Assembly: GCF_031200575.1 (NCBI RefSeq)
Contig: NZ_CP133597.1
Location: 434,001 to 498,000, forward strand
From: Ferroplasma sp.
GTDB taxonomy: Archaea; Thermoplasmatota; Thermoplasmata; Thermoplasmatales; Thermoplasmataceae
Direction of reading: 5' to 3'
DNA: 64,000 nt
Shown here piece after piece: positions 1-64,000 of the stretch. The translations under genes and the position numbers were made by a program. Every line of letters begins with the position of its first letter. The stretch's first letter is position 1. The notes beneath the pieces are model-generated. The model had not been told where the DNA came from, searched no databases, and was given only the letters and a program-made list of their open reading frames with translations.

Positions 1-120
1 ATTAAAGAACTGTACAAGAGAGAAGAAAAGAAGGAAGAGGCTGCTGAGGAACCAAAACCTGAGCAGACAAATGAAGAAAGCACTGACAAACCAAAAGACA
101 ACGTAAAAGAAAGTCAGTAA
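1..120 (+). CDS. C-terminal tail of an unidentified protein (5' end outside window)
   Basis: The first 39 codons are open in frame 1 and stop with TAA at 118-120, directly before the ATG of the next gene. The visible residues are almost all Lys, Glu, Pro and polar residues, as in a disordered charged tail, so no domain can be named. The zero-base gap to the following methyltransferase gene suggests that the two are co-transcribed. Confidence 0.6.
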   Translation: MKELYKREEKKEEAAEEPKPEQTNEESTDKPKDNVKESQ

Positions 121-831
121 ATGTTGGAACTTGATAAGTTTATTTCCGTGGTGCTTGTAGAGCCTAAATACCAGGGCAATATAGGTGCAGTGGCCAGGTC
201 AATGGCCAACAGCGGGATAAGTGATCTAAGGATTGTAAAAACCCACGTTGAAACCGAGGCACTATACAGATCCATGCATGGCAGGTATATCCTGGAAAAT
301 GCAAAAATTTTTGATACTTTAAGCGAGGCAGTAAAAGATTTTGATATTATTGCAGGCACATCAGATATATCAAAGTCCGGGGAAAAGTTTAGGAGGGTGC
401 CAACAGGGCCGGAGGAATTCTGGACCCATAATGGGCTTACCGGGCAGAAGGTAGCACTGGTATTTGGAAGGGAAGACAATGGGTTAAACTATGAAGAATT
501 GGGGCTCTGCAACTTCTTCATAAAAATCATAGGCAGCCCCGAATATCCAGTATACAATCTTTCACACGCAGTTGCAATAATTCTCTACGAAATGATAAAA
601 TACAACTATTCTGGAAATGCAACTATAACACACGATATAATTGGCAGGGAAAAAATGGATGTCCTGATGGGGAGAATGGGGGAGTTGCTTTCCAGAATTG
701 ATTACACCGGGGCAGAAAGTGAAATACTCATGAACATGCTTGGGAGAATAGTTGCAAGATCTAATATTACAGAATCAGAATTCTTTAAAATTATGGGCAT
801 ACTGAGGCAGACCATTAACAGGCTCAAATAA
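121..831 (+). CDS. trmJ: TrmJ-like tRNA/rRNA 2'-O-methyltransferase (SPOUT family)
   Basis: The 236-residue product is a SPOUT-class, SAM-dependent RNA ribose methyltransferase. The family motifs are clear: EPKYQGNIGAVAR near residues 14-26, LVFGREDNGL at 113-122 and NLSHAVAI at 146-153. The last two form the knotted SAM-binding site in this family. Archaeal TrmJ methylates the 2'-OH of the nucleotide at position 32 of tRNA; that exact target is inferred from the family. The ATG follows the upstream stop codon with no gap, so translation is probably coupled. A helical region of about 80 residues follows the catalytic domain, as in TrmJ. Confidence 0.85.
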   Translation: MLELDKFISVVLVEPKYQGNIGAVARSMANSGISDLRIVKTHVETEALYRSMHGRYILENAKIFDTLSEAVKDFDIIAGTSDISKSGEKFRRVPTGPEEFWTHNGLTGQKVALVFGREDNGLNYEELGLCNFFIKIIGSPEYPVYNLSHAVAIILYEMIKYNYSGNATITHDIIGREKMDVLMGRMGELLSRIDYTGAESEILMNMLGRIVARSNITESEFFKIMGILRQTINRLK

Positions 832-879
832 AAAATCGGCAAACTTTATGATTATATATAGCATATAGTCATGATAAAG

Positions 880-2223
880 ATGATTTCTGTCCACAGAAGA
901 GTAGACGAAATACCGGTCAGCCCATTTCTGCTGAAAATTACATTTCTTTCTTCCATGGGAATTTTTATGGATGGCTATGTCCTCTCAATATACTCAATCG
1001 CGATACTTTATATGAGGGATTATTTTCATCTCTTTTCAGGTACTCCGTTTTATGTATATTACATAGCCCTGATGGGGTCATCTCTTTTTATAGGGATGTT
1101 TTTCGGGAGTATAATCCTGGGTAATCTTTCAGATAAATATGGGAGGAAAAAAATATATGAATATGATTTAATAATAACCATGGTATTTCTGATACTCACC
1201 GCTATTTCCACAAATATTTTGGAATTTATCATCTTCGAGGTCCTGGCTGGCGTTGGGATTGGTGCTGACTATCCTATAAGTTCCTCAATCCAGGCAGAAT
1301 TTTCACCAAAAAACAAAAGGGGCAAATTCCTCGTATTCAATATATTTTCATGGACAATAGGCGGTGTAGTCCTACTGCTTGTCGCCATACCAGTAATATT
1401 GTATCTTCCTGTAACATTTAACTGGAGAGTACTTTACCTGACAGGTGCAGTAATTCCCTTTTTTGTCATACTATCCAGGAGGAACCTTCCGGAGAGTCCT
1501 TTCTGGCTTACAGGAAAGGGCAGGGATTCTGAGGCGCTGGAATCGTCAAACTATCTGGGCAAATCTGCTGGTGTGGAGGTAAATGAACTGCCATCGGTGG
1601 AAAAAGGCAATTCCAGGGTAAGAGATTTATTTTCAAAAAAGTATCTTTACTATACCATATTCGTTTCAGTGGCCTGGTTTTCCTATGATGTTTCCAGTTA
1701 CGGTGTATGGGAATACACTCCTTCTGCATTCGCCTACAGCAACTCAAACATAATTATGGTTGTGCTGGCAACGCTCCTTGAGGAACTTCCAGTATTCATA
1801 GGATTTCTTATCTGTATGTACTACGTTGAGAAGACTGGAAGAAAAAGTCTTGAACTCATAGGTTTCGGAGGGGCTGCACTATCCCTGGCCATATTTGCCA
1901 TGGTTTCAAATTTCATCGCACTGGGAATTCTTCTCACATTCTTTTCATTTGCCACCATGCATCTTTTCCACAACATGGGCCCAACAAACCTTACATATGA
2001 TTATCCTGTTGAGATTTTTCCAACCAGAATTAGGGGGACTGCCATGGGATTTGCCACATCTGTATCCAGAATAGGCGCCATAGTGGGAACCATAGCATTT
2101 CCACTGATTCTTTTCACGTTGCCATTTACTTATGTTCTGATATTCTTAGTAGTGTTTGAAATAATCGGGTTTTCTATAACATATAAACTGGCACCCGAGC
2201 CAAGGAACAGGGCGCTGACATAG
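880..2223 (+). CDS. MFS transporter (organic solute/H+ symporter type)
   Basis: This is a 447-residue integral membrane protein of the major facilitator superfamily with about 12 hydrophobic segments. The loop 2-3 signature is seen as LSDKYGRKKIY, and the second half carries PVEIFPTRIRGTAMG, typical of the metabolite/sugar symporter branch. The substrate cannot be read from the sequence. An ATG also lies at 871. The ATG at 880 is preferred because the TATA box at 852-860 then lies 20-28 bases upstream, as for a leaderless transcript. It stands alone, about 50 bases after the methyltransferase gene. Confidence 0.85.
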   Translation: MISVHRRVDEIPVSPFLLKITFLSSMGIFMDGYVLSIYSIAILYMRDYFHLFSGTPFYVYYIALMGSSLFIGMFFGSIILGNLSDKYGRKKIYEYDLIITMVFLILTAISTNILEFIIFEVLAGVGIGADYPISSSIQAEFSPKNKRGKFLVFNIFSWTIGGVVLLLVAIPVILYLPVTFNWRVLYLTGAVIPFFVILSRRNLPESPFWLTGKGRDSEALESSNYLGKSAGVEVNELPSVEKGNSRVRDLFSKKYLYYTIFVSVAWFSYDVSSYGVWEYTPSAFAYSNSNIIMVVLATLLEELPVFIGFLICMYYVEKTGRKSLELIGFGGAALSLAIFAMVSNFIALGILLTFFSFATMHLFHNMGPTNLTYDYPVEIFPTRIRGTAMGFATSVSRIGAIVGTIAFPLILFTLPFTYVLIFLVVFEIIGFSITYKLAPEPRNRALT

Positions 2224-2432
2224 AAAAGTCAGGAACTAATTGGAAATATGTCCTGGTTAATATATCAATTCCTGACCAATATAATTTGTTAATGAAAATA
2301 TATATTTAAAATAATATATACAATTGCAACTGCCAGAACTTAGACAGCTGTTGCAATCCATTTTTTATGTTAATGGCTGGGAATCGTTTAGGCTTTACCG
2401 ACTATTTATTATCCATATAGCCTTCACAGGTC

Positions 2433-2444
2433 TTTTATAAATAG
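2433..2444 (+). promoter_or_regulatory. Promoter TATA box of the L18e-L13-S9-rpoN operon
   Basis: The sequence TTTTATAAATAG lies 30-41 bases before the L18e ATG at 2474 and is the best TATA box in the 250-base gap after the MFS gene. The predicted transcript has a leader of roughly ten bases or less. The rest of the gap is AT-rich with no convincing gene. Confidence 0.55.
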
Positions 2445-2473
2445 ATTTATTAATTAATTATCAATACACTAAT

Positions 2474-2842
2474 ATGTCGGTCAAAGTAGAGAGAAAGACA
2501 AGCGTCTATCTAATAGACGTTATAAATAGCCTGCTTGAAAGATCGAGGGAAAACCAGAGCGTATTCTGGCGCGATATCGCCTCTCGATTGAATTCTTCAA
2601 GAAACCATTATGCAAACGTGAACCTGGGGAAACTTGACAGGTTTGTTTCTGAAGGAGAAACAGTGGTAATAGCGGGTAATTTATTATCATCAGGGATTCT
2701 GCATAAAAAAATAAGGATAGCTGCACTAAAAGCCAGTGAAAAAGCTAAACTTAAGCTTGCAGAATCAGGCAGCGAGTTTATAGAGTTAACGGAACTTGCA
2801 AAGGAAAATCCCAGGGGAACCGATTTAAAAATTATAAAGTGA
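2474..2842 (+). CDS. rpl18e: Large-subunit ribosomal protein L18e
   Basis: The 122-residue product matches archaeal L18e (eL18) along its whole length. It has the N-terminal LIDVINSLLERSRENQSVFWRDIA region and a VVIAGNLLSSGILHKKIRIAAL core. L18e is a structural protein of the 50S subunit. It is the first gene of a tightly packed operon whose order (L18e, L13, S9, RpoN) is conserved in archaea. Its TGA overlaps the following ATG in a TGATG arrangement. Confidence 0.95.
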   Translation: MSVKVERKTSVYLIDVINSLLERSRENQSVFWRDIASRLNSSRNHYANVNLGKLDRFVSEGETVVIAGNLLSSGILHKKIRIAALKASEKAKLKLAESGSEFIELTELAKENPRGTDLKIIK

Positions 2843-3261
2843 TGAAAATGATATATATAGACGGGGATAATCATATTTATGGAAGGCTTTCAGCATATGT
2901 TGCCAAACAGCTTCTCTCCGGGGAAGAGGTTGTTATCGTAAATGCGTCGAAAATTGCCATTACCGGAAGCAGAAAATTCATCCTTGACAAATTCAACCAT
3001 AGACGAAACATAGGCAGTGTTAGAAAAGGTCCATACTATCCAAGAACTCCTGATCAGATAATGAGGAGATCTATAGGAGAAATGCTGCCAATAAAGAAAA
3101 CAAAGGGTCTGGAGGCACTTAAAAGATGCAAGGTATACAGTGGGATACCTGGATCTTTGAAGGATGTGGAATTTATCAAGATCGATAAGGCTATGAATAT
3201 AAATGCAACAGGTTTCATAACATTAGGAGATATTTCGAAAATACTGGGTGAGAACCAATGA
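2842..3261 (+). CDS. rpl13: Large-subunit ribosomal protein L13
   Basis: The 139-residue product is archaeal L13 (uL13), a structural 50S protein. Visible landmarks are the GDNHIYGRLSAYVAKQLL start, the EEVVIVNAS strand and KGPYYPRTPDQIMRRSIGEM. The ATG at 2842 overlaps the L18e stop; a GTG at 2839 and an ATG at 2848 are alternatives. The end overlaps the S9 start by four bases (ATGA), so translation along the operon is probably coupled. Confidence 0.95.
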   Translation: MKMIYIDGDNHIYGRLSAYVAKQLLSGEEVVIVNASKIAITGSRKFILDKFNHRRNIGSVRKGPYYPRTPDQIMRRSIGEMLPIKKTKGLEALKRCKVYSGIPGSLKDVEFIKIDKAMNINATGFITLGDISKILGENQ

Positions 3262-3662
3262 GCGATGAGATACTTACAATAGGGAAGAGAAAAACTGCCA
3301 TTGCAAGGGCAGTAACCCGCAAGGGCACTGGCAGGGTCCTGATTAATGGCAGGCCGGTGGAACTGTATCCAATAGACCTTCTGAGGAATAAACTCATGGA
3401 GCCTCTGAAGATACTTGGAGACCGGGCAAATGAAATAGACATTGAAATAAAGGTCGAGGGTGGCGGCAATACAGGTCAGACCGATGCTGCCAGAACCGCC
3501 ATGGCTAAGGGGATAGTGAAATACTTCTCTGACGACCATGAACTGGAAAACACCATAAGGACATATGACAGGACCATGCTGGTAAATGATATAAGAAGAA
3601 AAATGCCGAAGAAACCTATGGGTTCAGGAGCACGTGCCAAGAGGCAGAAATCCTACAGGTGA
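3258..3662 (+). CDS. rps9: Small-subunit ribosomal protein S9
   Basis: The 134-residue product is archaeal S9 (uS9). It opens with the family pattern TIGKRKTAIARAVTRKGTGRV and ends with the basic tail GSGARAKRQKSYR, which in ribosomes reaches the P-site tRNA. The ATG overlaps the end of L13, and the stop lies four bases before the RpoN start. Confidence 0.95.
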   Translation: MSDEILTIGKRKTAIARAVTRKGTGRVLINGRPVELYPIDLLRNKLMEPLKILGDRANEIDIEIKVEGGGNTGQTDAARTAMAKGIVKYFSDDHELENTIRTYDRTMLVNDIRRKMPKKPMGSGARAKRQKSYR

Positions 3663-3666
3663 TATC

Positions 3667-3888
3667 ATGATAATACCGGTAAGATGTTTCAGCTGTGGAA
3701 AGGTGGTAGGATCCGATTACGTTAGATTCGTAGAGGAATCAAAGAAGATCAGGAAAGATACCGGGCACGATCCAACAGGCGAGGAAAAATCTAAAATTCT
3801 GGATAACCTCGGTGTTGAGAGATACTGCTGCAGGAGAATGATCCTTTCAAACGCGGACCTTCTTGGGGAAGTAATCTCATACTCATAA
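3667..3888 (+). CDS. rpoN: DNA-directed RNA polymerase subunit N
   Basis: This 73-residue protein is archaeal RNA polymerase subunit N (Rpb10 homologue), a small zinc protein of the polymerase assembly platform. The zinc ligands are the CFSC pair near the N terminus and the CC pair in VERYCCRRM. The frame is open upstream to 3634, but the family begins MIIPVRCFSCGK, so the ATG at 3667 is taken. It is the last gene of the operon, with AT-rich DNA and a tRNA following. Confidence 0.95.
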   Translation: MIIPVRCFSCGKVVGSDYVRFVEESKKIRKDTGHDPTGEEKSKILDNLGVERYCCRRMILSNADLLGEVISYS

Positions 3889-3981
3889 ACTCTAAAAAAT
3901 ATATTTATTGAGCATGGATAAATTTTATTAAACCATGCATATTGAAAATTTTATATCCTATCTTGGTATTCATAAAAAAAA

Positions 3982-4054
3982 GGGACCGTGGGGTAGCTTG
4001 GTATCCTACCAGCTTGGGGTGTTGGTGACTCCGATTCAAATTCGGACGGTCCCA
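3982..4054 (+). tRNA. tRNA-Pro (anticodon GGG)
   Basis: A full cloverleaf can be folded. The acceptor GGGACCG pairs with CGGTCCC, the anticodon stem CCAGC pairs with GTTGG around the loop TTGGGGT, and the T stem TCCGA pairs with TCGGA around TTCAAAT. The loop gives anticodon GGG, which reads proline codons. CCA is not encoded and no intron is present. The 286 bases after it (4055-4340) hold no gene that I can support. Confidence 0.93.
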
Positions 4055-4340
4055 TTTATTTGGAATTCCTTGGACTTGGTTTCTATTGCTATAAACATAT
4101 GCCATAAATAACGATATTCCAGATTTTATAAGATTGCTTACTATTCCCGAATGAATTATTGAAGCAATGGATGGATGACCTCCTCCCATCGCCAACACGA
4201 AGGGCTTCCCGCTTAAGAGTTAAATATTGTTAATAAGACTGATAGCATAAAAAAAGCAATAATTTCTAACTTCGCGGCATCTTTTTTGTTTTACAGTAAA
4301 TTGATCTCCAAAGATAAATAAAAAAATACATTATAAAAAT

Positions 4341-5705
4341 TTATTGGGCTATGGTTTCCACCTGCTCCCTTGAGCTTCTTGGCCCAAATGCCCATATATC
4401 AACGACAACTATGGCTATGAATACCCATATTATACCGAAGCTTGCAAGAACTCCATGTGGCAGGAATATGTCAACTATAAGCAGTGTAAGTATTGCAGTG
4501 GATACCCTGCTTACTGCATAAACTGTTCCTGCTGCTGTGGGTCTTATTCTGGTAGGGAATATTTCAGCCTGGTATGCATGGAAGAAGTTCGAGAAGTTCC
4601 ACAGTATGAACGTTGTTATAAACCCAAATATTACTATTAGATATACATTGTTCACAACAGCGAATGCCGTTCCAAATATTCCTGCAAGTACTGCTGTGCC
4701 TATTATCCCCCATTTTCTTTCTACCTTGTCTATTATGAACAGATTGAAAACTGAACCGAAGAAGAAGCCAGCATATATCAAAAACGTGAATTCCAGTGTT
4801 TTTGGAAGATCAAATCCCTTTTCAATAAGGAATAAAGGTGATAGGGCGGTGAATCCGTAGAATATCCCTGACTGGAAGAACTGGAATATAAGCATCATTA
4901 TTGTCCTCTTTCTGACATCAGGCTTGAATATATCCTCGTATTTGCTTTTGTTTTCCTCTATTGGTGTATTATGCTCTAGGGGAGGCAGCTCTTTCAGGTT
5001 CTTTGCCTTCATGGTCCTCTGCTCCCAGTCGGTAGTTATTGTATCTGCCTTTTTATAATCTCCGTGCACTTCAAGCCATCTGGGCGATTCCTTTAACCTT
5101 GTCCTGACAGCCCATATGCCGAATCCGACTACTGCCATGAACCAGAAAAGTATTCTCCAGGAATAATACACGGGAGCGACCTTCTGCATTGCAAAGGTCA
5201 GGACTGCTATTACAAATCCTGCGGTTACAGCTATAGTATAAACCCAGGCCAGCCTGTTCCCCCTAACCTTTCCTGGCATCATTTCTGTGGTGAATGAATC
5301 CACCAGTGGGAATTCCCCTCCCACACCTATACCTCCTATGAATACAAATATAGCTATCAGAATAGGAATAGACATAAAACCTGCAATCAGCATTCCCACT
5401 GAGAATACTAATAAATTATACAGGAACACAAATTTCCTGCCACGCCTATCTGCTAGCCATCCGAAAAAAGCACTTCCAAAAAATTCACCCAGAAAGAAAG
5501 CTGTTGTTATTATTGTGGCACCGAGGCTGTCTGATATCCCAAGCACGGATACAACAAGTGCTAGTATGGCACCATTGCCCAGAAGCATCAGTGTCTCAGC
5601 CCACTCGCCGCCTGCAACCATGAGGAGGAAATCCCTCTGCACCGAACTGAATGGAAGGCGTTCTAACCTATCCGAAACACTACCCTTATAAGGTTTATTT
5701 TGCAT
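4341..5705 (-). CDS. MFS transporter, likely linked to the CoA-transferase operon
   Basis: This 454-residue major facilitator protein has about 12 membrane segments, a WLADRRGRKFVFLYN loop 2-3 motif, and EIFPTRIRPTAAG in the second half, as in the organic-acid symporter branch. A hydrophilic central loop lies between the two six-helix halves. The ATG at 5705 is 19-28 bases from the TATA box at 5724-5733, so the message is probably leaderless. The promoter shares an upstream element, at the same spacing, with the enzyme operon that starts at 7915. This suggests that the carrier imports the substrate of that pathway; the substrate is unknown. Confidence 0.85.
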   Translation of the reverse strand: MQNKPYKGSVSDRLERLPFSSVQRDFLLMVAGGEWAETLMLLGNGAILALVVSVLGISDSLGATIITTAFFLGEFFGSAFFGWLADRRGRKFVFLYNLLVFSVGMLIAGFMSIPILIAIFVFIGGIGVGGEFPLVDSFTTEMMPGKVRGNRLAWVYTIAVTAGFVIAVLTFAMQKVAPVYYSWRILFWFMAVVGFGIWAVRTRLKESPRWLEVHGDYKKADTITTDWEQRTMKAKNLKELPPLEHNTPIEENKSKYEDIFKPDVRKRTIMMLIFQFFQSGIFYGFTALSPLFLIEKGFDLPKTLEFTFLIYAGFFFGSVFNLFIIDKVERKWGIIGTAVLAGIFGTAFAVVNNVYLIVIFGFITTFILWNFSNFFHAYQAEIFPTRIRPTAAGTVYAVSRVSTAILTLLIVDIFLPHGVLASFGIIWVFIAIVVVDIWAFGPRSSREQVETIAQ

Positions 5706-5723
5706 AAAAATGCATCATATATG

Positions 5724-5762
5724 TATATATAAAGTAGTATTATAATATGTTAGAGTTTTTCA
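5724..5762 (-). promoter_or_regulatory. Promoter and upstream element of the MFS gene at 5705
   Basis: Read on the plus strand, the TATA box is at 5724-5733. Beyond it lie TATAATATGTTA at 5741-5752 and TTTTTCA at 5756-5762. The 12-base block begins 36 bases from the start codon, exactly as in the promoter of the gene starting at 7915. It reaches to the stop codon of the CoA-transferase gene. Confidence 0.5.
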
Positions 5763-6881
5763 TTATATAACCATTTCTTTCCTAAACGCCATTATCTGAT
5801 CTTCGGTGTAACCTGCTTCCAATAAAACCGATTCTGTATCCCTTCCCAGATCAGGAGCCACATGCCTTCTGGATCCGGCAAATGGCATTCCAGGAATTTT
5901 ATAATCCTTATCAAGATATGCCGTGTCCATGAGATATCTCCCTGCATGAGTATCATGAAGCAGATCCCACGGGCGGTTCAGAACCCCGTAACTGATATTA
6001 TAGGTATTAAGCCTTGCCTTTATGGTATTATAATCTAAAGAAATCAATACTTTTTGAATTTCAGGAATAAGTGTGTCCCTATGTGTATACCTAGCCGTAT
6101 TGGTTTCCATGTCCGGGTTGTCAATGAAATTTTTCATTTCAAAAGCCTGACAGAAATCTTTCCACTGGGCATCAGTTGCAACCGCAATGAAAATTTTTTT
6201 ATTGTCCGCTGATAAAAAGTAATCATAGACACCCCAGGCAAAATTTTTTTCATTGATCGGTGGCAAATCTTTATTTTCGATCTGGTATGTGGCAATATGC
6301 TGACCTGCAAGGAACATTGCGGTCTCAAATAGCCCTATTTCTATAAAGCCAGATTTGTTTTCAGAGATAAACTGAAGTATTCTGGAAACCCCTATGATGG
6401 CAGCAGCCATGTCAACAACGGAAGCTCCCATTCTCATAGGTTTTCCATTCATGCCGGTCATATACGCAAGCCCAGACTCTATCTCTATTGGGTAATCCAG
6501 GGATTTTCTCCCGTGGTACGGTCCCTGCATGTATCCTTTTAACGATAAATAAATTATATCTGGATTGATTTTTTTGCACTCATCAAAGGAAAACCCAAGC
6601 CTATCCATGGTACCGGGGGCCATATTTTCAATAATTATATGGGAAGTTCTTATGAGTTTTCTCAGAATATCCTTTCCTTGTTCTTTTCCTATATCCAGTG
6701 ATACGCTCTTCTTGTCCCTGTTGTAGTACAGAAAGGTGCCGGAACTTGTACCATTTAGGTTCCTGGATACGTCCCCGGTTCCCGGTTTCTCTATCTTGAT
6801 TATTTCATAACCCATATCTGCCAGTACAAGTCCTGCAGTGGGCCCTGCAACTATCTGCCCTATCTCTAATACCCGTTTCAT
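5763..6881 (-). CDS. Family III CoA-transferase (CaiB/BaiF family)
   Basis: The 372-residue protein belongs to the family III CoA-transferases, which move CoA between carboxylic acids. Landmarks are the N-terminal LADMGYEIIKIEKPGTGD motif, RDKKSVSLDI near 56-65, and VVDMAAAI, in which Asp157 matches the catalytic aspartate of the family. It is rather short for the family. Some relatives are alpha-methylacyl-CoA racemases, so the reaction is not certain. The start overlaps the stop of the upstream DRE-TIM gene by four bases, and the pair is clearly an operon. It probably supplies or uses a CoA thioester of that enzyme. Confidence 0.85.
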   Translation of the reverse strand: MKRVLEIGQIVAGPTAGLVLADMGYEIIKIEKPGTGDVSRNLNGTSSGTFLYYNRDKKSVSLDIGKEQGKDILRKLIRTSHIIIENMAPGTMDRLGFSFDECKKINPDIIYLSLKGYMQGPYHGRKSLDYPIEIESGLAYMTGMNGKPMRMGASVVDMAAAIIGVSRILQFISENKSGFIEIGLFETAMFLAGQHIATYQIENKDLPPINEKNFAWGVYDYFLSADNKKIFIAVATDAQWKDFCQAFEMKNFIDNPDMETNTARYTHRDTLIPEIQKVLISLDYNTIKARLNTYNISYGVLNRPWDLLHDTHAGRYLMDTAYLDKDYKIPGMPFAGSRRHVAPDLGRDTESVLLEAGYTEDQIMAFRKEMVI

Positions 6882-7915
6882 GCAATTTCACCTGCAATTT
6901 TGATTATATCATTTACGGTAAGCACCTCGCCCCTACGGGCAGATTCATCCTTAACCAGAGACACAATGCGATCCAGATTTCTAACATCATAATTAATTCC
7001 ATTTTTATTCAGTATTTCCATAATCATTTTTTTTCCTGTGTAAACATTAACTGAATAATTTTTTTCCTCAAAAACAGAACTATAGGCAACATGAGTTCCT
7101 GCTGTCTGTATTACAGAATTATTTCCATACAGTGGCATATTGTCAGAAAAGAATTTTGAGCCTATTTTTTTCATTATTAAACCGTACATATAATTGTATG
7201 CAATTTTCAACCTATCCAGATTTATCCCCTTCTCAATGCCGTTTCTGACAAGATAGTCTGAAATGGTCATGCTATCAGCTATTCCATTCCTCTCACCTGT
7301 CCCGAAGATCGTGGTATCAACATAATCAGAACCTGCTGTGATAGCAGATACAGTATTGGCAACAGCCATCCCATGATCATTGTGGCAGTGTGCTTCAATT
7401 TTTATTTTTGTTCCGTTTTTGACAGATTTGATGACGCTCCATATTTTGCCGGGGTCCAGCATTCCTCTTGTATCAGGCAACTGGATAACATCAACTCCAG
7501 CATCTTCCATTTTTTTACAGAATTTTACAATTTCATTCACATTAAACATATCAATGTCCACGAATCCAATTTCAACCGATCTCCCCTTTGAGCACGCATA
7601 TTTTATATTATCTACAATGGGATCCATGTTATCAATCTTGAAGGGCAGATGCAGGGATATGCTTGCACCAGTTTCATAGATAATATCTATATCCTGCTTC
7701 AATGTCCTCCCCAGTGCGAAAGTCTCTGTAAAATAGCCTTTATTTACTATACTGCGTGTAACATCAAATTCAGACCTGTGTGCCGGAGGATAGGAAACAA
7801 GTGCCCTTTTTATGCCTGATTCTGAAATCAATCGCGCCAGCTCAATTTTTTCTGAAGTTGAAAATGAAAACCCCGGTGTTTGCATACCTTCCCGCAAAGT
7901 ATCATCTGTAATCAT
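6878..7915 (-). CDS. DRE-TIM metallolyase-type enzyme (isopropylmalate/homocitrate synthase-like)
   Basis: The 345-residue TIM-barrel protein opens with DDTLREGMQTPGF, carrying the Asp and Arg of the DRE-TIM active site. It has metal ligands His176 and His178 in AHCHNDHG, followed by GTGERNG at 205-211. The GxGER pattern is that of acyl-CoA condensing enzymes (isopropylmalate, homocitrate and Re-citrate synthases). The glycine-rich Cys loop of HMG-CoA lyase is not seen. No leucine-binding regulatory domain is present. The ATG at 7915 is preferred over 7924 because it puts the TATA box 21-26 bases upstream. It forms an operon with the CoA-transferase and lies opposite an HTH_10 regulator. The product is unknown. 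Confidence 0.75.
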   Translation of the reverse strand: MITDDTLREGMQTPGFSFSTSEKIELARLISESGIKRALVSYPPAHRSEFDVTRSIVNKGYFTETFALGRTLKQDIDIIYETGASISLHLPFKIDNMDPIVDNIKYACSKGRSVEIGFVDIDMFNVNEIVKFCKKMEDAGVDVIQLPDTRGMLDPGKIWSVIKSVKNGTKIKIEAHCHNDHGMAVANTVSAITAGSDYVDTTIFGTGERNGIADSMTISDYLVRNGIEKGINLDRLKIAYNYMYGLIMKKIGSKFFSDNMPLYGNNSVIQTAGTHVAYSSVFEEKNYSVNVYTGKKMIMEILNKNGINYDVRNLDRIVSLVKDESARRGEVLTVNDIIKIAGEIA

Positions 7916-7935
7916 AAAATACAATTATTAAGCCA

Positions 7936-7971
7936 TATATAATGGCATAATATAATATGTTAAATTTTTCA
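7936..7971 (-). promoter_or_regulatory. Promoter and upstream element of the DRE-TIM/CoA-transferase operon
   Basis: The TATA-like core lies at 7936-7941, inside a small inverted repeat (GCCAT and ATGGC, 7932-7946). Upstream on the coding strand is the block TATAATATGTTA (7951-7962 as read on the plus strand), followed by TTTTTCA at 7965-7971. The same two blocks precede the MFS gene at 5705. The 36-base distance from block to start codon is identical in the two promoters. Confidence 0.5.
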
Positions 7972-8018
7972 GCAAATGCACATAGATTCGGCAATAGATA
8001 TAGTGGTATTACATTAAA

Positions 8019-8028
8019 TTTATATATA
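8019..8028 (+). promoter_or_regulatory. TATA box of the HTH_10 regulator gene
   Basis: The TTTATATATA run lies 19-28 bases before the ATG at 8047, which fits a leaderless transcript. It is divergent from the promoter of the DRE-TIM operon, with about 50 bases between the two elements. Confidence 0.5.
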
Positions 8029-8046
8029 TGCAAATGCTAGCTTACC

Positions 8047-8691
8047 ATGTATTTCCTGACCCTGCATGTAGACGGCGATTGCAGCCTTTCCAAATCTACA
8101 GACAACAACCAGTCAAAAATAATAATATCAAACATTTATAATATATACAATGACCAGAATTCCCTGATAGCATATTCTATAGGGAGCACCATAATGGATA
8201 ACCATAGCATGGATTTCAGGGAAATACACTTTCTCAAAGGTAAGCACGTCAATATGTTTACAGGCACAAAAACAGGGCACAGTATAATGAAGTCCATATT
8301 TGAAACAGGTGGGGTTCCCATGTATCCATTTATTGCCATGAATGGCGGTGAGAGCTATTTTATCATTCATACGAACCGTGAATCTATGATGAATAATATA
8401 CATAGCATAGAAAAATATAACCGGTTAAAATTTTATGATTATATTAAAATTGATTCAGGCGATGGGATAATGGACATATCAAGGCGGCTGAACAGAGAAA
8501 TTAACTTTTTTGACCTGACTGAAACTGAAAAAAAAGTTATACATGAAGCCCTGAATGCCGGTTATCTTGACTGGCCCAGATCAATTAGCCTGGATGAACT
8601 GGCAGAGAAGTTCGCTATCTCAAAGCCAACAGTTTTATTCCATATAAGGAATGCAGAAAGGAAAATTTTATCATGCTTCATTTCAAAATAA
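8047..8691 (+). CDS. HTH_10 (Bat-like) transcriptional regulator
   Basis: The last 60 or so of 214 residues form the HTH_10 domain of the archaeal bacterio-opsin-activator family (LTETEKKVIHEALNAGYLD through SLDELAEKFAISKPTVLFHIRNAERKI), a DNA-binding helix-turn-helix. The N-terminal 150 residues are an unassigned mixed alpha/beta sensor-like region with no obvious cofactor motif. The gene is divergent from the DRE-TIM/CoA-transferase operon, so it is the best candidate for that operon's regulator. It is convergent with the next gene, with only three bases between their ends. Confidence 0.8.
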   Translation: MYFLTLHVDGDCSLSKSTDNNQSKIIISNIYNIYNDQNSLIAYSIGSTIMDNHSMDFREIHFLKGKHVNMFTGTKTGHSIMKSIFETGGVPMYPFIAMNGGESYFIIHTNRESMMNNIHSIEKYNRLKFYDYIKIDSGDGIMDISRRLNREINFFDLTETEKKVIHEALNAGYLDWPRSISLDELAEKFAISKPTVLFHIRNAERKILSCFISK

Positions 8692-8694
8692 ACG

Positions 8695-9468
8695 TTATCC
8701 CTTTTTACGGCCGAATCTTCCATGCATATAACCTCTTAGCCCGTAAAAATTTCTAACCATATAAACCGGTGAAAATAATTCTTTTGCCGTTAGGTGATGC
8801 TTGAAATCTATTTTATTGCTGTACTTCTCCTTAAGCTGCCAGCGGCCATATCCGTTCCAGTATGCCTGCTTTCTGAAATCCCTGAAGGTTTCCCTGGTTT
8901 TGGTGTACACTATGCAATTTTTGCATACAGCATGCCTTGCGCCCTGGCTGATAGCCCTTATATTCAGGTCTATGTCCTCGGCAGTAACAAAATGGCTATC
9001 AAATCCCCCTATTTTATTGAATAAATCCCTGGAATACATTAGATTTGATGATGGCATGGTAACATCAAATCCTTTATAAAATAGCTTAAATCTTTCCATG
9101 GAGTAGTTCATATTCCCGGTGTTTCTTGTAATGCCTGCCACGACATCATAATATCCAGTGTATGCCCTCAGGTTCCTGATCCAGTTTTCCCCGGCAATAG
9201 CATCTCCATCAATAAACGCTACGTAATTGTATTTTGATTTTGAAACGCCGTAATTCCTTCCTGCTCCCCTTGTTGTCCTTTCCCGGTAATATTTGATAAA
9301 ATCATATTTCGCCGAATATTCATTCATAATATCCTGAGTTTTATCAAAGCTCATAGAGTCAACTACTATGACCTCGAAGGGTTGCTCCTGTGGTATCAGG
9401 GATACCATTAAATCCCTAATATTTTTCTCCTCGTTGAGAACGGTGACAACTATTGAAATGCCTTCCAT
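8695..9468 (-). CDS. Family 2 glycosyltransferase
   Basis: The 257-residue protein is a GT-A fold family 2 glycosyltransferase. It opens with ISIVVTVLNEEKNIRDL, then EVIVVDSMSFDKT, and has an IDGDAIAG segment that matches the DXD metal/nucleotide-sugar site. A conserved AEDIDLNIRA region lies near residue 160. There is no clear membrane anchor; it is likely a cytosolic or membrane-associated enzyme that adds sugar to a lipid or surface glycan. The acceptor is unknown. It stands eight bases downstream of the small zinc-protein gene. Confidence 0.85.
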   Translation of the reverse strand: MEGISIVVTVLNEEKNIRDLMVSLIPQEQPFEVIVVDSMSFDKTQDIMNEYSAKYDFIKYYRERTTRGAGRNYGVSKSKYNYVAFIDGDAIAGENWIRNLRAYTGYYDVVAGITRNTGNMNYSMERFKLFYKGFDVTMPSSNLMYSRDLFNKIGGFDSHFVTAEDIDLNIRAISQGARHAVCKNCIVYTKTRETFRDFRKQAYWNGYGRWQLKEKYSNKIDFKHHLTAKELFSPVYMVRNFYGLRGYMHGRFGRKKG

Positions 9469-9475
9469 TTAACTT

Positions 9476-9661
9476 TTACCAGTCCATTCTCTGGGTTTCC
9501 CTTTCCTTTTTTGTATTCTTTTTATACTCCTTGTAATGGGCCTTGCATAAATGTACCTTGGTTTTTTCCTCTTTCAGTGAGAATACCTTCCCGGCCAGGT
9601 CTGCCGGGACCGTTTGAAAACTTTTTTCATTGCATCCAGTAACATCGCATATTTTTTCCAT
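9476..9661 (-). CDS. Small zinc-finger-like protein (61 aa)
   Basis: The product has a CDVTGC pair near the N terminus and a CKAHYKEYKK segment near residue 39. These could bind one zinc as Cys-Cys-Cys-His, in the manner of small archaeal zinc proteins of unknown role. The C-terminal third is very basic (Lys/Arg/Glu). The frame is open upstream to 9724, but the ATG at 9661 is chosen because a TATA box at about 9684-9689 lies 23-28 bases away and the added residues look random. It is placed between gins51 and a glycosyltransferase. Function is not known. Confidence 0.65.
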   Translation of the reverse strand: MEKICDVTGCNEKSFQTVPADLAGKVFSLKEEKTKVHLCKAHYKEYKKNTKKERETQRMDW

Positions 9662-9683
9662 ATAATGACAATATAATATGTGT

Positions 9684-10334
9684 TTATAATTTTTTACCTT
9701 TTGAAATATATGCACAGATACCATGGCTATTCAACATTCTGGCAAAAGAAGGTGAAATATATATTACATCATTTTTGTGCAGATAGTAATCCCCCTCTGG
9801 CTGTGCTATTGGGGGCTGGTCCTTTAAAATTCGCACAGGAATTAGATCTTCTGTGGCCTCATTATTCTCAATCTCTGGCTCAGGTATTTTTCTGGTAGGT
9901 TCCTCTATTTCCTCCTGCAAAGTTTCCTCCTCTTTTTGCTCTTCTACATGCCTGGTTGCACCGATGAAATCGTTGTAATAATTTTTCATCTGTTCATTTA
10001 GTTCCCTCATTATCCCTTTTTCTTCAGGGCTCATATTGTACAGGAATTCCTCTATATCATCGTATACAGAATACTTTGCAATTTTTTCGAATCTGACCTG
10101 GAAAAATGCCTTGAAATTTTTTCTAGCATCGTCCAGAAGTTTTGTTATTTCCATATATTCTGTTATGTCTGTGGATACTACCATTTCTTTTTCTGCATTC
10201 AGCTCAACAAATAATGAATATATATTTTTATAGAAATTCGGCTCTATTTTATTCAGCTTTCTGGATTTTCTCTCAGAAAACAGCATGGATTTTATATCCT
10301 CCAGGAGCTTGTCATATTTGCTAACATCAATCAT
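9684..10334 (-). CDS. gins51: Replication factor GINS subunit Gins51
   Basis: The 216-residue product has a helical N-terminal GINS A-domain (about 1-115) and an acidic linker rich in Glu/Pro. It ends in a small B-domain beginning near PVRILKDQPPI and including YYLHKNDVIYISPSFARML. The A-then-B order is that of Gins51 rather than Gins23. In Thermoplasmatales, Gins51 alone can form the complex, which joins MCM helicase and GAN/RecJ at replication forks. The ATG at 10334 is chosen over 10358 because TTTAAATAG at 10359-10367 is then correctly placed as TATA box. The gene's 3' end is 23 bases from the small zinc-protein gene. Confidence 0.8.
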   Translation of the reverse strand: MIDVSKYDKLLEDIKSMLFSERKSRKLNKIEPNFYKNIYSLFVELNAEKEMVVSTDITEYMEITKLLDDARKNFKAFFQVRFEKIAKYSVYDDIEEFLYNMSPEEKGIMRELNEQMKNYYNDFIGATRHVEEQKEEETLQEEIEEPTRKIPEPEIENNEATEDLIPVRILKDQPPIAQPEGDYYLHKNDVIYISPSFARMLNSHGICAYISKGKKL

Positions 10335-10434
10335 TATGATTGCGAATATCATAGCCATTTAAATAGTTATCAGTGTGTGCTGTATCTGGCTGTGAACGTT
10401 TAAAATACTGTGTTTCTTCATGCAATAGCCACAT

Positions 10435-11265
10435 TCACAGGTTAAAAAATTCCTTTCTGTAAAATCTGTATGGTATTTCCTCAAATATCCTGTGGAATAC
10501 CTCAATATAATTTTCACATGAATTTTTAATCATTTCGCACCTCTTGGGGACAGAATATACTGGTATAACCTTTCCCGGCTTTTCTTTCTGGTCAGTATAA
10601 TCAGTTTCAAGCAGAAAATCCTTTCCGGATTCAAGTGCAGCCCGTACATTATTCCTGGATGCAACCAGTGATTTGAGGATATGCCCGGGATACTCAAGGT
10701 CCACGGAATTTGCATGGTGTTTCATAACCCTGTCAGTGCGGTAATGCCTTTTAATTATGTTTTCAATTTTTGCATAGCCATCTGAAGACATATCCTCTGT
10801 ATGAAGTATCAATGGTATGTCGTAATCATTGCAAACATCCAGTGCATATTCAAGAATTTTGCCAGAATCACCATACACATCCCCGTCCACGGGGAAATGT
10901 GGAAATCCAATTTCTCCCATGGCATCCGCCATGCCATCCCTGATCAACTCCGCCGCCATATCAATCCCAGCCTTCATAGAAGCCACAGGGTCATCTCCTG
11001 AGGAACGGAAGAAAAAATAATCCAGTGGATAAGGCCCAAGTGTAATAACTGTATTAATCCCGGCATGTGAAACCCTGCCGGCCACAGTAATGGTTTCTTT
11101 ATAAATTTCCTCATAATGCCTTTTCGGTGGATATATGTATTCCGGGAAATTGACTATGTTCATGGATGTGCCACCATATCTTTTGAAATCTTCCACGGCA
11201 TCAAGGAAATACCCATTTCTTCTCAAATGGAGGAAGTTATCAAATACCGTTCTGAATATGGCCAT
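10435..11265 (-). CDS. TatD-related metal-dependent hydrolase
   Basis: The 276-residue product looks like an archaeal member of the TatD/amidohydrolase superfamily. The N-terminal DNFLHLRRNG replaces the usual DxHxH metal motif. Further metal-site candidates are MGEIGFPHF near 118-126, LILHTEDMS near 153-161, KHHANS near 183-188 and LETDYTD near 220. Related bacterial TatD proteins are nucleases; the archaeal group is poorly characterised, so the substrate is open. It is a single gene with its own promoter, preceded by an AT-rich gap. Confidence 0.7.
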   Translation of the reverse strand: MAIFRTVFDNFLHLRRNGYFLDAVEDFKRYGGTSMNIVNFPEYIYPPKRHYEEIYKETITVAGRVSHAGINTVITLGPYPLDYFFFRSSGDDPVASMKAGIDMAAELIRDGMADAMGEIGFPHFPVDGDVYGDSGKILEYALDVCNDYDIPLILHTEDMSSDGYAKIENIIKRHYRTDRVMKHHANSVDLEYPGHILKSLVASRNNVRAALESGKDFLLETDYTDQKEKPGKVIPVYSVPKRCEMIKNSCENYIEVFHRIFEEIPYRFYRKEFFNL

Positions 11266-11435
11266 ATATGATAATAAAGTGGATATTATATTTATTATGC
11301 TTTTGATTAATTAACGGCTCTATATTTAATGTTTTTTTCTTTAAACCTTTAAGGGAAAATTTTATAATGAAATGTACATATGCATTTAAAGAAAAGATTA
11401 TAATCTTATGTTATAATTAAGGAAGAGGTGAATAA

Positions 11436-12140
11436 ATGCAACAGGGTCAAATGGCTTATGATAGAGCAATAACAGTATTTTCCCCAGATGGGAGATTATT
11501 TCAGGTTGAGTATGCAAGAGAAGCAGTCAAGAAAGGGTCTACAGCCCTAGGTATAAAATTCAAGGATGGCGTATTGCTTTTATCAGAAAAGAAAGTGAGA
11601 AGCAGACTTGTTGAAAAAAATTCAATGGAAAAAATACAGCTTGTTGATGATAACGTTGCAACTGTAACATCTGGCCTCGTAGCCGATGCAAGAGTGCTTA
11701 TAGATTTTGCGAGAGTTGGTGCACAGCAGGAAAAGGTAACTTATGGCTCACTCACAAATATTGAAAATCTGGTAAAGAAGGTTGCAGACCAGATGCAGCA
11801 GTACACACAGTTTGGCGGTGTAAGGCCTTACGGTGTTTCAATTATATTCGCAGGAACGGACACAATAGGGCCGAGACTCTTTGACTGTGATCCGGCAGGC
11901 ACAATAAACGAATACAAGTCCGTTGCCATTGGTGCAGGAAAGGATGCAGTAACCGATTATATAGAAAAGGAATACAGGGATGACATGTCCCTTGAAGATG
12001 CAGTTAAGCTTGGCATCGCAGCACTTAAATCAGCAGTGGCAGATTCTGAATCTATGAAGGAGCCTGAAATCGCTTCCATAAAAGTGGGCGAGACATTCCA
12101 TATATACACAATTGAGGAAGTCCAGAAATATCTAAGTTGA
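11436..12140 (+). CDS. psmA: 20S proteasome subunit alpha
   Basis: The 234-residue protein is the archaeal proteasome alpha subunit. It forms the outer rings and gate of the 20S particle. The N-terminal signature [23 protein letters not shown] is essentially complete, and the length matches the family. An unusually clear ribosome-binding site, GAGGTGA, precedes the ATG by six bases, so this gene has a leader, unlike many of its neighbours. The beta subunit is not in this window. Confidence 0.97.
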
Positions 12141-12239
12141 ATATTATTTTAATTTATAATTCTATTTTTCAGATTTAAGGTAATTTCATATTTTAAAATA
12201 AATAGTTTTATACTTCATTATCATAACATATAGGTTTAA

Positions 12240-13520
12240 ATGATTTCTGTCATTCTTGGTTTGCAGTTTGGTGATGAGGGAAAGGGAAAAATTACAGATT
12301 TTATAAGCAGGGACTATGACGATGTGGTCCGTTTTAACGGTGGCAGCAATGCTGGCCATACTGTTGTGATAAATGGTGAGAAATTCAAATTTCATCTGGT
12401 GCCATCTGGTGCAATGCAGAGCAAAATGGTCATACTGGGAAATGGCATGGTCATTGATCCTGAAGAACTTGTATCTGAGATAGAACTGCTAAAAAAATCG
12501 AAAAAAGATATAGAAATTAAGATAAGTGCAGGGGCACACATAGTGACAAAAATGCATAAGTGCCTTGATAAAAGAGAGGAAGCAGTAAGGTCCAAACTCA
12601 ATATAGGCACAACCTCACAGGGCATTGGTCCAACATATGAGGATAAGTATGCCAGGACAGGGATAAGGCTTATCGACCTTTCAAATAAGGAAATAATATC
12701 AAATAAAATTGAAACCATATTCAATATGAAAAGGGAGCTTTTGAAGGGTAGTGTATACGAAAACCCGGAAGAAAGGAAAAAAATGGTGGAGGACCTCTAT
12801 TCCTATGGCAGTTTAATTCTCAAATACATGGATTACACAGAAAACACAATATACAACCATTACAGATGCGGCAAAAATATCCTTTTCGAGGGTGCACAGG
12901 GTGGAATGCTGGATATCGATTTCGGCATATATCCATTTGTCACATCATCCAACACACTGGCAGGCGCACTGTCCACAGGATCCGGATTTTCTTTTAGAAA
13001 GGTAGATCGCGTAATAGGTGTATTCAAGGCATATACATCCAAGGTAGGATCAGGCCCATTTCCATCGGAAATACTCAACGACAGCACCCTGAGAGACCTT
13101 GGGAGCGAGTATGGAACGACAACAGGTAGGCCAAGAAGGGTTGGATGGCTGGACCTGCCACTCCTGAAGTACACCACAATGGTGAACGATGTTGATTCTC
13201 TTGCAATAACAAAGGTTGACGTTCTTGGACAGCTGAAAACCATAAAGGTTGCAACAAGGTATACTATTGATGGGAATGAAATAGATTATTTCCCTAGGCG
13301 CCTTGAAGATTTCGAAAAGCTCAGGGTCGAGTACAGGGAATTCCCTGGATGGGGTACTATAAAAAATCAGGACGCAATACTTTCAGGCGGATATGAGGAA
13401 CTGCCCGAAAATATGAGAAAATTCCTGGAATTCATAGAGGAAGAAACAGGGAAAAGCATTGATATTGTATCTCTGGGAGAAGACCGTAAAATGACCATTA
13501 CAAAACAAATATTTAATTAA
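12240..13520 (+). CDS. purA: Adenylosuccinate synthetase
   Basis: The 426-residue enzyme makes adenylosuccinate from IMP and aspartate with GTP, the first committed step to AMP. The N-terminal GDEGKGK P-loop, FNGGSNAGHTVV, the TTSQGIGPTYEDKY segment and GTTTGRPRRVGWLD are all present. Length is normal. TTTTATAC near 12206-12213 lies about 30 bases before the ATG and may be the TATA box, giving a very short leader. Confidence 0.97.
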   Translation: MISVILGLQFGDEGKGKITDFISRDYDDVVRFNGGSNAGHTVVINGEKFKFHLVPSGAMQSKMVILGNGMVIDPEELVSEIELLKKSKKDIEIKISAGAHIVTKMHKCLDKREEAVRSKLNIGTTSQGIGPTYEDKYARTGIRLIDLSNKEIISNKIETIFNMKRELLKGSVYENPEERKKMVEDLYSYGSLILKYMDYTENTIYNHYRCGKNILFEGAQGGMLDIDFGIYPFVTSSNTLAGALSTGSGFSFRKVDRVIGVFKAYTSKVGSGPFPSEILNDSTLRDLGSEYGTTTGRPRRVGWLDLPLLKYTTMVNDVDSLAITKVDVLGQLKTIKVATRYTIDGNEIDYFPRRLEDFEKLRVEYREFPGWGTIKNQDAILSGGYEELPENMRKFLEFIEEETGKSIDIVSLGEDRKMTITKQIFN

Positions 13521-13577
13521 TATAATGCAATTATGGCATACAGTTTGAAGGGCATGTTTTTGCTGCTCTTTTCACAT

Positions 13578-13652
13578 GCTCCGATGGTGTAGTCAGGCCA
13601 AGCATTCCGGCCTTTCGAGCCGATGACTCGGGTTCAAATCCCGGTCGGAGCA
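13578..13652 (+). tRNA. tRNA-Glu (anticodon UUC)
   Basis: The acceptor GCTCCGA pairs with TCGGAGC, and the T arm TCGGG-TTCAAAT-CCCGG folds with one G-T pair. The anticodon loop CTTTCGA gives TTC. The outermost anticodon-stem pair (27-43) is a C-A mismatch. No CCA is encoded and there is no intron. Confidence 0.93.
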
Positions 13653-13753
13653 CATTCTGAAGTTATTTCATTTATCCTTTCTTTTGTTTGCTGGCTTAGG
13701 CTAGGTACAGCAGTGTGTAAACGTTTTAAATATATTTAAATATAAAAGTATAC

Positions 13754-13782
13754 TTCACTTTTATCAAGTTTACTTAAGTGAA
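13754..13782 (+). promoter_or_regulatory. Inverted repeat in the promoter of the amino-acid permease
   Basis: TTCACTT at 13754-13760 is repeated inverted as AAGTGAA at 13776-13782, with a 15-base spacer. It lies between the TATA-like TTTAAATATAAAAG (about 13734-13747) and the ATG at 13788. Just upstream is the perfect palindrome AAGTATACTT (13747-13756), and ACTTAAGT lies within the repeat. The position suits a repressor operator. Confidence 0.45.
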
Positions 13783-13787
13783 TATAA

Positions 13788-15179
13788 ATGGTATTTAAAC
13801 TTAATAAAAGCTCAGGCACACTTAAAAGCAATGTGCACAAATTTGCAGACCTGTCAGCACTGTCCACATCCAGTGTCGCCCCAGCCTTCAGCATTGCCGC
13901 TTCCTATGGGGTCATCGCACTTTATCTTGGCTTTTATTCTTTAATGGCAATCATCCTGACCTTTCCCGTGTGGCTGGGAGCAGCCATAATATTCAGAAAA
14001 TTCAACAGGCTGTATCCAAATGCCGGCGCTTCATATCACTGGGGGAGCAGGATTGTTTCAAGAAGATACGGCACAATGCAGGCCTGGATCATTACCCTTG
14101 CATACTTCTTTTCTATTCCACCTATTGTTATACCTGCAGGGGAATACACCGCGGCCCTTCTCTATAATACAGGCATTATAAATTATTCGGCATACAGCAG
14201 CCCGGCCGTTATTTTTATAATAGGCAGCATGTGGATAGGCATTACGCTGCTGGCATCCATTCTGGGTGCAAGGCCAACAGCACGGCTAACAGAAATATTC
14301 CTTATTATTGAACTTTCTATAATTGCCATGTTCATAGTAATAGCCGTTTATTTCCTTCCGGGGCATACTGTAAATAATATATCCTATAGCTGGTTTTTCG
14401 GGTTTAATAAACTTTTTAATGATCCTTACAGATTCATGATAGCATTTCCGGTGATTGCAACAATAATGGATGGCTGGGAAATTGACTCATATGCATCAGA
14501 GGAATCCTTCAACAGGGAGAAATGGCCTGGCACTACAGGCATACTAGGCCTGATTGCAGTGTTCTGTATTTATCTTATAACCATGACATTAATGGATATT
14601 GAAACGCCCATGAGCATGCTCTCTGCAAGTCTGGACCCACTGGCAACGTGGTCAGGGTATATAATACCACATTACTCCTTTATAATGGATATAGCGGTCA
14701 TAGCATCCACTGCCAGTTCATTATGGCTCACAACATATATCCTGAGCAGGGCCTGGTATGCAATGTCAAGGGAAAGGCTTCTTCCACGGCAGTTCGGATA
14801 TCTCAATAAAACAAGGCAGAGTCCCTATGCAAATCTCCTCATGATTGGGGTGGCAGCCGAATCTATAAATGCCGTGATGCTCTTTATGCCGTCAATAGAA
14901 AGCTTCTTCGCAGAGCTACTGTCCATATCAGGCATATTCCTGATGATGGAATTTGGTGTGGATGCATTTACAGGAATATACCTGTATACACACAAATCTA
15001 AAATGCATATGAAACTATTTTACCTGGGGTTATCAATCTTTTCCTTTGCTGGATTCGGGTTAATGATCCTCTTCGGTCTTGTGACAAATACTGAGTTTCT
15101 TTTACTGACGGCAATATTAATAATTCCAGGAATTATGTTGCTGTACAGGGACAAAAAATATAATGGAAATTATGTTTAA
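13788..15179 (+). CDS. APC-superfamily amino-acid permease
   Basis: The 463-residue membrane protein has about 12 hydrophobic segments. It starts with a short hydrophilic stretch followed by ALSTSSVAPAFSIAASYGVIA, which fits the conserved first transmembrane region of amino acid-polyamine-organocation permeases. An invariant-looking WEIDSYASEESFN segment lies after helix 6. It probably imports an amino acid or amine with protons; the substrate cannot be read. Its promoter holds a strong inverted repeat. The gene is convergent with the surface-protein gene, which ends six bases away. Confidence 0.85.
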   Translation: MVFKLNKSSGTLKSNVHKFADLSALSTSSVAPAFSIAASYGVIALYLGFYSLMAIILTFPVWLGAAIIFRKFNRLYPNAGASYHWGSRIVSRRYGTMQAWIITLAYFFSIPPIVIPAGEYTAALLYNTGIINYSAYSSPAVIFIIGSMWIGITLLASILGARPTARLTEIFLIIELSIIAMFIVIAVYFLPGHTVNNISYSWFFGFNKLFNDPYRFMIAFPVIATIMDGWEIDSYASEESFNREKWPGTTGILGLIAVFCIYLITMTLMDIETPMSMLSASLDPLATWSGYIIPHYSFIMDIAVIASTASSLWLTTYILSRAWYAMSRERLLPRQFGYLNKTRQSPYANLLMIGVAAESINAVMLFMPSIESFFAELLSISGIFLMMEFGVDAFTGIYLYTHKSKMHMKLFYLGLSIFSFAGFGLMILFGLVTNTEFLLLTAILIIPGIMLLYRDKKYNGNYV

Positions 15180-15185
15180 AAATTT

Positions 15186-16082
15186 TTATTTGTTTTCATC
15201 CTTCTGATTACTGTTCTCATGCTTAACTGCAGTTGGCTTTGATGGTTTCCTTATGTAGTAATAGTACAGGACTCCTGCCAGTATAACTGCCGCAATAGCT
15301 ATACCCACATATGCTCCGGCATAATCTGTGTGTATCGGAACGGCATTTGTGTCTGCAAGGGTTCCTGTGAATGTAGAGGATGCTGCAGTATATGTTTCAT
15401 TTGCTGAGGTAGTTCCACTGGACACTGAAAAGGAATAATCGTTGATACTGTATGCAAGTATAAGGTCTGTTGAAGGATTTGCGTATATGCTTCCTGTAAT
15501 ATTGCAATATGATGCTGCAGTTTTAGACGTTGCCTTTGTGGTGATTATATGTTCATCTATCACAAACTCCACCGCCTTTACTGCACCGAACGGTGCCTTA
15601 TAATATGGCATACCTACTGCTTTTGTGTAATTTACAGTATAGGGTCTTGGTGTAAAAGAATAAACACCATTTTCCCCGTTTAGATACATAGTAACATTTT
15701 TAGATGTATTGCCTACATATACAGGAACGGCGTATTTTGCATTATTTATTGGCATATCTGTAAAGGCTGTTGTTCCTGTACTTGTGGGTACTGTTATATT
15801 AACAGCTGTACTGTTGGAAGCACTTATAGTAACGTTGTAATAAGACGTGGTTGGCGTGGTTGTAGTATTATCTGTTGTTGTAGCTGTCATTCCATTAATT
15901 ACTGAATATGACTGGCAGTATGTATATCCTGAAGTAGTGAACATGTAATTCATGGAAGATCCTGCAGCCAGATAGGAAGGTGTGGAAGGAGTTGCCGCCG
16001 CTGAAACAGGAATTCCTATCATTATAGCCGCCACAAAAATAGCTGTTAAAATCAAAATGCTTTTTTTATTAATCTTTATCAC
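15186..16082 (-). CDS. Secreted, membrane-anchored Thr/Ser-rich surface protein
   Basis: This protein of about 298 residues has a typical signal peptide: basic KINKK, a hydrophobic stretch, and VSA before AATPS. It has one hydrophobic segment near the C terminus followed by a basic, cytoplasmic-looking tail. Between them lies a Thr/Ser/Asn-rich, probably beta-rich ectodomain with many N-glycosylation-type Asn-X-Ser/Thr sites. It is likely displayed on the outer face of the membrane, as suits a wall-less acidophile. A GTG at 16082 is taken as start, with TTG at 16085 possible. No known domain is recognised. Confidence 0.65.
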   Translation of the reverse strand: MIKINKKSILILTAIFVAAIMIGIPVSAAATPSTPSYLAAGSSMNYMFTTSGYTYCQSYSVINGMTATTTDNTTTTPTTSYYNVTISASNSTAVNITVPTSTGTTAFTDMPINNAKYAVPVYVGNTSKNVTMYLNGENGVYSFTPRPYTVNYTKAVGMPYYKAPFGAVKAVEFVIDEHIITTKATSKTAASYCNITGSIYANPSTDLILAYSINDYSFSVSSGTTSANETYTAASSTFTGTLADTNAVPIHTDYAGAYVGIAIAAVILAGVLYYYYIRKPSKPTAVKHENSNQKDENK

Positions 16083-16285
16083 CAAAAGTTCAACCGCATA
16101 TTATACTTAAATTTTTTCTTTTACCGGTATTTATATATGTATAATTATTCAAATCAATAAAGTTTTTAGATGCATACCATTATTTCCATATGACATATTT
16201 TTATCATAGTCTGGACTACCTAAAGCCTACGATAAACTGCAGATTATATAAGAAAAATAATATCTTTCCGGCATTTGACAAAAAA

Positions 16286-16358
16286 TGGGCCTGGCCGGAT
16301 TTGAACCGGCGATTTCTTCCGTGTGAGGGAAGCGTCATAACCACTGGACCACAAGCCC
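16286..16358 (-). tRNA. tRNA-Val (anticodon CAC)
   Basis: On the minus strand the acceptor GGGCTTG pairs with CAGGCCC (one T-G pair). The anticodon stem CTTCC pairs with GGAAG around CTCACAC, and the T stem GCCGG pairs with CCGGC around TTCAAAT. The anticodon is CAC. No intron or encoded CCA is present. Confidence 0.93.
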
Positions 16359-16392
16359 CTTGCATCCATATGGTATTTTAGTTATTAATTTT

Positions 16393-17472
16393 TTAGGGTT
16401 TAATGGGTAGTGGCGTAAATGTCAGAACAAACATGACAAGTGCAAAGACTGCTATTCCCACATCAAACTTTGATATTTTTTCATAGTCATTCAATGCAGG
16501 CGGATGGACCATTCCCATGAATATCACAAACAGTGCAAGGAAAAACCAACCTATGTAATGGAATGCAATGGTAAGGTATAGCAAAAATCCTATGAATATA
16601 TAACCTATTATGTATGATTTTGGTCCTAGTATCCCCCTTGCAATATGGCCACCATCCAGCTGCCCAGCCGGTATGAGATTCATCGCAGTGGCGAACATTC
16701 CAACCCACACAGCAAATACCATGGGAAATACCGGAACATTTGATGGTTCTACAATGCCGAAAATATGGTATATTTCAGGATAGTTAAGCACAAATGGTAT
16801 ATAATTTCCTATGGGCTTGAATATGTGCTCGAAATACTGTGCCAGAAACATTAGTGGAACAGCTGCAACAAATCCAGCTATGGGGCCTGCTGCACCTATC
16901 TCTGCCATAGCCCTCCTGGTGGGAACAGGATCACGTAATGATACAAATGCCCCGAATGTGCCTATAAGATAGGGAAAAGGTATGAAAAACGGAAGTGATG
17001 CATTCACGCTGTATTTTCTCGCAACTATATAATGGGCAGTTTCATGTATTCCAAGGATAAACATAAGCGGCAGCGAAAAGAATATAAATCCATAGAGCAG
17101 TTTGTATTCCTCGGCAAAGGGGCCAGGATGCACAAAGCTGCTTGCATATATTGAACCAACGTATATTGTTGATGCCAGGGTAAGTACCAGCATTACCAGA
17201 TTAACCCTGTTGCTTCTATAGGATGATTTTGGCCTTATGCCCACCTCTACATAATGTTCCGTATCCAGAACAAGAAATGGGATATAACCCTCAGGAACAA
17301 GGACTTTCCGGAGATCATCAAACTGCTGGTTTATATCCGGGTTGTCACTGTCAAAAAAGAGGAATTTTATGCTTGCAGGATTGGCTATAACTTCATATGT
17401 GTTAATTTTGGATTTTACGGTTTCAATGACCCCCTTCATATTCTCGTTTTCAATCTTTACACTCTGAAGCAT
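16393..17472 (-). CDS. Site-2 protease family intramembrane metalloprotease (M50)
   Basis: The 359-residue protein has a soluble N-terminal region of about 120 residues followed by several membrane segments. The zinc-binding HETAH lies in LGIHETAHYIVARK. The second catalytic motif, NLIPAGQLDGGHI, supplies the third metal ligand (Asp). These are the hallmarks of site-2 proteases, which cut membrane proteins within the bilayer, often in regulation. Its substrate is unknown. It lies 34 bases downstream of tRNA-Val on the same strand. Confidence 0.88.
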   Translation of the reverse strand: MLQSVKIENENMKGVIETVKSKINTYEVIANPASIKFLFFDSDNPDINQQFDDLRKVLVPEGYIPFLVLDTEHYVEVGIRPKSSYRSNRVNLVMLVLTLASTIYVGSIYASSFVHPGPFAEEYKLLYGFIFFSLPLMFILGIHETAHYIVARKYSVNASLPFFIPFPYLIGTFGAFVSLRDPVPTRRAMAEIGAAGPIAGFVAAVPLMFLAQYFEHIFKPIGNYIPFVLNYPEIYHIFGIVEPSNVPVFPMVFAVWVGMFATAMNLIPAGQLDGGHIARGILGPKSYIIGYIFIGFLLYLTIAFHYIGWFFLALFVIFMGMVHPPALNDYEKISKFDVGIAVFALVMFVLTFTPLPIKP

Positions 17473-17635
17473 AACAACACCTATATTCCCTGTAACCTAA
17501 ATACTGGTAGCAATAACTCATAATGTAGCACTGCTTTTAAACTTTTATGGTGCATCCTAAATTTACGGTTTTTATTTTTGAGGTATTTCTGTTTTATGGA
17601 AAGATTTATTTTTGAATGAATTATATTGATTTCAA

Positions 17636-18679
17636 ATGGATACCTTCTCAGAGTTTATGAACTATCTTGATAAAAATAAGGATTCTATACGCAGGGACCT
17701 TAAACTGGATGAAACATCTGACATATATAAATTCTACAGAAATTTATTCGAATCCAGCTACCATAAATTTGAACCCAGTGACCCGGGGAAGATTGACGTT
17801 GCAGCAACCGATAGTTCCCAGTTCCTCAGGATGCTGTATAACGGGAAAAATATTATATTGATCAGGGCTTACACCCTTTACCGGAATACAATAACATCTG
17901 ACTTCATTGCAGATATAGTTGCCGTTGACCCTGTGGACCAGAGGAATTTTACCATTCTCCTCATGGAACATTCTGAACATAAATCCATACTGAAATTCAT
18001 GGAAGAAAATTCACCTGAGTATATATTCATTGACGGGTCTCTGAAAGGCAGGCTCTCCCACAGGATAGACCCGCTTCCCATTGAGGGTTATGAAAATTTC
18101 ATGTACGAATATGTAAAAACCCTTAAAGAAATGATCAAAAGAGCACTTGATAAAAATATTACATTAATATTCATGGCAAAAAGCAGCTATACTGACTGTT
18201 TCAAGAAATACCTTCTGGGAACCGCAAGAAAGGACCCGGAAACATTAAAGGTCATAGAAAAGGAATCTGGGACATACAGAAATGACCATTATCTAATAAA
18301 GTCATTTGCCATGGATAAAGGATATACACAGCCTGTTATGTACCGCAGGAGCCTGGAGGGCACTGATATAAGTTATGTATCACTTGATGTCCTGCCAGAC
18401 CCGGAAGACCTGCCTTTAAAAGTCCAGGTCATATCCAGGGATTTCCTCAGGGAAGTCCTTGATGCAAGGGCATATAATATGGATGAAAAGATAATAAATT
18501 TGATATTTTATGGATATACGGGCTACAAGGTTTATAATCTGTGGCTGGTTGATGTGGATAAGAAGGTAAAATTCAGGTCGGTTGAAATGGAGCGCATATA
18601 TATGCGCGCATTGGAGCGGAAACTGGGCATAACATTCTATGAAACCAGGGGTGAAAGACGTGCAAGAATCAGGGCTTAA
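17636..18679 (+). CDS. nurA: DNA double-strand break repair nuclease NurA
   Basis: The 347-residue product matches NurA, a 5'-3' nuclease that works with the HerA translocase in end resection. The first metal motif is seen as IDVAATDSSQF near residues 47-57, and further acidic residues (FIDGSLKGR, SYVSLDVL) fit the RNase H-like core. It is the first gene of a four-gene operon with herA, mre11 and rad50, all overlapping. That context confirms the assignment. Confidence 0.9.
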   Translation: MDTFSEFMNYLDKNKDSIRRDLKLDETSDIYKFYRNLFESSYHKFEPSDPGKIDVAATDSSQFLRMLYNGKNIILIRAYTLYRNTITSDFIADIVAVDPVDQRNFTILLMEHSEHKSILKFMEENSPEYIFIDGSLKGRLSHRIDPLPIEGYENFMYEYVKTLKEMIKRALDKNITLIFMAKSSYTDCFKKYLLGTARKDPETLKVIEKESGTYRNDHYLIKSFAMDKGYTQPVMYRRSLEGTDISYVSLDVLPDPEDLPLKVQVISRDFLREVLDARAYNMDEKIINLIFYGYTGYKVYNLWLVDVDKKVKFRSVEMERIYMRALERKLGITFYETRGERRARIRA

Positions 18680-20192
18680 AATAGGTTATACAATAGGTGA
18701 AAATACATCTGGGAAATTCCAGTTTGTCATATCGGATGAAAGCAATATAAAGAAATGGGAATATGTTTATCTTATGATTAAGGGCGAAATCGTAATAGGC
18801 AGAATAGAGGAGGTCGTATCCAAGAGTGAGCTGATGAATGAAAATATGGACTACCAGAGTATTGACAGGTATTCAAGCAACGGGCTCAACGATTTTGTGA
18901 ATATATGCATTTCTACCACTCTTGGAAAGATTAAAGATGGATTTCTCACGCAGTCCAGGGAAATAGTCAGGCCAGGGATGCCTGTTTACCCTGCTGGTGA
19001 TGACATACTACAGCAAATATTCTCATTTGATCCTGAGGAGGCCCTTGACATAGGCAGCCTTCCTGACAATAATGTAAAAGTATCCCTGAATGTCAACGGC
19101 CTCAGAAGGCATCTTGCCATACTGGCACAGACAGGCGCCGGAAAGAGCCATACAGCATCAGTAATTATGGAGGAGCTGCTGAAAAAGGGTGCATCAATAA
19201 TAGTCCTTGACCCTCATGCCGATTATGTATTCATGAAAAAGGGTGTTAATGGGGAGATATACTCTGATGGCATAAGCGTTTTCAGGACACCGCTGAGCAC
19301 AGGCCGTTACACAAATGATGATGTGGGTATTGTAAATAATTTTACAATAAGGTTCAGTGACCTGGCACCGGAGGATGTAAAGGGAATAATGGATATAAAG
19401 GAAGGGTATACAAATTTAAATTCAATAGTTGATGATATCTACAAGAGAATGAAGGGAAGAAAGGATCTTGCAGACTTCCTGCAGACCGCAGAGTCGCTTC
19501 CGCAGGAGGACTACAGAAAAATACGGGGCAGGCTGGCGTTCCTGAATAAAATAAAGGATATATTCCAGGATTATACAACCGGTATAACCGATTACCTTGG
19601 ACCAGGAAAAATGTCTGTTATGGATCTGTCTGGAATGGATCAATTTCTGGCAAATTATTTTTCATACAGGGTTTTGAGCTCAATTTACGATGTAAAGCTT
19701 TCATCAGAATTCAAATATCCCGTATTTGTATTCATAGAGGAGGCCCATAATTTTGTGCCTCCAAGAAATAACAGCAATATTGCCCGGATGATAAAAAAGA
19801 TAGCTGGCGAGGGCAGAAAATTCGGGATATTCCTGGTAGTTATAACCCAGCGCCCTGGAAAGATAGACGCTGATGTACTGAGCCAGTGCAATTCACAGAT
19901 TATCCTCCGTGTTACCAATCCATCTGACCAGAATGCCATACTTGAGAGCAGTGAGAATATAACAGGATATCTCATGGCTGACCTCCCTTCACTGGATACA
20001 GGAGAGGCCATAATAGTGGGTGAAATAGTGAAGATGCCTGCCATAGTAAAAATAAGGGACAGGGAAACAAGGGCAGGAGGTTCAGATATTGATGTCATTG
20101 GGCTTCTAAGGGAGGCCAGGGAGGAGGTAAGGAAGAGAAATGACCCCTCTGAAGTCCGGAAAAAAACCAGGGACCTGCTGGGTGAATTCTGA
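18660..20192 (+). CDS. herA: HerA helicase/translocase
   Basis: The protein of about 510 residues is the hexameric FtsK/HerA-type ATPase that pumps DNA for NurA. It has an N-terminal HAS-barrel (KIGYTIGENTSGKFQFVIS), Walker A LAQTGAGKSHT near residues 162-172 and Walker B FVFIEEAHNF near 360. ARFQRPGKIDADV-type sensor residues appear as TQRPGKIDADVL. An ATG at 18639 would overlap nurA by 41 bases. The GTG at 18660 is preferred because GGGGTGA lies six bases before it as a ribosome-binding site, leaving a 20-base overlap with nurA. The stop overlaps the mre11 ATG. Confidence 0.9.
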   Translation: MQESGLKIGYTIGENTSGKFQFVISDESNIKKWEYVYLMIKGEIVIGRIEEVVSKSELMNENMDYQSIDRYSSNGLNDFVNICISTTLGKIKDGFLTQSREIVRPGMPVYPAGDDILQQIFSFDPEEALDIGSLPDNNVKVSLNVNGLRRHLAILAQTGAGKSHTASVIMEELLKKGASIIVLDPHADYVFMKKGVNGEIYSDGISVFRTPLSTGRYTNDDVGIVNNFTIRFSDLAPEDVKGIMDIKEGYTNLNSIVDDIYKRMKGRKDLADFLQTAESLPQEDYRKIRGRLAFLNKIKDIFQDYTTGITDYLGPGKMSVMDLSGMDQFLANYFSYRVLSSIYDVKLSSEFKYPVFVFIEEAHNFVPPRNNSNIARMIKKIAGEGRKFGIFLVVITQRPGKIDADVLSQCNSQIILRVTNPSDQNAILESSENITGYLMADLPSLDTGEAIIVGEIVKMPAIVKIRDRETRAGGSDIDVIGLLREAREEVRKRNDPSEVRKKTRDLLGEF

Positions 20193-21313
20193 TGGCAAGG
20201 TTTCTACATCTATCAGATACACATCTGGGATACAGGCAGTACATGATGGACCTGCGTGAGGAAGATTTCTATGAGTCATTCAACGAGGCCATAGATACTG
20301 GCCTGGAGGAAAATGTTGATTTTTTTGTCCATACAGGAGATCTATTTGATACCTGGTCTCCATCAAACAGGGCCATGAACGAATTCAAAAAAGCAATGAT
20401 AAAACTGTATAAGAAAAACAAGGTAATGTATCTTATAATGGGTGACCATGACCGCCCTAAAAGAACAGATGAGGTTGCATCCAGGATATTTGATTTTCTC
20501 GGTGTGAAACTCCTCGGCACAGAGGGCCTCCAGAATACTGTCATAAACTATGGAGGAGAGGATATACTTTTATCAGGAATATCCAATATGAAAGGTTTGA
20601 GAAAAAATGGCCTGATTGAGCAGTACAGGAAGGCAGACGTTGAGGCCAGGCCCTATAAAAACTCAATTCTAATGTCACACCAGGGGGTTTCACCATATCT
20701 CATAGCAGAGGCCTGCGAGGTGGATTCAAAGGATTTGCCTGTAAATTATAAATATCTGGCTTTCGGGCATGTGCATGATTCTCATCTGGTAACAGACAGG
20801 TATCCTGTGTTTTCTTATGCAGGGTCAACGGACCTGAACAGCACAAATGAGGTGAAGAACTTCGTAAAAAATGGAAAATCCGTAAATCTTGTTGAAATCC
20901 ACAATGGTACTGTGGAGGCCCAGAGGATAAGGCTGAAATCAACAAGATATCAGGATACAGTATCATCTGATTACGGAAACTATATGCAGGATATAGATAA
21001 AATCATGTCAAGGGAAAGGACAAACAGAAAGGACCCCCTCATTTCTGTAACAATACATGGAGATGCAAACCGTGAAGAGGTTAAAATGAAAATAAATGCA
21101 TTGAGGGATGTAATAATCCGTGGCCCGGTATTTGAGAAAGAGGTTAAAACCGTTGAGGCCAGGCCCAATATGTCAAAACTTCAGGACTATTTTATGGCAT
21201 ATTTCCATGATGCCAATATGGCAATTCTTGCCGAAAACATATTCAATTCTATAAAAAATGAAGACAGTGAAACATCATACCGGCTCATAAGGGAGATAAT
21301 GAAGGTGGAATAA
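20192..21313 (+). CDS. mre11: DNA repair nuclease Mre11
   Basis: The 373-residue protein is the Mre11 phosphodiesterase. Motifs are LSDTHLGYRQY (Asp9, His11), VHTGDLFD (Asp50), MGDHDRP (84-87), MSHQG and FGHVHDSH. With Rad50 it processes double-strand break ends. The third motif is GDHD rather than the usual GNHD, so position 85 is Asp instead of the metal-binding Asn. The start overlaps the herA stop (TGATG), and the stop overlaps the rad50 start (TAATG). Confidence 0.95.
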   Translation: MARFLHLSDTHLGYRQYMMDLREEDFYESFNEAIDTGLEENVDFFVHTGDLFDTWSPSNRAMNEFKKAMIKLYKKNKVMYLIMGDHDRPKRTDEVASRIFDFLGVKLLGTEGLQNTVINYGGEDILLSGISNMKGLRKNGLIEQYRKADVEARPYKNSILMSHQGVSPYLIAEACEVDSKDLPVNYKYLAFGHVHDSHLVTDRYPVFSYAGSTDLNSTNEVKNFVKNGKSVNLVEIHNGTVEAQRIRLKSTRYQDTVSSDYGNYMQDIDKIMSRERTNRKDPLISVTIHGDANREEVKMKINALRDVIIRGPVFEKEVKTVEARPNMSKLQDYFMAYFHDANMAILAENIFNSIKNEDSETSYRLIREIMKVE

Positions 21314-23997
21314 TGATCATAGAATCGCTAAAAATAGTAAATTTTCTTTCACATGAGGATACGGAAATAAATTTCGAGCCCGGCATTAATATTATAACAG
21401 GAAAAAATGGAGCTGGAAAAACAGGTGTTCTGGACGCAATCAAGTTCGCACTTTTTGCGGAATCCAGGAATAATGAAAAAAACAACGAGCTCATAAAGAA
21501 GGGCAAAAACTACTTTGAAATAACACTTAATTTCAACATAAATGGTGAACATTACGAGGTTTACCGCCATTTCGGTGTGAAAAAGGCAAAGAATGCCGAG
21601 AGGCTCGCATATGTTAAAAGAGATGGCACCATGGTGGCTGAAACATATGAGGGGGTTAATGCGGAAATAACAAAAATCCTCAATGTCTCAAAGGAGGTTT
21701 TCAAAAATTCTGTATTTGTGGAGCAGGGGCAGATGGATTCACTGATAACCGGGACCCCAAAGGAGAGAAAAACTATATTTTCTGATATCATAGGTCTAAC
21801 ATCACTTTCAAAAAGTGCAGAAAAAATAAGGGATATTATAGCAAATTTTAGGGATCAGGCATTAACCCTTCAGGGAGCAAATGACCGCATAAAGGATCTC
21901 AATTCAGAAATAAAGGATCTGGAATCACAAAAATCTGATGCCCTTCAGGCTCTTGCTGTGGCTGAAAGGAAAACAGAGGACCTGGCTGCCGATCTGGAAA
22001 AAATAAAAAACATGGTAAGGGAAAGAGATGAGATATTATCCAGAATAAAAAACCTGGAATCAAATATATACAGCTACAGGGATGAAATAAACATCCGCAA
22101 GGGAAAAATAAAAGGCATGGAATCGGATCTTCTCCAGCTGAAATCGAAACTTGATAGGCTGAATGCCCTGGAATCCAATCCTTATTACATTAAAAGGGAT
22201 GCCATAAATAAATATTTTATAAAAAAAACTGGCATTTCAAACCTTGAAAAGGATATAAGAAGACTTGAAACATCAAATGAGGAATATAATAATTATTCCA
22301 GAAAGATAGAGGAGCTTGCCGGTCGGCATATGGAATATTCTGAACTTAAGAGGAAATATAACGAAAATAATGGGCAGATAATAAAATACAGGGAAAGCCA
22401 TGAAAGATACAGCAACCTTGTGGGAATTGTAAAATCCCTCAGAGCCCGTATAGATTCGGAAAATGCCTTTGTCCAAAAATTTCTGGAAACAGGCGGAATG
22501 CGTTTGGAAGAACTTGCAGATTCTGCCAGCAGGAGGGAGAAAATCAACCAGGAGATAATCAGTAAAAAAACAAGGATTTCTGAAATCAAATCCACTGTTG
22601 TAAGCTATAACAGCATGCTGGGAGAAATCAGGGAAAACGAAGAGACACTGAGGGGAAAAAGTAAATGCCCCCTATGCGGCACAGAACTTACAGAGGACCA
22701 CATGGCAGAAATTTCAGAGGAATACAGGGAAAGGGAGGAAAAAATCCTTGCCAGCATTGATAGCCTCAAGGTGGAAAAACAGAAGATCGATTCGGAGATT
22801 GCCCAAATGGAAAACATGTACCGGCAGCTGAACAGCCACGAGGTTGCCACTGCCGTTTCATACCTGTCAGATATCAAGTCAACTGAAAATGAACTTTCCA
22901 GGCTGGAGTCAGAACTGGGAAGCAACTACAGTGGGCATAAACTGTTCATGGATAAATCAGCTGAAAATGATGCAATATCAAAGAAACTAGAAGAATATCA
23001 GAAATATGAGGATGATTATGTTAAATATTCAAATATAATTTCTGGGATCAATATTACTGAATTGATCAGGGAGTTAGGTGAATCAAGGGATATGCTTATG
23101 GAGGCCCGCAGGGATGCCGCCAGCCTTCTTGGGGAAATAGGATTTGAACCGGATCCCTCAGAATATGAAAAAATAGAATCCATTTCAAAGGAGATTGAAA
23201 ACATGCGATCAGATGTGGAGAGGGCCAGAAACCTTAAGGCTTCAGTCAAATCCATTAATGATGAAATAGAGGAAAGGAACAGATCAATAATTGACGTAGA
23301 AAAAAAACTTTCTGATGCCAGGGAGCAACTGAATACATATAAGGATGTTGATACAGAACTAAGAAATGCAGAAAATACACATTCTGATTCAATAAAGGAA
23401 CAGACGAAGTTCAGTACCCTTGTGGAAACATACAGTGAACGTATAAACGAGGATAAAAATACCATAGGCAAACTTCAGGGGGATGCAGGGAGGTACAGCA
23501 AGCTTATGGACACCATCTCAACCCTGAATAAAATCAGGGAGTCATTTGACTACAATGGAATACAGTCCATGATAAGGAAGGATGCATCAGCATCCATGAC
23601 AAACCTAACCAGAAAATACCTGCAATCATTCAACCTCGATTTTGACGATATAGGAATTGATGAGAATTTTGACATAAAGGTAACACAGAATTCCATGGAA
23701 CAGACACTTGAATCACTCAGCGGCGGTGAAAAAACCGCACTTGCAATTGCGTTGCGCCTATCAGTAACGGAATATGTTCTTGACCGGATAAGTACAATCA
23801 TAATGGACGAACCCACAAATTTCCTGGATGAGGACAGAAGGAATAATCTGAAGGATATTATACTTTATTCACTGAAGGGTGATAACATAGTGCCACAGAT
23901 GATAATGATAACGCATCACAGTGAACTGATATCAGTTGCGGACTCATCTTATGAAATGGTAAAACACAATGGCACTACACGTGTAATTTCATCATAA
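21313..23997 (+). CDS. rad50: DNA repair ATPase Rad50
   Basis: The 894-residue SMC-like ATPase has Walker A GKNGAGKTG near residue 34, a Q-loop (VEQGQM), and long coiled-coil arms rich in Glu/Lys/Arg. The zinc-hook CPLCGTEL lies near the middle. The C-terminal half carries the signature LSGGEKTALAIALRLS and Walker B TIIMDEPTNFLDED. It pairs with Mre11, encoded immediately upstream with overlapping stop and start codons. Length is normal for archaeal Rad50. Confidence 0.96.
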   Translation: MIIESLKIVNFLSHEDTEINFEPGINIITGKNGAGKTGVLDAIKFALFAESRNNEKNNELIKKGKNYFEITLNFNINGEHYEVYRHFGVKKAKNAERLAYVKRDGTMVAETYEGVNAEITKILNVSKEVFKNSVFVEQGQMDSLITGTPKERKTIFSDIIGLTSLSKSAEKIRDIIANFRDQALTLQGANDRIKDLNSEIKDLESQKSDALQALAVAERKTEDLAADLEKIKNMVRERDEILSRIKNLESNIYSYRDEINIRKGKIKGMESDLLQLKSKLDRLNALESNPYYIKRDAINKYFIKKTGISNLEKDIRRLETSNEEYNNYSRKIEELAGRHMEYSELKRKYNENNGQIIKYRESHERYSNLVGIVKSLRARIDSENAFVQKFLETGGMRLEELADSASRREKINQEIISKKTRISEIKSTVVSYNSMLGEIRENEETLRGKSKCPLCGTELTEDHMAEISEEYREREEKILASIDSLKVEKQKIDSEIAQMENMYRQLNSHEVATAVSYLSDIKSTENELSRLESELGSNYSGHKLFMDKSAENDAISKKLEEYQKYEDDYVKYSNIISGINITELIRELGESRDMLMEARRDAASLLGEIGFEPDPSEYEKIESISKEIENMRSDVERARNLKASVKSINDEIEERNRSIIDVEKKLSDAREQLNTYKDVDTELRNAENTHSDSIKEQTKFSTLVETYSERINEDKNTIGKLQGDAGRYSKLMDTISTLNKIRESFDYNGIQSMIRKDASASMTNLTRKYLQSFNLDFDDIGIDENFDIKVTQNSMEQTLESLSGGEKTALAIALRLSVTEYVLDRISTIIMDEPTNFLDEDRRNNLKDIILYSLKGDNIVPQMIMITHHSELISVADSSYEMVKHNGTTRVISS

Positions 23998-24123
23998 TTA
24001 CTTTTCACCATTCTCATAAAATTCATCGCATGGCAGGGTTAATGCAGGGAGCATCTTATAAATGCATGATTTTTCATACAAAACACCAAACACTAAAATA
24101 TCCCTGTAGTATTATAAAGAACA

Positions 24124-24666
24124 ATGATTAATATTGATTATTCCGATGAGGTATACAGGCCTGCAGAGGATACCTACCTCTTAATAGATCATGTAAAATG
24201 CGGAAAAAAAGTTCTGGAGATGGGAGCTGGAACAGGAATAATCTCCATAAATCTTGCACTCCAGGGACATACAGTGACGGCAGTGGACATATCCCATGAT
24301 GCCGTTGAACTGATAAACCATAATGCACGTATCAATAACGTTAGCATTGAAGTAATCGAATCGGACCTTTTCCAGAATGTCCACGGAAAATACGATACCC
24401 TGATATTCAATCCCCCCTACCTCCCGGTGGAAAACGAAAGCCCGCAGTGGGCCGGGGGCAGTGATGGGTTTGCGGTTACTGGCAGGTTCCTTGCATCTGC
24501 AGATAAATACCTGAATAGATGCGGGAACATTTATATTATACTATCTGACCTTACAGATATAGAATCATTTATAAGGAAAAATAAAAATTACCTATTTACA
24601 GAAATTGCGTCAGAGAGTTTTGATTTTGAAACTATCAGGTTGTATGAGCTAATAGTGAGAAAATGA
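24124..24666 (+). CDS. HemK/PrmC-like N5-glutamine methyltransferase
   Basis: The compact 180-residue SAM methyltransferase has the glycine-rich SAM site (VLEMGAGTGIISINLA) and the catalytic FNPPYLP near residue 97. The NPPY motif marks methylation of a planar amide or amine nitrogen. Archaeal and eukaryotic members of this size (Mtq2-type) modify the GGQ glutamine of release factor aRF1/eRF1. That target is inferred. TATTATAAAG just upstream may be the TATA box. Its end overlaps the DRG GTPase start by four bases. Confidence 0.82.
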   Translation: MINIDYSDEVYRPAEDTYLLIDHVKCGKKVLEMGAGTGIISINLALQGHTVTAVDISHDAVELINHNARINNVSIEVIESDLFQNVHGKYDTLIFNPPYLPVENESPQWAGGSDGFAVTGRFLASADKYLNRCGNIYIILSDLTDIESFIRKNKNYLFTEIASESFDFETIRLYELIVRK

Positions 24667-25745
24667 CAATACAGGAAAGAATAAAGGAAATAGAGGACGA
24701 AATTAAAAAAACCCAGAAAAATAAGGCCACGGAAAAACACATAGGCCTTCTCAAGGCACGGATGTCCAAGCTGGAGCTTGAGGAGGAATCGCATAAGAAG
24801 TCAGGGGGCTATGGTTTTTCCGTTTCAAAAAGTGGAGATGCAACAATGGCACTGGTAGGGTACCCAAATGTGGGCAAGAGCTCTCTACTTAATGCACTTA
24901 CAAATAAAAAAAGCACCGTTGGGAACTTTGAATTCACCACCCTTACTGTTATTCCGGGGACATTGAATTATAATGGGGCACAGATACAGATACTTGATCT
25001 TCCAGGTATTATAGACAATGCTGCACTTGGGGCAGGGCGTGGCAGGGAGATAATTAGCACAATACGTAACGTAGACCTTATAGTAATGGTAACTGACATA
25101 CAGCTCAAGGGACTCGATCGTATAGTTGCAGAACTCTATAAAGCCGGGATAGTCTTGAACAGGAAGCGTAAGGATATATCGTTCAAAAGAACAAATTACG
25201 GTGGCCTGAGGATACATAAGCCCAGAAATGTGGACATAGATAACAATGATATAAGGGATATAGCCAAGGAATTCAAGATTGTCAACGGAGATATATATAT
25301 CAGGGAAAGCATAGATATTGATGATCTCATAGATTTTTTCAAGGGCAATATAGTTTATATAAAATCTTTCATGGTTGTAAATAAAATAGACATGCCACAT
25401 GATGAGGAACAGCTGAAAAAACACCTAAAAAATTTTGGCAATTATATAGAGGTTTCAGCGGAAACTGGATATAATCTGGAAAATATGAAGAATATGATTT
25501 ATAAATCACTGGATATGGTCCGTGTTTATATGAGAAATAAGGCGGGCGAGGTAGATTATGAAAGGCCATTAATACTGAGCGAGGGCGCCACGGTCAGGGA
25601 CGTCTGCAGGAAGATCAGCCGGGAAATGATCTCCACCTTCAGGTACGCAATCATAACCGGGCCATCAAGGAGAATAGAAGCCAGGGTTGGGCTCGATTAT
25701 AAAGTGAATGATGAGGATGTAGTAACACTGATAAGCAAGTATTGA
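24663..25745 (+). CDS. DRG-family GTPase with TGS domain
   Basis: The 360-residue OBG/DRG GTPase has an N-terminal coiled region (about 1-60). The G1 motif GYPNVGKSS begins near residue 66, with switch region NFEFTTLTVIPG, G3 DLPGI and G4 VVNKIDMP. A C-terminal TGS domain follows (about 290-360). DRG proteins bind ribosomes and help translation in eukaryotes and archaea. Coupling with the release-factor methyltransferase gene fits a translation-related role. Confidence 0.92.
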   Translation: MTIQERIKEIEDEIKKTQKNKATEKHIGLLKARMSKLELEEESHKKSGGYGFSVSKSGDATMALVGYPNVGKSSLLNALTNKKSTVGNFEFTTLTVIPGTLNYNGAQIQILDLPGIIDNAALGAGRGREIISTIRNVDLIVMVTDIQLKGLDRIVAELYKAGIVLNRKRKDISFKRTNYGGLRIHKPRNVDIDNNDIRDIAKEFKIVNGDIYIRESIDIDDLIDFFKGNIVYIKSFMVVNKIDMPHDEEQLKKHLKNFGNYIEVSAETGYNLENMKNMIYKSLDMVRVYMRNKAGEVDYERPLILSEGATVRDVCRKISREMISTFRYAIITGPSRRIEARVGLDYKVNDEDVVTLISKY

Positions 25746-25834
25746 AGTTAAAATATAGCAGAATACATCCTTTACTTTTTGAAAAATTAAAAATAAATCA
25801 GAAATAGATTTAATTTTAAAATAAAAATAATAAT

Positions 25835-26890
25835 TTATTTAGGGACTTCCTGTTTACTCTTTTCTATTTTTTCAGGATTGAATGATATCTTACCGCTGTT
25901 ATATACAAAAGCATACATTATCATCAGCAGTACAAATAGAATTCCACCTATTATGCTTAGCCAGAAATTTGCAGCCTGCATTGAATTTGGTGAGGCAAAG
26001 GCATTTATCGAATAAGCATTCCCTGCAATTCTTGTTATGGGGAGCTCCAGGAACAGCACGGAAATTGTAACAGCAACAAACCAGAATGGTTTATATGATG
26101 CCAGATTTGTTGTAGACTTAGCCATGTAAAGCAGTGGTACTGCAAGGGTTATTATAACAGGCAGTATCATATAGTATCCTATAGACTTTGCTCCTGCCAG
26201 TGTTGCCACAACATTCCATGCATTTACATTGAGGAATAGCCCGAATATTATGGTAAGCAGTGGAACCCAGCTTGTTCTCTTTGCAAGCCTGTAAAATACC
26301 TGTGACATTCCGTATGCTATAAATAATGTGCCGAACAGGAATTCCCAGTATACAGCAGAATAAACAGGAGAGGTAAGGAGCGCAGTGTAATCCACATATG
26401 ACTTTGACAGGTTTACAGTATTCAGATGGAGCAGTGGTGGGAGCGATGGTATTGCTGTAGATACACTATTTCCTACCAGAAGTGCTGCAACAGCTGTGAC
26501 AAACCCGATTACCATAAGGAAAGTTGCACCTGAGTAAAACATCATCAATGGCCTGCTGTCAACCTTTTTCCATATGAATTCTGCATATATTATGGCAACA
26601 TTCCTCAGTATTAATAAAGCAACAAAGGTTCCTATTACCGGTATAAACAGGTATGAGGCTATTGGTGTAAGCCCGGAGTATATCAGCTCAAGTTCCACCA
26701 CAAAGAATACAATCATTGTGCCGGTTATCTCCCATATGGGCACTATATGCTTTAGTACAACTGTTTTATGCTTTTCATAGTTGCTGAATATCGGAAACAC
26801 TGCTATGAATTCAGAAAATAGGAATGTTACCATTGCGGCAATTACTATTTTCAGAAACACTCCATCTGCATTAAGATAAGAAAAAGACAT
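25835..26890 (-). CDS. cydB: Cytochrome bd-type oxidase subunit II
   Basis: The 351-residue, very hydrophobic protein has about nine membrane segments. Its stop-to-start junction with the upstream cydA is a single base, so it is taken as the subunit II partner. The similarity to bacterial CydB is weak by eye, as is usual for the archaeal CydB-like subunits. The partner's identity and the operon support the call. Its probable role is to hold the oxidase together in quinol oxidation to water. Confidence 0.75.
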   Translation of the reverse strand: MSFSYLNADGVFLKIVIAAMVTFLFSEFIAVFPIFSNYEKHKTVVLKHIVPIWEITGTMIVFFVVELELIYSGLTPIASYLFIPVIGTFVALLILRNVAIIYAEFIWKKVDSRPLMMFYSGATFLMVIGFVTAVAALLVGNSVSTAIPSLPPLLHLNTVNLSKSYVDYTALLTSPVYSAVYWEFLFGTLFIAYGMSQVFYRLAKRTSWVPLLTIIFGLFLNVNAWNVVATLAGAKSIGYYMILPVIITLAVPLLYMAKSTTNLASYKPFWFVAVTISVLFLELPITRIAGNAYSINAFASPNSMQAANFWLSIIGGILFVLLMIMYAFVYNSGKISFNPEKIEKSKQEVPK

Positions 26891-28375
26891 TTATCTCGCC
26901 CCCACATTTACACTGTTTATATCCTGACCCGAACTATTAATATTTAGATCCTTTTCAGCCTTTCTAAGTTCATCATCCACATTTGCCAGGTTCAGTACCT
27001 TGGCATTGAAATAGAATGTGAAAGGTATTATTATCAGATAGAATAGAATTATCACTATCCCCAGATACCAAACGATTGTGGACGTGGATGCAGCCTCTGC
27101 TATGGTCATCACACCATAATGCCCTGCTATTATTGGCTGCCCTGCTGAATTGTATGGCATCAGTATTATATAAGGGACCCTTCCAACTTCTGCGGTATAC
27201 CATCCATCTTCCATGGTGAACATTCCAAGGAAACCCATGCCTATGAAGCCGTAGAGAACCCATTTCATGTTGAATATATCTTTTTTCATCAGCCTCAGCA
27301 CAAGAACAATAAACCAGAACAATCCCATTAGCAACCCGAAACCTACCATGAGATCCAGTGTGTCATGTATAACAGATGGCGCCCATGTATAGGATGGGTA
27401 TGAGGAAAGCCCCGGTATGTATCCGGCATTGCCCTTTGTGAGAGGATATGCTAACAGGGACTGTATTCCGGCCAGTGGAATGAAATCTACAGATTTTCCG
27501 TTCACAATAAATCCAAATATATGCTCGGGAGCACCGGACATTACGGGATGCATATTTAGTTCAAGCATTGCATATTTCAGTGGCTCTACCACTAAGAGAG
27601 TTGAGAGTTCGATAGAACCGCTTATACCTATAAGAATTATGTCTACAATTCCGATCGCAGAAAGTATCTTCATTGCGGACCTGTCGATTTTTTTCTCTTC
27701 CTGATTCCTTGATTTCAAATATTTGTATGCAAAATAGGCTAAAAGTGCCATTGATCCTGCGAAGTACATTGCCATGAACATATGGAATAACTCCGGGCCT
27801 GTTGATGGCTCATCAAAGACCTTCAATGGATTTACACCGGTTATAACAGCACCCCCTGAACTGATATATTTTGCTATGTTGAATGACCCTGTGGGTGTAT
27901 TCATCCATGCATTTACATTGGTAATCAACCAGGCCGAAGCACCTGTGCCAAATAAAACTCCCCAGGATACAAGCCAGTGGTTCCACCTGTTTTTGAAGTT
28001 GTCCCAGAAGTATACATAAACCATAAGTGTTATTGATTCAACCAGGAAGGCAAAAACCTCGGCATAGAAACTCAGCATTGCAACAGCCCCTACAAGCCTC
28101 ATGAATACAGGCCAGAACAGCATCAATTCAACCGCCATGAAAACTCCTGATGCAGTCCCTATGGCGAAATTGATTACCAGGGCTATGCTCAATTTATGGG
28201 CAAGAGCCTCATAGTATTTGTTCTTCCTTTTCAGTGCTATATATTCTGCGATAGTTATTAAAAGCGCCATTGCCAGCGTGATTCCTACTATGATGATATG
28301 CGCTGAAATCGTATATGCGAACATTGCACTGTCCCAGACTGGATATGATATTCCCATCTTAATCGAATATAACAT
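26891..28375 (-). CDS. cydA: Cytochrome bd-type oxidase subunit I
   Basis: The 494-residue membrane protein carries CydA features. An early SAHIII histidine (His26) serves as a heme ligand candidate, GTASGVFMAVELMLFWPVF matches the conserved GxxTGxxxE region, and ELFHMFMAMY holds the next histidine. It would be the heme-bearing quinol:O2 oxidoreductase subunit of the respiratory chain. MGISYPVWDS at 28357 is an alternative start. Upstream, an 18-base palindrome (28399-28416) and a divergent regulator gene point to controlled expression, perhaps by oxygen or redox state. Confidence 0.85.
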   Translation of the reverse strand: MLYSIKMGISYPVWDSAMFAYTISAHIIIVGITLAMALLITIAEYIALKRKNKYYEALAHKLSIALVINFAIGTASGVFMAVELMLFWPVFMRLVGAVAMLSFYAEVFAFLVESITLMVYVYFWDNFKNRWNHWLVSWGVLFGTGASAWLITNVNAWMNTPTGSFNIAKYISSGGAVITGVNPLKVFDEPSTGPELFHMFMAMYFAGSMALLAYFAYKYLKSRNQEEKKIDRSAMKILSAIGIVDIILIGISGSIELSTLLVVEPLKYAMLELNMHPVMSGAPEHIFGFIVNGKSVDFIPLAGIQSLLAYPLTKGNAGYIPGLSSYPSYTWAPSVIHDTLDLMVGFGLLMGLFWFIVLVLRLMKKDIFNMKWVLYGFIGMGFLGMFTMEDGWYTAEVGRVPYIILMPYNSAGQPIIAGHYGVMTIAEAASTSTIVWYLGIVIILFYLIIIPFTFYFNAKVLNLANVDDELRKAEKDLNINSSGQDINSVNVGAR

Positions 28376-28398
28376 TTTAAAATGGTATTTATTACATT

Positions 28399-28416
28399 TA
28401 CCTTACATGTTAGGTA
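28399..28416. promoter_or_regulatory. Palindromic operator candidate between cydAB and the HTH_10 regulator
   Basis: TACCTTACATGTTAGGTA reads the same on the other strand except at one symmetric pair of positions. It lies between the cydA start and the TATA-like GTATAAAAG (28422-28430, minus strand), and upstream of the regulator's own TATA box (TTTTAAATAC, 28443-28452). A protein bound here could affect both genes. Confidence 0.5.
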
Positions 28417-28469
28417 CCCTGCTTTTATACAAAGGCAAATAGTTTTAAATACAAATCGCATACCATCAC

Positions 28470-29093
28470 GTGTCTAAATCCAGCAGGGAAATCACCGCAG
28501 TCATTACGGTAAGGAGGAAGGACTGTGAGATCACAAATTACATACTTCAGACATTTCCAGATGCCAGTATTGAACGCCTTAAAATTGATGGGAAAACAAC
28601 TACACATAGAATATCTTTCAGGTCAGATGAGGATGCCGATTCTGCACTCCCTGAAATAAAGAAGATAACCATTGATACAGTTAAAACAGGAAAAAGAATA
28701 GTATGGGCAAAGGGTTCATGTTGTAGTGCCTGCTCTGTAATTGGCAACTCAGAGGCTGTAATACTGGGAAGCAGGGTTATTAATCCAGAATCCCTGTCAT
28801 ACCGCGTTTCTCTCCCTGGTATCTCAAAACTTATGGATTTAAAGCGTAATCTGCAGAGGGAGGGGATGGAATTTTCCATTTCTGATATTTCATTTGACGA
28901 GGGAAATGCCATAACGGACAGGGAAAAGGAGATTATTTTTCTGCTCTATGAGTATGGGTATTTTGACCCGGAAAGGAAGCTATCACTCACACAGATTGCC
29001 GAGCAGATGGGTATTTCTACTGCAGCCCTTTCTGAAATACTGAGGAAAACATTGAGAAAAATAGTAAAGGACTATGTAGAAAGTAAATTATAA
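28470..29093 (+). CDS. HTH_10 regulator with cysteine cluster, likely controlling cydAB
   Basis: The 207-residue protein ends in an HTH_10 DNA-binding domain (about 149-207: TDREKEIIFLLYEYGYFD through ISTAALSEILRKTLRKI). The N-terminal part contains GSCCSACSV near residue 88, a Cys-Cys-x-x-Cys cluster that could bind metal or sense redox state. The start is a GTG, with TTTTAAATAC 18-27 bases upstream as the TATA box, so it is probably leaderless. Divergent placement next to the bd oxidase genes suggests that it regulates respiration; this is an inference. Confidence 0.8.
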   Translation: MSKSSREITAVITVRRKDCEITNYILQTFPDASIERLKIDGKTTTHRISFRSDEDADSALPEIKKITIDTVKTGKRIVWAKGSCCSACSVIGNSEAVILGSRVINPESLSYRVSLPGISKLMDLKRNLQREGMEFSISDISFDEGNAITDREKEIIFLLYEYGYFDPERKLSLTQIAEQMGISTAALSEILRKTLRKIVKDYVESKL

Positions 29094-29127
29094 GTAAATT
29101 TTTTATCTGTATAAGCAATAATAAATT

Positions 29128-29394
29128 ATGGCAAGTGTGGAGTATGTATTTCACGGGAATGTACAGGGAATCGGCTTCCGGGCACATGTTAAAAAGAAAG
29201 CCTCTGAACTGGGAATTACTGGCTGGGTAAAAAATATGGAGGACGGCTCCGTAAAAGCTGTTTTTTCTGGAGACCCTGAAATGATCTCCATACTGGAGGC
29301 ATACTGCAGGAAAATTCCATTATCAGAAATAACATCTGTAGATGCGGCCCCAGCAGATAACGATAAATTTGAAACCTTTGAAATCCTGAAATAA
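29128..29394 (+). CDS. acyP: Acylphosphatase
   Basis: The 88-residue protein is a full-length acylphosphatase, which hydrolyses the carboxyl-phosphate bond of acyl phosphates. It has the phosphate loop GNVQGIGFRAHV, with the catalytic Arg in FRA, and the GWVKNMEDGSVKAVFSGD segment with the catalytic Asn. The usual VxGxVQGVGFR is nearly intact. It lies 34 bases after the HTH_10 gene and is convergent with threonine dehydratase. Confidence 0.93.
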   Translation: MASVEYVFHGNVQGIGFRAHVKKKASELGITGWVKNMEDGSVKAVFSGDPEMISILEAYCRKIPLSEITSVDAAPADNDKFETFEILK

Positions 29395-29397
29395 AGA

Positions 29398-30603
29398 TCA
29401 TCCAACAATCTTATATTTATATCCCAGCTTATCCAGATTTCCAAGCAATTCTTCAATTCTTTCCCTGTCCAGTATATTTATTGTAAATAGAAGATACTGG
29501 TATCCAATGGGTGTATCTTTGTTAAGATTGTCAACCTCGGCATGATATATATTTGCCCCTGAGGATGAGATTGCACTGACTATTTTTTCCATGGTTCCGG
29601 GGTGGTCAGGTATCTTGAACTCAAGTCTTAAAAGCTTATCCTCCATTTCCATCGCCCTGTATATTATATTGGAGAGCAGAAGGAAATTGATGTTTCCGCC
29701 TGATAGCACAATAACCACCTTCCTCCCCCTGACTTCTATTTTGCTTTCAAATAAAGCCGCCAGCCCTGCCGCACCGGAGGGTTCAACCAGGACCTTTTCC
29801 CTCTCCAGCAATTTGAATAATGCATATGCAATATTCTCATCAGATACGGTCACAACAGAATCCACATATTTTTTCACAAGTTCGAAGGTTATATTACCAG
29901 GATACTTCACTGCAATACCGTCTGCTATGGTATCATTGCTGGTATATGGCACTATCTTACCCTCCTTCAATGAAAGATCCATGGAATTTGCCTTTTCAGA
30001 TTCCACGCCCACCACCCTGATATTTTTGTCAGAGGATTTTAGGGCAAATGATATTCCTGAAATAAGGCCACCCCCGCCTATGGGAACTATAACGATATCT
30101 GGCTTGACATCCTCAAGTATTTCCAGTCCTATTGTCCCCTGGCCCGCTATAATGTCCTCATCATTATACGCCTCAATAAACTCCCTTTTTTCCTCAACGG
30201 AAATCTTTGTTGCGTATTCATGGGCCTCATCATAGCTGTTCCCCTTCAATATTACCTTTCCTCCATAGGACTGGACAGCGTTAATTTTTGTCGGTGGTGT
30301 TGTTTCGGGCATTACAATCTTTGCATCGATGCCGTAATATGCTGCGGCGAATGCAACCCCCTGGGCATGATTCCCTGCACTGGCTGTTATAACTCCCATC
30401 TTCTTCTGATCATCTGTAATCCTGGAAAATTTTACCATCGCCCCCCGGGACTTGAATGACCCTGTTTTCTGGAAATTTTCCATTTTGAAATAAACATCGC
30501 ATGAGAACATTTTGCTGAAAGTTGTGGAATGGAACAATGGGGTTCTATGAAGTTTTCCACTGATCTCCTTCTCCGCATCCTCAATCCTGCTGTAATCTAA
30601 CAT
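29398..30603 (-). CDS. ilvA: Threonine dehydratase with ACT domain
   Basis: The 401-residue PLP enzyme deaminates threonine to 2-oxobutanoate. The PLP lysine lies in GSFKSRGAMVKF near residue 51, the cofactor-phosphate loop is seen as PIGGGGLISG, and IVLSGGNINF follows. A C-terminal ACT-like domain (LRLEFKIPDHPGTMEKIVSAI onward) suggests feedback control by amino acids. The enzyme could serve isoleucine synthesis or threonine/serine catabolism; the heterotrophic setting makes catabolism plausible. Confidence 0.92.
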   Translation of the reverse strand: MLDYSRIEDAEKEISGKLHRTPLFHSTTFSKMFSCDVYFKMENFQKTGSFKSRGAMVKFSRITDDQKKMGVITASAGNHAQGVAFAAAYYGIDAKIVMPETTPPTKINAVQSYGGKVILKGNSYDEAHEYATKISVEEKREFIEAYNDEDIIAGQGTIGLEILEDVKPDIVIVPIGGGGLISGISFALKSSDKNIRVVGVESEKANSMDLSLKEGKIVPYTSNDTIADGIAVKYPGNITFELVKKYVDSVVTVSDENIAYALFKLLEREKVLVEPSGAAGLAALFESKIEVRGRKVVIVLSGGNINFLLLSNIIYRAMEMEDKLLRLEFKIPDHPGTMEKIVSAISSSGANIYHAEVDNLNKDTPIGYQYLLFTINILDRERIEELLGNLDKLGYKYKIVG

Positions 30604-30715
30604 GAAATTGAATTGCCTTTACGCATATATATGCTTTGAAATGGAGAATTGGAGATATTTTTCTTGTCACTGCATATTTATATATATTGGAGCCATATTT
30701 TTAATGGGTGTATAG

Positions 30716-31855
30716 TTGAAGGACGAATATCTAATGATCCAGCAGAGTGCAAGGGAGTTTGCAAAAAAAGAAATTATGCCTGTTGCAGCCAGAATGGACC
30801 GGGAAAATTTCTTCCCCGCTGACCTGTTCAGGAAAATGGGCAGGGAGGGATACCTCGGGGTCACGGTCCCCGAGGAGTATGGTGGATCAGGATCTGATTA
30901 CCTTTCCCAGGCAATCATAGAGGAGGAAATAAGCTATGCTTCAGGTTCTATGGGACTCTCATACGGCGCCCACAGCAACCTGTGCCTGGACAACCTATAC
31001 AGGAATGGCTCAGAATTTTTGCGGGAAAAATATGTACCGCATCTCTGCTCAGGTGAAACTATAGGTTCACTGGGAATGACAGAGCCCTCATCAGGTTCAG
31101 ATGCGCTATCCATGAAAACCACGGCAGAGGAAGATTCTGGAAATTTTAAGATTAATGGAAGCAAAACATTCATCACCAACGCACCATATGCAGATGTATT
31201 CCTGATATATGCACGCACGGGCAGTGATATAACCCCATTTGTTGTGGAATCCAGTGACAGGGGTTTTTCAAGAGGGCAGGAATTCGATAAAACTGGCATG
31301 CGTGGTTCCCCCACAGGTACGATTTTCTTCAATGACATCACACTTGGGCATGAAAGGATTGTTGGTGACCTGAATGGTGGTAAGAAGGTTCTGCTAAGCG
31401 GGCTAAATCTTGAAAGGGCAGTACTGGCATTCAATTCTATTGGCATAGCCAGAAGGGCCCTTGACCTTGCAGTATCATATGCATCTGAAAGGAAGCAGTT
31501 CGGGAGGCCTATAAGCGATTTTGAACTGGTTCAGGAAAAACTTGCATACATGTACACAAAATTCGAATCCTCGAGGCTTTTTGCAATAGAGGCGCTTAAC
31601 AGGGTGCAGAATGACAGGATGGATTCACTGGATGCAGCATCAGCCATCCTCTATGCATCGGAGGCCTCTGAATACATAGCAAGGGAAGCGTTGCAGATTT
31701 TCGGCGGCTACGGGTACATAAAGGATTTTGAAATAGAGAGGGTTTTTAGGGATTCCATACTTTTGACCATCGGTGCCGGAACCAACGAAATCAGGAAAAA
31801 GGTAATAAGCGAGGCACTGGTAAAAAAATACAGGGGTGATAATATTGGCAGATAG
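30716..31855 (+). CDS. Acyl-CoA dehydrogenase, isovaleryl-CoA dehydrogenase-like
   Basis: The 379-residue flavoenzyme has ACAD landmarks: MTEPSSGSDA near 120, the ERKQFGRPISDFELVQ region, and IFGGYGYIKDFEIERVFRD. The C-terminal position where medium-chain enzymes hold the catalytic Glu reads IGAGTNEIR. The alternative base position of isovaleryl-CoA dehydrogenase is kept as Glu233 in GLNLERAVLA. A branched short-chain acyl-CoA, such as isovaleryl-CoA from leucine, is therefore a likely substrate. The start is a TTG that supplies the usual N-terminal residues; ATG at 30734 is the alternative. It overlaps the next gene. Electrons would go to the ETF encoded near 41-43 kb. Confidence 0.88.
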   Translation: MKDEYLMIQQSAREFAKKEIMPVAARMDRENFFPADLFRKMGREGYLGVTVPEEYGGSGSDYLSQAIIEEEISYASGSMGLSYGAHSNLCLDNLYRNGSEFLREKYVPHLCSGETIGSLGMTEPSSGSDALSMKTTAEEDSGNFKINGSKTFITNAPYADVFLIYARTGSDITPFVVESSDRGFSRGQEFDKTGMRGSPTGTIFFNDITLGHERIVGDLNGGKKVLLSGLNLERAVLAFNSIGIARRALDLAVSYASERKQFGRPISDFELVQEKLAYMYTKFESSRLFAIEALNRVQNDRMDSLDAASAILYASEASEYIAREALQIFGGYGYIKDFEIERVFRDSILLTIGAGTNEIRKKVISEALVKKYRGDNIGR

Positions 31856-33104
31856 CCATAGAAATGTTTACATGATTGCAGGTGGCCTGACACAGTTTAA
31901 AAAAACAAATTTCAATGAGGATTTCAGGCTGAATGTAAAGCATTCACTGGATTACGCACTGAAGGATTCCGGGATGAAAATAGATGACATAGATGGATCA
32001 GTATCGGCGTACTTTTCTGACCATCTCCAGGGGCAGCTCATAGCAGGCGCAATGTCGAACGACTTCATTGGACTGGCAGGAAAGCCATCTAAGAGAATTG
32101 AGGGTGGCGGTGCAACAGGTGGGCTCGCATTCCAGACCGCATATGAGGAAATAGCATCAGGCACAATGGATACCTGTCTTGCATATGGATTTGAAAATAT
32201 GTCCCATGTGGGAACATGGCGTGGAAACGATATCATTGCTCTGGGAAGTGATGCCAGCTTTGATTATCCACTGGGAGGATTCTACACTGCATACTACGCT
32301 CTTATGGCCACACGGCATATGTATGAGTTCGGAACCACAGAAAAACAGATGGCCATGGTTTCTGTGAAGAATCATGGAAACGCCATGCATAATCCATATG
32401 CACAGGCACCAATGGACATTACAGTTGATGATGTGCTGAAATCTCCTGTGGTTTCAAGCCCCATAAAAATGCTGGACATATGCCTAATGTCAGATGGTGC
32501 CGCATGTGCCATACTGGCATCGGAAGAGGTCGCCAGATCCTATTCTGGAAAGCCTGTGCTGATAAAATCCATAGGTTCTTCCAGCGATACCATGCGCCTG
32601 GCGGACAGACCCTTCGGCACGGTACCACTCCTGCCCAACGAGACCCCTGATATGTATAAAAACCTGAAATATCCTGGAGTCCACTCATTCCGCGCCGGGA
32701 GGCTTGCAGCCAGAATGGCATACAGAAAGGCGGGCATATCAAATCCTCAGAAAGAAATAGATTTTGCGGAGTTATATGATGCCTACACATCCTCTGAAAT
32801 ACAGGCATATGAGGATATGGGATTCTGTCCATACGGGCAGGGTGGAAAATTCATAGAGGAGGGCAAGTCAATGCTGGATGGGGATATACCTGTCAACATG
32901 GAGGGTGGCCTCCAGGCCTCGGGGCATGCAATAGGCGCAACGGGAATTATGCAGGCAGTTTACGCTTTCTGGCAGCTTCAGGGGACAGTGCATAGGCACA
33001 TGGGCAATAACAGGCTTCAGGTCAAAAACCCGCATTTGGGGATTATACACAGTCATGCCGGAACAGGAGCATATGAGGCAGTGACGGTTATGGAGGCGGT
33101 TTAA
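31845..33104 (+). CDS. Thiolase-superfamily protein lacking the canonical nucleophile Cys
   Basis: The 419-residue protein has the SCP-x/archaeal thiolase fold pattern: LAYGFENMSHV, FAELYDAYTSSEIQAYEDMGFC, NMEGGLQASGHAIGATG and a glycine-rich HAGTGAYEA end. The usual nucleophile motif (Cys-Ala-Ser/Thr-Gly) reads GGGATGG, so Gly replaces the active-site Cys. A DUF35 gene follows after one base, and DUF35 proteins bind such thiolase-fold enzymes. Thiolase-fold aldolases such as Ltp2 also lack this Cys and need DUF35, so a retro-aldolase is possible. A TTG at 31845 behind GGGGTGAT is taken as start. Confidence 0.8.
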   Translation: MADSHRNVYMIAGGLTQFKKTNFNEDFRLNVKHSLDYALKDSGMKIDDIDGSVSAYFSDHLQGQLIAGAMSNDFIGLAGKPSKRIEGGGATGGLAFQTAYEEIASGTMDTCLAYGFENMSHVGTWRGNDIIALGSDASFDYPLGGFYTAYYALMATRHMYEFGTTEKQMAMVSVKNHGNAMHNPYAQAPMDITVDDVLKSPVVSSPIKMLDICLMSDGAACAILASEEVARSYSGKPVLIKSIGSSSDTMRLADRPFGTVPLLPNETPDMYKNLKYPGVHSFRAGRLAARMAYRKAGISNPQKEIDFAELYDAYTSSEIQAYEDMGFCPYGQGGKFIEEGKSMLDGDIPVNMEGGLQASGHAIGATGIMQAVYAFWQLQGTVHRHMGNNRLQVKNPHLGIIHSHAGTGAYEAVTVMEAV

Positions 33105-33105
33105 A

Positions 33106-33555
33106 ATGGGATACGGAAAATTGTTAAAGATAGACCCGCTTGTGGTTGAATGGAACTATACAACTGAATACAGGCATAGCTATGCAGAAGATTCCCCATT
33201 TTTTATAGAACTTGGCAGGGGTAAGCTCCTGGGGTCCAGATGCAAATCCTGTGGATTCAAATACGGGACATACAGGAAATACTGCATGTACTGCGGATCA
33301 GAGACCGAGGATATGGATCTTCCATTTAAGGGAAAAGTCCACTCATTTACAACATGCTATTATTCAGGGGAGACTTTCCGTGGAGATGTCCCTTACATAC
33401 TTGTACTTGTGGAGTTCCCTGGAATCGACTCCCTTTTCATGTCAAGGCTTTTCATGGAGCAGGGAGAAAAACCGGAAATTGGCATGGAGGTAGTTGCACG
33501 GTTTAAAAAGTTCCAGACTTTTACAGTCAACGATGTTTATTTTGTTCCGGCTTAA
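33106..33555 (+). CDS. DUF35 OB-fold/zinc-ribbon acyl-CoA-binding partner
   Basis: The 149-residue protein has the DUF35 architecture. An N-terminal helix region with SPFFIELGRGKLLGSRC leads into a zinc ribbon (CKSCG then CMYCG, near 45-65). An OB-fold follows, beginning at GKVHSFTTCYY. In archaea and actinobacteria, DUF35 proteins form complexes with thiolase-fold enzymes and channel acyl-CoA. It is directly behind the thiolase-like gene, and its end overlaps the convergent MFS gene by four bases. Confidence 0.88.
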   Translation: MGYGKLLKIDPLVVEWNYTTEYRHSYAEDSPFFIELGRGKLLGSRCKSCGFKYGTYRKYCMYCGSETEDMDLPFKGKVHSFTTCYYSGETFRGDVPYILVLVEFPGIDSLFMSRLFMEQGEKPEIGMEVVARFKKFQTFTVNDVYFVPA

Positions 33556-34793
33556 TCTATTTCATTAGCCTTTTTTGATATTTTTTCGGTATGTTGTTTA
33601 TCCCTGTATGCTATGGTAAAGAAAAAGCCCAGTATACATGTTATTGAAAGGAATATCAATCCTATGTCTATGCCCGCGAGCCCGAAGAGGGAGAAGGCAA
33701 GTATGCCTATCAATCCACCGAAACGGCCAGCCATTTCATTGAAGCCCTGACCTGAGGCCCTTATGGATTCGTCATAATTTTCCACAGGCATTATTACCGT
33801 TGTTTTGTCCGGGCCCATGGACCCGAAAAAGAATGCAAGCCCCAGAAGTATAATTATTTCGATGCCGGGCATTCTAAGTGCAAAGTATATGCCGAATCCC
33901 AGAATACCCAGGAATACAGACCTTATGATAAATCCAGCTGCCTGCAATTTTCTTGTTCCTAGCCTCTGTATGATCAGGAATGCCAGAATAGAAGCCGGTA
34001 TTGTAAAGGCTTTCACTATCACGGCTGAAAAAGCCCCACTGACAGCAGAGACCCCCAGTGCCGTGATCAGTATAAATGGAAGAAACATTGTAAGGCTCTG
34101 GTCTCCTATCTGGTATAGAAACCAAGGGACTGAAAACCTGTAAAGATATTTTCTGTTTCCTCTGGATGTAACATCTTTTATTATAGCCTTCATAGATTTT
34201 ATTCTCTTAAATTTCCACAGTGATGATTCTTTAATCCCTGCACGCATGATCAGGGGAACTATTGAAAATAAGGCACCTGACAATAATGCATATCTCCACC
34301 CTGTGGGTCCAAGGGTTAAAAGAGACCCCCCTATAAGGTAGGAGAAAAGGATCCCAAAGTTGGCGAAAAACATTATGAGCGCAAGATTCCTCGTGGAATT
34401 CTTTCCTGCGACTATTTCAGAAATATAGGTGAATATGACAACATAATCAATGCCAACACCAACCCCAACAAGCGTCCGGAAAAACATCAGCATTGCAATG
34501 TTTGTTGATAAGGCGCTCCCTATTCCTGCCAGGAGAAATGTTACAATATCTATGGCAAGGATGCTTACCCTGCCGAACCTGTCAGAAAATACCCCGCTTA
34601 CCACTGCACCAATCATTGCGCCGACGAAGATAAGTGCACCCAGCAAATATACTATGCCTGAACTAACATTGAATGCCCTCTCTATGGGCTTCAGGGCAAC
34701 TGAAATTATGGCTATATTATAACTCGCCACAAATATGCTTATGGCACCTATGGAAATATAGTATGCGTTGCTAAGTTTTTTCTGGCTCCTCAC
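33552..34793 (-). CDS. MFS transporter
   Basis: The protein of about 413 residues has 12 probable membrane segments, the loop motif FSDRFGRVSILAIDI and the MFFRTLVGVGVGIDYVVIFTY region. It is a general major facilitator carrier with no readable substrate. There is no early ATG; a GTG at 34793 (or the adjoining TTG at 34796) is taken as start. A perfect 14-base palindrome sits 10-23 bases before it, which suggests tight regulation, possibly by a metal-dependent repressor. Confidence 0.82.
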   Translation of the reverse strand: MRSQKKLSNAYYISIGAISIFVASYNIAIISVALKPIERAFNVSSGIVYLLGALIFVGAMIGAVVSGVFSDRFGRVSILAIDIVTFLLAGIGSALSTNIAMLMFFRTLVGVGVGIDYVVIFTYISEIVAGKNSTRNLALIMFFANFGILFSYLIGGSLLTLGPTGWRYALLSGALFSIVPLIMRAGIKESSLWKFKRIKSMKAIIKDVTSRGNRKYLYRFSVPWFLYQIGDQSLTMFLPFILITALGVSAVSGAFSAVIVKAFTIPASILAFLIIQRLGTRKLQAAGFIIRSVFLGILGFGIYFALRMPGIEIIILLGLAFFFGSMGPDKTTVIMPVENYDESIRASGQGFNEMAGRFGGLIGILAFSLFGLAGIDIGLIFLSITCILGFFFTIAYRDKQHTEKISKKANEID

Positions 34794-34802
34794 CAAGGAT
34801 AA

Positions 34803-34816
34803 TTAGGTATACCTAA
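34803..34816. promoter_or_regulatory. Perfect palindrome TTAGGTATACCTAA in the MFS promoter
   Basis: The 14-base sequence is its own reverse complement. It lies directly before the GTG start of the MFS gene, where it would cover the start of transcription. The arms TTAGG and CCTAA resemble binding half-sites of DtxR/IdeR-type metal-dependent repressors; the assignment to such a regulator is an inference. Confidence 0.5.
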
Positions 34817-34847
34817 ATAAACTTTCAGTAGTCAACTATTTGAAAAT

Positions 34848-36476
34848 TTATGAAAGGCCGGTTATGTGCCCCTCACCATCGATATTTATATTCTCTGCTG
34901 CAGGATGCTTGGGCAGCCCTGGCATGGTCATGATGCTTCCCAGTACCGGAATAATGAAGCGCGACCCGCCGTTAACCATCACAGAATTCACCTTTACCCT
35001 GAAATTTTTCGGAGAATTCAGGAGTCCGGGGTTATCTGAAATAGAAGCCTGTGTTTTTGCCATGCATATATAAAATCCTCCGAAACCGTTCTCCTCAGCA
35101 TGTTTTATATCCAGCAATGCCTCCTTAGAAAAATCAACACCATCAGCACCGTATACTTTTGTTGCTATTTTCTCTATCTTTGTTTTGACAGGGTCATCCA
35201 GCAAATATGTATATTTTATCCTGTTGCTACTTATGGAATCAAGCACAGCATTTGCCAGATCCAGGCCTCCCTCACCGCCATCAGAGTATACCCTGGAAAT
35301 TGCAAATTTTATATTTTTCCTTTCTAGCATTTCAGATACCTTCTTTATTTCATTATCCGTATCCAGAGGGTGGACATTCAGGGCCACAACTGGTTCTATT
35401 CCAAAGTTTCTAACATTTTCAATATGCCTGAAGAGGTTTTGTATTCCGGTTACCATGGCCGGTATATTCTCCACATCTATGTCCTTAGCCCCGCCATGGT
35501 GTTTCATTGCCCTTATTGTGGCAACGATTACTGCTGCATCAACGTTTATATCGGCTTCCCTGGTAACTATGTCCATGAACTTTTCGAAGCCCAGGTCCGA
35601 ACCGAATCCTGCCTCCGTAACTGTATAATCAAAAAGATTCATTGCAGCATAATCACCCAGTATGCTTGATGTGCCATGGGCTATATTGCCGAATGGCCCG
35701 GTATGTATAATTGCCGGAACGTTTTCCGCACTCTGCACAAGATTGGGCTTTAGTGCGTCAGCAAGCAGTGCAGCCATGGCCCCCTCTGCCTTTATGTCCC
35801 TTGCAAAAACAGGCCTATTCTTTGCTGTATACCCTATAATTATATTTCCCAGCCTTTCTTTTAAATCATCATAGCCCTTTGACAATGCCATTATGGCCAT
35901 TATTTCTGATGCTGCTGTTATCACAAAGGAATCGTTGGCAAGAACCCCATTGGACTTCGGCCCATTTCCCACAATAATTGACCTAAGTGAACGGTCATCC
36001 ATGTCTACGGTCCTGGGAAATGATATTTTCTTCGGGTCTATTCCGGATTCATTTCCAAAATATATGTGATTATTTATCATGGCCGACAGCAAATTATGTG
36101 CCGCTGATATTGCCGGAAAATCTCCAGTAAAAATAAGGTTAATTTTATCTGCTGGTTCTACAGTGGATTTTCCGCCACCGGTTGCACCTCCCTTTACACC
36201 AAAACATGGGCCAAGGGATGGCTCCCTTATTGCTATGCCAACATTTTTGCCCATCCTTTTCAGTGCCTGTGCAAGGCCTATTGCAGTTGTGGTTTTTCCC
36301 TCTCCTGCTGGTGTCGGGGTCATTGCTGTCATTAATATAATTTTTCCGCGCTTTTTCCCAGGAATTGCATTTGAAATTCCGATCTTGGCGGCATATCTGC
36401 CATATAATTCATAATCAGTTATTCCAGTATCTTTTATAATTTCAGTTATATCTTTCAACATAACTGCAACATACAT
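34848..36476 (-). CDS. fhs: Formate--tetrahydrofolate ligase
   Basis: The 542-residue enzyme makes 10-formyl-tetrahydrofolate from formate with ATP. The P-loop TPTPAGEGKTTTAIGLAQAL and the highly conserved REPSLGPCFGVKGGATGGG segment near residue 85 are clear. The length is close to the usual 550-560. ATG at 36461 (MLKDITEI) is an alternative start. It lies 27 bases behind the cyclodeaminase gene on the same strand, so the two probably form a folate one-carbon operon. Confidence 0.95.
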   Translation of the reverse strand: MYVAVMLKDITEIIKDTGITDYELYGRYAAKIGISNAIPGKKRGKIILMTAMTPTPAGEGKTTTAIGLAQALKRMGKNVGIAIREPSLGPCFGVKGGATGGGKSTVEPADKINLIFTGDFPAISAAHNLLSAMINNHIYFGNESGIDPKKISFPRTVDMDDRSLRSIIVGNGPKSNGVLANDSFVITAASEIMAIMALSKGYDDLKERLGNIIIGYTAKNRPVFARDIKAEGAMAALLADALKPNLVQSAENVPAIIHTGPFGNIAHGTSSILGDYAAMNLFDYTVTEAGFGSDLGFEKFMDIVTREADINVDAAVIVATIRAMKHHGGAKDIDVENIPAMVTGIQNLFRHIENVRNFGIEPVVALNVHPLDTDNEIKKVSEMLERKNIKFAISRVYSDGGEGGLDLANAVLDSISSNRIKYTYLLDDPVKTKIEKIATKVYGADGVDFSKEALLDIKHAEENGFGGFYICMAKTQASISDNPGLLNSPKNFRVKVNSVMVNGGSRFIIPVLGSIMTMPGLPKHPAAENINIDGEGHITGLS

Positions 36477-36503
36477 TATTGATAGTAAAGATTTTTGCTC
36501 CGG

Positions 36504-37100
36504 CTATAATCTCCTTTCAATTTCCCGGATAGAGTTCATAGAATCCTCAACTGTTTCCATGAAAAGATTCAGCCTTGCCATTTCCTCATACCTGTATTCT
36601 TCATCTTTCTGGAGTTTCAGGTTAATCTTTATATTGTTCACAGATGTGTGTATGGCAGTATATGACATATACGCAGCAGAAATAGTGTCCGTGATAAGAT
36701 TTTTATTTCCATAAACACACAGAAATAATGCATTATTTAGATTTTCCATGGAGACACCGGCTATTCTCCATGATACAGATATACTTTTTTTAATGGCTGT
36801 GTCAAGGGTATTTCTCCTTTTCGGATCGGATTTATCAATGTGCAGTGCATCCATTATGCCCTGAAATGAATCCTCATCATCATTACTAAGCTTCCTGAGC
36901 TTTTCTATTATTTCTCCAGAATCTACTGAAATGCTTTCAAAATTCTCCCTGTGCATTTCCAATTTTTTTTTGCCAAGTGATAAAAGGGAGGCCATTGAAT
37001 TCAGTGATGCAGAAAACATGGATGTAATTGCAGCAGCAGACCCACCACCTGGCGTCGCAGATTCACTTTTCAGTTTTGATATATATTCATCAAGGTCCAT
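36504..37100 (-). CDS. fchA: Formiminotransferase-cyclodeaminase-family protein (stand-alone cyclodeaminase/cyclohydrolase)
   Basis: The 198-residue helical protein has the family signature SATPGGGSAAAITSMFSASL near residues 14-33. Stand-alone members are methenyl-THF cyclohydrolases (FchA) or formimino-THF cyclodeaminases. Next to fhs, the cyclohydrolase role, interconverting 10-formyl- and 5,10-methenyl-THF, is the more likely. The gene is divergent from the ribonucleotide reductase gene; the 224-base gap contains ACCTATTTAGGT at 37202-37213, an inverted repeat with perfect five-base arms. Confidence 0.85.
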   Translation of the reverse strand: MDLDEYISKLKSESATPGGGSAAAITSMFSASLNSMASLLSLGKKKLEMHRENFESISVDSGEIIEKLRKLSNDDEDSFQGIMDALHIDKSDPKRRNTLDTAIKKSISVSWRIAGVSMENLNNALFLCVYGNKNLITDTISAAYMSYTAIHTSVNNIKINLKLQKDEEYRYEEMARLNLFMETVEDSMNSIREIERRL

Positions 37101-37324
37101 GTTATGATATTATTGTAGCTTTCAAAAACTTTCTTATTCTTTATAGTTGCAAACCATCTTTAACTCATACCTATTTTCAATAAATATATATTTAATTTAT
37201 TACCTATTTAGGTCATATATATTTATTCTAAATAGATCAAATATACCTTTATCGTGGTTAAAGACCAAGTAAAAAAAAGTTTTAAATTCTTTCATGTGTT
37301 TTTGTTATACACCCGTGATGTAAA

Positions 37325-40300
37325 ATGATAAATGTTTTAAATAATGTTATAAAGAGGGACGGCTCCAGCGTCCCGTTCGACAAGAAAAAGATAGCAATGG
37401 CAATATTCAAGGCTATGCTCTCGGTAAAAACCGGATCAATGGAGGAGGCAAATAAGCTTGCAGATTATGTTACAAAGGAACTGGAAGGCATGGGAAAAGA
37501 GCCCACAGTTGAGACAATACAGGATACTGTAGAAAATGTACTTATGACACATAAAATAAATGGCACCTCATACATATCTGTGGCAAAGGCCTATATACTT
37601 TACAGGGAAAAGAGGAATACAGTAAGGCAGGAGAAGGAATTTCTCGGTGTAAAAGATGACCTGAAACTTAGCGTAAATGCAGTCAAGGTGCTTGAGGCCA
37701 GGTACCTTTTCAAGGATTCAGATGGAAAGATTATAGAAACCCCAAAGCAGATGTTTCACCGTGTGGCAGTGCATCTTGGGATCATACAGGGGCTTTATGA
37801 TTATATATCATACAGGAAAACGGGGAAGCTCCCTGAAAATGGGACCGTATATTCCGGGATAACCAAAACCCAGGACGAAGAACTGAGAAGGGCATTCAAT
37901 GAACTCAGGCAGGAGAAAAGCGTAGATGGCACCTATGAGGAATTCCTGGATTTCATGCAGACCAAAAAAACCATGGTAAACTACTGGATTGATAAATTTG
38001 AAACCATGATGACCAAACTTGAATATGTGCCAAATTCACCTACCCTGATGAATGCCGGGGGTCCGCTAGGGCAGCTCAGCGCATGCTTTGTGCTGCCTGT
38101 GGATGACAGCATAGATTCTATATTTGACACGCTTAAGGCAACAGCAGAAATACATAAATCCGGTGGCGGAACCGGGTTCTCTTTCACCAGGTTACGTGCC
38201 AGCGATGATATAGTGGCATCAACCAAGGGCGTTGCTTCCGGTCCTGTATCATTCATGAGAATATTCGATGTTACCACAGATGTAATAAAACAGGGTGGAA
38301 AGAGAAGGGGAGCCAATATGGGAATTCTCAATTACAACCATCCAAATATAATGGATTTCATAACAAGCAAAGATGCAGAGAACAAAATACTGAGCAACTT
38401 CAATATATCTGTTGGTGTAAATGATGAATTTTTCGAGAAGCTTGACAACGATGAATATATAGACCTTATCAACCCGCGGGACGGCAAGGTAATGAACAGG
38501 GTAAAGGCATCGACCCTGTGGAATTCTATAATAAACCATGCATGGACCACCGGTGATCCAGGAATGATATTCCTCGACGAAATCAACAAGAAAAATCCGG
38601 TAAAGAACATAGGATATATAGAATCAACAAACCCCTGTGTCACAGGAGACACCAGAATATATACATCAGAAGGAATAAAAACTGCCAAACAGCTGTACGA
38701 TGAGGGAGAAAGTTTAAACGTAAAGATTGATGGTAGATTCGGTGGCAGTTTCAAACAGTCCTCAAACGTTATTTATACAGGATTCAAGGATGTATACAGA
38801 ATAACAACAAGTGAAGGCTTTGATATAACTGTTACAGGCGACCACAAAATATACAGTGAAGAGAGGGGCTGGATAGAGGCATTGAAACTTAAAGTAGGGG
38901 AAAAAATTAGGATATTAAACGAGGGCGGATCCTTTGGGCCTCATGGAAACCTGGAGGAAGGCAGGGTTCTTGGATGGCTTGTAGGGGATGGACATGTAAA
39001 TAGAGGAAACAATAACGAACGTGCTGCTCTTTCTTTCTATGATCAGGACAGGGTATTTGCTCCTGAATTTGAAAGCTATGTAAATAACATAATAAGGCCA
39101 TCTATCAATAACCGTGACTACCATGTAGGCATGGTGAATATTGAAAGCAGAAACTGCATAACAATAGCATCAGAAAGACTCAAAGAATTCGCAGCCACCT
39201 ATGATTTAGTAGAGGAGAAACTTAAGGTTCCAGATAATGTTTTTGCCGGTACAATGGAAATGCAAAAAGGCTTTTTACAGGCATTATTTGAGGCTGATGG
39301 AACAGTATTAAAAGCTGGAAAGTCCAGATATGCCATCAGGCTTGGATCTATAAGCCTTGACTTACTGAAACAGGTTCAGACATTGCTATTAAACTTCGGC
39401 ATATTCAGTACTATTTATCAATCCCGTAAAAAGGCAGGCATAAAAATGCTACCAGATGGTAGCAGGAATATGAGACTATACACTGTACATGATTTCCATG
39501 AACTGAACATCTCAGGGAAGGACTTAGTAAGTTACGCGAATTTGATAGGATTTATATCTGAAAGGAAAAATGCCCGGTTAAATGAAATAATAAAAAGTTA
39601 TACAAGGGGGCCCTACAAAACATCTTTCATCGCCAGAATAAACACAATAGAATATTCAGGAAAGAGTGATGTATATGATCTTGTGGAACCATCCACTCAC
39701 TCATTTGTAGCCAATGGAATTGTCGTACACAACTGTGGTGAGCAGCCGCTTTTGCCTTACGAATCATGTAACCTTGGCTCGATAAATCTTGCAAAATTTG
39801 TCGAGAATGGAACATTCAACTATGACAGATACAGGAATACAATCGATGTTGCAACCAGATTCCTGGAAAACGTTGTTGACGCAAATAAATTCCCGGTTGA
39901 ATCTATAAAGAATATGACCAGGAAGACAAGAAAAATTGGACTGGGTATAATGGGATTCGCCGATGCACTTATAATGCTGGGCATACCGTACAACAGCAAT
40001 GAGGCTTTAGAATTCGGTGAAAAGGTGATGAAAACACTTAATGATGAATCACACCTTGAATCCCAGAGACTTGCAGAAGAGAGAGGCGTTTTTCCAGGAT
40101 GGTATGGTTCTGAATACGAGGAGAAGGGAATAAAAATGAGGAACTCAACCACAACAACAATAGCTCCTACTGGAACCATATCTATAATTGCAGGATGCTC
40201 CTCCTCAATAGAGCCATTGTTTGCATTAGCATTCGTAAGGCACGTACTGAATGGGCAGGAACTTCTGGAGGTCAACCCGTTACTGGAGGATGCACTGAAA

Positions 40301-40735
40301 TCCAGAAACCTGTTTTCACAGGAAATCATGGAAAAGATAGCAGAAACCGGCAAGCTGGGAAATCTTGACCTGCCTGAGGACATAAAAAAACTCTTCGTAA
40401 CGGCCCAGGAAATTGATCCGGACTGGCACGTACTGATGCAGGCAACATTCCAGAAATACTGCGATTCCGGCGTTTCAAAGACAATAAACCTGCCCTTCGA
40501 GGCAACTCCTGATGATATTGCCAAATCATACCGCCTTGCAAAGGAACTCCACTGCAAGGGAATAACAGTATACAGGGATAGAAGCAAGAGCCAGCAGGTG
40601 CTCTATGCAGGTACAGGCCAGAAAAAGAGCGATGAGGAAAAAAAAATTGACCTCACCATGAAGATGCCTGATAAGCTTTTGAAGCTGGATGCCACATTTG
40701 ACCCTGCATGCCCGACAGGAAAATGTGACCTGTAA
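37325..40735 (+). CDS. nrdJ: Class II (B12-dependent) ribonucleotide reductase precursor with intein
   Basis: The 1136-residue precursor includes a 366-residue intein, leaving a reductase of 770 residues. It opens with an ATP-cone-like region (VIKRDGSSVPFDKKKIAMAIFKAM). It then has SACFVLPVDDSI with the first active-site Cys, and HKSGGGTGFSFTRLR. The active-site NPC-GEQPL motif is rebuilt only after splicing. A C-terminal CPTGKC pair can act as the shuttle dithiol. The enzyme reduces ribonucleotides for DNA synthesis using adenosylcobalamin and no oxygen. The TATA-like GTTTTAAAT near 37279 suggests a leader of about 15-20 bases. Confidence 0.95.
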   Translation: MINVLNNVIKRDGSSVPFDKKKIAMAIFKAMLSVKTGSMEEANKLADYVTKELEGMGKEPTVETIQDTVENVLMTHKINGTSYISVAKAYILYREKRNTVRQEKEFLGVKDDLKLSVNAVKVLEARYLFKDSDGKIIETPKQMFHRVAVHLGIIQGLYDYISYRKTGKLPENGTVYSGITKTQDEELRRAFNELRQEKSVDGTYEEFLDFMQTKKTMVNYWIDKFETMMTKLEYVPNSPTLMNAGGPLGQLSACFVLPVDDSIDSIFDTLKATAEIHKSGGGTGFSFTRLRASDDIVASTKGVASGPVSFMRIFDVTTDVIKQGGKRRGANMGILNYNHPNIMDFITSKDAENKILSNFNISVGVNDEFFEKLDNDEYIDLINPRDGKVMNRVKASTLWNSIINHAWTTGDPGMIFLDEINKKNPVKNIGYIESTNPCVTGDTRIYTSEGIKTAKQLYDEGESLNVKIDGRFGGSFKQSSNVIYTGFKDVYRITTSEGFDITVTGDHKIYSEERGWIEALKLKVGEKIRILNEGGSFGPHGNLEEGRVLGWLVGDGHVNRGNNNERAALSFYDQDRVFAPEFESYVNNIIRPSINNRDYHVGMVNIESRNCITIASERLKEFAATYDLVEEKLKVPDNVFAGTMEMQKGFLQALFEADGTVLKAGKSRYAIRLGSISLDLLKQVQTLLLNFGIFSTIYQSRKKAGIKMLPDGSRNMRLYTVHDFHELNISGKDLVSYANLIGFISERKNARLNEIIKSYTRGPYKTSFIARINTIEYSGKSDVYDLVEPSTHSFVANGIVVHNCGEQPLLPYESCNLGSINLAKFVENGTFNYDRYRNTIDVATRFLENVVDANKFPVESIKNMTRKTRKIGLGIMGFADALIMLGIPYNSNEALEFGEKVMKTLNDESHLESQRLAEERGVFPGWYGSEYEEKGIKMRNSTTTTIAPTGTISIIAGCSSSIEPLFALAFVRHVLNGQELLEVNPLLEDALKSRNLFSQEIMEKIAETGKLGNLDLPEDIKKLFVTAQEIDPDWHVLMQATFQKYCDSGVSKTINLPFEATPDDIAKSYRLAKELHCKGITVYRDRSKSQQVLYAGTGQKKSDEEKKIDLTMKMPDKLLKLDATFDPACPTGKCDL
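38636..39733 (+). mobile_element. Intein with LAGLIDADG homing endonuclease inside nrdJ
   Basis: Residues 438-803 of the precursor form the intein. It starts with Cys438 (CVTGDTRIYTSEG, block A), has TGDHK (block B) and ends in VVHN followed by Cys804. Two endonuclease motifs, VLGWLVGDGHV and LQALFEADGTV, mark a dodecapeptide (LAGLIDADG) homing endonuclease. All splice-junction residues (Cys1, His-Asn, Cys+1) are present, so splicing should work. The insertion falls immediately before the reductase's catalytic cysteine. Confidence 0.95.
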
Positions 40736-40787
40736 TTTTTATTGAAAAACACATAAAATATTTATTCTATATTATATTGTAATATAC

Positions 40788-41063
40788 ATGGCACTTAAAT
40801 CTCAGGAAAGGGGAGATCTTGAAAATTTTATTGATGAGCTGAAGGATACCAGCAAGGAGGCATATAAATTATGGAATTTTAAAAACGAATCTGAGTTCGT
40901 GGCTTTTTTAAAGGGATATATCTTCGGGAGTTTTACTATGGGAGTAATAGATAAAAACAAAACCATAAACAAGAATTTTATGCTGAAGGAAGAGGATATA
41001 GATGAAATAATAAAGATCATAGAAAGAAGGTCAGGTGAATTTATAGAGACACTGGAAAAATAA
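40788..41063 (+). CDS. Small conserved-looking protein of unknown function (91 aa)
   Basis: The 91-residue product is mostly helical and charged. A more hydrophobic centre, FVAFLKGYIFGSFTMGVI, is too short and too polar at its ends for a clear membrane helix. No family is recognised. It follows the reductase gene by 52 bases, with an AT-rich promoter-like stretch (TATTATATT) before its ATG, and precedes the ETF operon on the same strand. Codon use looks like that of its neighbours. Confidence 0.6.
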   Translation: MALKSQERGDLENFIDELKDTSKEAYKLWNFKNESEFVAFLKGYIFGSFTMGVIDKNKTINKNFMLKEEDIDEIIKIIERRSGEFIETLEK

Positions 41064-41156
41064 AAATCCTGCCTATTATCAGATGATAAATTTTCTACCA
41101 TACAGGTGTTATTTTCTTTATTGAAAATATTAAATATAGTTTTAAGATAAACTCCT

Positions 41157-41888
41157 ATGGATATAGCAGTCCTTGTTAAGCAGACAGTAGATATGGATCA
41201 GATAAAATTAAATGATAATAATGAGCCAATAATGGACAACCTTCCATTGAAAATGGATATTCTCAGTAAAAATGCTGTGGAAGCAGCGGTACAGCTTAAA
41301 GAGAAGTATGGAGGTAAGGTCACGGCCTTTATATTCGGAACAGAGAGGTCAACATCCACCATGAAGGAAGCCTATGCCATGGGGGTTGATGACGGCACTG
41401 TCATAAAGGGATACCAGAAATCTGACCCTGCTGTTACAGGCGCCATTCTTGGGGAGGAACTGAAGAAATCAAAATACGATATTATCGTACTGGGCGACCA
41501 ATCTTCAGACTCCTATTCCGGATTGCTGGCGGGCATATTATCCTCTGAACTGGGATTGAATGTCATAACAAATGCTATTAATATAGAAATAAAGGATAAA
41601 ACAGCAAATGTTACGGTAGAATCAGAAAGTGAGGATGTAACAGTTGAAACTGAGCTTCCGGCGGTGGTCTCTGTGGCACAGGAAATAAATGAGCCCAGGC
41701 TTCCAAAGGTTATGCAAATAATGGCGGCTGGAAAGAAGAACATTAATATCATAGAAGGGAAACCTGATTACAAGGACGATTCAAGGGTGCTATCAGATAA
41801 AGCTCCGGAAAGCCAGAGAAAGAAAATTATATATGAGGACGGGAAGGGAATAGATGAAATTGCGAAAATCCTGAAGGTGGTCAAATGA
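41157..41888 (+). CDS. etfB: Electron transfer flavoprotein beta subunit
   Basis: The 243-residue protein matches ETF beta: AVLVKQTVDMDQIKLNDN at the start, SKNAVEAAVQLKEKYGGKVTAF, and LPAVVSVAQEINEPRLPKVMQIMAA near 165-190. With EtfA it carries electrons from acyl-CoA dehydrogenases to the quinone pool. The stop overlaps the etfA start by four bases. The nearby acyl-CoA dehydrogenase at 30.7 kb is a natural electron donor. Confidence 0.93.
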   Translation: MDIAVLVKQTVDMDQIKLNDNNEPIMDNLPLKMDILSKNAVEAAVQLKEKYGGKVTAFIFGTERSTSTMKEAYAMGVDDGTVIKGYQKSDPAVTGAILGEELKKSKYDIIVLGDQSSDSYSGLLAGILSSELGLNVITNAINIEIKDKTANVTVESESEDVTVETELPAVVSVAQEINEPRLPKVMQIMAAGKKNINIIEGKPDYKDDSRVLSDKAPESQRKKIIYEDGKGIDEIAKILKVVK

Positions 41889-42763
41889 AAGCATTAGTAT
41901 TCTCAGATGAACCAAAAAATGCCAGGGAAATAATAACATACCTGCGTGGAAAGATGGACATAGATGTTATATCAGCCGAAGACAAGGAATTGCCTGAATA
42001 TGGTGCCAAGAAAGTATATTTCTACAGGGATGGATTTATAGATAATCTCAGCAAATTCCTCGTAGATTATCTGTCAAAAAATAAGTATGATTTTATATTC
42101 ATTTCTTCCACCAACACTGGAAGAGAGCTTGCAGGCATACTATCCTACAGGCTTAAAATGAAATGCATGCCTGAAATATTCTCATTTGAACAGGGTGATA
42201 AAACAGTGACAAAGAGGTTCTTCCATGGCGGTAAAACTGTTGTTGAAGAAGAAAGTAATTTCCATATGTTCACTGTATCACCAGGCATATGTGAGGCAGA
42301 AAAATCTGATAAAAAGTCTGAGGTTGAAAACATGACCCTGGATAAGAGCAATTATAAAATAGTTAATGTGAAGAGTAAAAACACTGCAGGAACAGATATA
42401 AGAAACGCCAGGGTTATTGTTTCCATAGGAAGAGGGCTTGGAAGCCAGGAGAACATAGAGAAAATTAAACCACTTGTGGAGGAACTTCATGCTGAAATAG
42501 CAGGTTCAAGGCCCGTTTGCCTGGATTATAAATGGCTAAGTGAGGATAAGCAGGTGGGGCTTTCAGGTAAAAAAGTAAGACCAGATTTTTATATAGCACT
42601 GGGAATATCCGGGCAGATACAGCATATAGCGGGAATACGTGGGTCCAAAACAATAATAGCAATAAATAAGGACAAGAGCGCTCCTATATTCGAGGAGTGT
42701 GACTACGGTATAGTGGGGGATCTTTTTACAATTGTTCCGGAACTGGTAGAGAAACTGAAATAA
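41885..42763 (+). CDS. etfA: Electron transfer flavoprotein alpha subunit
   Basis: The 292-residue protein has the ETF alpha FAD domain in its second half: VIVSIGRGLGSQENIEKIKPL, RPVCLDYKWLSEDKQVGLSGK and IALGISGQIQHIAGIRGS. It binds FAD and forms a dimer with EtfB. The N-terminal half is rather short for the family. Translation is coupled to etfB through an ATGA overlap. T-rich DNA after the stop may end the transcript. Confidence 0.93.
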   Translation: MKALVFSDEPKNAREIITYLRGKMDIDVISAEDKELPEYGAKKVYFYRDGFIDNLSKFLVDYLSKNKYDFIFISSTNTGRELAGILSYRLKMKCMPEIFSFEQGDKTVTKRFFHGGKTVVEEESNFHMFTVSPGICEAEKSDKKSEVENMTLDKSNYKIVNVKSKNTAGTDIRNARVIVSIGRGLGSQENIEKIKPLVEELHAEIAGSRPVCLDYKWLSEDKQVGLSGKKVRPDFYIALGISGQIQHIAGIRGSKTIIAINKDKSAPIFEECDYGIVGDLFTIVPELVEKLK

Positions 42764-42935
42764 GTATTTAATATTTTTATTATACCAGAATATGTTTCTA
42801 TGCTTTATTTTAAAAACAAATAATTTAGAATTGTATATAGGAATTAAAAAGATACGAACTTTGAATTAGATGATAATGTATATAAACATTCCCTATTTTA
42901 GATATTAGTAAATAAACAACTGTAATTCTTTTATT

Positions 42936-43253
42936 ATGAAAATAATACTTTCAGTAGATTCAGAGGAAAAAATATCCATGTCTATCACCGCAGCAGAGCA
43001 CCTTTCAGAAATGGAGGGTACCGATCTTGTGGAAGTGGTATACCTTAACGGTGGAATAGCGGCAGTAGTTGAAAGAAACAGGATAAAGCCCATGCTTGAG
43101 AACAAAAAAGTACAGGTTGTTGCATGTGGAACATCAATGCAGGCAAGGAGCATCGAAAAGGATGAACTGGCCCCTGGAGTAGTTTATGTTCCTGCAAGCC
43201 TGAAGGAAATTATAAAAAGGCAGCAGGAAGGATATACCTATCTTGTTTTATAA
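42936..43253 (+). CDS. Small DsrE/DsrF-like protein
   Basis: The 105-residue protein has a short alternating alpha/beta pattern. It includes VVYLNGGIAAVVERN and VQVVACGTSMQARSIEKDELAPGV, with a single Cys after the fourth strand, as in DsrE/F-like proteins that handle sulfur or act as small partners. The fold call is by pattern only. TATATAAAC near 42880 may be its TATA box, with a leader of some 30 bases. It lies between etfA and acs on the same strand. Confidence 0.6.
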   Translation: MKIILSVDSEEKISMSITAAEHLSEMEGTDLVEVVYLNGGIAAVVERNRIKPMLENKKVQVVACGTSMQARSIEKDELAPGVVYVPASLKEIIKRQQEGYTYLVL

Positions 43254-43341
43254 AAATACGGATTATAAAGAATTCTAAAATATAACCGAAATTTTATCCT
43301 CCGGGAATAAAAATTTAAATAACATTTTGTTCTCAATTATT

Positions 43342-45267
43342 ATGAAAGATACACTTCCTGTAGATGAGAAATACAGAATCCACATGACAAAGTATTTTCA
43401 GGAATATGAAGCATCAATTAAAAATACTGAAAGCTTCTGGAAAGAGAAGGCAAGGGTAATAGACTGGTTTGAGCCCTTTGACAGGGTTCTTGACGACTCT
43501 AAAAAGCCTTTCTACAGGTGGTTTGTAAACGGAAAAACTAATGTTTCATACAACTGTCTTGACCGGTATATTAATAATGAAAAAAGGAACAAGGTCGCAT
43601 ACATTTGGATTCCGGAGCATGGAGAGGAGAAAGTAATAACATATTTTGGTCTATACAGAAGGGTAAATGCACTGGCAAAGGCCCTTCTGAACCTTGGAGT
43701 TAAGAAGGGTGACGGTGTTACAATATATCTTCCCATGATACTTGAGGCACCCATAGCCATGCTGGCATGTGCCAGAATCGGAGCCGTATTCAATGTTGTA
43801 TTCTCAGGATTCGGTGAGGAGGCGCTGGCACAGAGGATAGATGATTCCGGGTCCAGGACCATCATAACAGCAGACGGCGGATACAGAAAGGGAAAAACAG
43901 TCCATCTGAAAAAGATAGTAGATGCCGCAATAGATCTGAGCAGGGGCGTAGATAATGTAATTGTTGTTAAAAACACAAAGGAAAGCATAAAAATGGAATC
44001 AGGGCGTGATTATTATTACGATGATGTTGTCGAGGACTCCTATGTTAAGCCAGAGGAGCTGGATTCCAGTGACCCATTATTCATACTTTATACATCAGGA
44101 ACCACAGGAAAGCCCAAGGGAATAGTCCATGGAAATGGTGGATACCCTGTATGGGTTGCAAATACAATGAGGTGGGCATTCAACCCCGGAGAGGAGGACA
44201 GGTGGTGGTGTGCAGCAGACATAGGGTGGATAACAGGGCACAGCTATATTGTGTTTGCCCCATTGTTACTGGGTGTAACATCCATAATGTACGAGGGTGC
44301 AATAGATTACCCAAAACCTGACAGGATGTGGGACATTGTGGAAAGGTACGGTGTAAATATGCTCTATACATCCCCAACCGCAATAAGATTATTAATGAAG
44401 TACGGGGAGAAATATCCACTTATGCATGACCTATCATCCCTGAGGGTGCTGGGCACTGTTGGAGAGCCCATAAACCCTGCAGCATGGCACTGGTTCTATG
44501 AAGAAATTGGAAAGAGCAGGTGCCCGATAATAGATACATACTGGCAGACAGAAACAGGAGGATTCACCATAGCACCATCCATGGCACTTGGAATGCCTGA
44601 CCTGAAGCCCGGTTCTGCCACATTCCCCATGCCAGGCATAATGCCTGAAATACTCAGAGAGGACGGGACACCTGCAAAGAGTGGGGAGAAAGGATATATA
44701 GTAATTGATAGGCCGTGGCCCGGGCTCATGCTTACAGTAAATAATGACGATAAAAGATATGTTGATGTGTACTTCTCTAAATATCCGGGGAAATACCTCA
44801 TGGGTGATTATGCCATAAAGGACGAGGACGACTATTACTGGCTCCTGGGAAGAAGCGATGAGGTACTGAAGGTTTCAGGCCACAGAATCGGAACAATAGA
44901 AATCGAGGATGGCCTTGTATCCATGAAAGAGGTTGCAGAGGCAGCAGTCTTTGGAAAGCCGGATACCGTCAAGGGAGATACAATAGTTGCCTTTGTAACC
45001 CTAAAAGAGGGTTATGAAAAAAGCAGTGAATTGATAGATTCCCTGAAAAAGCGCATGAGGACTGAACTCGGCCCCATTATGGTTCCGGAGGAAATACACA
45101 TAGTTGATGCGCTTCCAAAAACAAGGTCTGGAAAAATCATGAGGCGTGTAATAAAGGCAGTATATCTAAACCAGGTAACAGGTGATGTCAGCACCCTGGA
45201 AAATGAGGCATCAGTTGAAGAGATTCAGAGGGCAATGGACATAATAAGGAAAGGGACAGGCGATTAA
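43342..45267 (+). CDS. acs: Acetyl-CoA synthetase (AMP-forming)
   Basis: The 641-residue adenylate-forming enzyme activates acetate to acetyl-CoA. The N-terminal ACAS region, the P-loop-like LYTSGTTGKPKGIVHG, WWCAADIGWITGHSY, TYWQTETGG and the C-terminal LLGRSDEVLKVSGHRIG and KTRSGKIMRRV (acetylatable Lys) are all intact. The ATG at 43342 is preferred to the TTG at 43327 because it gives the standard N-terminal length. A related acyl-CoA synthetase with propionate as substrate remains possible. Confidence 0.93.
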   Translation: MKDTLPVDEKYRIHMTKYFQEYEASIKNTESFWKEKARVIDWFEPFDRVLDDSKKPFYRWFVNGKTNVSYNCLDRYINNEKRNKVAYIWIPEHGEEKVITYFGLYRRVNALAKALLNLGVKKGDGVTIYLPMILEAPIAMLACARIGAVFNVVFSGFGEEALAQRIDDSGSRTIITADGGYRKGKTVHLKKIVDAAIDLSRGVDNVIVVKNTKESIKMESGRDYYYDDVVEDSYVKPEELDSSDPLFILYTSGTTGKPKGIVHGNGGYPVWVANTMRWAFNPGEEDRWWCAADIGWITGHSYIVFAPLLLGVTSIMYEGAIDYPKPDRMWDIVERYGVNMLYTSPTAIRLLMKYGEKYPLMHDLSSLRVLGTVGEPINPAAWHWFYEEIGKSRCPIIDTYWQTETGGFTIAPSMALGMPDLKPGSATFPMPGIMPEILREDGTPAKSGEKGYIVIDRPWPGLMLTVNNDDKRYVDVYFSKYPGKYLMGDYAIKDEDDYYWLLGRSDEVLKVSGHRIGTIEIEDGLVSMKEVAEAAVFGKPDTVKGDTIVAFVTLKEGYEKSSELIDSLKKRMRTELGPIMVPEEIHIVDALPKTRSGKIMRRVIKAVYLNQVTGDVSTLENEASVEEIQRAMDIIRKGTGD

Positions 45268-45279
45268 TGCTATCCTTCC

Positions 45280-45591
45280 TCATTTTAAAATCCTTATTAA
45301 AATTGGAATCTTCATAAGCGTATCCGGGCTATCCACAATAAGATGTTCCAGTGGCTTCTTATAGGGATCAAACCTGTCAACATGTACCTCATACCTATCC
45401 AGAAATTCCACCACATGTATCCCGAAAGTCGCTCCATCCACGCTTGCCCTGTAATCCCTAATCTGGCCCCTCATTTTACCAACAGATCTATAGAAAATTC
45501 CAGAATTCATTGGACTCCCAATGGATTTAGGCAGATCAATTTTGCCGAATGCCATGGCCATGGCGCATGCAGAATTCCAGTTATCAAACAT
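45280..45591 (-). CDS. Hypothetical protein (103 aa)
   Basis: The product has a protein-like composition with DLPKSIGSPMNSG, GKMRGQIRDYRASVDG and a LDRYEVHVDRFDPYKKPLEHLIVDSPDT segment, which looks like a small alpha/beta domain. No family is recognised. The plus strand also has an open frame here, but it is poorer in composition. The gene has its own AT-rich promoter region toward 45606-45620 and converges on acs with a 12-base gap. Confidence 0.55.
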   Translation of the reverse strand: MFDNWNSACAMAMAFGKIDLPKSIGSPMNSGIFYRSVGKMRGQIRDYRASVDGATFGIHVVEFLDRYEVHVDRFDPYKKPLEHLIVDSPDTLMKIPILIRILK

Positions 45592-45716
45592 AATTATAGA
45601 AATAGAAATATTATTTAACCGTTGTTATTTTATATATTCACCAGCTGTATAACATACTTTTCCATACTATTTACATCCAGTACGGTGCCTGCGTACACTA
45701 AAAAGATTTATATACA

Positions 45717-45731
45717 TTAGTATAATACTAA
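45717..45731. promoter_or_regulatory. Palindrome TTAGTAT-A-ATACTAA in the permease promoter
   Basis: Two perfect seven-base arms flank a single A. The palindrome lies between the TATA box GATTTATATAC (about 45704-45714) and the ATG at 45738, so it would cover the start of transcription of the second amino-acid permease. Confidence 0.5.
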
Positions 45732-45737
45732 CTTCCT

Positions 45738-47306
45738 ATGGATAATAATAAATCTAAAGATTTCCCTAAAACTCTAAGGAGAGGCCAGGTAGGTACCTTT
45801 GGGGCTATTGCAGAAGAAATCTCTGCCATGGCACCAGCCTGCGATTCAATTGCATTTGTCGTTGCCTCAGCAGCATTTGCATTCTTCTTGACTCCTCTGT
45901 CATTTATCATAGCCACGCTGACAATGTTTCTTGAGGTTAATACCCTCTACCATCTATCCAAGAGGCATGCAAGTGCCGGTGGTTATTATGGATATGTTGC
46001 CACGGCTTTCGGACCGACCCCTGCAATATTCTCCGGACTAATGTACCCATTTTACCAGATCGTGAGCACAGCTGCAATTCCTGTATTCGTTGCAGGTGTT
46101 GTTCTTCCGGGCGTTGTGCAGTATTTTATACATGTTGGGATGCCTGCATGGATATGGTTACCATTTATCCTTGTTTTCATCATAGTACCCATAATAATTG
46201 CAATAGTTGGAATCAGACCCCAGATGAAATATATCAGGGTGGCAGCCTTCTTTGAAATTATATTTCTGATTGTTTTATCCACCATAATTATAATTAAGGC
46301 TCCTGATAATACAGTGAACGTTTTTAACCCATACGGTTTCCCACAGTACAGGTCATGGTTTTCTGCAGAGGGAGGCCCAATTGCAGGATTAGGCCTAGGA
46401 ATGGTTTTTGGTCTTACCAGTTTTATTGGCTATGGTGGGTCAGCCCCCCTGGGCGAAGAGGCAACACACCCAAAAGCCATTACCAGGTCCCTGGTGTTCG
46501 GTCTTCTGATTACCGGGATAACCCTGACAGAGGTTTCATATGCACAGATAGTGGGATGGGGGATACCATTGATGCAATCCTTTACAAGCAGTGCTATTCC
46601 AGGAGTTATTACTGCTACTTTATATACCGGAGCTATAGGGGGCATAATGTTCTCACTGGTAGCTTTCAATTCGGCCTTTTCAGATTCTGTTGCCATGCAG
46701 TCAAATGGGGGGAGGGTTTATTACGCCATGGGCCGTGATTATATACTACCTCAATTCTTTTCAAAGATACATAAAAAATACCAGACCCCTTCAAACGCAT
46801 TAATATTTGTTGCCACCATGGCCTCTATACTTGCAGTAGGTGTTACATTCCTTGTGACATACGGGGCAGGAATTCCTGTAAAGGATATCATAAGTGGAAA
46901 CGCAGACTCATCTATGGTGGTAACAGCACTTACTGACTCATTTGACCTGCTCACAACCCTGGCACTGGGGGGCCTTATAATCACACATATACTTCTCAAT
47001 ACTAGTGTAATGACAATGTTTTACAGGCTTAAGGAAAAGCATACTGGCATTAAAAAGATCATTCATCCTATAGAGCATTATGTATTTCCAAGCATAGCCA
47101 CTGTTATTTTCATATTCGTTCTCTACGAATCTGTGGTACCACCGGTTTACCCTATCACCGACGGAATCGTAATTATAGCTCTCTACTCTATTTTTGCAAT
47201 AGGCTACTCACTTTATCTGAAGAAGACAAAACCCGATAAGGTCAAAAATGCTGGATTAACGGTTAACCTTGTTGCCGAGGAAAAATTAAGTGGTGGATCA
47301 AAATAA
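45738..47306 (+). CDS. APC-superfamily amino-acid permease
   Basis: The 522-residue protein has about 12-14 membrane segments and the APC first-helix pattern GTFGAIAEEISAMAPACDSIAF. SFIGYGGSAPLGEEATHPKAITRS follows helix 6, typical of amino-acid/polyamine antiporter-like carriers. It is larger than the permease at 13.8 kb. The substrate is unknown. It has its own regulated-looking promoter with a 15-base palindrome; a short hairpin lies after the stop. Confidence 0.87.
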   Translation: MDNNKSKDFPKTLRRGQVGTFGAIAEEISAMAPACDSIAFVVASAAFAFFLTPLSFIIATLTMFLEVNTLYHLSKRHASAGGYYGYVATAFGPTPAIFSGLMYPFYQIVSTAAIPVFVAGVVLPGVVQYFIHVGMPAWIWLPFILVFIIVPIIIAIVGIRPQMKYIRVAAFFEIIFLIVLSTIIIIKAPDNTVNVFNPYGFPQYRSWFSAEGGPIAGLGLGMVFGLTSFIGYGGSAPLGEEATHPKAITRSLVFGLLITGITLTEVSYAQIVGWGIPLMQSFTSSAIPGVITATLYTGAIGGIMFSLVAFNSAFSDSVAMQSNGGRVYYAMGRDYILPQFFSKIHKKYQTPSNALIFVATMASILAVGVTFLVTYGAGIPVKDIISGNADSSMVVTALTDSFDLLTTLALGGLIITHILLNTSVMTMFYRLKEKHTGIKKIIHPIEHYVFPSIATVIFIFVLYESVVPPVYPITDGIVIIALYSIFAIGYSLYLKKTKPDKVKNAGLTVNLVAEEKLSGGSK

Positions 47307-47328
47307 TTTTTATTGAAAATCTGTATTT

Positions 47329-47349
47329 AACATTTTTTTATAAAATGTT
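47329..47349 (+). terminator. AT-rich hairpin after the permease gene
   Basis: AACATTTT and AAAATGTT form an eight-base stem with a five-base loop, starting 23 bases after the stop codon of the permease. T-runs surround it. It may help end transcription, although archaeal termination depends mainly on T-tracts. Confidence 0.35.
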
Positions 47350-47510
47350 GGAATCTTATGAAAACTATAAAAATCCGGTGTTTGGACAGGATAATTATTC
47401 CATTTTGATAGCATGCCAAATAATGGAGATATCATATCTTAGTTCGCTGTATCCCTCCCAGATAACATAAAATTATCAGTGTGGACTGGAATAATTAACA
47501 TAGAATCAGT

Positions 47511-48233
47511 TTAAAGATATATCAAAAAGGCTATGGCAACAGCAATCAGCGTTGAAAACGCATTTACCTGTCCCTTTGACATCTTACCGCGGTTTTCAAA
47601 CAGTGAACCCAGCAGGCTATCCACCTGGCATCCAGTGAATCCTAAAAGTGTAATCACAATAAGGGGAACTATCGCAAAACCTTGAAAATCCAGTATAATG
47701 TATGCAATTCCTATTATGAATGCCCCCAGGAGCGCCATTGCTTCCCCCAATAAGGATACACCTCCATTAACACCTGGTTTTATCTTTTTGAAACTTGTTA
47801 TCATATACACATTCTTATCGAATACTCCTATTTCGGAGGCAAAGGTATCTGCATTTACGGATGCAAATGAAACACCGAAAATAAGAAAATATGGAAAACC
47901 ATCAATCCTAAGCCCATTCATAGCTGCAATAACAACGCCTATCAATGCAGCATAAATCACGTTTGATGCGTGCCTTTCTCCGTTTTCACCTTCCTGTAAT
48001 TTTTCTCTAGCCTTATCCTTAATCCTGAATTTTGTTGCCACCTGTGCCGTAATGGCAAAGATAAGCATCAGTATAAGCCAGTAAAGGGATCCAAGCACAA
48101 CAATTATTATTCCGACTATAAGGGCTGCAACCGTACCTTTAAAATCGAAAATACGGAATTTCAGAGCCCCTATAAATAAGGCTATAAGGATCACTGCTGA
48201 CGCAATGATGTAATAAATGGTCGTTAGCACCAC
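47511..48233 (-). CDS. DUF92/TIGR00297-family membrane protein (VTE6-like kinase family)
   Basis: The 240-residue protein has about six membrane segments and family-like motifs: FDFKGTVAALIVGIIIVVLG near the start, VNADTFASEIGVFDKN with charged residues in a membrane context, and TLLGFTGCQVDSLLGSLFE. DUF92 includes plant VTE6, a phytyl-phosphate kinase. Archaeal members could act on isoprenoid phosphates for membrane lipid recycling, which is inferred. The start is GTG at 48233. Confidence 0.8.
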   Translation of the reverse strand: MVLTTIYYIIASAVILIALFIGALKFRIFDFKGTVAALIVGIIIVVLGSLYWLILMLIFAITAQVATKFRIKDKAREKLQEGENGERHASNVIYAALIGVVIAAMNGLRIDGFPYFLIFGVSFASVNADTFASEIGVFDKNVYMITSFKKIKPGVNGGVSLLGEAMALLGAFIIGIAYIILDFQGFAIVPLIVITLLGFTGCQVDSLLGSLFENRGKMSKGQVNAFSTLIAVAIAFLIYL

Positions 48234-48443
48234 CCGGTACCTGATATTAAATCATTTCTGGTTTTATTGAAAATAAAAAGAACTGGAGCATCCGACATTG
48301 GATGTCATATGTTTCTTGGGTATAAATTATTTATGCTGATATGATAAATACTAATATACGGAAGGATAAAAATGCCAGTAAAATATATATAATTATAAAA
48401 TATATATAGTAAATACTTAATATAAAGACTAAATATATATTTA

Positions 48444-49115
48444 ATGATAGAAATAGAAGAAGCAAATAAAATATATAATACTCCTGGAAAGGACTACCTG
48501 GAGGGCATAAAACTGGTGACCTTTGATATGGATGGGGTATTACTGAAAAATAGAAATTCATGGGACGTAATAATTAACAGGGCAATGAGAAAACACAGTA
48601 ATGAAGGGAAAATGGTGTATACTTTCGACTATCTCCACAGAAACGGAGTGCCTGATCATTTATATGCAAACCTTACCCAGACCAAAATAAGGACATACAT
48701 CAATCTAAATGATATGACATCGAATGTAATGAGAACCCTTGAATACCTCAGGCACAGAAAGATTAAAACTGCAATTGTTTCTGCAGGATCCCATATATTT
48801 GCGGAATACATTGCAGAACTCATGGGTATGGATTATTACATAGGAAACGAGGTTGATACCACGGCGCATAAATTTATCAAAAATGTTGACCCCGCCAAAA
48901 AAGACCTAAATGTTGCTAATATCCAGTCCATTCTGGGTGTGTCTCCGGAGGAAACACTGAGTGTTGGGGATTCGTTTATGGATCTTTCCATGAAAAGGAA
49001 ATCCAGATACTTCGTTGCTTTCAATACTGCAAGTTACAGGACACTTGAATATTCAGATTTCACTGTTGAATCAACCAATCTATATGATATAATCAGCAGG
49101 CTGACTGGGCACTAA
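48444..49115 (+). CDS. HAD-superfamily phosphatase (SerB-like)
   Basis: The 223-residue protein has the HAD motifs in order: TFDMDGVLL (nucleophile Asp near residue 30), IVSAGSHIFA, an isolated Lys region near KNVDPAKKDL, and SVGDSFMDLSM. The cap pattern is that of phosphoserine phosphatase relatives. The substrate is not certain. It starts a three-gene operon with a metallo-beta-lactamase protein and an NAD-kinase family protein. AATATATATT directly before the ATG is AT-rich promoter DNA. Confidence 0.85.
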   Translation: MIEIEEANKIYNTPGKDYLEGIKLVTFDMDGVLLKNRNSWDVIINRAMRKHSNEGKMVYTFDYLHRNGVPDHLYANLTQTKIRTYINLNDMTSNVMRTLEYLRHRKIKTAIVSAGSHIFAEYIAELMGMDYYIGNEVDTTAHKFIKNVDPAKKDLNVANIQSILGVSPEETLSVGDSFMDLSMKRKSRYFVAFNTASYRTLEYSDFTVESTNLYDIISRLTGH

Positions 49116-49162
49116 AGGTTTTGCAGTATCAAGCTTTTAATATTTTCGTTCAATATAAGCCA

Positions 49163-49867
49163 ATGAAGATTCTGGCCATCGGTACATGGGGAGCAGGGCT
49201 TGTGCCAAAAAAAAGAAATACATCCTTTTTGATTGATGATAGTACGCTTCTGGACTGCGGTCCACATACGGTGGGATATTTAATTAATCAGGGTATTAAT
49301 CTTGACGCAATAAAGAGAGTTTTGGTTACACACCTGCATCTTGACCATGCCGGAGGCATTTCCGAATTTATCTGGCAGAGGGCCCTGCATGGTGTAGATA
49401 CAGAAGTAAACATCGTAGGTCCCCCTGAACTTTCAAAAAGCATTTCTGGAATCTTGAAATATTACCATACCCCGGCTTTCATGATGAGAGGGATTACATT
49501 TAATGAAAATGAGCCTGGATTAAATATCATGCTAGGAAAGCACACTGTTGAAGAATATATGTACAGGTTCAAATCCTCTGGAAAAACTGTGTTCTATTCT
49601 GGGGATACATCATACACTGACGCTGCAGTTGAAAACGGAAGAAACTCTGAACTTTTCATACATGAGGCAACATACCAGGATGGAATGGAGAATGAGGCAA
49701 AGAAATACGGGCATTCAACAGTTTCTGAAGCCATACTCGCATTCAGTGCCAGCAGGTCCAGAATTTTTATGCCAACACATATGTCCAGCGAATCAATTAA
49801 GCAGGTTTTATCTATACATAGCAATAATTTTATTGTGCCAGTGGAAGGAGAGGTGTATAATATATGA
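49163..49867 (+). CDS. Metallo-beta-lactamase fold hydrolase (RNase Z-like)
   Basis: The 234-residue protein carries the motif THLHLDHAGG, with further metal ligands in FYSGDTSYTD and the C-terminal MPTHMSS. The placement resembles RNase Z, which trims tRNA 3' ends. The length is below that of most RNase Z enzymes and the exosite arm is not evident, so another phosphodiesterase activity is possible. The ATG at 49163 gives the family N terminus; the frame extends upstream to a TTG at 49121. The stop overlaps the next gene by four bases. Confidence 0.82.
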   Translation: MKILAIGTWGAGLVPKKRNTSFLIDDSTLLDCGPHTVGYLINQGINLDAIKRVLVTHLHLDHAGGISEFIWQRALHGVDTEVNIVGPPELSKSISGILKYYHTPAFMMRGITFNENEPGLNIMLGKHTVEEYMYRFKSSGKTVFYSGDTSYTDAAVENGRNSELFIHEATYQDGMENEAKKYGHSTVSEAILAFSASRSRIFMPTHMSSESIKQVLSIHSNNFIVPVEGEVYNI

Positions 49868-50928
49868 TTGTGAAAAAAGTGGCATTTTTTGTCAATCCCC
49901 TGGCGGGTTACGGTGGAATCAGGAATAACAAGGGCTCAGACAACCTGTCCTTAAAAAACATCAGTGATTCAGTATCAGTCAAACGTGCTATTGAGTTTCT
50001 TAAAGGAATCAACAGTAAGGGAATAGAATTCATAGTACCTTCTGGCCCAATGGGCTCAATGGAGATGGATCAGGCTGGGATAACCTGCAGCATTTCCTAT
50101 TATCCCGGGGAGCCATCATCCAGAGAAGATACCATTAATTTTGTCCATTCTGCAGAGGAGACAGATCTCATCTGTTTTGTGGGCGGCGATGGAACTGCCA
50201 GAGACATCCTTACTGCAGGTACTGACCTGCCGGTTTTTGGCATTCCCTCAGGGGTAAAAATGTACAGCTCTGTATTTGCAATGAATATAAGGAATGCTGT
50301 AGAAGTTTTTAACAGGGTATGCAATCAGGACATAAGCTATATAAGGGCCGAAGTGGACGATATTAATGAGGAAAAATACCGATCAGGCATACTGGAGGTA
50401 AAAAAATTCGGTGAATTGATGGTTCCTGACACCGCTGGTGTGGTAATTTCATCCAAGGCAGAATACCCAGAATCATCAGTGTTTGATATTGCAGAATACC
50501 TCCTAGATAATATGGACCCAGAAACATATTATATAATCGGCCCAGGAAGTACCTGCAAGGCATTGATAAATTCCATGGGCATGCATACAAATATGCTGGG
50601 CTTTGACGTTATTAAAGGTAAACAATTAATATCAGCCGATGCAGGAGAGGATCAAATTTATCATTTCGTGGCAACTGGTAGGGCAAAAATAATAATATCT
50701 ATCATAGGTGGTCAGGGTTTCCTTCTGGGCCGTGGAAATCAGCAAATATCACACAGAATTCTGGCATCAATAGGTTTTGAAAATATATGTGTCATATCCT
50801 CCCGAGAAAAGATAGCAGACCTGGATGGGTTGTCCATAGATATCAATACAGACAATATTGCAGTCCCAAAATATGTAAGGGTTCTTACCGGCTACGGGCA
50901 GTACAGAATAATGAAACTTAAAGATTAA
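49864..50928 (+). CDS. ATP-NAD kinase family protein
   Basis: The 354-residue protein resembles the archaeal NAD-kinase/AcoX-like group. It has FFVNPLAGYGGIRNNKGSD at the start and the GGDG motif in CFVGGDGTARDI near residue 105. PVFGIPSGVKMYS follows, and then IGPGSTCKALINS. GGDG binds the nucleotide in NAD kinases and diacylglycerol kinases. Formation of NADP is the most likely role, but the long archaeal group is not well characterised. It is co-transcribed with the hydrolase upstream. Confidence 0.83.
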   Translation: MIVKKVAFFVNPLAGYGGIRNNKGSDNLSLKNISDSVSVKRAIEFLKGINSKGIEFIVPSGPMGSMEMDQAGITCSISYYPGEPSSREDTINFVHSAEETDLICFVGGDGTARDILTAGTDLPVFGIPSGVKMYSSVFAMNIRNAVEVFNRVCNQDISYIRAEVDDINEEKYRSGILEVKKFGELMVPDTAGVVISSKAEYPESSVFDIAEYLLDNMDPETYYIIGPGSTCKALINSMGMHTNMLGFDVIKGKQLISADAGEDQIYHFVATGRAKIIISIIGGQGFLLGRGNQQISHRILASIGFENICVISSREKIADLDGLSIDINTDNIAVPKYVRVLTGYGQYRIMKLKD

Positions 50929-51031
50929 TTATATCTATTAAGGACCGGATTACAAATTTATTAAACTATTATTTACGCATATACCGGATAAAACAGACTG
51001 CAATATTTTATATCTTAAGTTTCAATTCCCT

Positions 51032-52762
51032 ATGGTGCAAAAGGGAAAGACGCTTGCAGGCCTCTCAAGGTATGCAAAGAAATCACCAAAATGGTACTAT
51101 TTTGTGGTGCCGTTACTCATAATATTCATAATAGATTATCTAATACTGGGGCATATCAGGAATCTACTTGTCATACTAATAATACCATTTTTTATCCTGA
51201 TTATAGTGGATTTTACATTAATAAGATTAACAAATAAAGGATTCAATTTTAACCGCATAGCCTATCTGGATTTTATTTCCATAGGCATGGCAACATTATT
51301 CTTCTGGGTGGGCATACTCCTAAATCCGTTTATTTCAATGCCATATTATTATATTCTTGCACTGGGAATAGCATTTCCTGCATTCCTGAGATTCCTCGTC
51401 CTCTATATATATTATCCGGCAAATATTGGAACGGCCACTGTCTTTTCTGCAAATTATACTTTTTCATATATAGCATCATCGCTGATCTTTTACCATGTAT
51501 CCAGTGTGGCCCTGAAATTTGTTATACCCATGATTGTGGCTACACTAGTTTACATTTTATTCTCATATCTGTTCTTAAAATTAACCACCATAAAATTTAC
51601 CAAAAAATACAAATCAAAACCATCAGAGCTTATTGAGTTCTTTCTTAACAGAGACACGGATGGTGAAATAGGGGAGAAGTTCTTTAATCATGTCTACAAC
51701 AGGAAGAGGCGCGTCCCTGTTGTGACTGCCAATGTAAAAGCCGAAAACAGGGACCTTGTAACACTGGTGTTTCCATTTGTGCATCCCGGCCCCTTCGGCA
51801 ATTTATGCACCAGCAATCTTCCACTGAAACTTGCAAATGAACTGGGAAGGGACAATATAATGGTCTTCCATACAGCTACAACAAACAGCAATAACTGCAG
51901 CGGAAAAGATGATATAAAAAATATCGCCGATTCAATAAAAAGGTCGCTAGAAAACATGGAATATGCAGATTATGTTTCAGATTTTGTTAAATTCAATGTT
52001 GACGGTTATGATGTATCCCTCCAGAAATTCGGGAATTCAGGATTTTCAACAGTTATACCATATGGCAGGCCCTTTGATGATATCTCACTGGAATCAGGTT
52101 TGAAGGTTATGGACGCACTTCAGAAAAATGGAGCCAGCCATTTTGCACTTCTTGATGCCCAGAACAGTTTCACAAAGGATGCTGAGGAACTCCATAACTG
52201 TGATATGATCATAGATCCCCTGATAAAAAACTTCAACCTAGTACAATCCGAATATCCTGCTTTTATCGGCTATGCAAGGAATTACCAGAAAATCGATGGC
52301 TTAGCATCTATGGGTGTCCAGGTACTGGTTTTAAAGATAAAGGACTATTACAACGCCATAGTACTTACTGATTCAAATAACATCAGCAGGGACATAATAA
52401 AGATGGCAAGGGGAGGTTCAGATCCCCGGGTCAGGAATATGGATATATATACAACGGACAATCATGTTGTCAATGTTGGGCAGCTTGACATAAACCCGCT
52501 GGGAATGCACTGTGATGCGGAATCAGTTGCAAACCTCATAAATAAAACTGTTCTCGAGGCAATTGACTGTGCCGCCCCTGCAATGGTTGGTATGTATACT
52601 GAATATGTGAACGTAACCATGGGCGAGGAAAATGCCTTCCACAATCTTATTCAGACAGTTCTTGCATCGCTGCGCACGGCAAAATACTCCATAGGTTTCG
52701 TCCTTCTCATATCAATGCTTATCTCAGTGTTCTCATTCAGGTATCTTGTTCTACACCTATAA
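51032..52762 (+). CDS. DUF2070 archaeal membrane protein
   Basis: The 576-residue protein has about six membrane segments in its first 190 residues, a large soluble domain, and one last membrane helix at the C terminus. The soluble part contains VFPFVHPGPFGNLCTSNLP and FHTATTNSNNCSGKDD, the conserved HPGPFG-type features of DUF2070. The family is restricted to archaea and its function is unknown; the conserved His/Asp residues hint at an enzyme. The end overlaps the convergent aroC gene by six bases. Confidence 0.8.
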   Translation: MVQKGKTLAGLSRYAKKSPKWYYFVVPLLIIFIIDYLILGHIRNLLVILIIPFFILIIVDFTLIRLTNKGFNFNRIAYLDFISIGMATLFFWVGILLNPFISMPYYYILALGIAFPAFLRFLVLYIYYPANIGTATVFSANYTFSYIASSLIFYHVSSVALKFVIPMIVATLVYILFSYLFLKLTTIKFTKKYKSKPSELIEFFLNRDTDGEIGEKFFNHVYNRKRRVPVVTANVKAENRDLVTLVFPFVHPGPFGNLCTSNLPLKLANELGRDNIMVFHTATTNSNNCSGKDDIKNIADSIKRSLENMEYADYVSDFVKFNVDGYDVSLQKFGNSGFSTVIPYGRPFDDISLESGLKVMDALQKNGASHFALLDAQNSFTKDAEELHNCDMIIDPLIKNFNLVQSEYPAFIGYARNYQKIDGLASMGVQVLVLKIKDYYNAIVLTDSNNISRDIIKMARGGSDPRVRNMDIYTTDNHVVNVGQLDINPLGMHCDAESVANLINKTVLEAIDCAAPAMVGMYTEYVNVTMGEENAFHNLIQTVLASLRTAKYSIGFVLLISMLISVFSFRYLVLHL

Positions 52763-53827
52763 TTTCCTCCCTGATGCCATCAGATCAAGTATAACAAATG
52801 CAGTTAATGTCTGTATAACAGGAACGGCCCTGAATGATATGAAAGGGTCATGCCTTCCCGTAACCCTAACCTCTGATGGCTCCATTGTTGCTATATTAAC
52901 ACTTTTCTGCGGTATTCTTATTGAGGATGTGGGTTTCATCACCACACTGAATTCAACTGGCATACCATCCGTAATTCCTCCAAGAACGCCACCAGAATTG
53001 TTTGTCCTTGTCATAATTTTTTTCCCATCAGTATAAAATTCATCGTTTGCCTCAGATCCCCTCATGCCCCCGAGATTAAACCCTGCACCGAATTCCACGC
53101 CCTTTAGCCCGGGTATGGAAAACATGGCCCTGGATATTTCACTTTCCACAGAATTGAAAAACGGTTCCCCGACACCTGTAGGAACATTATATACAGATGT
53201 TTTTATAATGCTTCCGAGGCTATCCCCCTCTTTTATTATTTTCAGTATCCTGCTGTAAAGCAATTCATCCATGTCCTTATCCGGCATCCTGGTTCTGTAT
53301 GCATAGACATCCTCAGGTTCTAAAGGTGGTTCAGATTTCATTGATATGCCTCCGGCTGATTTAATGTAGGTCACAATTTTTATTCCATAGACATCCAGTA
53401 TGCTCATGGCCAGTGCACCTGCAGCAACAAGGGGAAGCGTCATCCTCCCAGAGAAAAAGCCACCGCCCTCATAGTTCCTGAAATCACCATACTTGTAAAA
53501 CATTGTTAAATCCGCGTGTCCCGGTCTCGGGTTATTTTTCAGTTCGTCATAATGTTTATCGATATAGTCCTTATTTTTAAAAAGGAATGTAAATGGAGAC
53601 CCGTCAGAAAATCCATTCCTGGAACCTGAAATAATTTCTATGGCATCCTCCTCATTTCTCTGTGTGGTAATAAGGCTCTGCCCTGGCCTTCTCCTGTCAA
53701 GCCATTTCTGGATATACTCTCTGCTGATTTCCGTCCCGGCAGGCAGTCCGTCCACTATACCACCTATGTATGGGCCGTGTGATGACCCGAAAACTGTGAG
53801 TCTTATTTCATTGCCCAGTGAAAACAT
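52757..53827 (-). CDS. aroC: Chorismate synthase
   Basis: The 356-residue enzyme forms chorismate, the branch point of aromatic amino-acid synthesis, from EPSP with reduced FMN. Landmarks are GSSHGPYIGGIVDGLPAG near the start, RRPGQSLITTQRNEEDAIEIISG, RPGHADLTMFYKYGDFRNYEGGGFFSGR and SGGVLGGITDGMP. Length is normal. Other shikimate genes are not in the window, so it stands alone next to tRNA-Gln. Confidence 0.97.
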   Translation of the reverse strand: MFSLGNEIRLTVFGSSHGPYIGGIVDGLPAGTEISREYIQKWLDRRRPGQSLITTQRNEEDAIEIISGSRNGFSDGSPFTFLFKNKDYIDKHYDELKNNPRPGHADLTMFYKYGDFRNYEGGGFFSGRMTLPLVAAGALAMSILDVYGIKIVTYIKSAGGISMKSEPPLEPEDVYAYRTRMPDKDMDELLYSRILKIIKEGDSLGSIIKTSVYNVPTGVGEPFFNSVESEISRAMFSIPGLKGVEFGAGFNLGGMRGSEANDEFYTDGKKIMTRTNNSGGVLGGITDGMPVEFSVVMKPTSSIRIPQKSVNIATMEPSEVRVTGRHDPFISFRAVPVIQTLTAFVILDLMASGRKL

Positions 53828-53887
53828 CAGTTATGATGTGATGATAATTTATTAATATTTTTATATTACAATGTAATGACTTATTAT

Positions 53888-53960
53888 AGCTCCGTGGTGT
53901 AGTGGCCAAGCATTACTGGCTCTGGACCAGCAGACGGCAGTTCGAATCTGCCCGGAGCTA
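53888..53960 (+). tRNA. tRNA-Gln (anticodon CUG)
   Basis: The acceptor AGCTCCG pairs with CGGAGCT, and the T stem GGCAG pairs with CTGCC around TTCGAAT. The anticodon loop CTCTGGA gives CTG. The outermost anticodon-stem pair is an A-C mismatch, like the mismatch in the tRNA-Glu gene of this window. No CCA is encoded. Confidence 0.92.
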
Positions 53961-54009
53961 CTACCGTTAAAAACGAATAATTTAATTAAAGAGAGCTAAA
54001 TTTACTTCC

Positions 54010-54477
54010 ATGGAAGATGAACTTTTATTTGAATACTGTGAGCTGATAGAAAAAAATTTGCCTGTGGATCATAAGTTCTTTCTTTATGAATCACAGATAA
54101 AAATTGTGCAGTCATTTCTGGGGCTGGCCATATCAGAGGCAAGGAATATAGAGAAAATCAGGCAGATGCTGGATATACTGGACACCCTGAATGAAAATAT
54201 CTACGATAATGATACGGTTCTCCCTGATAATGTTAGAAAATCCCTGAGAAGGGAGGAAAAGGAATGGGTTGACATAGAACAGAAAATGGATAATGGCGAT
54301 AAATATACGGCATATCTTATTCTCGCCTCCTCAAATCTGAGAATAGCGTTATCCTATCTGGTTTCACTGAGTGCGGATGCTGATTTCTCAGGCCATATAG
54401 GGGAATACCCAATAGAATATATGCAAAAATTGATAAATATGATAAATAATGAGGCCGTGGGAAATGTCTTACTTTAA
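54010..54477 (+). CDS. Hypothetical all-helical protein (155 aa)
   Basis: The protein is acidic and looks entirely alpha-helical, with heptad-like patterns in MLDILDTLNENIYD and AYLILASSNLRIALSYLVSL. No membrane segments or metal motifs are seen. No family is recognised with confidence. It follows tRNA-Gln by 49 bases, and its end overlaps the convergent SDR gene by nine bases. Codon use resembles that of the neighbours, so it is probably a real gene. Confidence 0.6.
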   Translation: MEDELLFEYCELIEKNLPVDHKFFLYESQIKIVQSFLGLAISEARNIEKIRQMLDILDTLNENIYDNDTVLPDNVRKSLRREEKEWVDIEQKMDNGDKYTAYLILASSNLRIALSYLVSLSADADFSGHIGEYPIEYMQKLINMINNEAVGNVLL

Positions 54478-55314
54478 TTTTTCAATGTCTGTAGAAGATA
54501 TATAATCCTTATAGGTTATGGGCTCTGTTACATATCTATATAATGAAGTATTCTCCTTATAGTAGTCAAGCTGCAGCATGTAGAACTGTTCTTTTGTCAG
54601 GACCCCTCTCTTTTCAAGGGACCCGATGAATGGCTTGAATATTGTGGAAGTTACCTCTTTTACAGGCTGCATTCCCAGTTTGGCACGGATTACATTGAAC
54701 ATATCCGCGAAGGATACCCTTTCCCTTGTGCATACATCTATTACCCCTGACCTCTCCATGGAATTTTTAATTACGGTAATCACATCATTTATGTGGACCG
54801 GAGCCATATTTCCACTTCTCGGTAGATAGGGGACACGTCCCCCTGCGGCTTTTATAAGCATTTTTGTAAATTTATCACCTGGCCCAAACATTGTTGATGG
54901 CCTTATTATAAGTGAAGTTTTGAGTAAACTTGCATTGTCCTCCGCCAGCCTTTTGTACCTGAAATAATCTGTCTTACCCTTGTCTGCATTTATTGCGGAA
55001 AAGTAAATGAGTTTCCTGTTTCCCCTCAATTCCTGCATTGCCTGGACTATATTCTTCATGCCCTTTAATGATAAATCCTCATGGGTTTCCTCATTTTCTA
55101 CCAGTACATCAACTGCATGCACTACAACATCATAATTCTCAATAGCGTTCTTAACATCCTCATATTCTCTTATATCCCCTTTTATATATTTTATACCGAG
55201 GCTGTCCAGCTCCTGTGAATTATTTCTTGAAAAGTAAGCCTTTTCTTCGGCATCCATCTGCTTCAGGATGTTGCTTCCAACGAATCCTGATCCTCCCAGA
55301 ACTATTAATTTCAT
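54469..55314 (-). CDS. NAD(P)-dependent epimerase/SDR-family protein (NDUFA9-like)
   Basis: The 281-residue protein starts with LIVLGGSGFVGSNILKQM, the glycine-rich dinucleotide-binding motif. It continues with GDIREYEDVKNAIENYDVVVHAVD and FRYKRLAEDNA, which supplies a Tyr-x-x-x-Arg in place of the usual Tyr-x-x-x-Lys. It belongs to the atypical extended SDRs near the complex I NDUFA9 group, many of which bind NADPH without a known reaction. TATATAAAA at about 55333-55341 is its TATA box. Confidence 0.8.
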   Translation of the reverse strand: MKLIVLGGSGFVGSNILKQMDAEEKAYFSRNNSQELDSLGIKYIKGDIREYEDVKNAIENYDVVVHAVDVLVENEETHEDLSLKGMKNIVQAMQELRGNRKLIYFSAINADKGKTDYFRYKRLAEDNASLLKTSLIIRPSTMFGPGDKFTKMLIKAAGGRVPYLPRSGNMAPVHINDVITVIKNSMERSGVIDVCTRERVSFADMFNVIRAKLGMQPVKEVTSTIFKPFIGSLEKRGVLTKEQFYMLQLDYYKENTSLYRYVTEPITYKDYISSTDIEKLK

Positions 55315-55419
55315 GGTACTGTATGGGCTATGTATATAAAAATCTTATACAATCATATTTGTAACTAAATGGTGCGGTGGCGGCGTTATATTTTTATCTA
55401 TCTTATAATTACTATCAGC

Positions 55420-56973
55420 ATGACAGATTTTTCCAACAGGAACAGGGATGTATTTCTTATTAAAACAGATATGATTGATCGTGGTGCATTGATGTCACGG
55501 TACAGCAGGACCCTGAACCTTGATATACGGGATGTTTATGAAAGGGAGTTCAAAAACAATCCAGAACGGGCCAGCAGTTTCTATAAAAGAATATTCCTGG
55601 ATTACGGTGACGAATCCGTGGCGGAGCTTACAACAGCACAGCTTGGCATCCAGAACATTTCCAATGTGCTGTCCAAGGTAATAGAAGAGCCCAGGATAGG
55701 GCTGTCATACCTTGAAAAGTCCTCAAGGTATGTCAAATATAACAGAAAGGTAAATGGCAGCTATCTTTACCTGCATGGGAGGGATGCAGGAATGCCTGAA
55801 ATGGAAGATGAGTATAACAAAATGTGTACAGACCTTTTTGATTTTTATTCTGAATCCTATCCGGTTATGATGAAATATATGGAAGAAAACAATCCCATTG
55901 AGAGTTTCATATTCCAGGTTGGCGGTAAAAATTACACCTATGCAGATTTAAAATCACAGGATAGCGATCTTATTGAAAAATCCTACAGGTCATCCCTCAG
56001 GTCTGCTGTACTTGATGAGATAAGGTCCGTTCTGCCGGCATCCACACTTACCAATATGGGTTTATCCGGCAATGGAAGGGCGTTCATCTCACTTATCGAA
56101 AGGCTAAACGCCTATGGGACCCCGGAGAGCCTGAAATATGCAGATATGATATACAGTGAGCTGGAGCCAGAACTTCCAGAACTCATTGATGATGCAGTGA
56201 CATCACATGGTAAGGCCCAGGTTGATTATATAAACTCCAGGGATTCGCTGGGGAAGAATATTCAGTATAATAGTTTAGTGCCAGGCAGGATAAGGCTAAT
56301 AAATTATATGGATGAAGGTGCTGCAATTGATATGGCCACAAAAATGATCATTTACCAGAATACAGGCGCATACGGCGGTGCATCATTGACACCTGAGCAG
56401 GAAGAATCCATAATTAATGAACTTGCATCGATCAGGGCAAACAGGAGGCATAAGATCGGCAGGGCATTTGAATCAATAAATTACACCTTTGAGATAAATA
56501 TGAATTATGGTGCGTTCAGGGAATTCCAGAGGCACCGTTTCTTCTCCATCATAAGGAAACCTCTGGGTACTTACTATGGATACGACGTGCCTGAAAACCT
56601 GGCAGGGATACCGGACCTGAGGGATAGATATGATAGATTAATGCAGGAAGCAGCTACACTATATGGGAGAATTAGGGAAAAATATGGGGAAAAACTGGCA
56701 CAGTACACAGTACCCTATGCATATAGATATCCGGTGGTATTCAGCGCAAACTTAAATGAGCTTACATACTTTATTGAATTGCGGTCCAATCCCCAGGTGC
56801 ACCCCGACCTCAGGAGGGTTGCCTTTGATATTTATAATGAAATAAAGAGGGTCCATCCAAGGCTAGTAACACTGATAAAATTTTTAGATCAGGGAGATTA
56901 CCGCCTGGGCCGCCTCCCTGCAGAGGTTAGAAAAGAAACAAAGAAAAAAGGCCTTTCAGGGACATCGGATTAA
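55420..56973 (+). CDS. Duplicated ThyX-like (flavin-dependent thymidylate synthase-like) protein
   Basis: The 517-residue protein appears to contain two ThyX-like domains. The first has DESVAELTTAQLGIQNIS and then EPRIGLSYLEKSSRY at 90-104, where the classical RHRxxSxxxxSxRY motif has lost RHR but kept SxRY. The second has RHRFFSIIRKPLG, with Arg371-His372-Arg373 kept and SxRY lost. The halves therefore look complementary. A role in thymidylate synthesis is plausible but not proven. The frame runs upstream to an ATG at 55369, which would add a basic hydrophobic leader; 55420 is preferred for a soluble enzyme. Confidence 0.7.
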   Translation: MTDFSNRNRDVFLIKTDMIDRGALMSRYSRTLNLDIRDVYEREFKNNPERASSFYKRIFLDYGDESVAELTTAQLGIQNISNVLSKVIEEPRIGLSYLEKSSRYVKYNRKVNGSYLYLHGRDAGMPEMEDEYNKMCTDLFDFYSESYPVMMKYMEENNPIESFIFQVGGKNYTYADLKSQDSDLIEKSYRSSLRSAVLDEIRSVLPASTLTNMGLSGNGRAFISLIERLNAYGTPESLKYADMIYSELEPELPELIDDAVTSHGKAQVDYINSRDSLGKNIQYNSLVPGRIRLINYMDEGAAIDMATKMIIYQNTGAYGGASLTPEQEESIINELASIRANRRHKIGRAFESINYTFEINMNYGAFREFQRHRFFSIIRKPLGTYYGYDVPENLAGIPDLRDRYDRLMQEAATLYGRIREKYGEKLAQYTVPYAYRYPVVFSANLNELTYFIELRSNPQVHPDLRRVAFDIYNEIKRVHPRLVTLIKFLDQGDYRLGRLPAEVRKETKKKGLSGTSD

Positions 56974-57052
56974 AATTATTCCAGTCCTTTAATTTTAATA
57001 TTTTAATTTTAGAAAAGCTTATATTGAAGAACATATTTATGAATCGATTGTT

Positions 57053-58702
57053 ATGATGTCAGGTCAAACCCCAATATTGATATTAAAGGAAGGTACAGAA
57101 AGGCAGCAGGGCAAAAATGCCCAGAAGAATAACATTGAGGCCGCCAAAGCCATTGCAGATGCAGTAAGGACAACACTTGGCCCCAAGGGCATGGATAAGA
57201 TGATGGTTGATTCCATCGGTGATATAATTATATCCAACGACGGTGCAACCATACTGAAGGAAATGGATGTAGACCATCCAACTGCAAAAATGATTGTTGA
57301 AGCATCCAAATCACAGGACACAGCTGTAGGCGATGGAACAACAACAGTGGTTGTACTGGCTGGTGAGCTTCTGAAGCAGGCTGAGGCATTGCTTGACCAG
57401 GGAGTCCATTCTACCATTATAGCTGATGGATACCACCTGGGGGCAGAAGAGGCAAGAAAACAGCTCACAGCCATGTCTGTTAGCGCTAATGATGACAAGA
57501 TGCTCAGGAAAATAGCAATAACTGCACTTTCAGGAAAAAACACCGGTGTCAGTGCTGAATTCCTTGCAGACCTTGTGGTTAACGCCATAAATGCAGTTTC
57601 AGAAACCGATGGGAAGAAAACCGTGGTTGATACAGCCAACATAAAGGTTGACAAGAAGAGCGGTGGGAGCGCTGCCGATACAAAATTCATAAACGGGCTT
57701 ATAATAGACAAGGAAAAGGTCCATTCAAAGATGCCTTCTGTTGTAAAAAATGCCAAGATAGCCCTGATAAATTCTGCTCTGGAAATCAAGAAAACAGAGA
57801 TAGATGCCAAGGTCCAGATAACAGACCCGTCCAAGATACAGGACTTCCTTGACCAGGAAAGTGACACCCTGAAGGAAATGGCAGAAAAAATAAAGAAATC
57901 AGGAGCAAACGTGGTTCTGTGCCAGAAGGGAATTGATGATACAGTCCAGTATTACCTTGCAAAATATGGAATATACGCTGTAAGAAGGGTAAAGCAGAGC
58001 GATATGGAAAAACTTGCAAAGGCTACCGGTGCAAAGATGGTAACAGACCTTGACGATATCTCTGAAGAAACAATGGGAAAGGCTGAAACCGTGGAAGAGA
58101 GAAAAATAGGCGATGACAGGATGACATTTGTCACTGGCTGCGAAAATCCCAAAGCCGTAAACATACTTATCAGGGGCGGGACAGAGCACGTTGTGGATGA
58201 GATAGAAAGGGCACTCAATGATGCAATAAGGGTCGTTGCAATAACAAAGGAGGACGGAAGATACCTTCCTGGAGGAGGTGCTACAGAGGCCGAGCTTGCA
58301 ATGAAGCTCAGATCATACTCCAACAGCGTAGGCGGAAGGGAACAGCTATCCATAGAAGCCTTCGCCAAGGCCCTGGAAATCATCCCCAGAACACTGGCTG
58401 AAAACGCAGGAATGGATCCAATAAACACCCTTATATCACTGAAATCAGAGCACGAAAAGGGGAACAAAAACTACGGTGTTGACATGGAAGCAAATAAAAT
58501 CAGCGACATGCTTGAGGCTGGTGTCTTTGATACATTCCGTGTAAAGACACATGCAATAGAAAGCGCCGTGGAGGTAGCCACAATGATACTCAGGATAGAT
58601 GATGTCATTGCCAGCAAAAAATCTTCAGCACCTGCCGGAGGAGCCGGTGGCATGCCAGGAGGCATGGGCGGCGGTATGCCCGGTGGAATGGGCGGATACT
58701 GA
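57053..58702 (+). CDS. ths: Thermosome subunit (group II chaperonin)
   Basis: The 549-residue protein is an archaeal CCT-type chaperonin subunit that folds proteins in an ATP-driven double ring. It shows TTLGPKGMDKMMVD, NDGATILKEMDVDHPTAKM and the catalytic GDGTTTVVVLAGELL near residue 96. The tail is made of GGMPGGMGG repeats, typical of thermosomes. Only one subunit gene is in the window, so the second subunit, usual in this order, must be elsewhere. A T-tract follows the stop. Confidence 0.97.
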   Translation: MMSGQTPILILKEGTERQQGKNAQKNNIEAAKAIADAVRTTLGPKGMDKMMVDSIGDIIISNDGATILKEMDVDHPTAKMIVEASKSQDTAVGDGTTTVVVLAGELLKQAEALLDQGVHSTIIADGYHLGAEEARKQLTAMSVSANDDKMLRKIAITALSGKNTGVSAEFLADLVVNAINAVSETDGKKTVVDTANIKVDKKSGGSAADTKFINGLIIDKEKVHSKMPSVVKNAKIALINSALEIKKTEIDAKVQITDPSKIQDFLDQESDTLKEMAEKIKKSGANVVLCQKGIDDTVQYYLAKYGIYAVRRVKQSDMEKLAKATGAKMVTDLDDISEETMGKAETVEERKIGDDRMTFVTGCENPKAVNILIRGGTEHVVDEIERALNDAIRVVAITKEDGRYLPGGGATEAELAMKLRSYSNSVGGREQLSIEAFAKALEIIPRTLAENAGMDPINTLISLKSEHEKGNKNYGVDMEANKISDMLEAGVFDTFRVKTHAIESAVEVATMILRIDDVIASKKSSAPAGGAGGMPGGMGGGMPGGMGGY

Positions 58703-58717
58703 TTTTTTTAATTTTTT
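58703..58717 (+). terminator. T-tract terminator of the thermosome gene
   Basis: TTTTTTTAATTTTTT directly follows the stop codon on the coding strand. Such T-runs are the usual archaeal termination signal. Confidence 0.6.
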
Positions 58718-58771
58718 CCATATTTTAAAAAGTATAAATATTATTTAATAATGTTTTAACGGTGACATACA

Positions 58772-59737
58772 ATGATGCAGTTTAATGTTAGTTCTACAGA
58801 AAGAGATTATGAAACTGATTATGATGTAATTATAATAGGTGCAGGTGCAGCAGGCTATTCTGCAGGTGTGTACATAAAAAGATCGGGCATGAGCGTTGCC
58901 ATTATGGAACGTGAATCGGTGCCAGGAGGAAACACTGCAGTGTCCCCGCTTGTTGAGAACTATCTGGGATATACGGCCATAGAGGGTGCTGACCTTGCAG
59001 AAAATTTCAGGAAGCACTATGCACAGTACGGGAAAATAATTACTGAGATAGATGTAAGGGATATCAAAAAGGAAGGAGATAAATTCAAAATCACAACGAA
59101 CCGTTCTGATTTCACAGCCAGGGCTGTTATAGTTACAACAGGTACAACCCACAGAAAAATGAACGTAAAGGGTGAGGATGAATATTACGGAAAAGGGATA
59201 TCATACTGCTCCACATGCGATGGCTATTTATTCAAGGGCAAGGACGTTGCAGTTATAGGCGGCGGCAATTCAGGAGCCATATCAGCCCTGTACCTTGATG
59301 GAATAGCCAAAAATGTATCCATTATAGCACACTCAAAAATTAAAAAGTGTGAGGATGCCTACATAAAATCCATAGATGAAAAGAAAATCCCCTTTATACT
59401 GAATGCTGAAACCGAAGAATTTCTGGGTGATGGCAAGAAACTCAATGGATTAAAGTATAAAGACCTGAAAACCGGTGAGGAGAAGACTGTGAAACTGGAT
59501 GGTGTATTTGTTTACATAGGTGTGATTCCACAGACATCCTTCCTTAAAAACATAGGTGTGAAACTCGATAACCACGGATTTATCATTGGTGATGAGAAGG
59601 GAAGGACAAACATTCCTGGAATATACGCGGCAGGAGACGTTCTATCCGGCAGTGAGGAACAGATAGCAACCGCAGTAGGAGATGGAAGTAAGGCCGCAAT
59701 AACACTCTATACTGATTTAATAAATAAAAAGTTTTAA
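58772..59737 (+). CDS. trxB: Thioredoxin reductase-like flavoprotein with atypical NAD(P) site
   Basis: The 321-residue protein has the FAD motif IIIGAGAAGYSAG, the redox pair Cys146/Cys149 in YCSTCDG, and the C-terminal GIYAAGDVLSG, all as in low-molecular-weight thioredoxin reductases. The second nucleotide site reads VIGGGNSGAISALYL. The HRRxxxR motif that binds the NADPH phosphate is replaced by HSKIKKCED. The Thermoplasma acidophilum enzyme is known not to use NADPH, and this protein may be the same type, with another electron donor. Confidence 0.9.
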   Translation: MMQFNVSSTERDYETDYDVIIIGAGAAGYSAGVYIKRSGMSVAIMERESVPGGNTAVSPLVENYLGYTAIEGADLAENFRKHYAQYGKIITEIDVRDIKKEGDKFKITTNRSDFTARAVIVTTGTTHRKMNVKGEDEYYGKGISYCSTCDGYLFKGKDVAVIGGGNSGAISALYLDGIAKNVSIIAHSKIKKCEDAYIKSIDEKKIPFILNAETEEFLGDGKKLNGLKYKDLKTGEEKTVKLDGVFVYIGVIPQTSFLKNIGVKLDNHGFIIGDEKGRTNIPGIYAAGDVLSGSEEQIATAVGDGSKAAITLYTDLINKKF

Positions 59738-59752
59738 ATTTATTCTTTTTCT

Positions 59753-60667
59753 ATGGAATTTATGAAAAGGGATATACTTTCCGTTGCTGATATGCAGAAC
59801 GACCTTGAAGATATAATAGATTTATCCATAAAGCTCAAGAAGGACAGGACAATTAAATTTTCTGAAAAAAAAATTCTTGGAATGATTTTTGAAAAGCCAA
59901 GTACAAGAACAAGGATATCACTGGAGGCTGCAATGGAGCAGCTCAATGGGCATGCTATTTACCTGAGCCCGAAGGATATGCACCTTGGTGACGGTGAAAC
60001 AATAGCTGATACCGCCAGGGTAATGTCCAGGTTTCTTGATGTGATCTCATATCGTGCATTCGATTATAAGAATGTCAGGGAACTGGCCAAATATTCAACG
60101 GTACCGGTACTCAATGCACTGGACAATAGGGAGCATCCCATGCAGATTGTTGCAGACTTTATGACCATAATGGAGAAAAAGCACAGGCTTGAAGGGCTTA
60201 AAATGGCTTACATAGGCGATGGAAACAATATGGCAAACTCACTTCTTATAGGTGCTGCCATAACAGGCATGGATATATCAGTTGCGTGCCCGGAACACCA
60301 TGATCCGGATCAGGATCTATTATACAGGGCCAGGGACATAGCCCTGAAAACAGGAAGCAGGATAGAGATAGTAAGAGACCCAAGAACTGCAGTGGATTCC
60401 TCAGATATAGTGTACACAGACGTATGGGTCTCAATGGGAGAGGAAAGCGAGAGGGAAAAAAAGGAAAAAGCCTTCAAAAATTTCCAGGTCAATGAGGACC
60501 TTGTAGATTTTGCAGATCGTAATTATATATTCATGCACTGCCTCCCTGCCAGAAGGGGCCTAGAAGTTACCGACGGTGTAATAGACGGTATACACAGCGT
60601 TGTATTCGATGAGGCTGAAAACAGGCTTTACAGTGAAAAGGGAGTAATATATACTGTGCTCTCATGA
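59753..60667 (+). CDS. argF: Ornithine carbamoyltransferase
   Basis: The 304-residue enzyme condenses carbamoyl phosphate and ornithine to citrulline. Carbamoyl phosphate motifs are FEKPSTRTRISLEAA near residue 44 and NREHPMQIVAD near 125. The ornithine-side motifs are DVWVSMGEE and HCLPARRG near 263. Either direction (arginine synthesis or arginine breakdown) is possible. Starts at 59753 and 59762 are both acceptable. It follows trxB by 15 bases and may be co-transcribed. Confidence 0.95.
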   Translation: MEFMKRDILSVADMQNDLEDIIDLSIKLKKDRTIKFSEKKILGMIFEKPSTRTRISLEAAMEQLNGHAIYLSPKDMHLGDGETIADTARVMSRFLDVISYRAFDYKNVRELAKYSTVPVLNALDNREHPMQIVADFMTIMEKKHRLEGLKMAYIGDGNNMANSLLIGAAITGMDISVACPEHHDPDQDLLYRARDIALKTGSRIEIVRDPRTAVDSSDIVYTDVWVSMGEESEREKKEKAFKNFQVNEDLVDFADRNYIFMHCLPARRGLEVTDGVIDGIHSVVFDEAENRLYSEKGVIYTVLS

Positions 60668-60735
60668 TTTATTTTATGCACAATCAAACTTGAATTTACC
60701 TATCAAGATACCCATCCTAAACTTTTAATATTCAT

Positions 60736-61329
60736 CTACTCTGTAAATTTGCCCACCCCTACAGAATCCCACAATTGCATTCTCCTCCTTGTTCTGACTA
60801 TAAGCCAGAATATTGATGCAACAATCACTGTAGATGTGACAGTGGCAATAATATATACAGAATAAAGAAATATTGATAGAAAATAATAGGTGTGGTATCC
60901 ACCTATAATCTGTATATGGTATAGAATGTAAATAACCGCCTCGATTGTCCCATATATAACTGTAAAATAAAGCAGCCAGCTGTAGTTTTCATGTAGCAGG
61001 TCATAATCATTTTTTATTTCATTGTATTCATTAAGTGGCTCATAAACAGCCTCGATTTCAGTCTCAGCCTCTGGTATTATTTTCCTGAATATTTCCAAAA
61101 CATTCCCTTCTCCAGTTATCCTGATGCCTGATATGGTTTTTTCCAGTTCATCCATGAGGTCATTTGAATAAATAAACTCAAGCAATAGCTTCAGGAAAAG
61201 AAGGTCCGTTATATTCTTTTTCCTCTCGATATCTCTGAAAAGGGTTGCAATCAATCTGCCGAAGTACATTATTAGTACTGATGCGATTATAATATAAACC
61301 ACTATAAGGCCCGGAAATCCTGGCACCAT
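60736..61329 (-). CDS. Membrane protein of unknown function (197 aa)
   Basis: The protein has an N-terminal membrane helix (GLIVVYIIIASVLIMYFG), a cytosolic-looking charged middle of about 85 residues, and two more membrane helices near the C terminus ending in a basic RTRRR. The middle domain includes LLLEFIYSNDLMDELEKTISG and may be helical. No family is recognised. It begins the accessory-looking end of the window, convergent with argF. Confidence 0.6.
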   Translation of the reverse strand: MVPGFPGLIVVYIIIASVLIMYFGRLIATLFRDIERKKNITDLLFLKLLLEFIYSNDLMDELEKTISGIRITGEGNVLEIFRKIIPEAETEIEAVYEPLNEYNEIKNDYDLLHENYSWLLYFTVIYGTIEAVIYILYHIQIIGGYHTYYFLSIFLYSVYIIATVTSTVIVASIFWLIVRTRRRMQLWDSVGVGKFTE

Positions 61330-61418
61330 AATTATAAACCGGAATACGGGCTATTAAATGTATATGTATAATTGTTACAAATCAATCCATTTGCCTGTGT
61401 TTTAATGTTTAACTATCA

Positions 61419-61486
61419 GGCGTGGGCTCCACTTTCATGGGGGATAAATTCCAACCTTCTCAAGCGACCGGATCTAACTCGGATTC
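61419..61486. other. GC-rich island at the 3' edge of a regulator gene (possible element scar)
   Basis: About 68 bases have roughly half G+C in a region otherwise strongly AT-rich. On the plus strand the island includes CATGGGGGATAAATTCC and CTCAAGCGACCGG and ends in GGATTCAA. The adjoining winged-helix gene loses similarity to its paralogue exactly where the island begins, and its last codons (Asn-Pro-Ser-stop) lie in the island. It may be the end of a decayed insertion element of the IS200/IS605 kind. Confidence 0.35.
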
Positions 61487-62082
61487 AATTTTCTTAAATT
61501 ATTTAAATATTTAATGCCCTTACTGGTTGCTGTGTACCGCATTCCTGATCCATCCTCAATCATCTGCAGGTAACTCAACTTTAACATTTCGCTTATTAAA
61601 TTTGTACAGTATCTATAATTTAAATTGCATCTGTACACGATTTTAGTTATGGACGTGGTCGGGTTTGATATTATGGATTCCAGTATTTCCCTCTGTATAT
61701 CAACCTTGGATCTTTTGGCTCTGGAACTCAGGAATGGTTTTTTTACGGCATAGTTGTTAACCCTTACAATAATATTATAAAGACCAGAATTAAATCGCAA
61801 TGATTTAACCAGCTGTATGTTAATAGAATCTGCCAGTTTTTTGATATTGCTATCTACCATGCCAGAATAAACTGCAATTCTGTTTTCCCGCTCTATCTCT
61901 TCCGGTATACTTACATTTTTTAAAATATTAATCTTGTCAATAATGGTACCTGGCAGAAACAATAAAAATATCTTAAGTCCTGTGGAGTCTTTCACTATTT
62001 TTGAATAGTTATTGCCTGTACCATGAGCCCCAATACACCAGCTTTCAAGTTCAAATGCATATTCATCATTATTCCTGACCAT
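61474..62082 (-). CDS. Winged-helix (HTH_45-like) protein, paralogue A
   Basis: The 202-residue protein has a C-terminal winged helix (about 130-198), with ILESIISNPTTSITKIVYRCNLNYRYC and a MRYTATSKGIKYLNNLRKL wing. This fits the archaeal HTH_45 group. The N-terminal half (KIFLLFLPG, IAVYSGMVDSNIKKLADSINIQLV) is a small alpha/beta domain of unknown role. A paralogue lies just upstream. The frame stays open to 62319, but the ATG at 62082 is chosen because the paralogue lacks the extra segment. The 3' end enters the GC-rich island. It is probably a transcription regulator; its target is unknown. Confidence 0.65.
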   Translation of the reverse strand: MVRNNDEYAFELESWCIGAHGTGNNYSKIVKDSTGLKIFLLFLPGTIIDKINILKNVSIPEEIERENRIAVYSGMVDSNIKKLADSINIQLVKSLRFNSGLYNIIVRVNNYAVKKPFLSSRAKRSKVDIQREILESIISNPTTSITKIVYRCNLNYRYCTNLISEMLKLSYLQMIEDGSGMRYTATSKGIKYLNNLRKLNPS

Positions 62083-62427
62083 AAATATTAATTCAATCCT
62101 TAATATTAAACTTTTCTTATAGTGCCGAATAAATTTAATATAATATACTGAAGTTAGTGCCACATATAAACACTGTAAAATAAACCTTTTATACAAACCA
62201 TATATTTTTATTTCCAGTTCATGAACGAATATCGTAATAAGTAGGTAAACTTTACTATCAAAATACGTATCTATTAATGGATGTAGTAATTTAAATTTAT
62301 GGTATTTAAATATTGTCATATTATGTCATATTTATATTATAATATGATTAATAATTCATCAATAATATTGTATAAATTCATACAGGCAGCCCGACCTCGA
62401 TTAGCATTATATTATTCCATATTCCTT
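62083..62427. other. 345-base AT-rich gap between the two winged-helix paralogues
   Basis: No gene is supported here. The first 237 bases stay open in the frame of the downstream gene and would encode a hydrophobic stretch, which may be a real N-terminal extension or chance. ATATTATAATAT at 62334-62345 is a perfect 12-base palindrome, and CATATTAT at 62317-62324 is repeated inverted at 62339-62346. A short GC-richer patch lies near 62385-62402. Confidence 0.5.
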
Positions 62428-63066
62428 TTATAATGACTTAAGCTCATTCAGGTAATTTTTCCCCTCTGAAGTTATTGTATATTTAATACCGTTCTTATAT
62501 TCCATAACATCCACCATACCCTTCTGTATAAGATTTTCAAGCAATTTTATGGCATACTGGTAATTTAGGTTGCATTTGTATATTATCTTTGTAATATTTA
62601 TCCCCTCACTGGAATTGACTGTATCCAGTATTTCCTTGATTATAAATATTTTCTCACGGCGCTGTATTTTTTCATATTTATTCTCAGGTTGCTGTAGTGG
62701 CTTTTCCACCTGGCTCGCAGGCACTTCAATTATCTTTGACATATTTGTATGGTTCAGTATTATCTTGTGGCATAGGGTAATATTAAATTTAAGTGATATT
62801 TCACGCAATTCCGGGGGAATCACACCTCCATATATTGCAATTTTTCTGGTATACTGATTCCTTGATACATTCTCTGTAAATTCTTTGATTTTCTTTATCT
62901 TGCTATCAGAACTTCCCCTGAGCATAACCACTGGAACTTCTTCTCCTGTTTTTATTGAGCGAAGGATTAGGTCCACCTTATATATATCCCCCCTACTGCT
63001 GACTATTCCGTTATACACTTCTTCCCATTCATTGCTGTCAAAAACTATAGTTGAATTCTTTACCAT
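62428..63066 (-). CDS. Winged-helix (HTH_45-like) protein, paralogue B
   Basis: The 212-residue protein shares the architecture of its neighbour. It has an alpha/beta N-terminal region (VDLILRSIKTGEEVPVVMLRG, IAIYGGVIPPELREISLKFNITLCHK), a polar linker near 115-140, and a C-terminal winged helix containing IIYKCNLNYQYAIKLLENLIQKGMVDV. The CNLNY motif is identical in the two proteins. It is probably a DNA-binding regulator. The start ATG at 63066 is close behind the signal-peptidase gene, so the two may be co-transcribed. Confidence 0.7.
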   Translation of the reverse strand: MVKNSTIVFDSNEWEEVYNGIVSSRGDIYKVDLILRSIKTGEEVPVVMLRGSSDSKIKKIKEFTENVSRNQYTRKIAIYGGVIPPELREISLKFNITLCHKIILNHTNMSKIIEVPASQVEKPLQQPENKYEKIQRREKIFIIKEILDTVNSSEGINITKIIYKCNLNYQYAIKLLENLIQKGMVDVMEYKNGIKYTITSEGKNYLNELKSL

Positions 63067-63105
63067 ATTAAACCACTTCTCTTAAATTTTCTACACATAC
63101 CATTG

Positions 63106-64000
63106 TTACCACCTAACATTTTTCGTTTTCCACGTTTTGCTCTTTCTCCCCGGATACAGAAGCATGCCTGCAATCCCTACAAAAACAATTGCCAGTATAA
63201 TCTTTGAATAAATCAAAGTATATCCAAGATATGGAATAGAAAAGAGGACATGCCCCCTAACATCATAGGTCGGCACCGGGTCCGGGTCCTGTGATGGATT
63301 GGCCACACCCTTGGTCCTGAAATACTCATGCCCCCCTATATAGCATATCCTTATCACCTGGTGGGCAAACAAAGTACCATTTTCCCATGGAGCATTGAAT
63401 ACTATTATATCACCAACTTTCACTGAGGATGCTTTTATTGGCCCCACAAAAAGTATGGATCCAGGCTTTATAACAGGATACATGCTCCCTGTTGGATCGC
63501 CTATAACGAAGTAACTATGATCAGAAATTCCCGGCGCTATTGCTATTGATGCTATGCTCACAATAACCACTATAACAATAAGCCACTTTGAGTTCTTAAG
63601 TGCCTTTTTCAAATTGATTCTGTTTCCGGAAAACACGTTTTTGAAATTAAATGAGGATTTCATTATAAAATCTGAGATAAATATAACCAGGGAAAGGGTA
63701 ATCATTTCCCACATAAGATAGTAGTATTTAGAAACATCAATGTTGATAGAAAGTGATGTAAAAACCATGAATATGAAGAGAAAACTGAGAATTCCTGCAA
63801 AATTGAATCCTGATTTATAGAAAATAAACAGCACTGTCAATGCCAGGAAGAATATGAAAATTATGTTGAAAACTGCAATAGAAAATATTGTTTTTGTGTC
63901 AATCAGGACATAATATGGATAATAAAATAATAGGACTGTGGACCCGAATATTAATCCTTCAATGGCAAAATTCTTTATTCCTGATTTTTCAATGCAGAGC
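63106..64000 (-). CDS. Multi-pass membrane signal peptidase (S26B type), 5' end outside window
   Basis: At least 297 residues are encoded, and the frame is open to the window edge, so the N terminus is missing; a TTG at 63840 is not needed as start. The C-terminal domain is an archaeal/ER-type signal peptidase. The catalytic Ser lies in GDPTGSMYPVIKPGSIL, His in LFAHQVIRI, and the Asp region is DPDPVPTYDVRGH. Several hydrophobic segments precede the domain, instead of the usual single anchor, and one helix follows it. It removes signal peptides outside the membrane; the long membrane part is unusual. Confidence 0.85.
   Translation of the reverse strand, partial: LCIEKSGIKNFAIEGLIFGSTVLLFYYPYYVLIDTKTIFSIAVFNIIFIFFLALTVLFIFYKSGFNFAGILSFLFIFMVFTSLSINIDVSKYYYLMWEMITLSLVIFISDFIMKSSFNFKNVFSGNRINLKKALKNSKWLIVIVVIVSIASIAIAPGISDHSYFVIGDPTGSMYPVIKPGSILFVGPIKASSVKVGDIIVFNAPWENGTLFAHQVIRICYIGGHEYFRTKGVANPSQDPDPVPTYDVRGHVLFSIPYLGYTLIYSKIILAIVFVGIAGMLLYPGRKSKTWKTKNVRW

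Follow-up and report, generated by a model that had tools for sequence, protein, structure and literature searches.

Gene content of the operon

The window analysed here is a stretch of 64,000 nucleotides (434-498 kb) of the 1.86 Mb single-contig genome of the archaeon Ferroplasma sp., and its orthologues group it with Ferroplasma acidarmanus and Acidiplasma aeolicum. An operon on the plus strand of the window (30716-33555) contains the genes for an acyl-CoA dehydrogenase (ACAD), a thiolase-fold protein and a DUF35 protein, in this order, with neighbouring genes overlapping or abutting. The following features were assigned:

30675..30687, plus strand: weak candidate for a TATA-like element, identified by eye, some 30 bases before the ACAD start
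30716..31855, plus strand: ACAD of isovaleryl-CoA dehydrogenase (IVD) type, 379 aa, TTG start (Pfam ACAD domains, solved relatives, IVD-type base)
31835..31855, plus strand: overlap of the ACAD and thiolase-like genes, with a GGTGAT Shine-Dalgarno-like site (31835) and an alternative TTG start (31845), read directly
31836..33104, plus strand: Cys-less thiolase-fold protein of NCBIfam PRK06365, 422 aa, probable catalytic subunit (NF004982, motifs, conservation, AF2 model)
33106..33555, plus strand: DUF35 protein with a CX2C-X10-CX2C zinc ribbon and an OB fold, presumed to pair with the thiolase-like subunit (Pfam, zinc Cys residues, Foldseek)

The position of the GGTGAT site suggests that the TTG at 31845 is likely the real start of the thiolase-like gene. 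The sequence-only reading had described the three parts as one unit, and this was borne out by gene position and strand and by the Pfam assignments, which agreed for all three products (ACAD domains; Thiolase_N/Thiolase_C_1; OB_ChsH2_C and zf-ChsH2), as did searches against solved structures. Genes for ThyX, the thermosome and succinyl-CoA synthetase were observed beside the archaeal orthologues, and were judged to be housekeeping synteny.

The same reading had called the ACAD isovaleryl-CoA-dehydrogenase-like, a description that agrees with its best solved relatives, the isovaleryl-CoA dehydrogenases 4O5M (44% identity), 4KTO and 1IVH. As in 4O5M, the putative catalytic Glu lies in the helix G segment (SGLNLERAV) and (I)GAGT replaces EGT, which is the catalytic arrangement of IVD. 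It had also pointed out that Ltp2 aldolases act after an ACAD. The ACAD does belong to the operon, but its product must be hydrated before an aldolase could act, so an intervening hydratase is required. No hydratase gene was found in the operon, and the single MaoC gene of the genome is located elsewhere. No HMG-CoA synthase gene was found beside the operon, and a separate thiolase/DUF35 set is present at 325-328 kb of the same genome.

Active site, family and descent of the thiolase-fold protein

The active site was aligned with those of two thiolases (archaeal, 6ESQ; SCP2, 6HSJ) and two aldolases (Ltp2, 6OK1; Sal, 9MYR). Gly92 replaces the nucleophilic Cys of 6ESQ, 7YVY and 6HSJ, and Ala316 occupies the position of the acid/base Cys of HDCF, so that both catalytic Cys residues of active thiolases of the SCP2/archaeal type are absent. 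The His of HDCF is replaced by Tyr314 (YDAY), His364 is retained in the GHxxGATG motif (GHAIGATG), and residues 405-411 form an HSHAGTG loop. The absence of the nucleophile claimed from the sequence was thus confirmed and, since Gly occupies this position in every one of the 81 family sequences checked, it is not a sequencing or annotation accident.

Ltp2 uses Tyr294 (YDHF) as base and Tyr344 as acid, whereas Sal, which has Gly at the nucleophile position, uses Tyr302 and Cys304 and carries Gln352 at the place of Ltp2 Tyr344; the base role of Tyr was shown by mutation in both enzymes (PMC12329534). Tyr314 shares its alignment column with Tyr294 and Tyr302, and His364 falls in the column of Tyr344, the spacing of 50 residues between the two positions being the same as in Ltp2 (294/344) and Sal (302/352). 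The second aldolase residue is unmatched (His364 vs Tyr344 of Ltp2; Ala316 vs Cys304 of Sal). As judged from the alignment, the first half of an aldolase dyad is present and its second half is a His. It has to be noted that 4U4E, an uncharacterised structure of the Ltp/Sal clade, has Gly, Tyr and His at the same positions.

The protein scored 695.6 bits against NF004982 (PRK06365), just above the cut-off of 695; the entry is a 'thiolase domain-containing protein' to which no function is assigned. A census of one genome per species revealed at least 560 PRK06365 loci across archaea and bacteria, many of them on MAG contigs whose binning may be wrong. Beyond Thermoplasmatales, and with the same reservation for the many MAG contigs, they were found in Nitrospirota, Planctomycetota, Acidobacteriota, Bacillota, Geobacteraceae and others. 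The three-part unit noticed in an archaeon is real, but its thiolase-like protein is not special to one archaeon: it represents one lineage of a large family. The DUF35 gene lies downstream of the PRK06365 gene nearly everywhere, and the four zinc Cys residues of the DUF35 protein were invariant in 24 relatives. Nine residues of the thiolase-like protein (Gly91, Gly92, Gly95, Glu312, Asp315, Asn354, His364, His405 and His407) were invariant in 81/81 sequences across phyla, from which the active site is read as maintained, not decayed; His407, in the CxG loop, was found only in PRK06365 among the compared sequences.

The window protein shares with the family the Gly, the HDAY/YDAY, GHxxGATG and HSHAGTG motifs. 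Residue 314 is His in 71 of the 81 sequences and Tyr in 10, namely nine Ferroplasma/Acidiplasma-type sequences, which also have Glu356 and further fixed changes in common, and one Bacillota protein; locus L021 provided an eleventh case. Since most members have His at this position, the aldolase-like Tyr314 is lineage-specific, being confined among the sequences checked to the Ferroplasma/Acidiplasma lineage, L021 and L092.

In a tree rooted on FadA-type thiolases of the same genome, the PRK06365 clade was recovered with support of 100/98 and placed as sister to the Ltp2/Sal clade (97/92, or 93/83 after removal of the motif columns). Grouping of PRK06365 with the HMGCS-type thiolases of archaea was not rejected (p-AU 0.078). 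In the best tree, then, the family stands beside Ltp2/Sal and is not nested among active archaeal thiolases, where the sequence-only reading had said that a placement would refute its proposal; its exact sister is unsure. Motifs and context led us to reject identity as an archaeal HMGCS-type thiolase, which the AU test did not reject. The AF2 model (pLDDT 88) has a thiolase fold, with 6ET9/6ESQ as the nearest solved structures (TM 0.83-0.84), followed by 9MYR (0.78) and 6OK1 (0.76). The DUF35 partner suggested by the sequence-only reading is encoded by the adjoining gene, and the best Foldseek match of its predicted fold was 6OK1_B, the DUF35 chain in the Ltp2 aldolase structure.

Genomic context and candidate function

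Among the 70 loci whose context was readable, 27 have the ACAD gene next to the PRK06365 gene. On the family tree this adjacency requires eight gains or losses; the link therefore looks functional, having been made several times, and is not due to chance. The ACADs are of IVD type (Glu in LERAV, GAGT) in the clade of the window and of SCAD type (GGR, EGT) in bacteria and in family f4 of the order, and therefore one common substrate is unlikely. Adjacent ACADs accompany 10 of the 11 Tyr314 sequences; a steady link between both traits was not claimed statistically, given that Tyr314 represents two changes on the tree only. In 27 bacterial loci, the nearest genes included 13 ACADs as well as acyl-CoA mutases. 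A mutase large subunit was encoded near the PRK06365 gene in ten bacterial loci, the majority of which also encode the small B12 subunit as a separate protein. The closest solved relative of this mutase is 2-hydroxyisobutyryl-CoA mutase, and the sites of Tyr89 and Arg207 of methylmalonyl-CoA mutase are occupied by Phe and Gln, the isobutyryl-CoA-mutase pattern.

Genome content was probed family by family. The window genome encodes E1 alpha, E1 beta and a lipoyl-domain protein of a 2-oxoacid dehydrogenase, another fused E1, four crotonases, one MaoC protein and, far from the operon, one neutral-acyl mutase with a B12 subunit and a MeaB-type GTPase; no biotin-dependent carboxyltransferase was found in it. 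Given the dehydrogenase genes, the ACAD and the lack of a carboxyltransferase, isovaleryl-CoA is probably made and oxidised to 3-methylcrotonyl-CoA, which is probably not carboxylated. Carboxyltransferase was detected in five of 41 genomes of the order (G025, G028, G032, G035 and G038, families f2 and f5), none of which had a strong PRK06365 match, and the genomes with PRK06365 lacked carboxyltransferase; this anti-correlation may reflect one or two evolutionary events only. In families f1 and f3, orthologues of the IVD-type ACAD (at least 53% identity) accompany PRK06365 also where the two genes are unlinked, a pattern that again rests on few evolutionary events. A literature search for a CoA lyase leading from leucine to acetone, or for PRK06365 function, retrieved nothing.

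These observations led us to propose, with confidence a little short of even, that the thiolase-like and DUF35 proteins serve acyl-CoA degradation as a C-C lyase that works independently of Cys. We infer that they would form a CoA-binding complex cleaving 3-hydroxyacyl-CoA by retro-aldol chemistry, without an acyl-enzyme. The space left by the lost Cys (Gly92) would hold the substrate, Tyr314 would take the proton of the 3-hydroxyl by analogy with the equivalent Tyr of Ltp2 and Sal, the C2-C3 bond would then break, and His364, which stands where Ltp2 has its acid Tyr344, may protonate the acyl-CoA enolate. The HDAY majority of the family might use a His314/His364 pair on other substrates. A more tentative assignment, which we hold to be considerably less probable, is that the substrate is 3-hydroxyisovaleryl-CoA. 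A branched-chain 2-oxoacid dehydrogenase would yield isovaleryl-CoA, the operon ACAD would convert it to 3-methylcrotonyl-CoA, an unlinked crotonase or MaoC hydratase would produce 3-hydroxyisovaleryl-CoA, and the complex would split this into acetone and acetyl-CoA, the route replacing methylcrotonyl-CoA carboxylase in a genome that lacks the carboxyltransferase. Oxidation to a 3-ketone is impossible for a tertiary 3-alcohol; thiolysis is therefore closed, and retro-aldol cleavage is the chemical way out, as in Ltp2. Against this interpretation, the operon has no hydratase, unlike Ltp2 (ChsH1-H2) and Sal (Shy); the aldolase Tyr appears as a minority state in the family, with a second catalytic residue that, in the alignment, matches neither aldolase; and the best fold neighbours of the model are the Cys-thiolases 6ET9/6ESQ.

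A rival reading is an inactive scaffold: both proteins would bind CoA and keep acyl-CoA for, or pass it on to, a partner enzyme (in the window the ACAD, in bacteria an acyl-CoA mutase), much as the thiolase/DUF35 pair channels intermediates to HMG-CoA synthase. The thiolase-like protein has lost both catalytic Cys residues, and partner genes vary between loci. Moreover, this lineage seems to contain inactive thiolase subunits, because the HMGCS-type thiolase of the same genome (L004) has lost Cys and even His (SSTASG, HDSF, GDPYGAVG). Unlike that decayed subunit, however, PRK06365 keeps His364, Asp315, Glu312, the GG segment and the HSHAGTG loop invariant in 81 sequences, and many members have no adjoining ACAD or mutase, for which reasons we regard a scaffold as unlikely. 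Similarly unlikely is that the same retro-aldol chemistry, overlapping with our main proposal, serves another substrate. Candidates are an acyl-CoA with a beta-methyl branch derived from isoprenoid lipids, 3-hydroxyisobutyryl-CoA, which would be split into formaldehyde and propionyl-CoA, and, for bacteria, what a neutral-acyl mutase produces. The isobutyryl-CoA-mutase-like enzyme directly upstream in bacterial loci and the C1-folate genes adjoining the window operon are in favour of another substrate, and lipids released from lysed cells have been suggested as a food source of Thermoplasmatales (PMC3750248); yet the IVD type of the window ACAD fits short-chain 3-methyl branching, and the mutase of this genome lies at another locus.

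Ketosynthases whose Cys is replaced carry out decarboxylation, and another Cys-free reaction on acyl-CoAs, for instance decarboxylation of a malonyl-type or 3-oxo acid CoA thioester, could be envisaged for the His364/His405/His407 cluster, which includes the family-specific invariant His407. The related Cys-less protein TbSLP is a slow malonyl-CoA decarboxylase, but CtSal does not decarboxylate malonyl-CoA (PMC12329534), and the host genome lacks the biotin-dependent carboxyltransferase by which malonyl- or methylmalonyl-CoA would be formed; we consider this reading quite improbable. The least credible reading, to which we give very little weight, is that the protein is still a thiolase using another nucleophile. 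The His of GHxxGATG is retained and 56 of the 81 members have Cys at 362, two residues before His364, but this residue is Ser in the window protein and 20 other members and Ala in 4, and the remaining conserved Cys residues (114, 216 and 331) are outside known catalytic positions. Cys362, although common in relatives, was thus rejected as an alternative nucleophile.

Returning to the C-C lyase proposal, its broadest form is speculative and, in our judgement, doubtful: PRK06365/DUF35 would be a widespread non-steroid branch of thiolase-fold retro-aldolases that in Ferroplasma-like archaea completes a biotin-free leucine (or isoprenoid) route from 3-hydroxyisovaleryl-CoA to acetone and acetyl-CoA, valine being degraded via the mutase route. 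If true, thiolase-fold retro-aldolases would be in common use among archaea and in many phyla of bacteria instead of a speciality of steroid degraders, a third catalytic arrangement (a Tyr/His or His/His dyad) would exist, and the fate of leucine carbon in acidophilic archaea lacking methylcrotonyl-CoA carboxylase would be explained. The proposal offers a direct, cheap test for a protein family of many hundreds of genes to which no function is assigned.

Comparison with known thiolase-fold/DUF35 systems

The likeness to Ltp2 put forward from the sequence stood as regards the lost Cys, the putative base Tyr314 and the DUF35 partner, but the protein is not Ltp2 or Sal by score or by second catalytic residue: the lipid-transfer protein model PRK07855 gave 147.8 bits, far below its cut-off of 469, and membership in Ltp2/Sal was rejected. 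Like the window pair, Ltp2-ChsH2(DUF35) (TcLtp2, 6OK1) combines a Cys-less thiolase fold with Gly instead, a Tyr first in YDxF/Y and a DUF35 partner with a C4 zinc ribbon, and its substrate, a tertiary beta-alcohol, is of the kind that we propose for the window pair. On the other hand, the window protein has His364 for the acid Tyr344, Ala316 for His296 and the loop NMEGG for NTHGGQ, retains GHxxGATG, belongs to a separate clade and has no linked MaoC hydratase, whereas Ltp2 has ChsH1-H2.

The bile-acid aldolase Sal-Shy(DUF35) (CtSal, 9MYR) likewise has Gly at the Cys site, a Tyr base in YDxY and a DUF35 partner. It differs in its catalytic acid Cys304, which corresponds to Ala316, in its C3H1 zinc site in contrast with the C4 site of the window DUF35 protein, and in the hydratase fusion of Shy, which the window pair lacks. 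A role as a Friedel-Crafts acylase (PhlABC) was rejected, since Cys is required for it. The archaeal acetoacetyl-CoA thiolase/DUF35/HMG-CoA synthase complex (6ESQ) is the closest in fold and sequence among solved structures and also has a DUF35 partner; unlike the window protein, it keeps the catalytic Cys and HDCF and is partnered by HMG-CoA synthase, and the window genome has its own version of this complex elsewhere.

C1-folate and other genes of the window

34848-37100, formate-THF ligase gene and methenyl-THF cyclohydrolase-like gene, convergent to the ACAD/thiolase-like/DUF35 operon
37325-40735, ribonucleotide reductase large chain with an intein
25835-28375, gene for subunit I of a cytochrome bd-type oxidase, then the gene of a companion membrane protein

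The synteny of the two C1-folate genes with the operon is kept in the Ferroplasma clade. The intein of the ribonucleotide reductase large chain contains splicing and LAGLIDADG domains, and the companion membrane protein of the oxidase matched no Pfam family.

Thiolase-fold relatives in the host genome and family

325-328 kb of the window's own genome, HMGCS-type thiolase gene with its own DUF35 gene downstream (L004, L006)

Analysis of this HMGCS-type thiolase revealed Thr at the Cys position, an HDSF motif, and GDP where GHP is expected. With these substitutions, the archaeal thiolase/HMGCS complex of this lineage may have a thiolase subunit without catalytic activity. In addition, several genomes of the same family encode a paralogue (L039, L040, L041, and L042) of PRK06365, the protein family of the operon's thiolase-like protein, with motifs TTGGATGG, HDAF, and HSIGGPG; like PRK06365, this paralogue lacks the Cys, and it is accompanied by a DUF35 gene of its own.

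Bacterial loci of the PRK06365 gene

In bacteria, a metallo-beta-lactamase-fold hydrolase was repeatedly found near acyl-CoA mutase and PRK06365 genes (L105, L110, L112, and L123). In Scalindua rubra (L119), the PRK06365 gene lies amid genes for the mutase, BKACE, 3-hydroxybutyryl-CoA dehydrogenase, and lysine 5,6-aminomutase. This cluster, which includes a Cys-less thiolase, resembles one for lysine fermentation.
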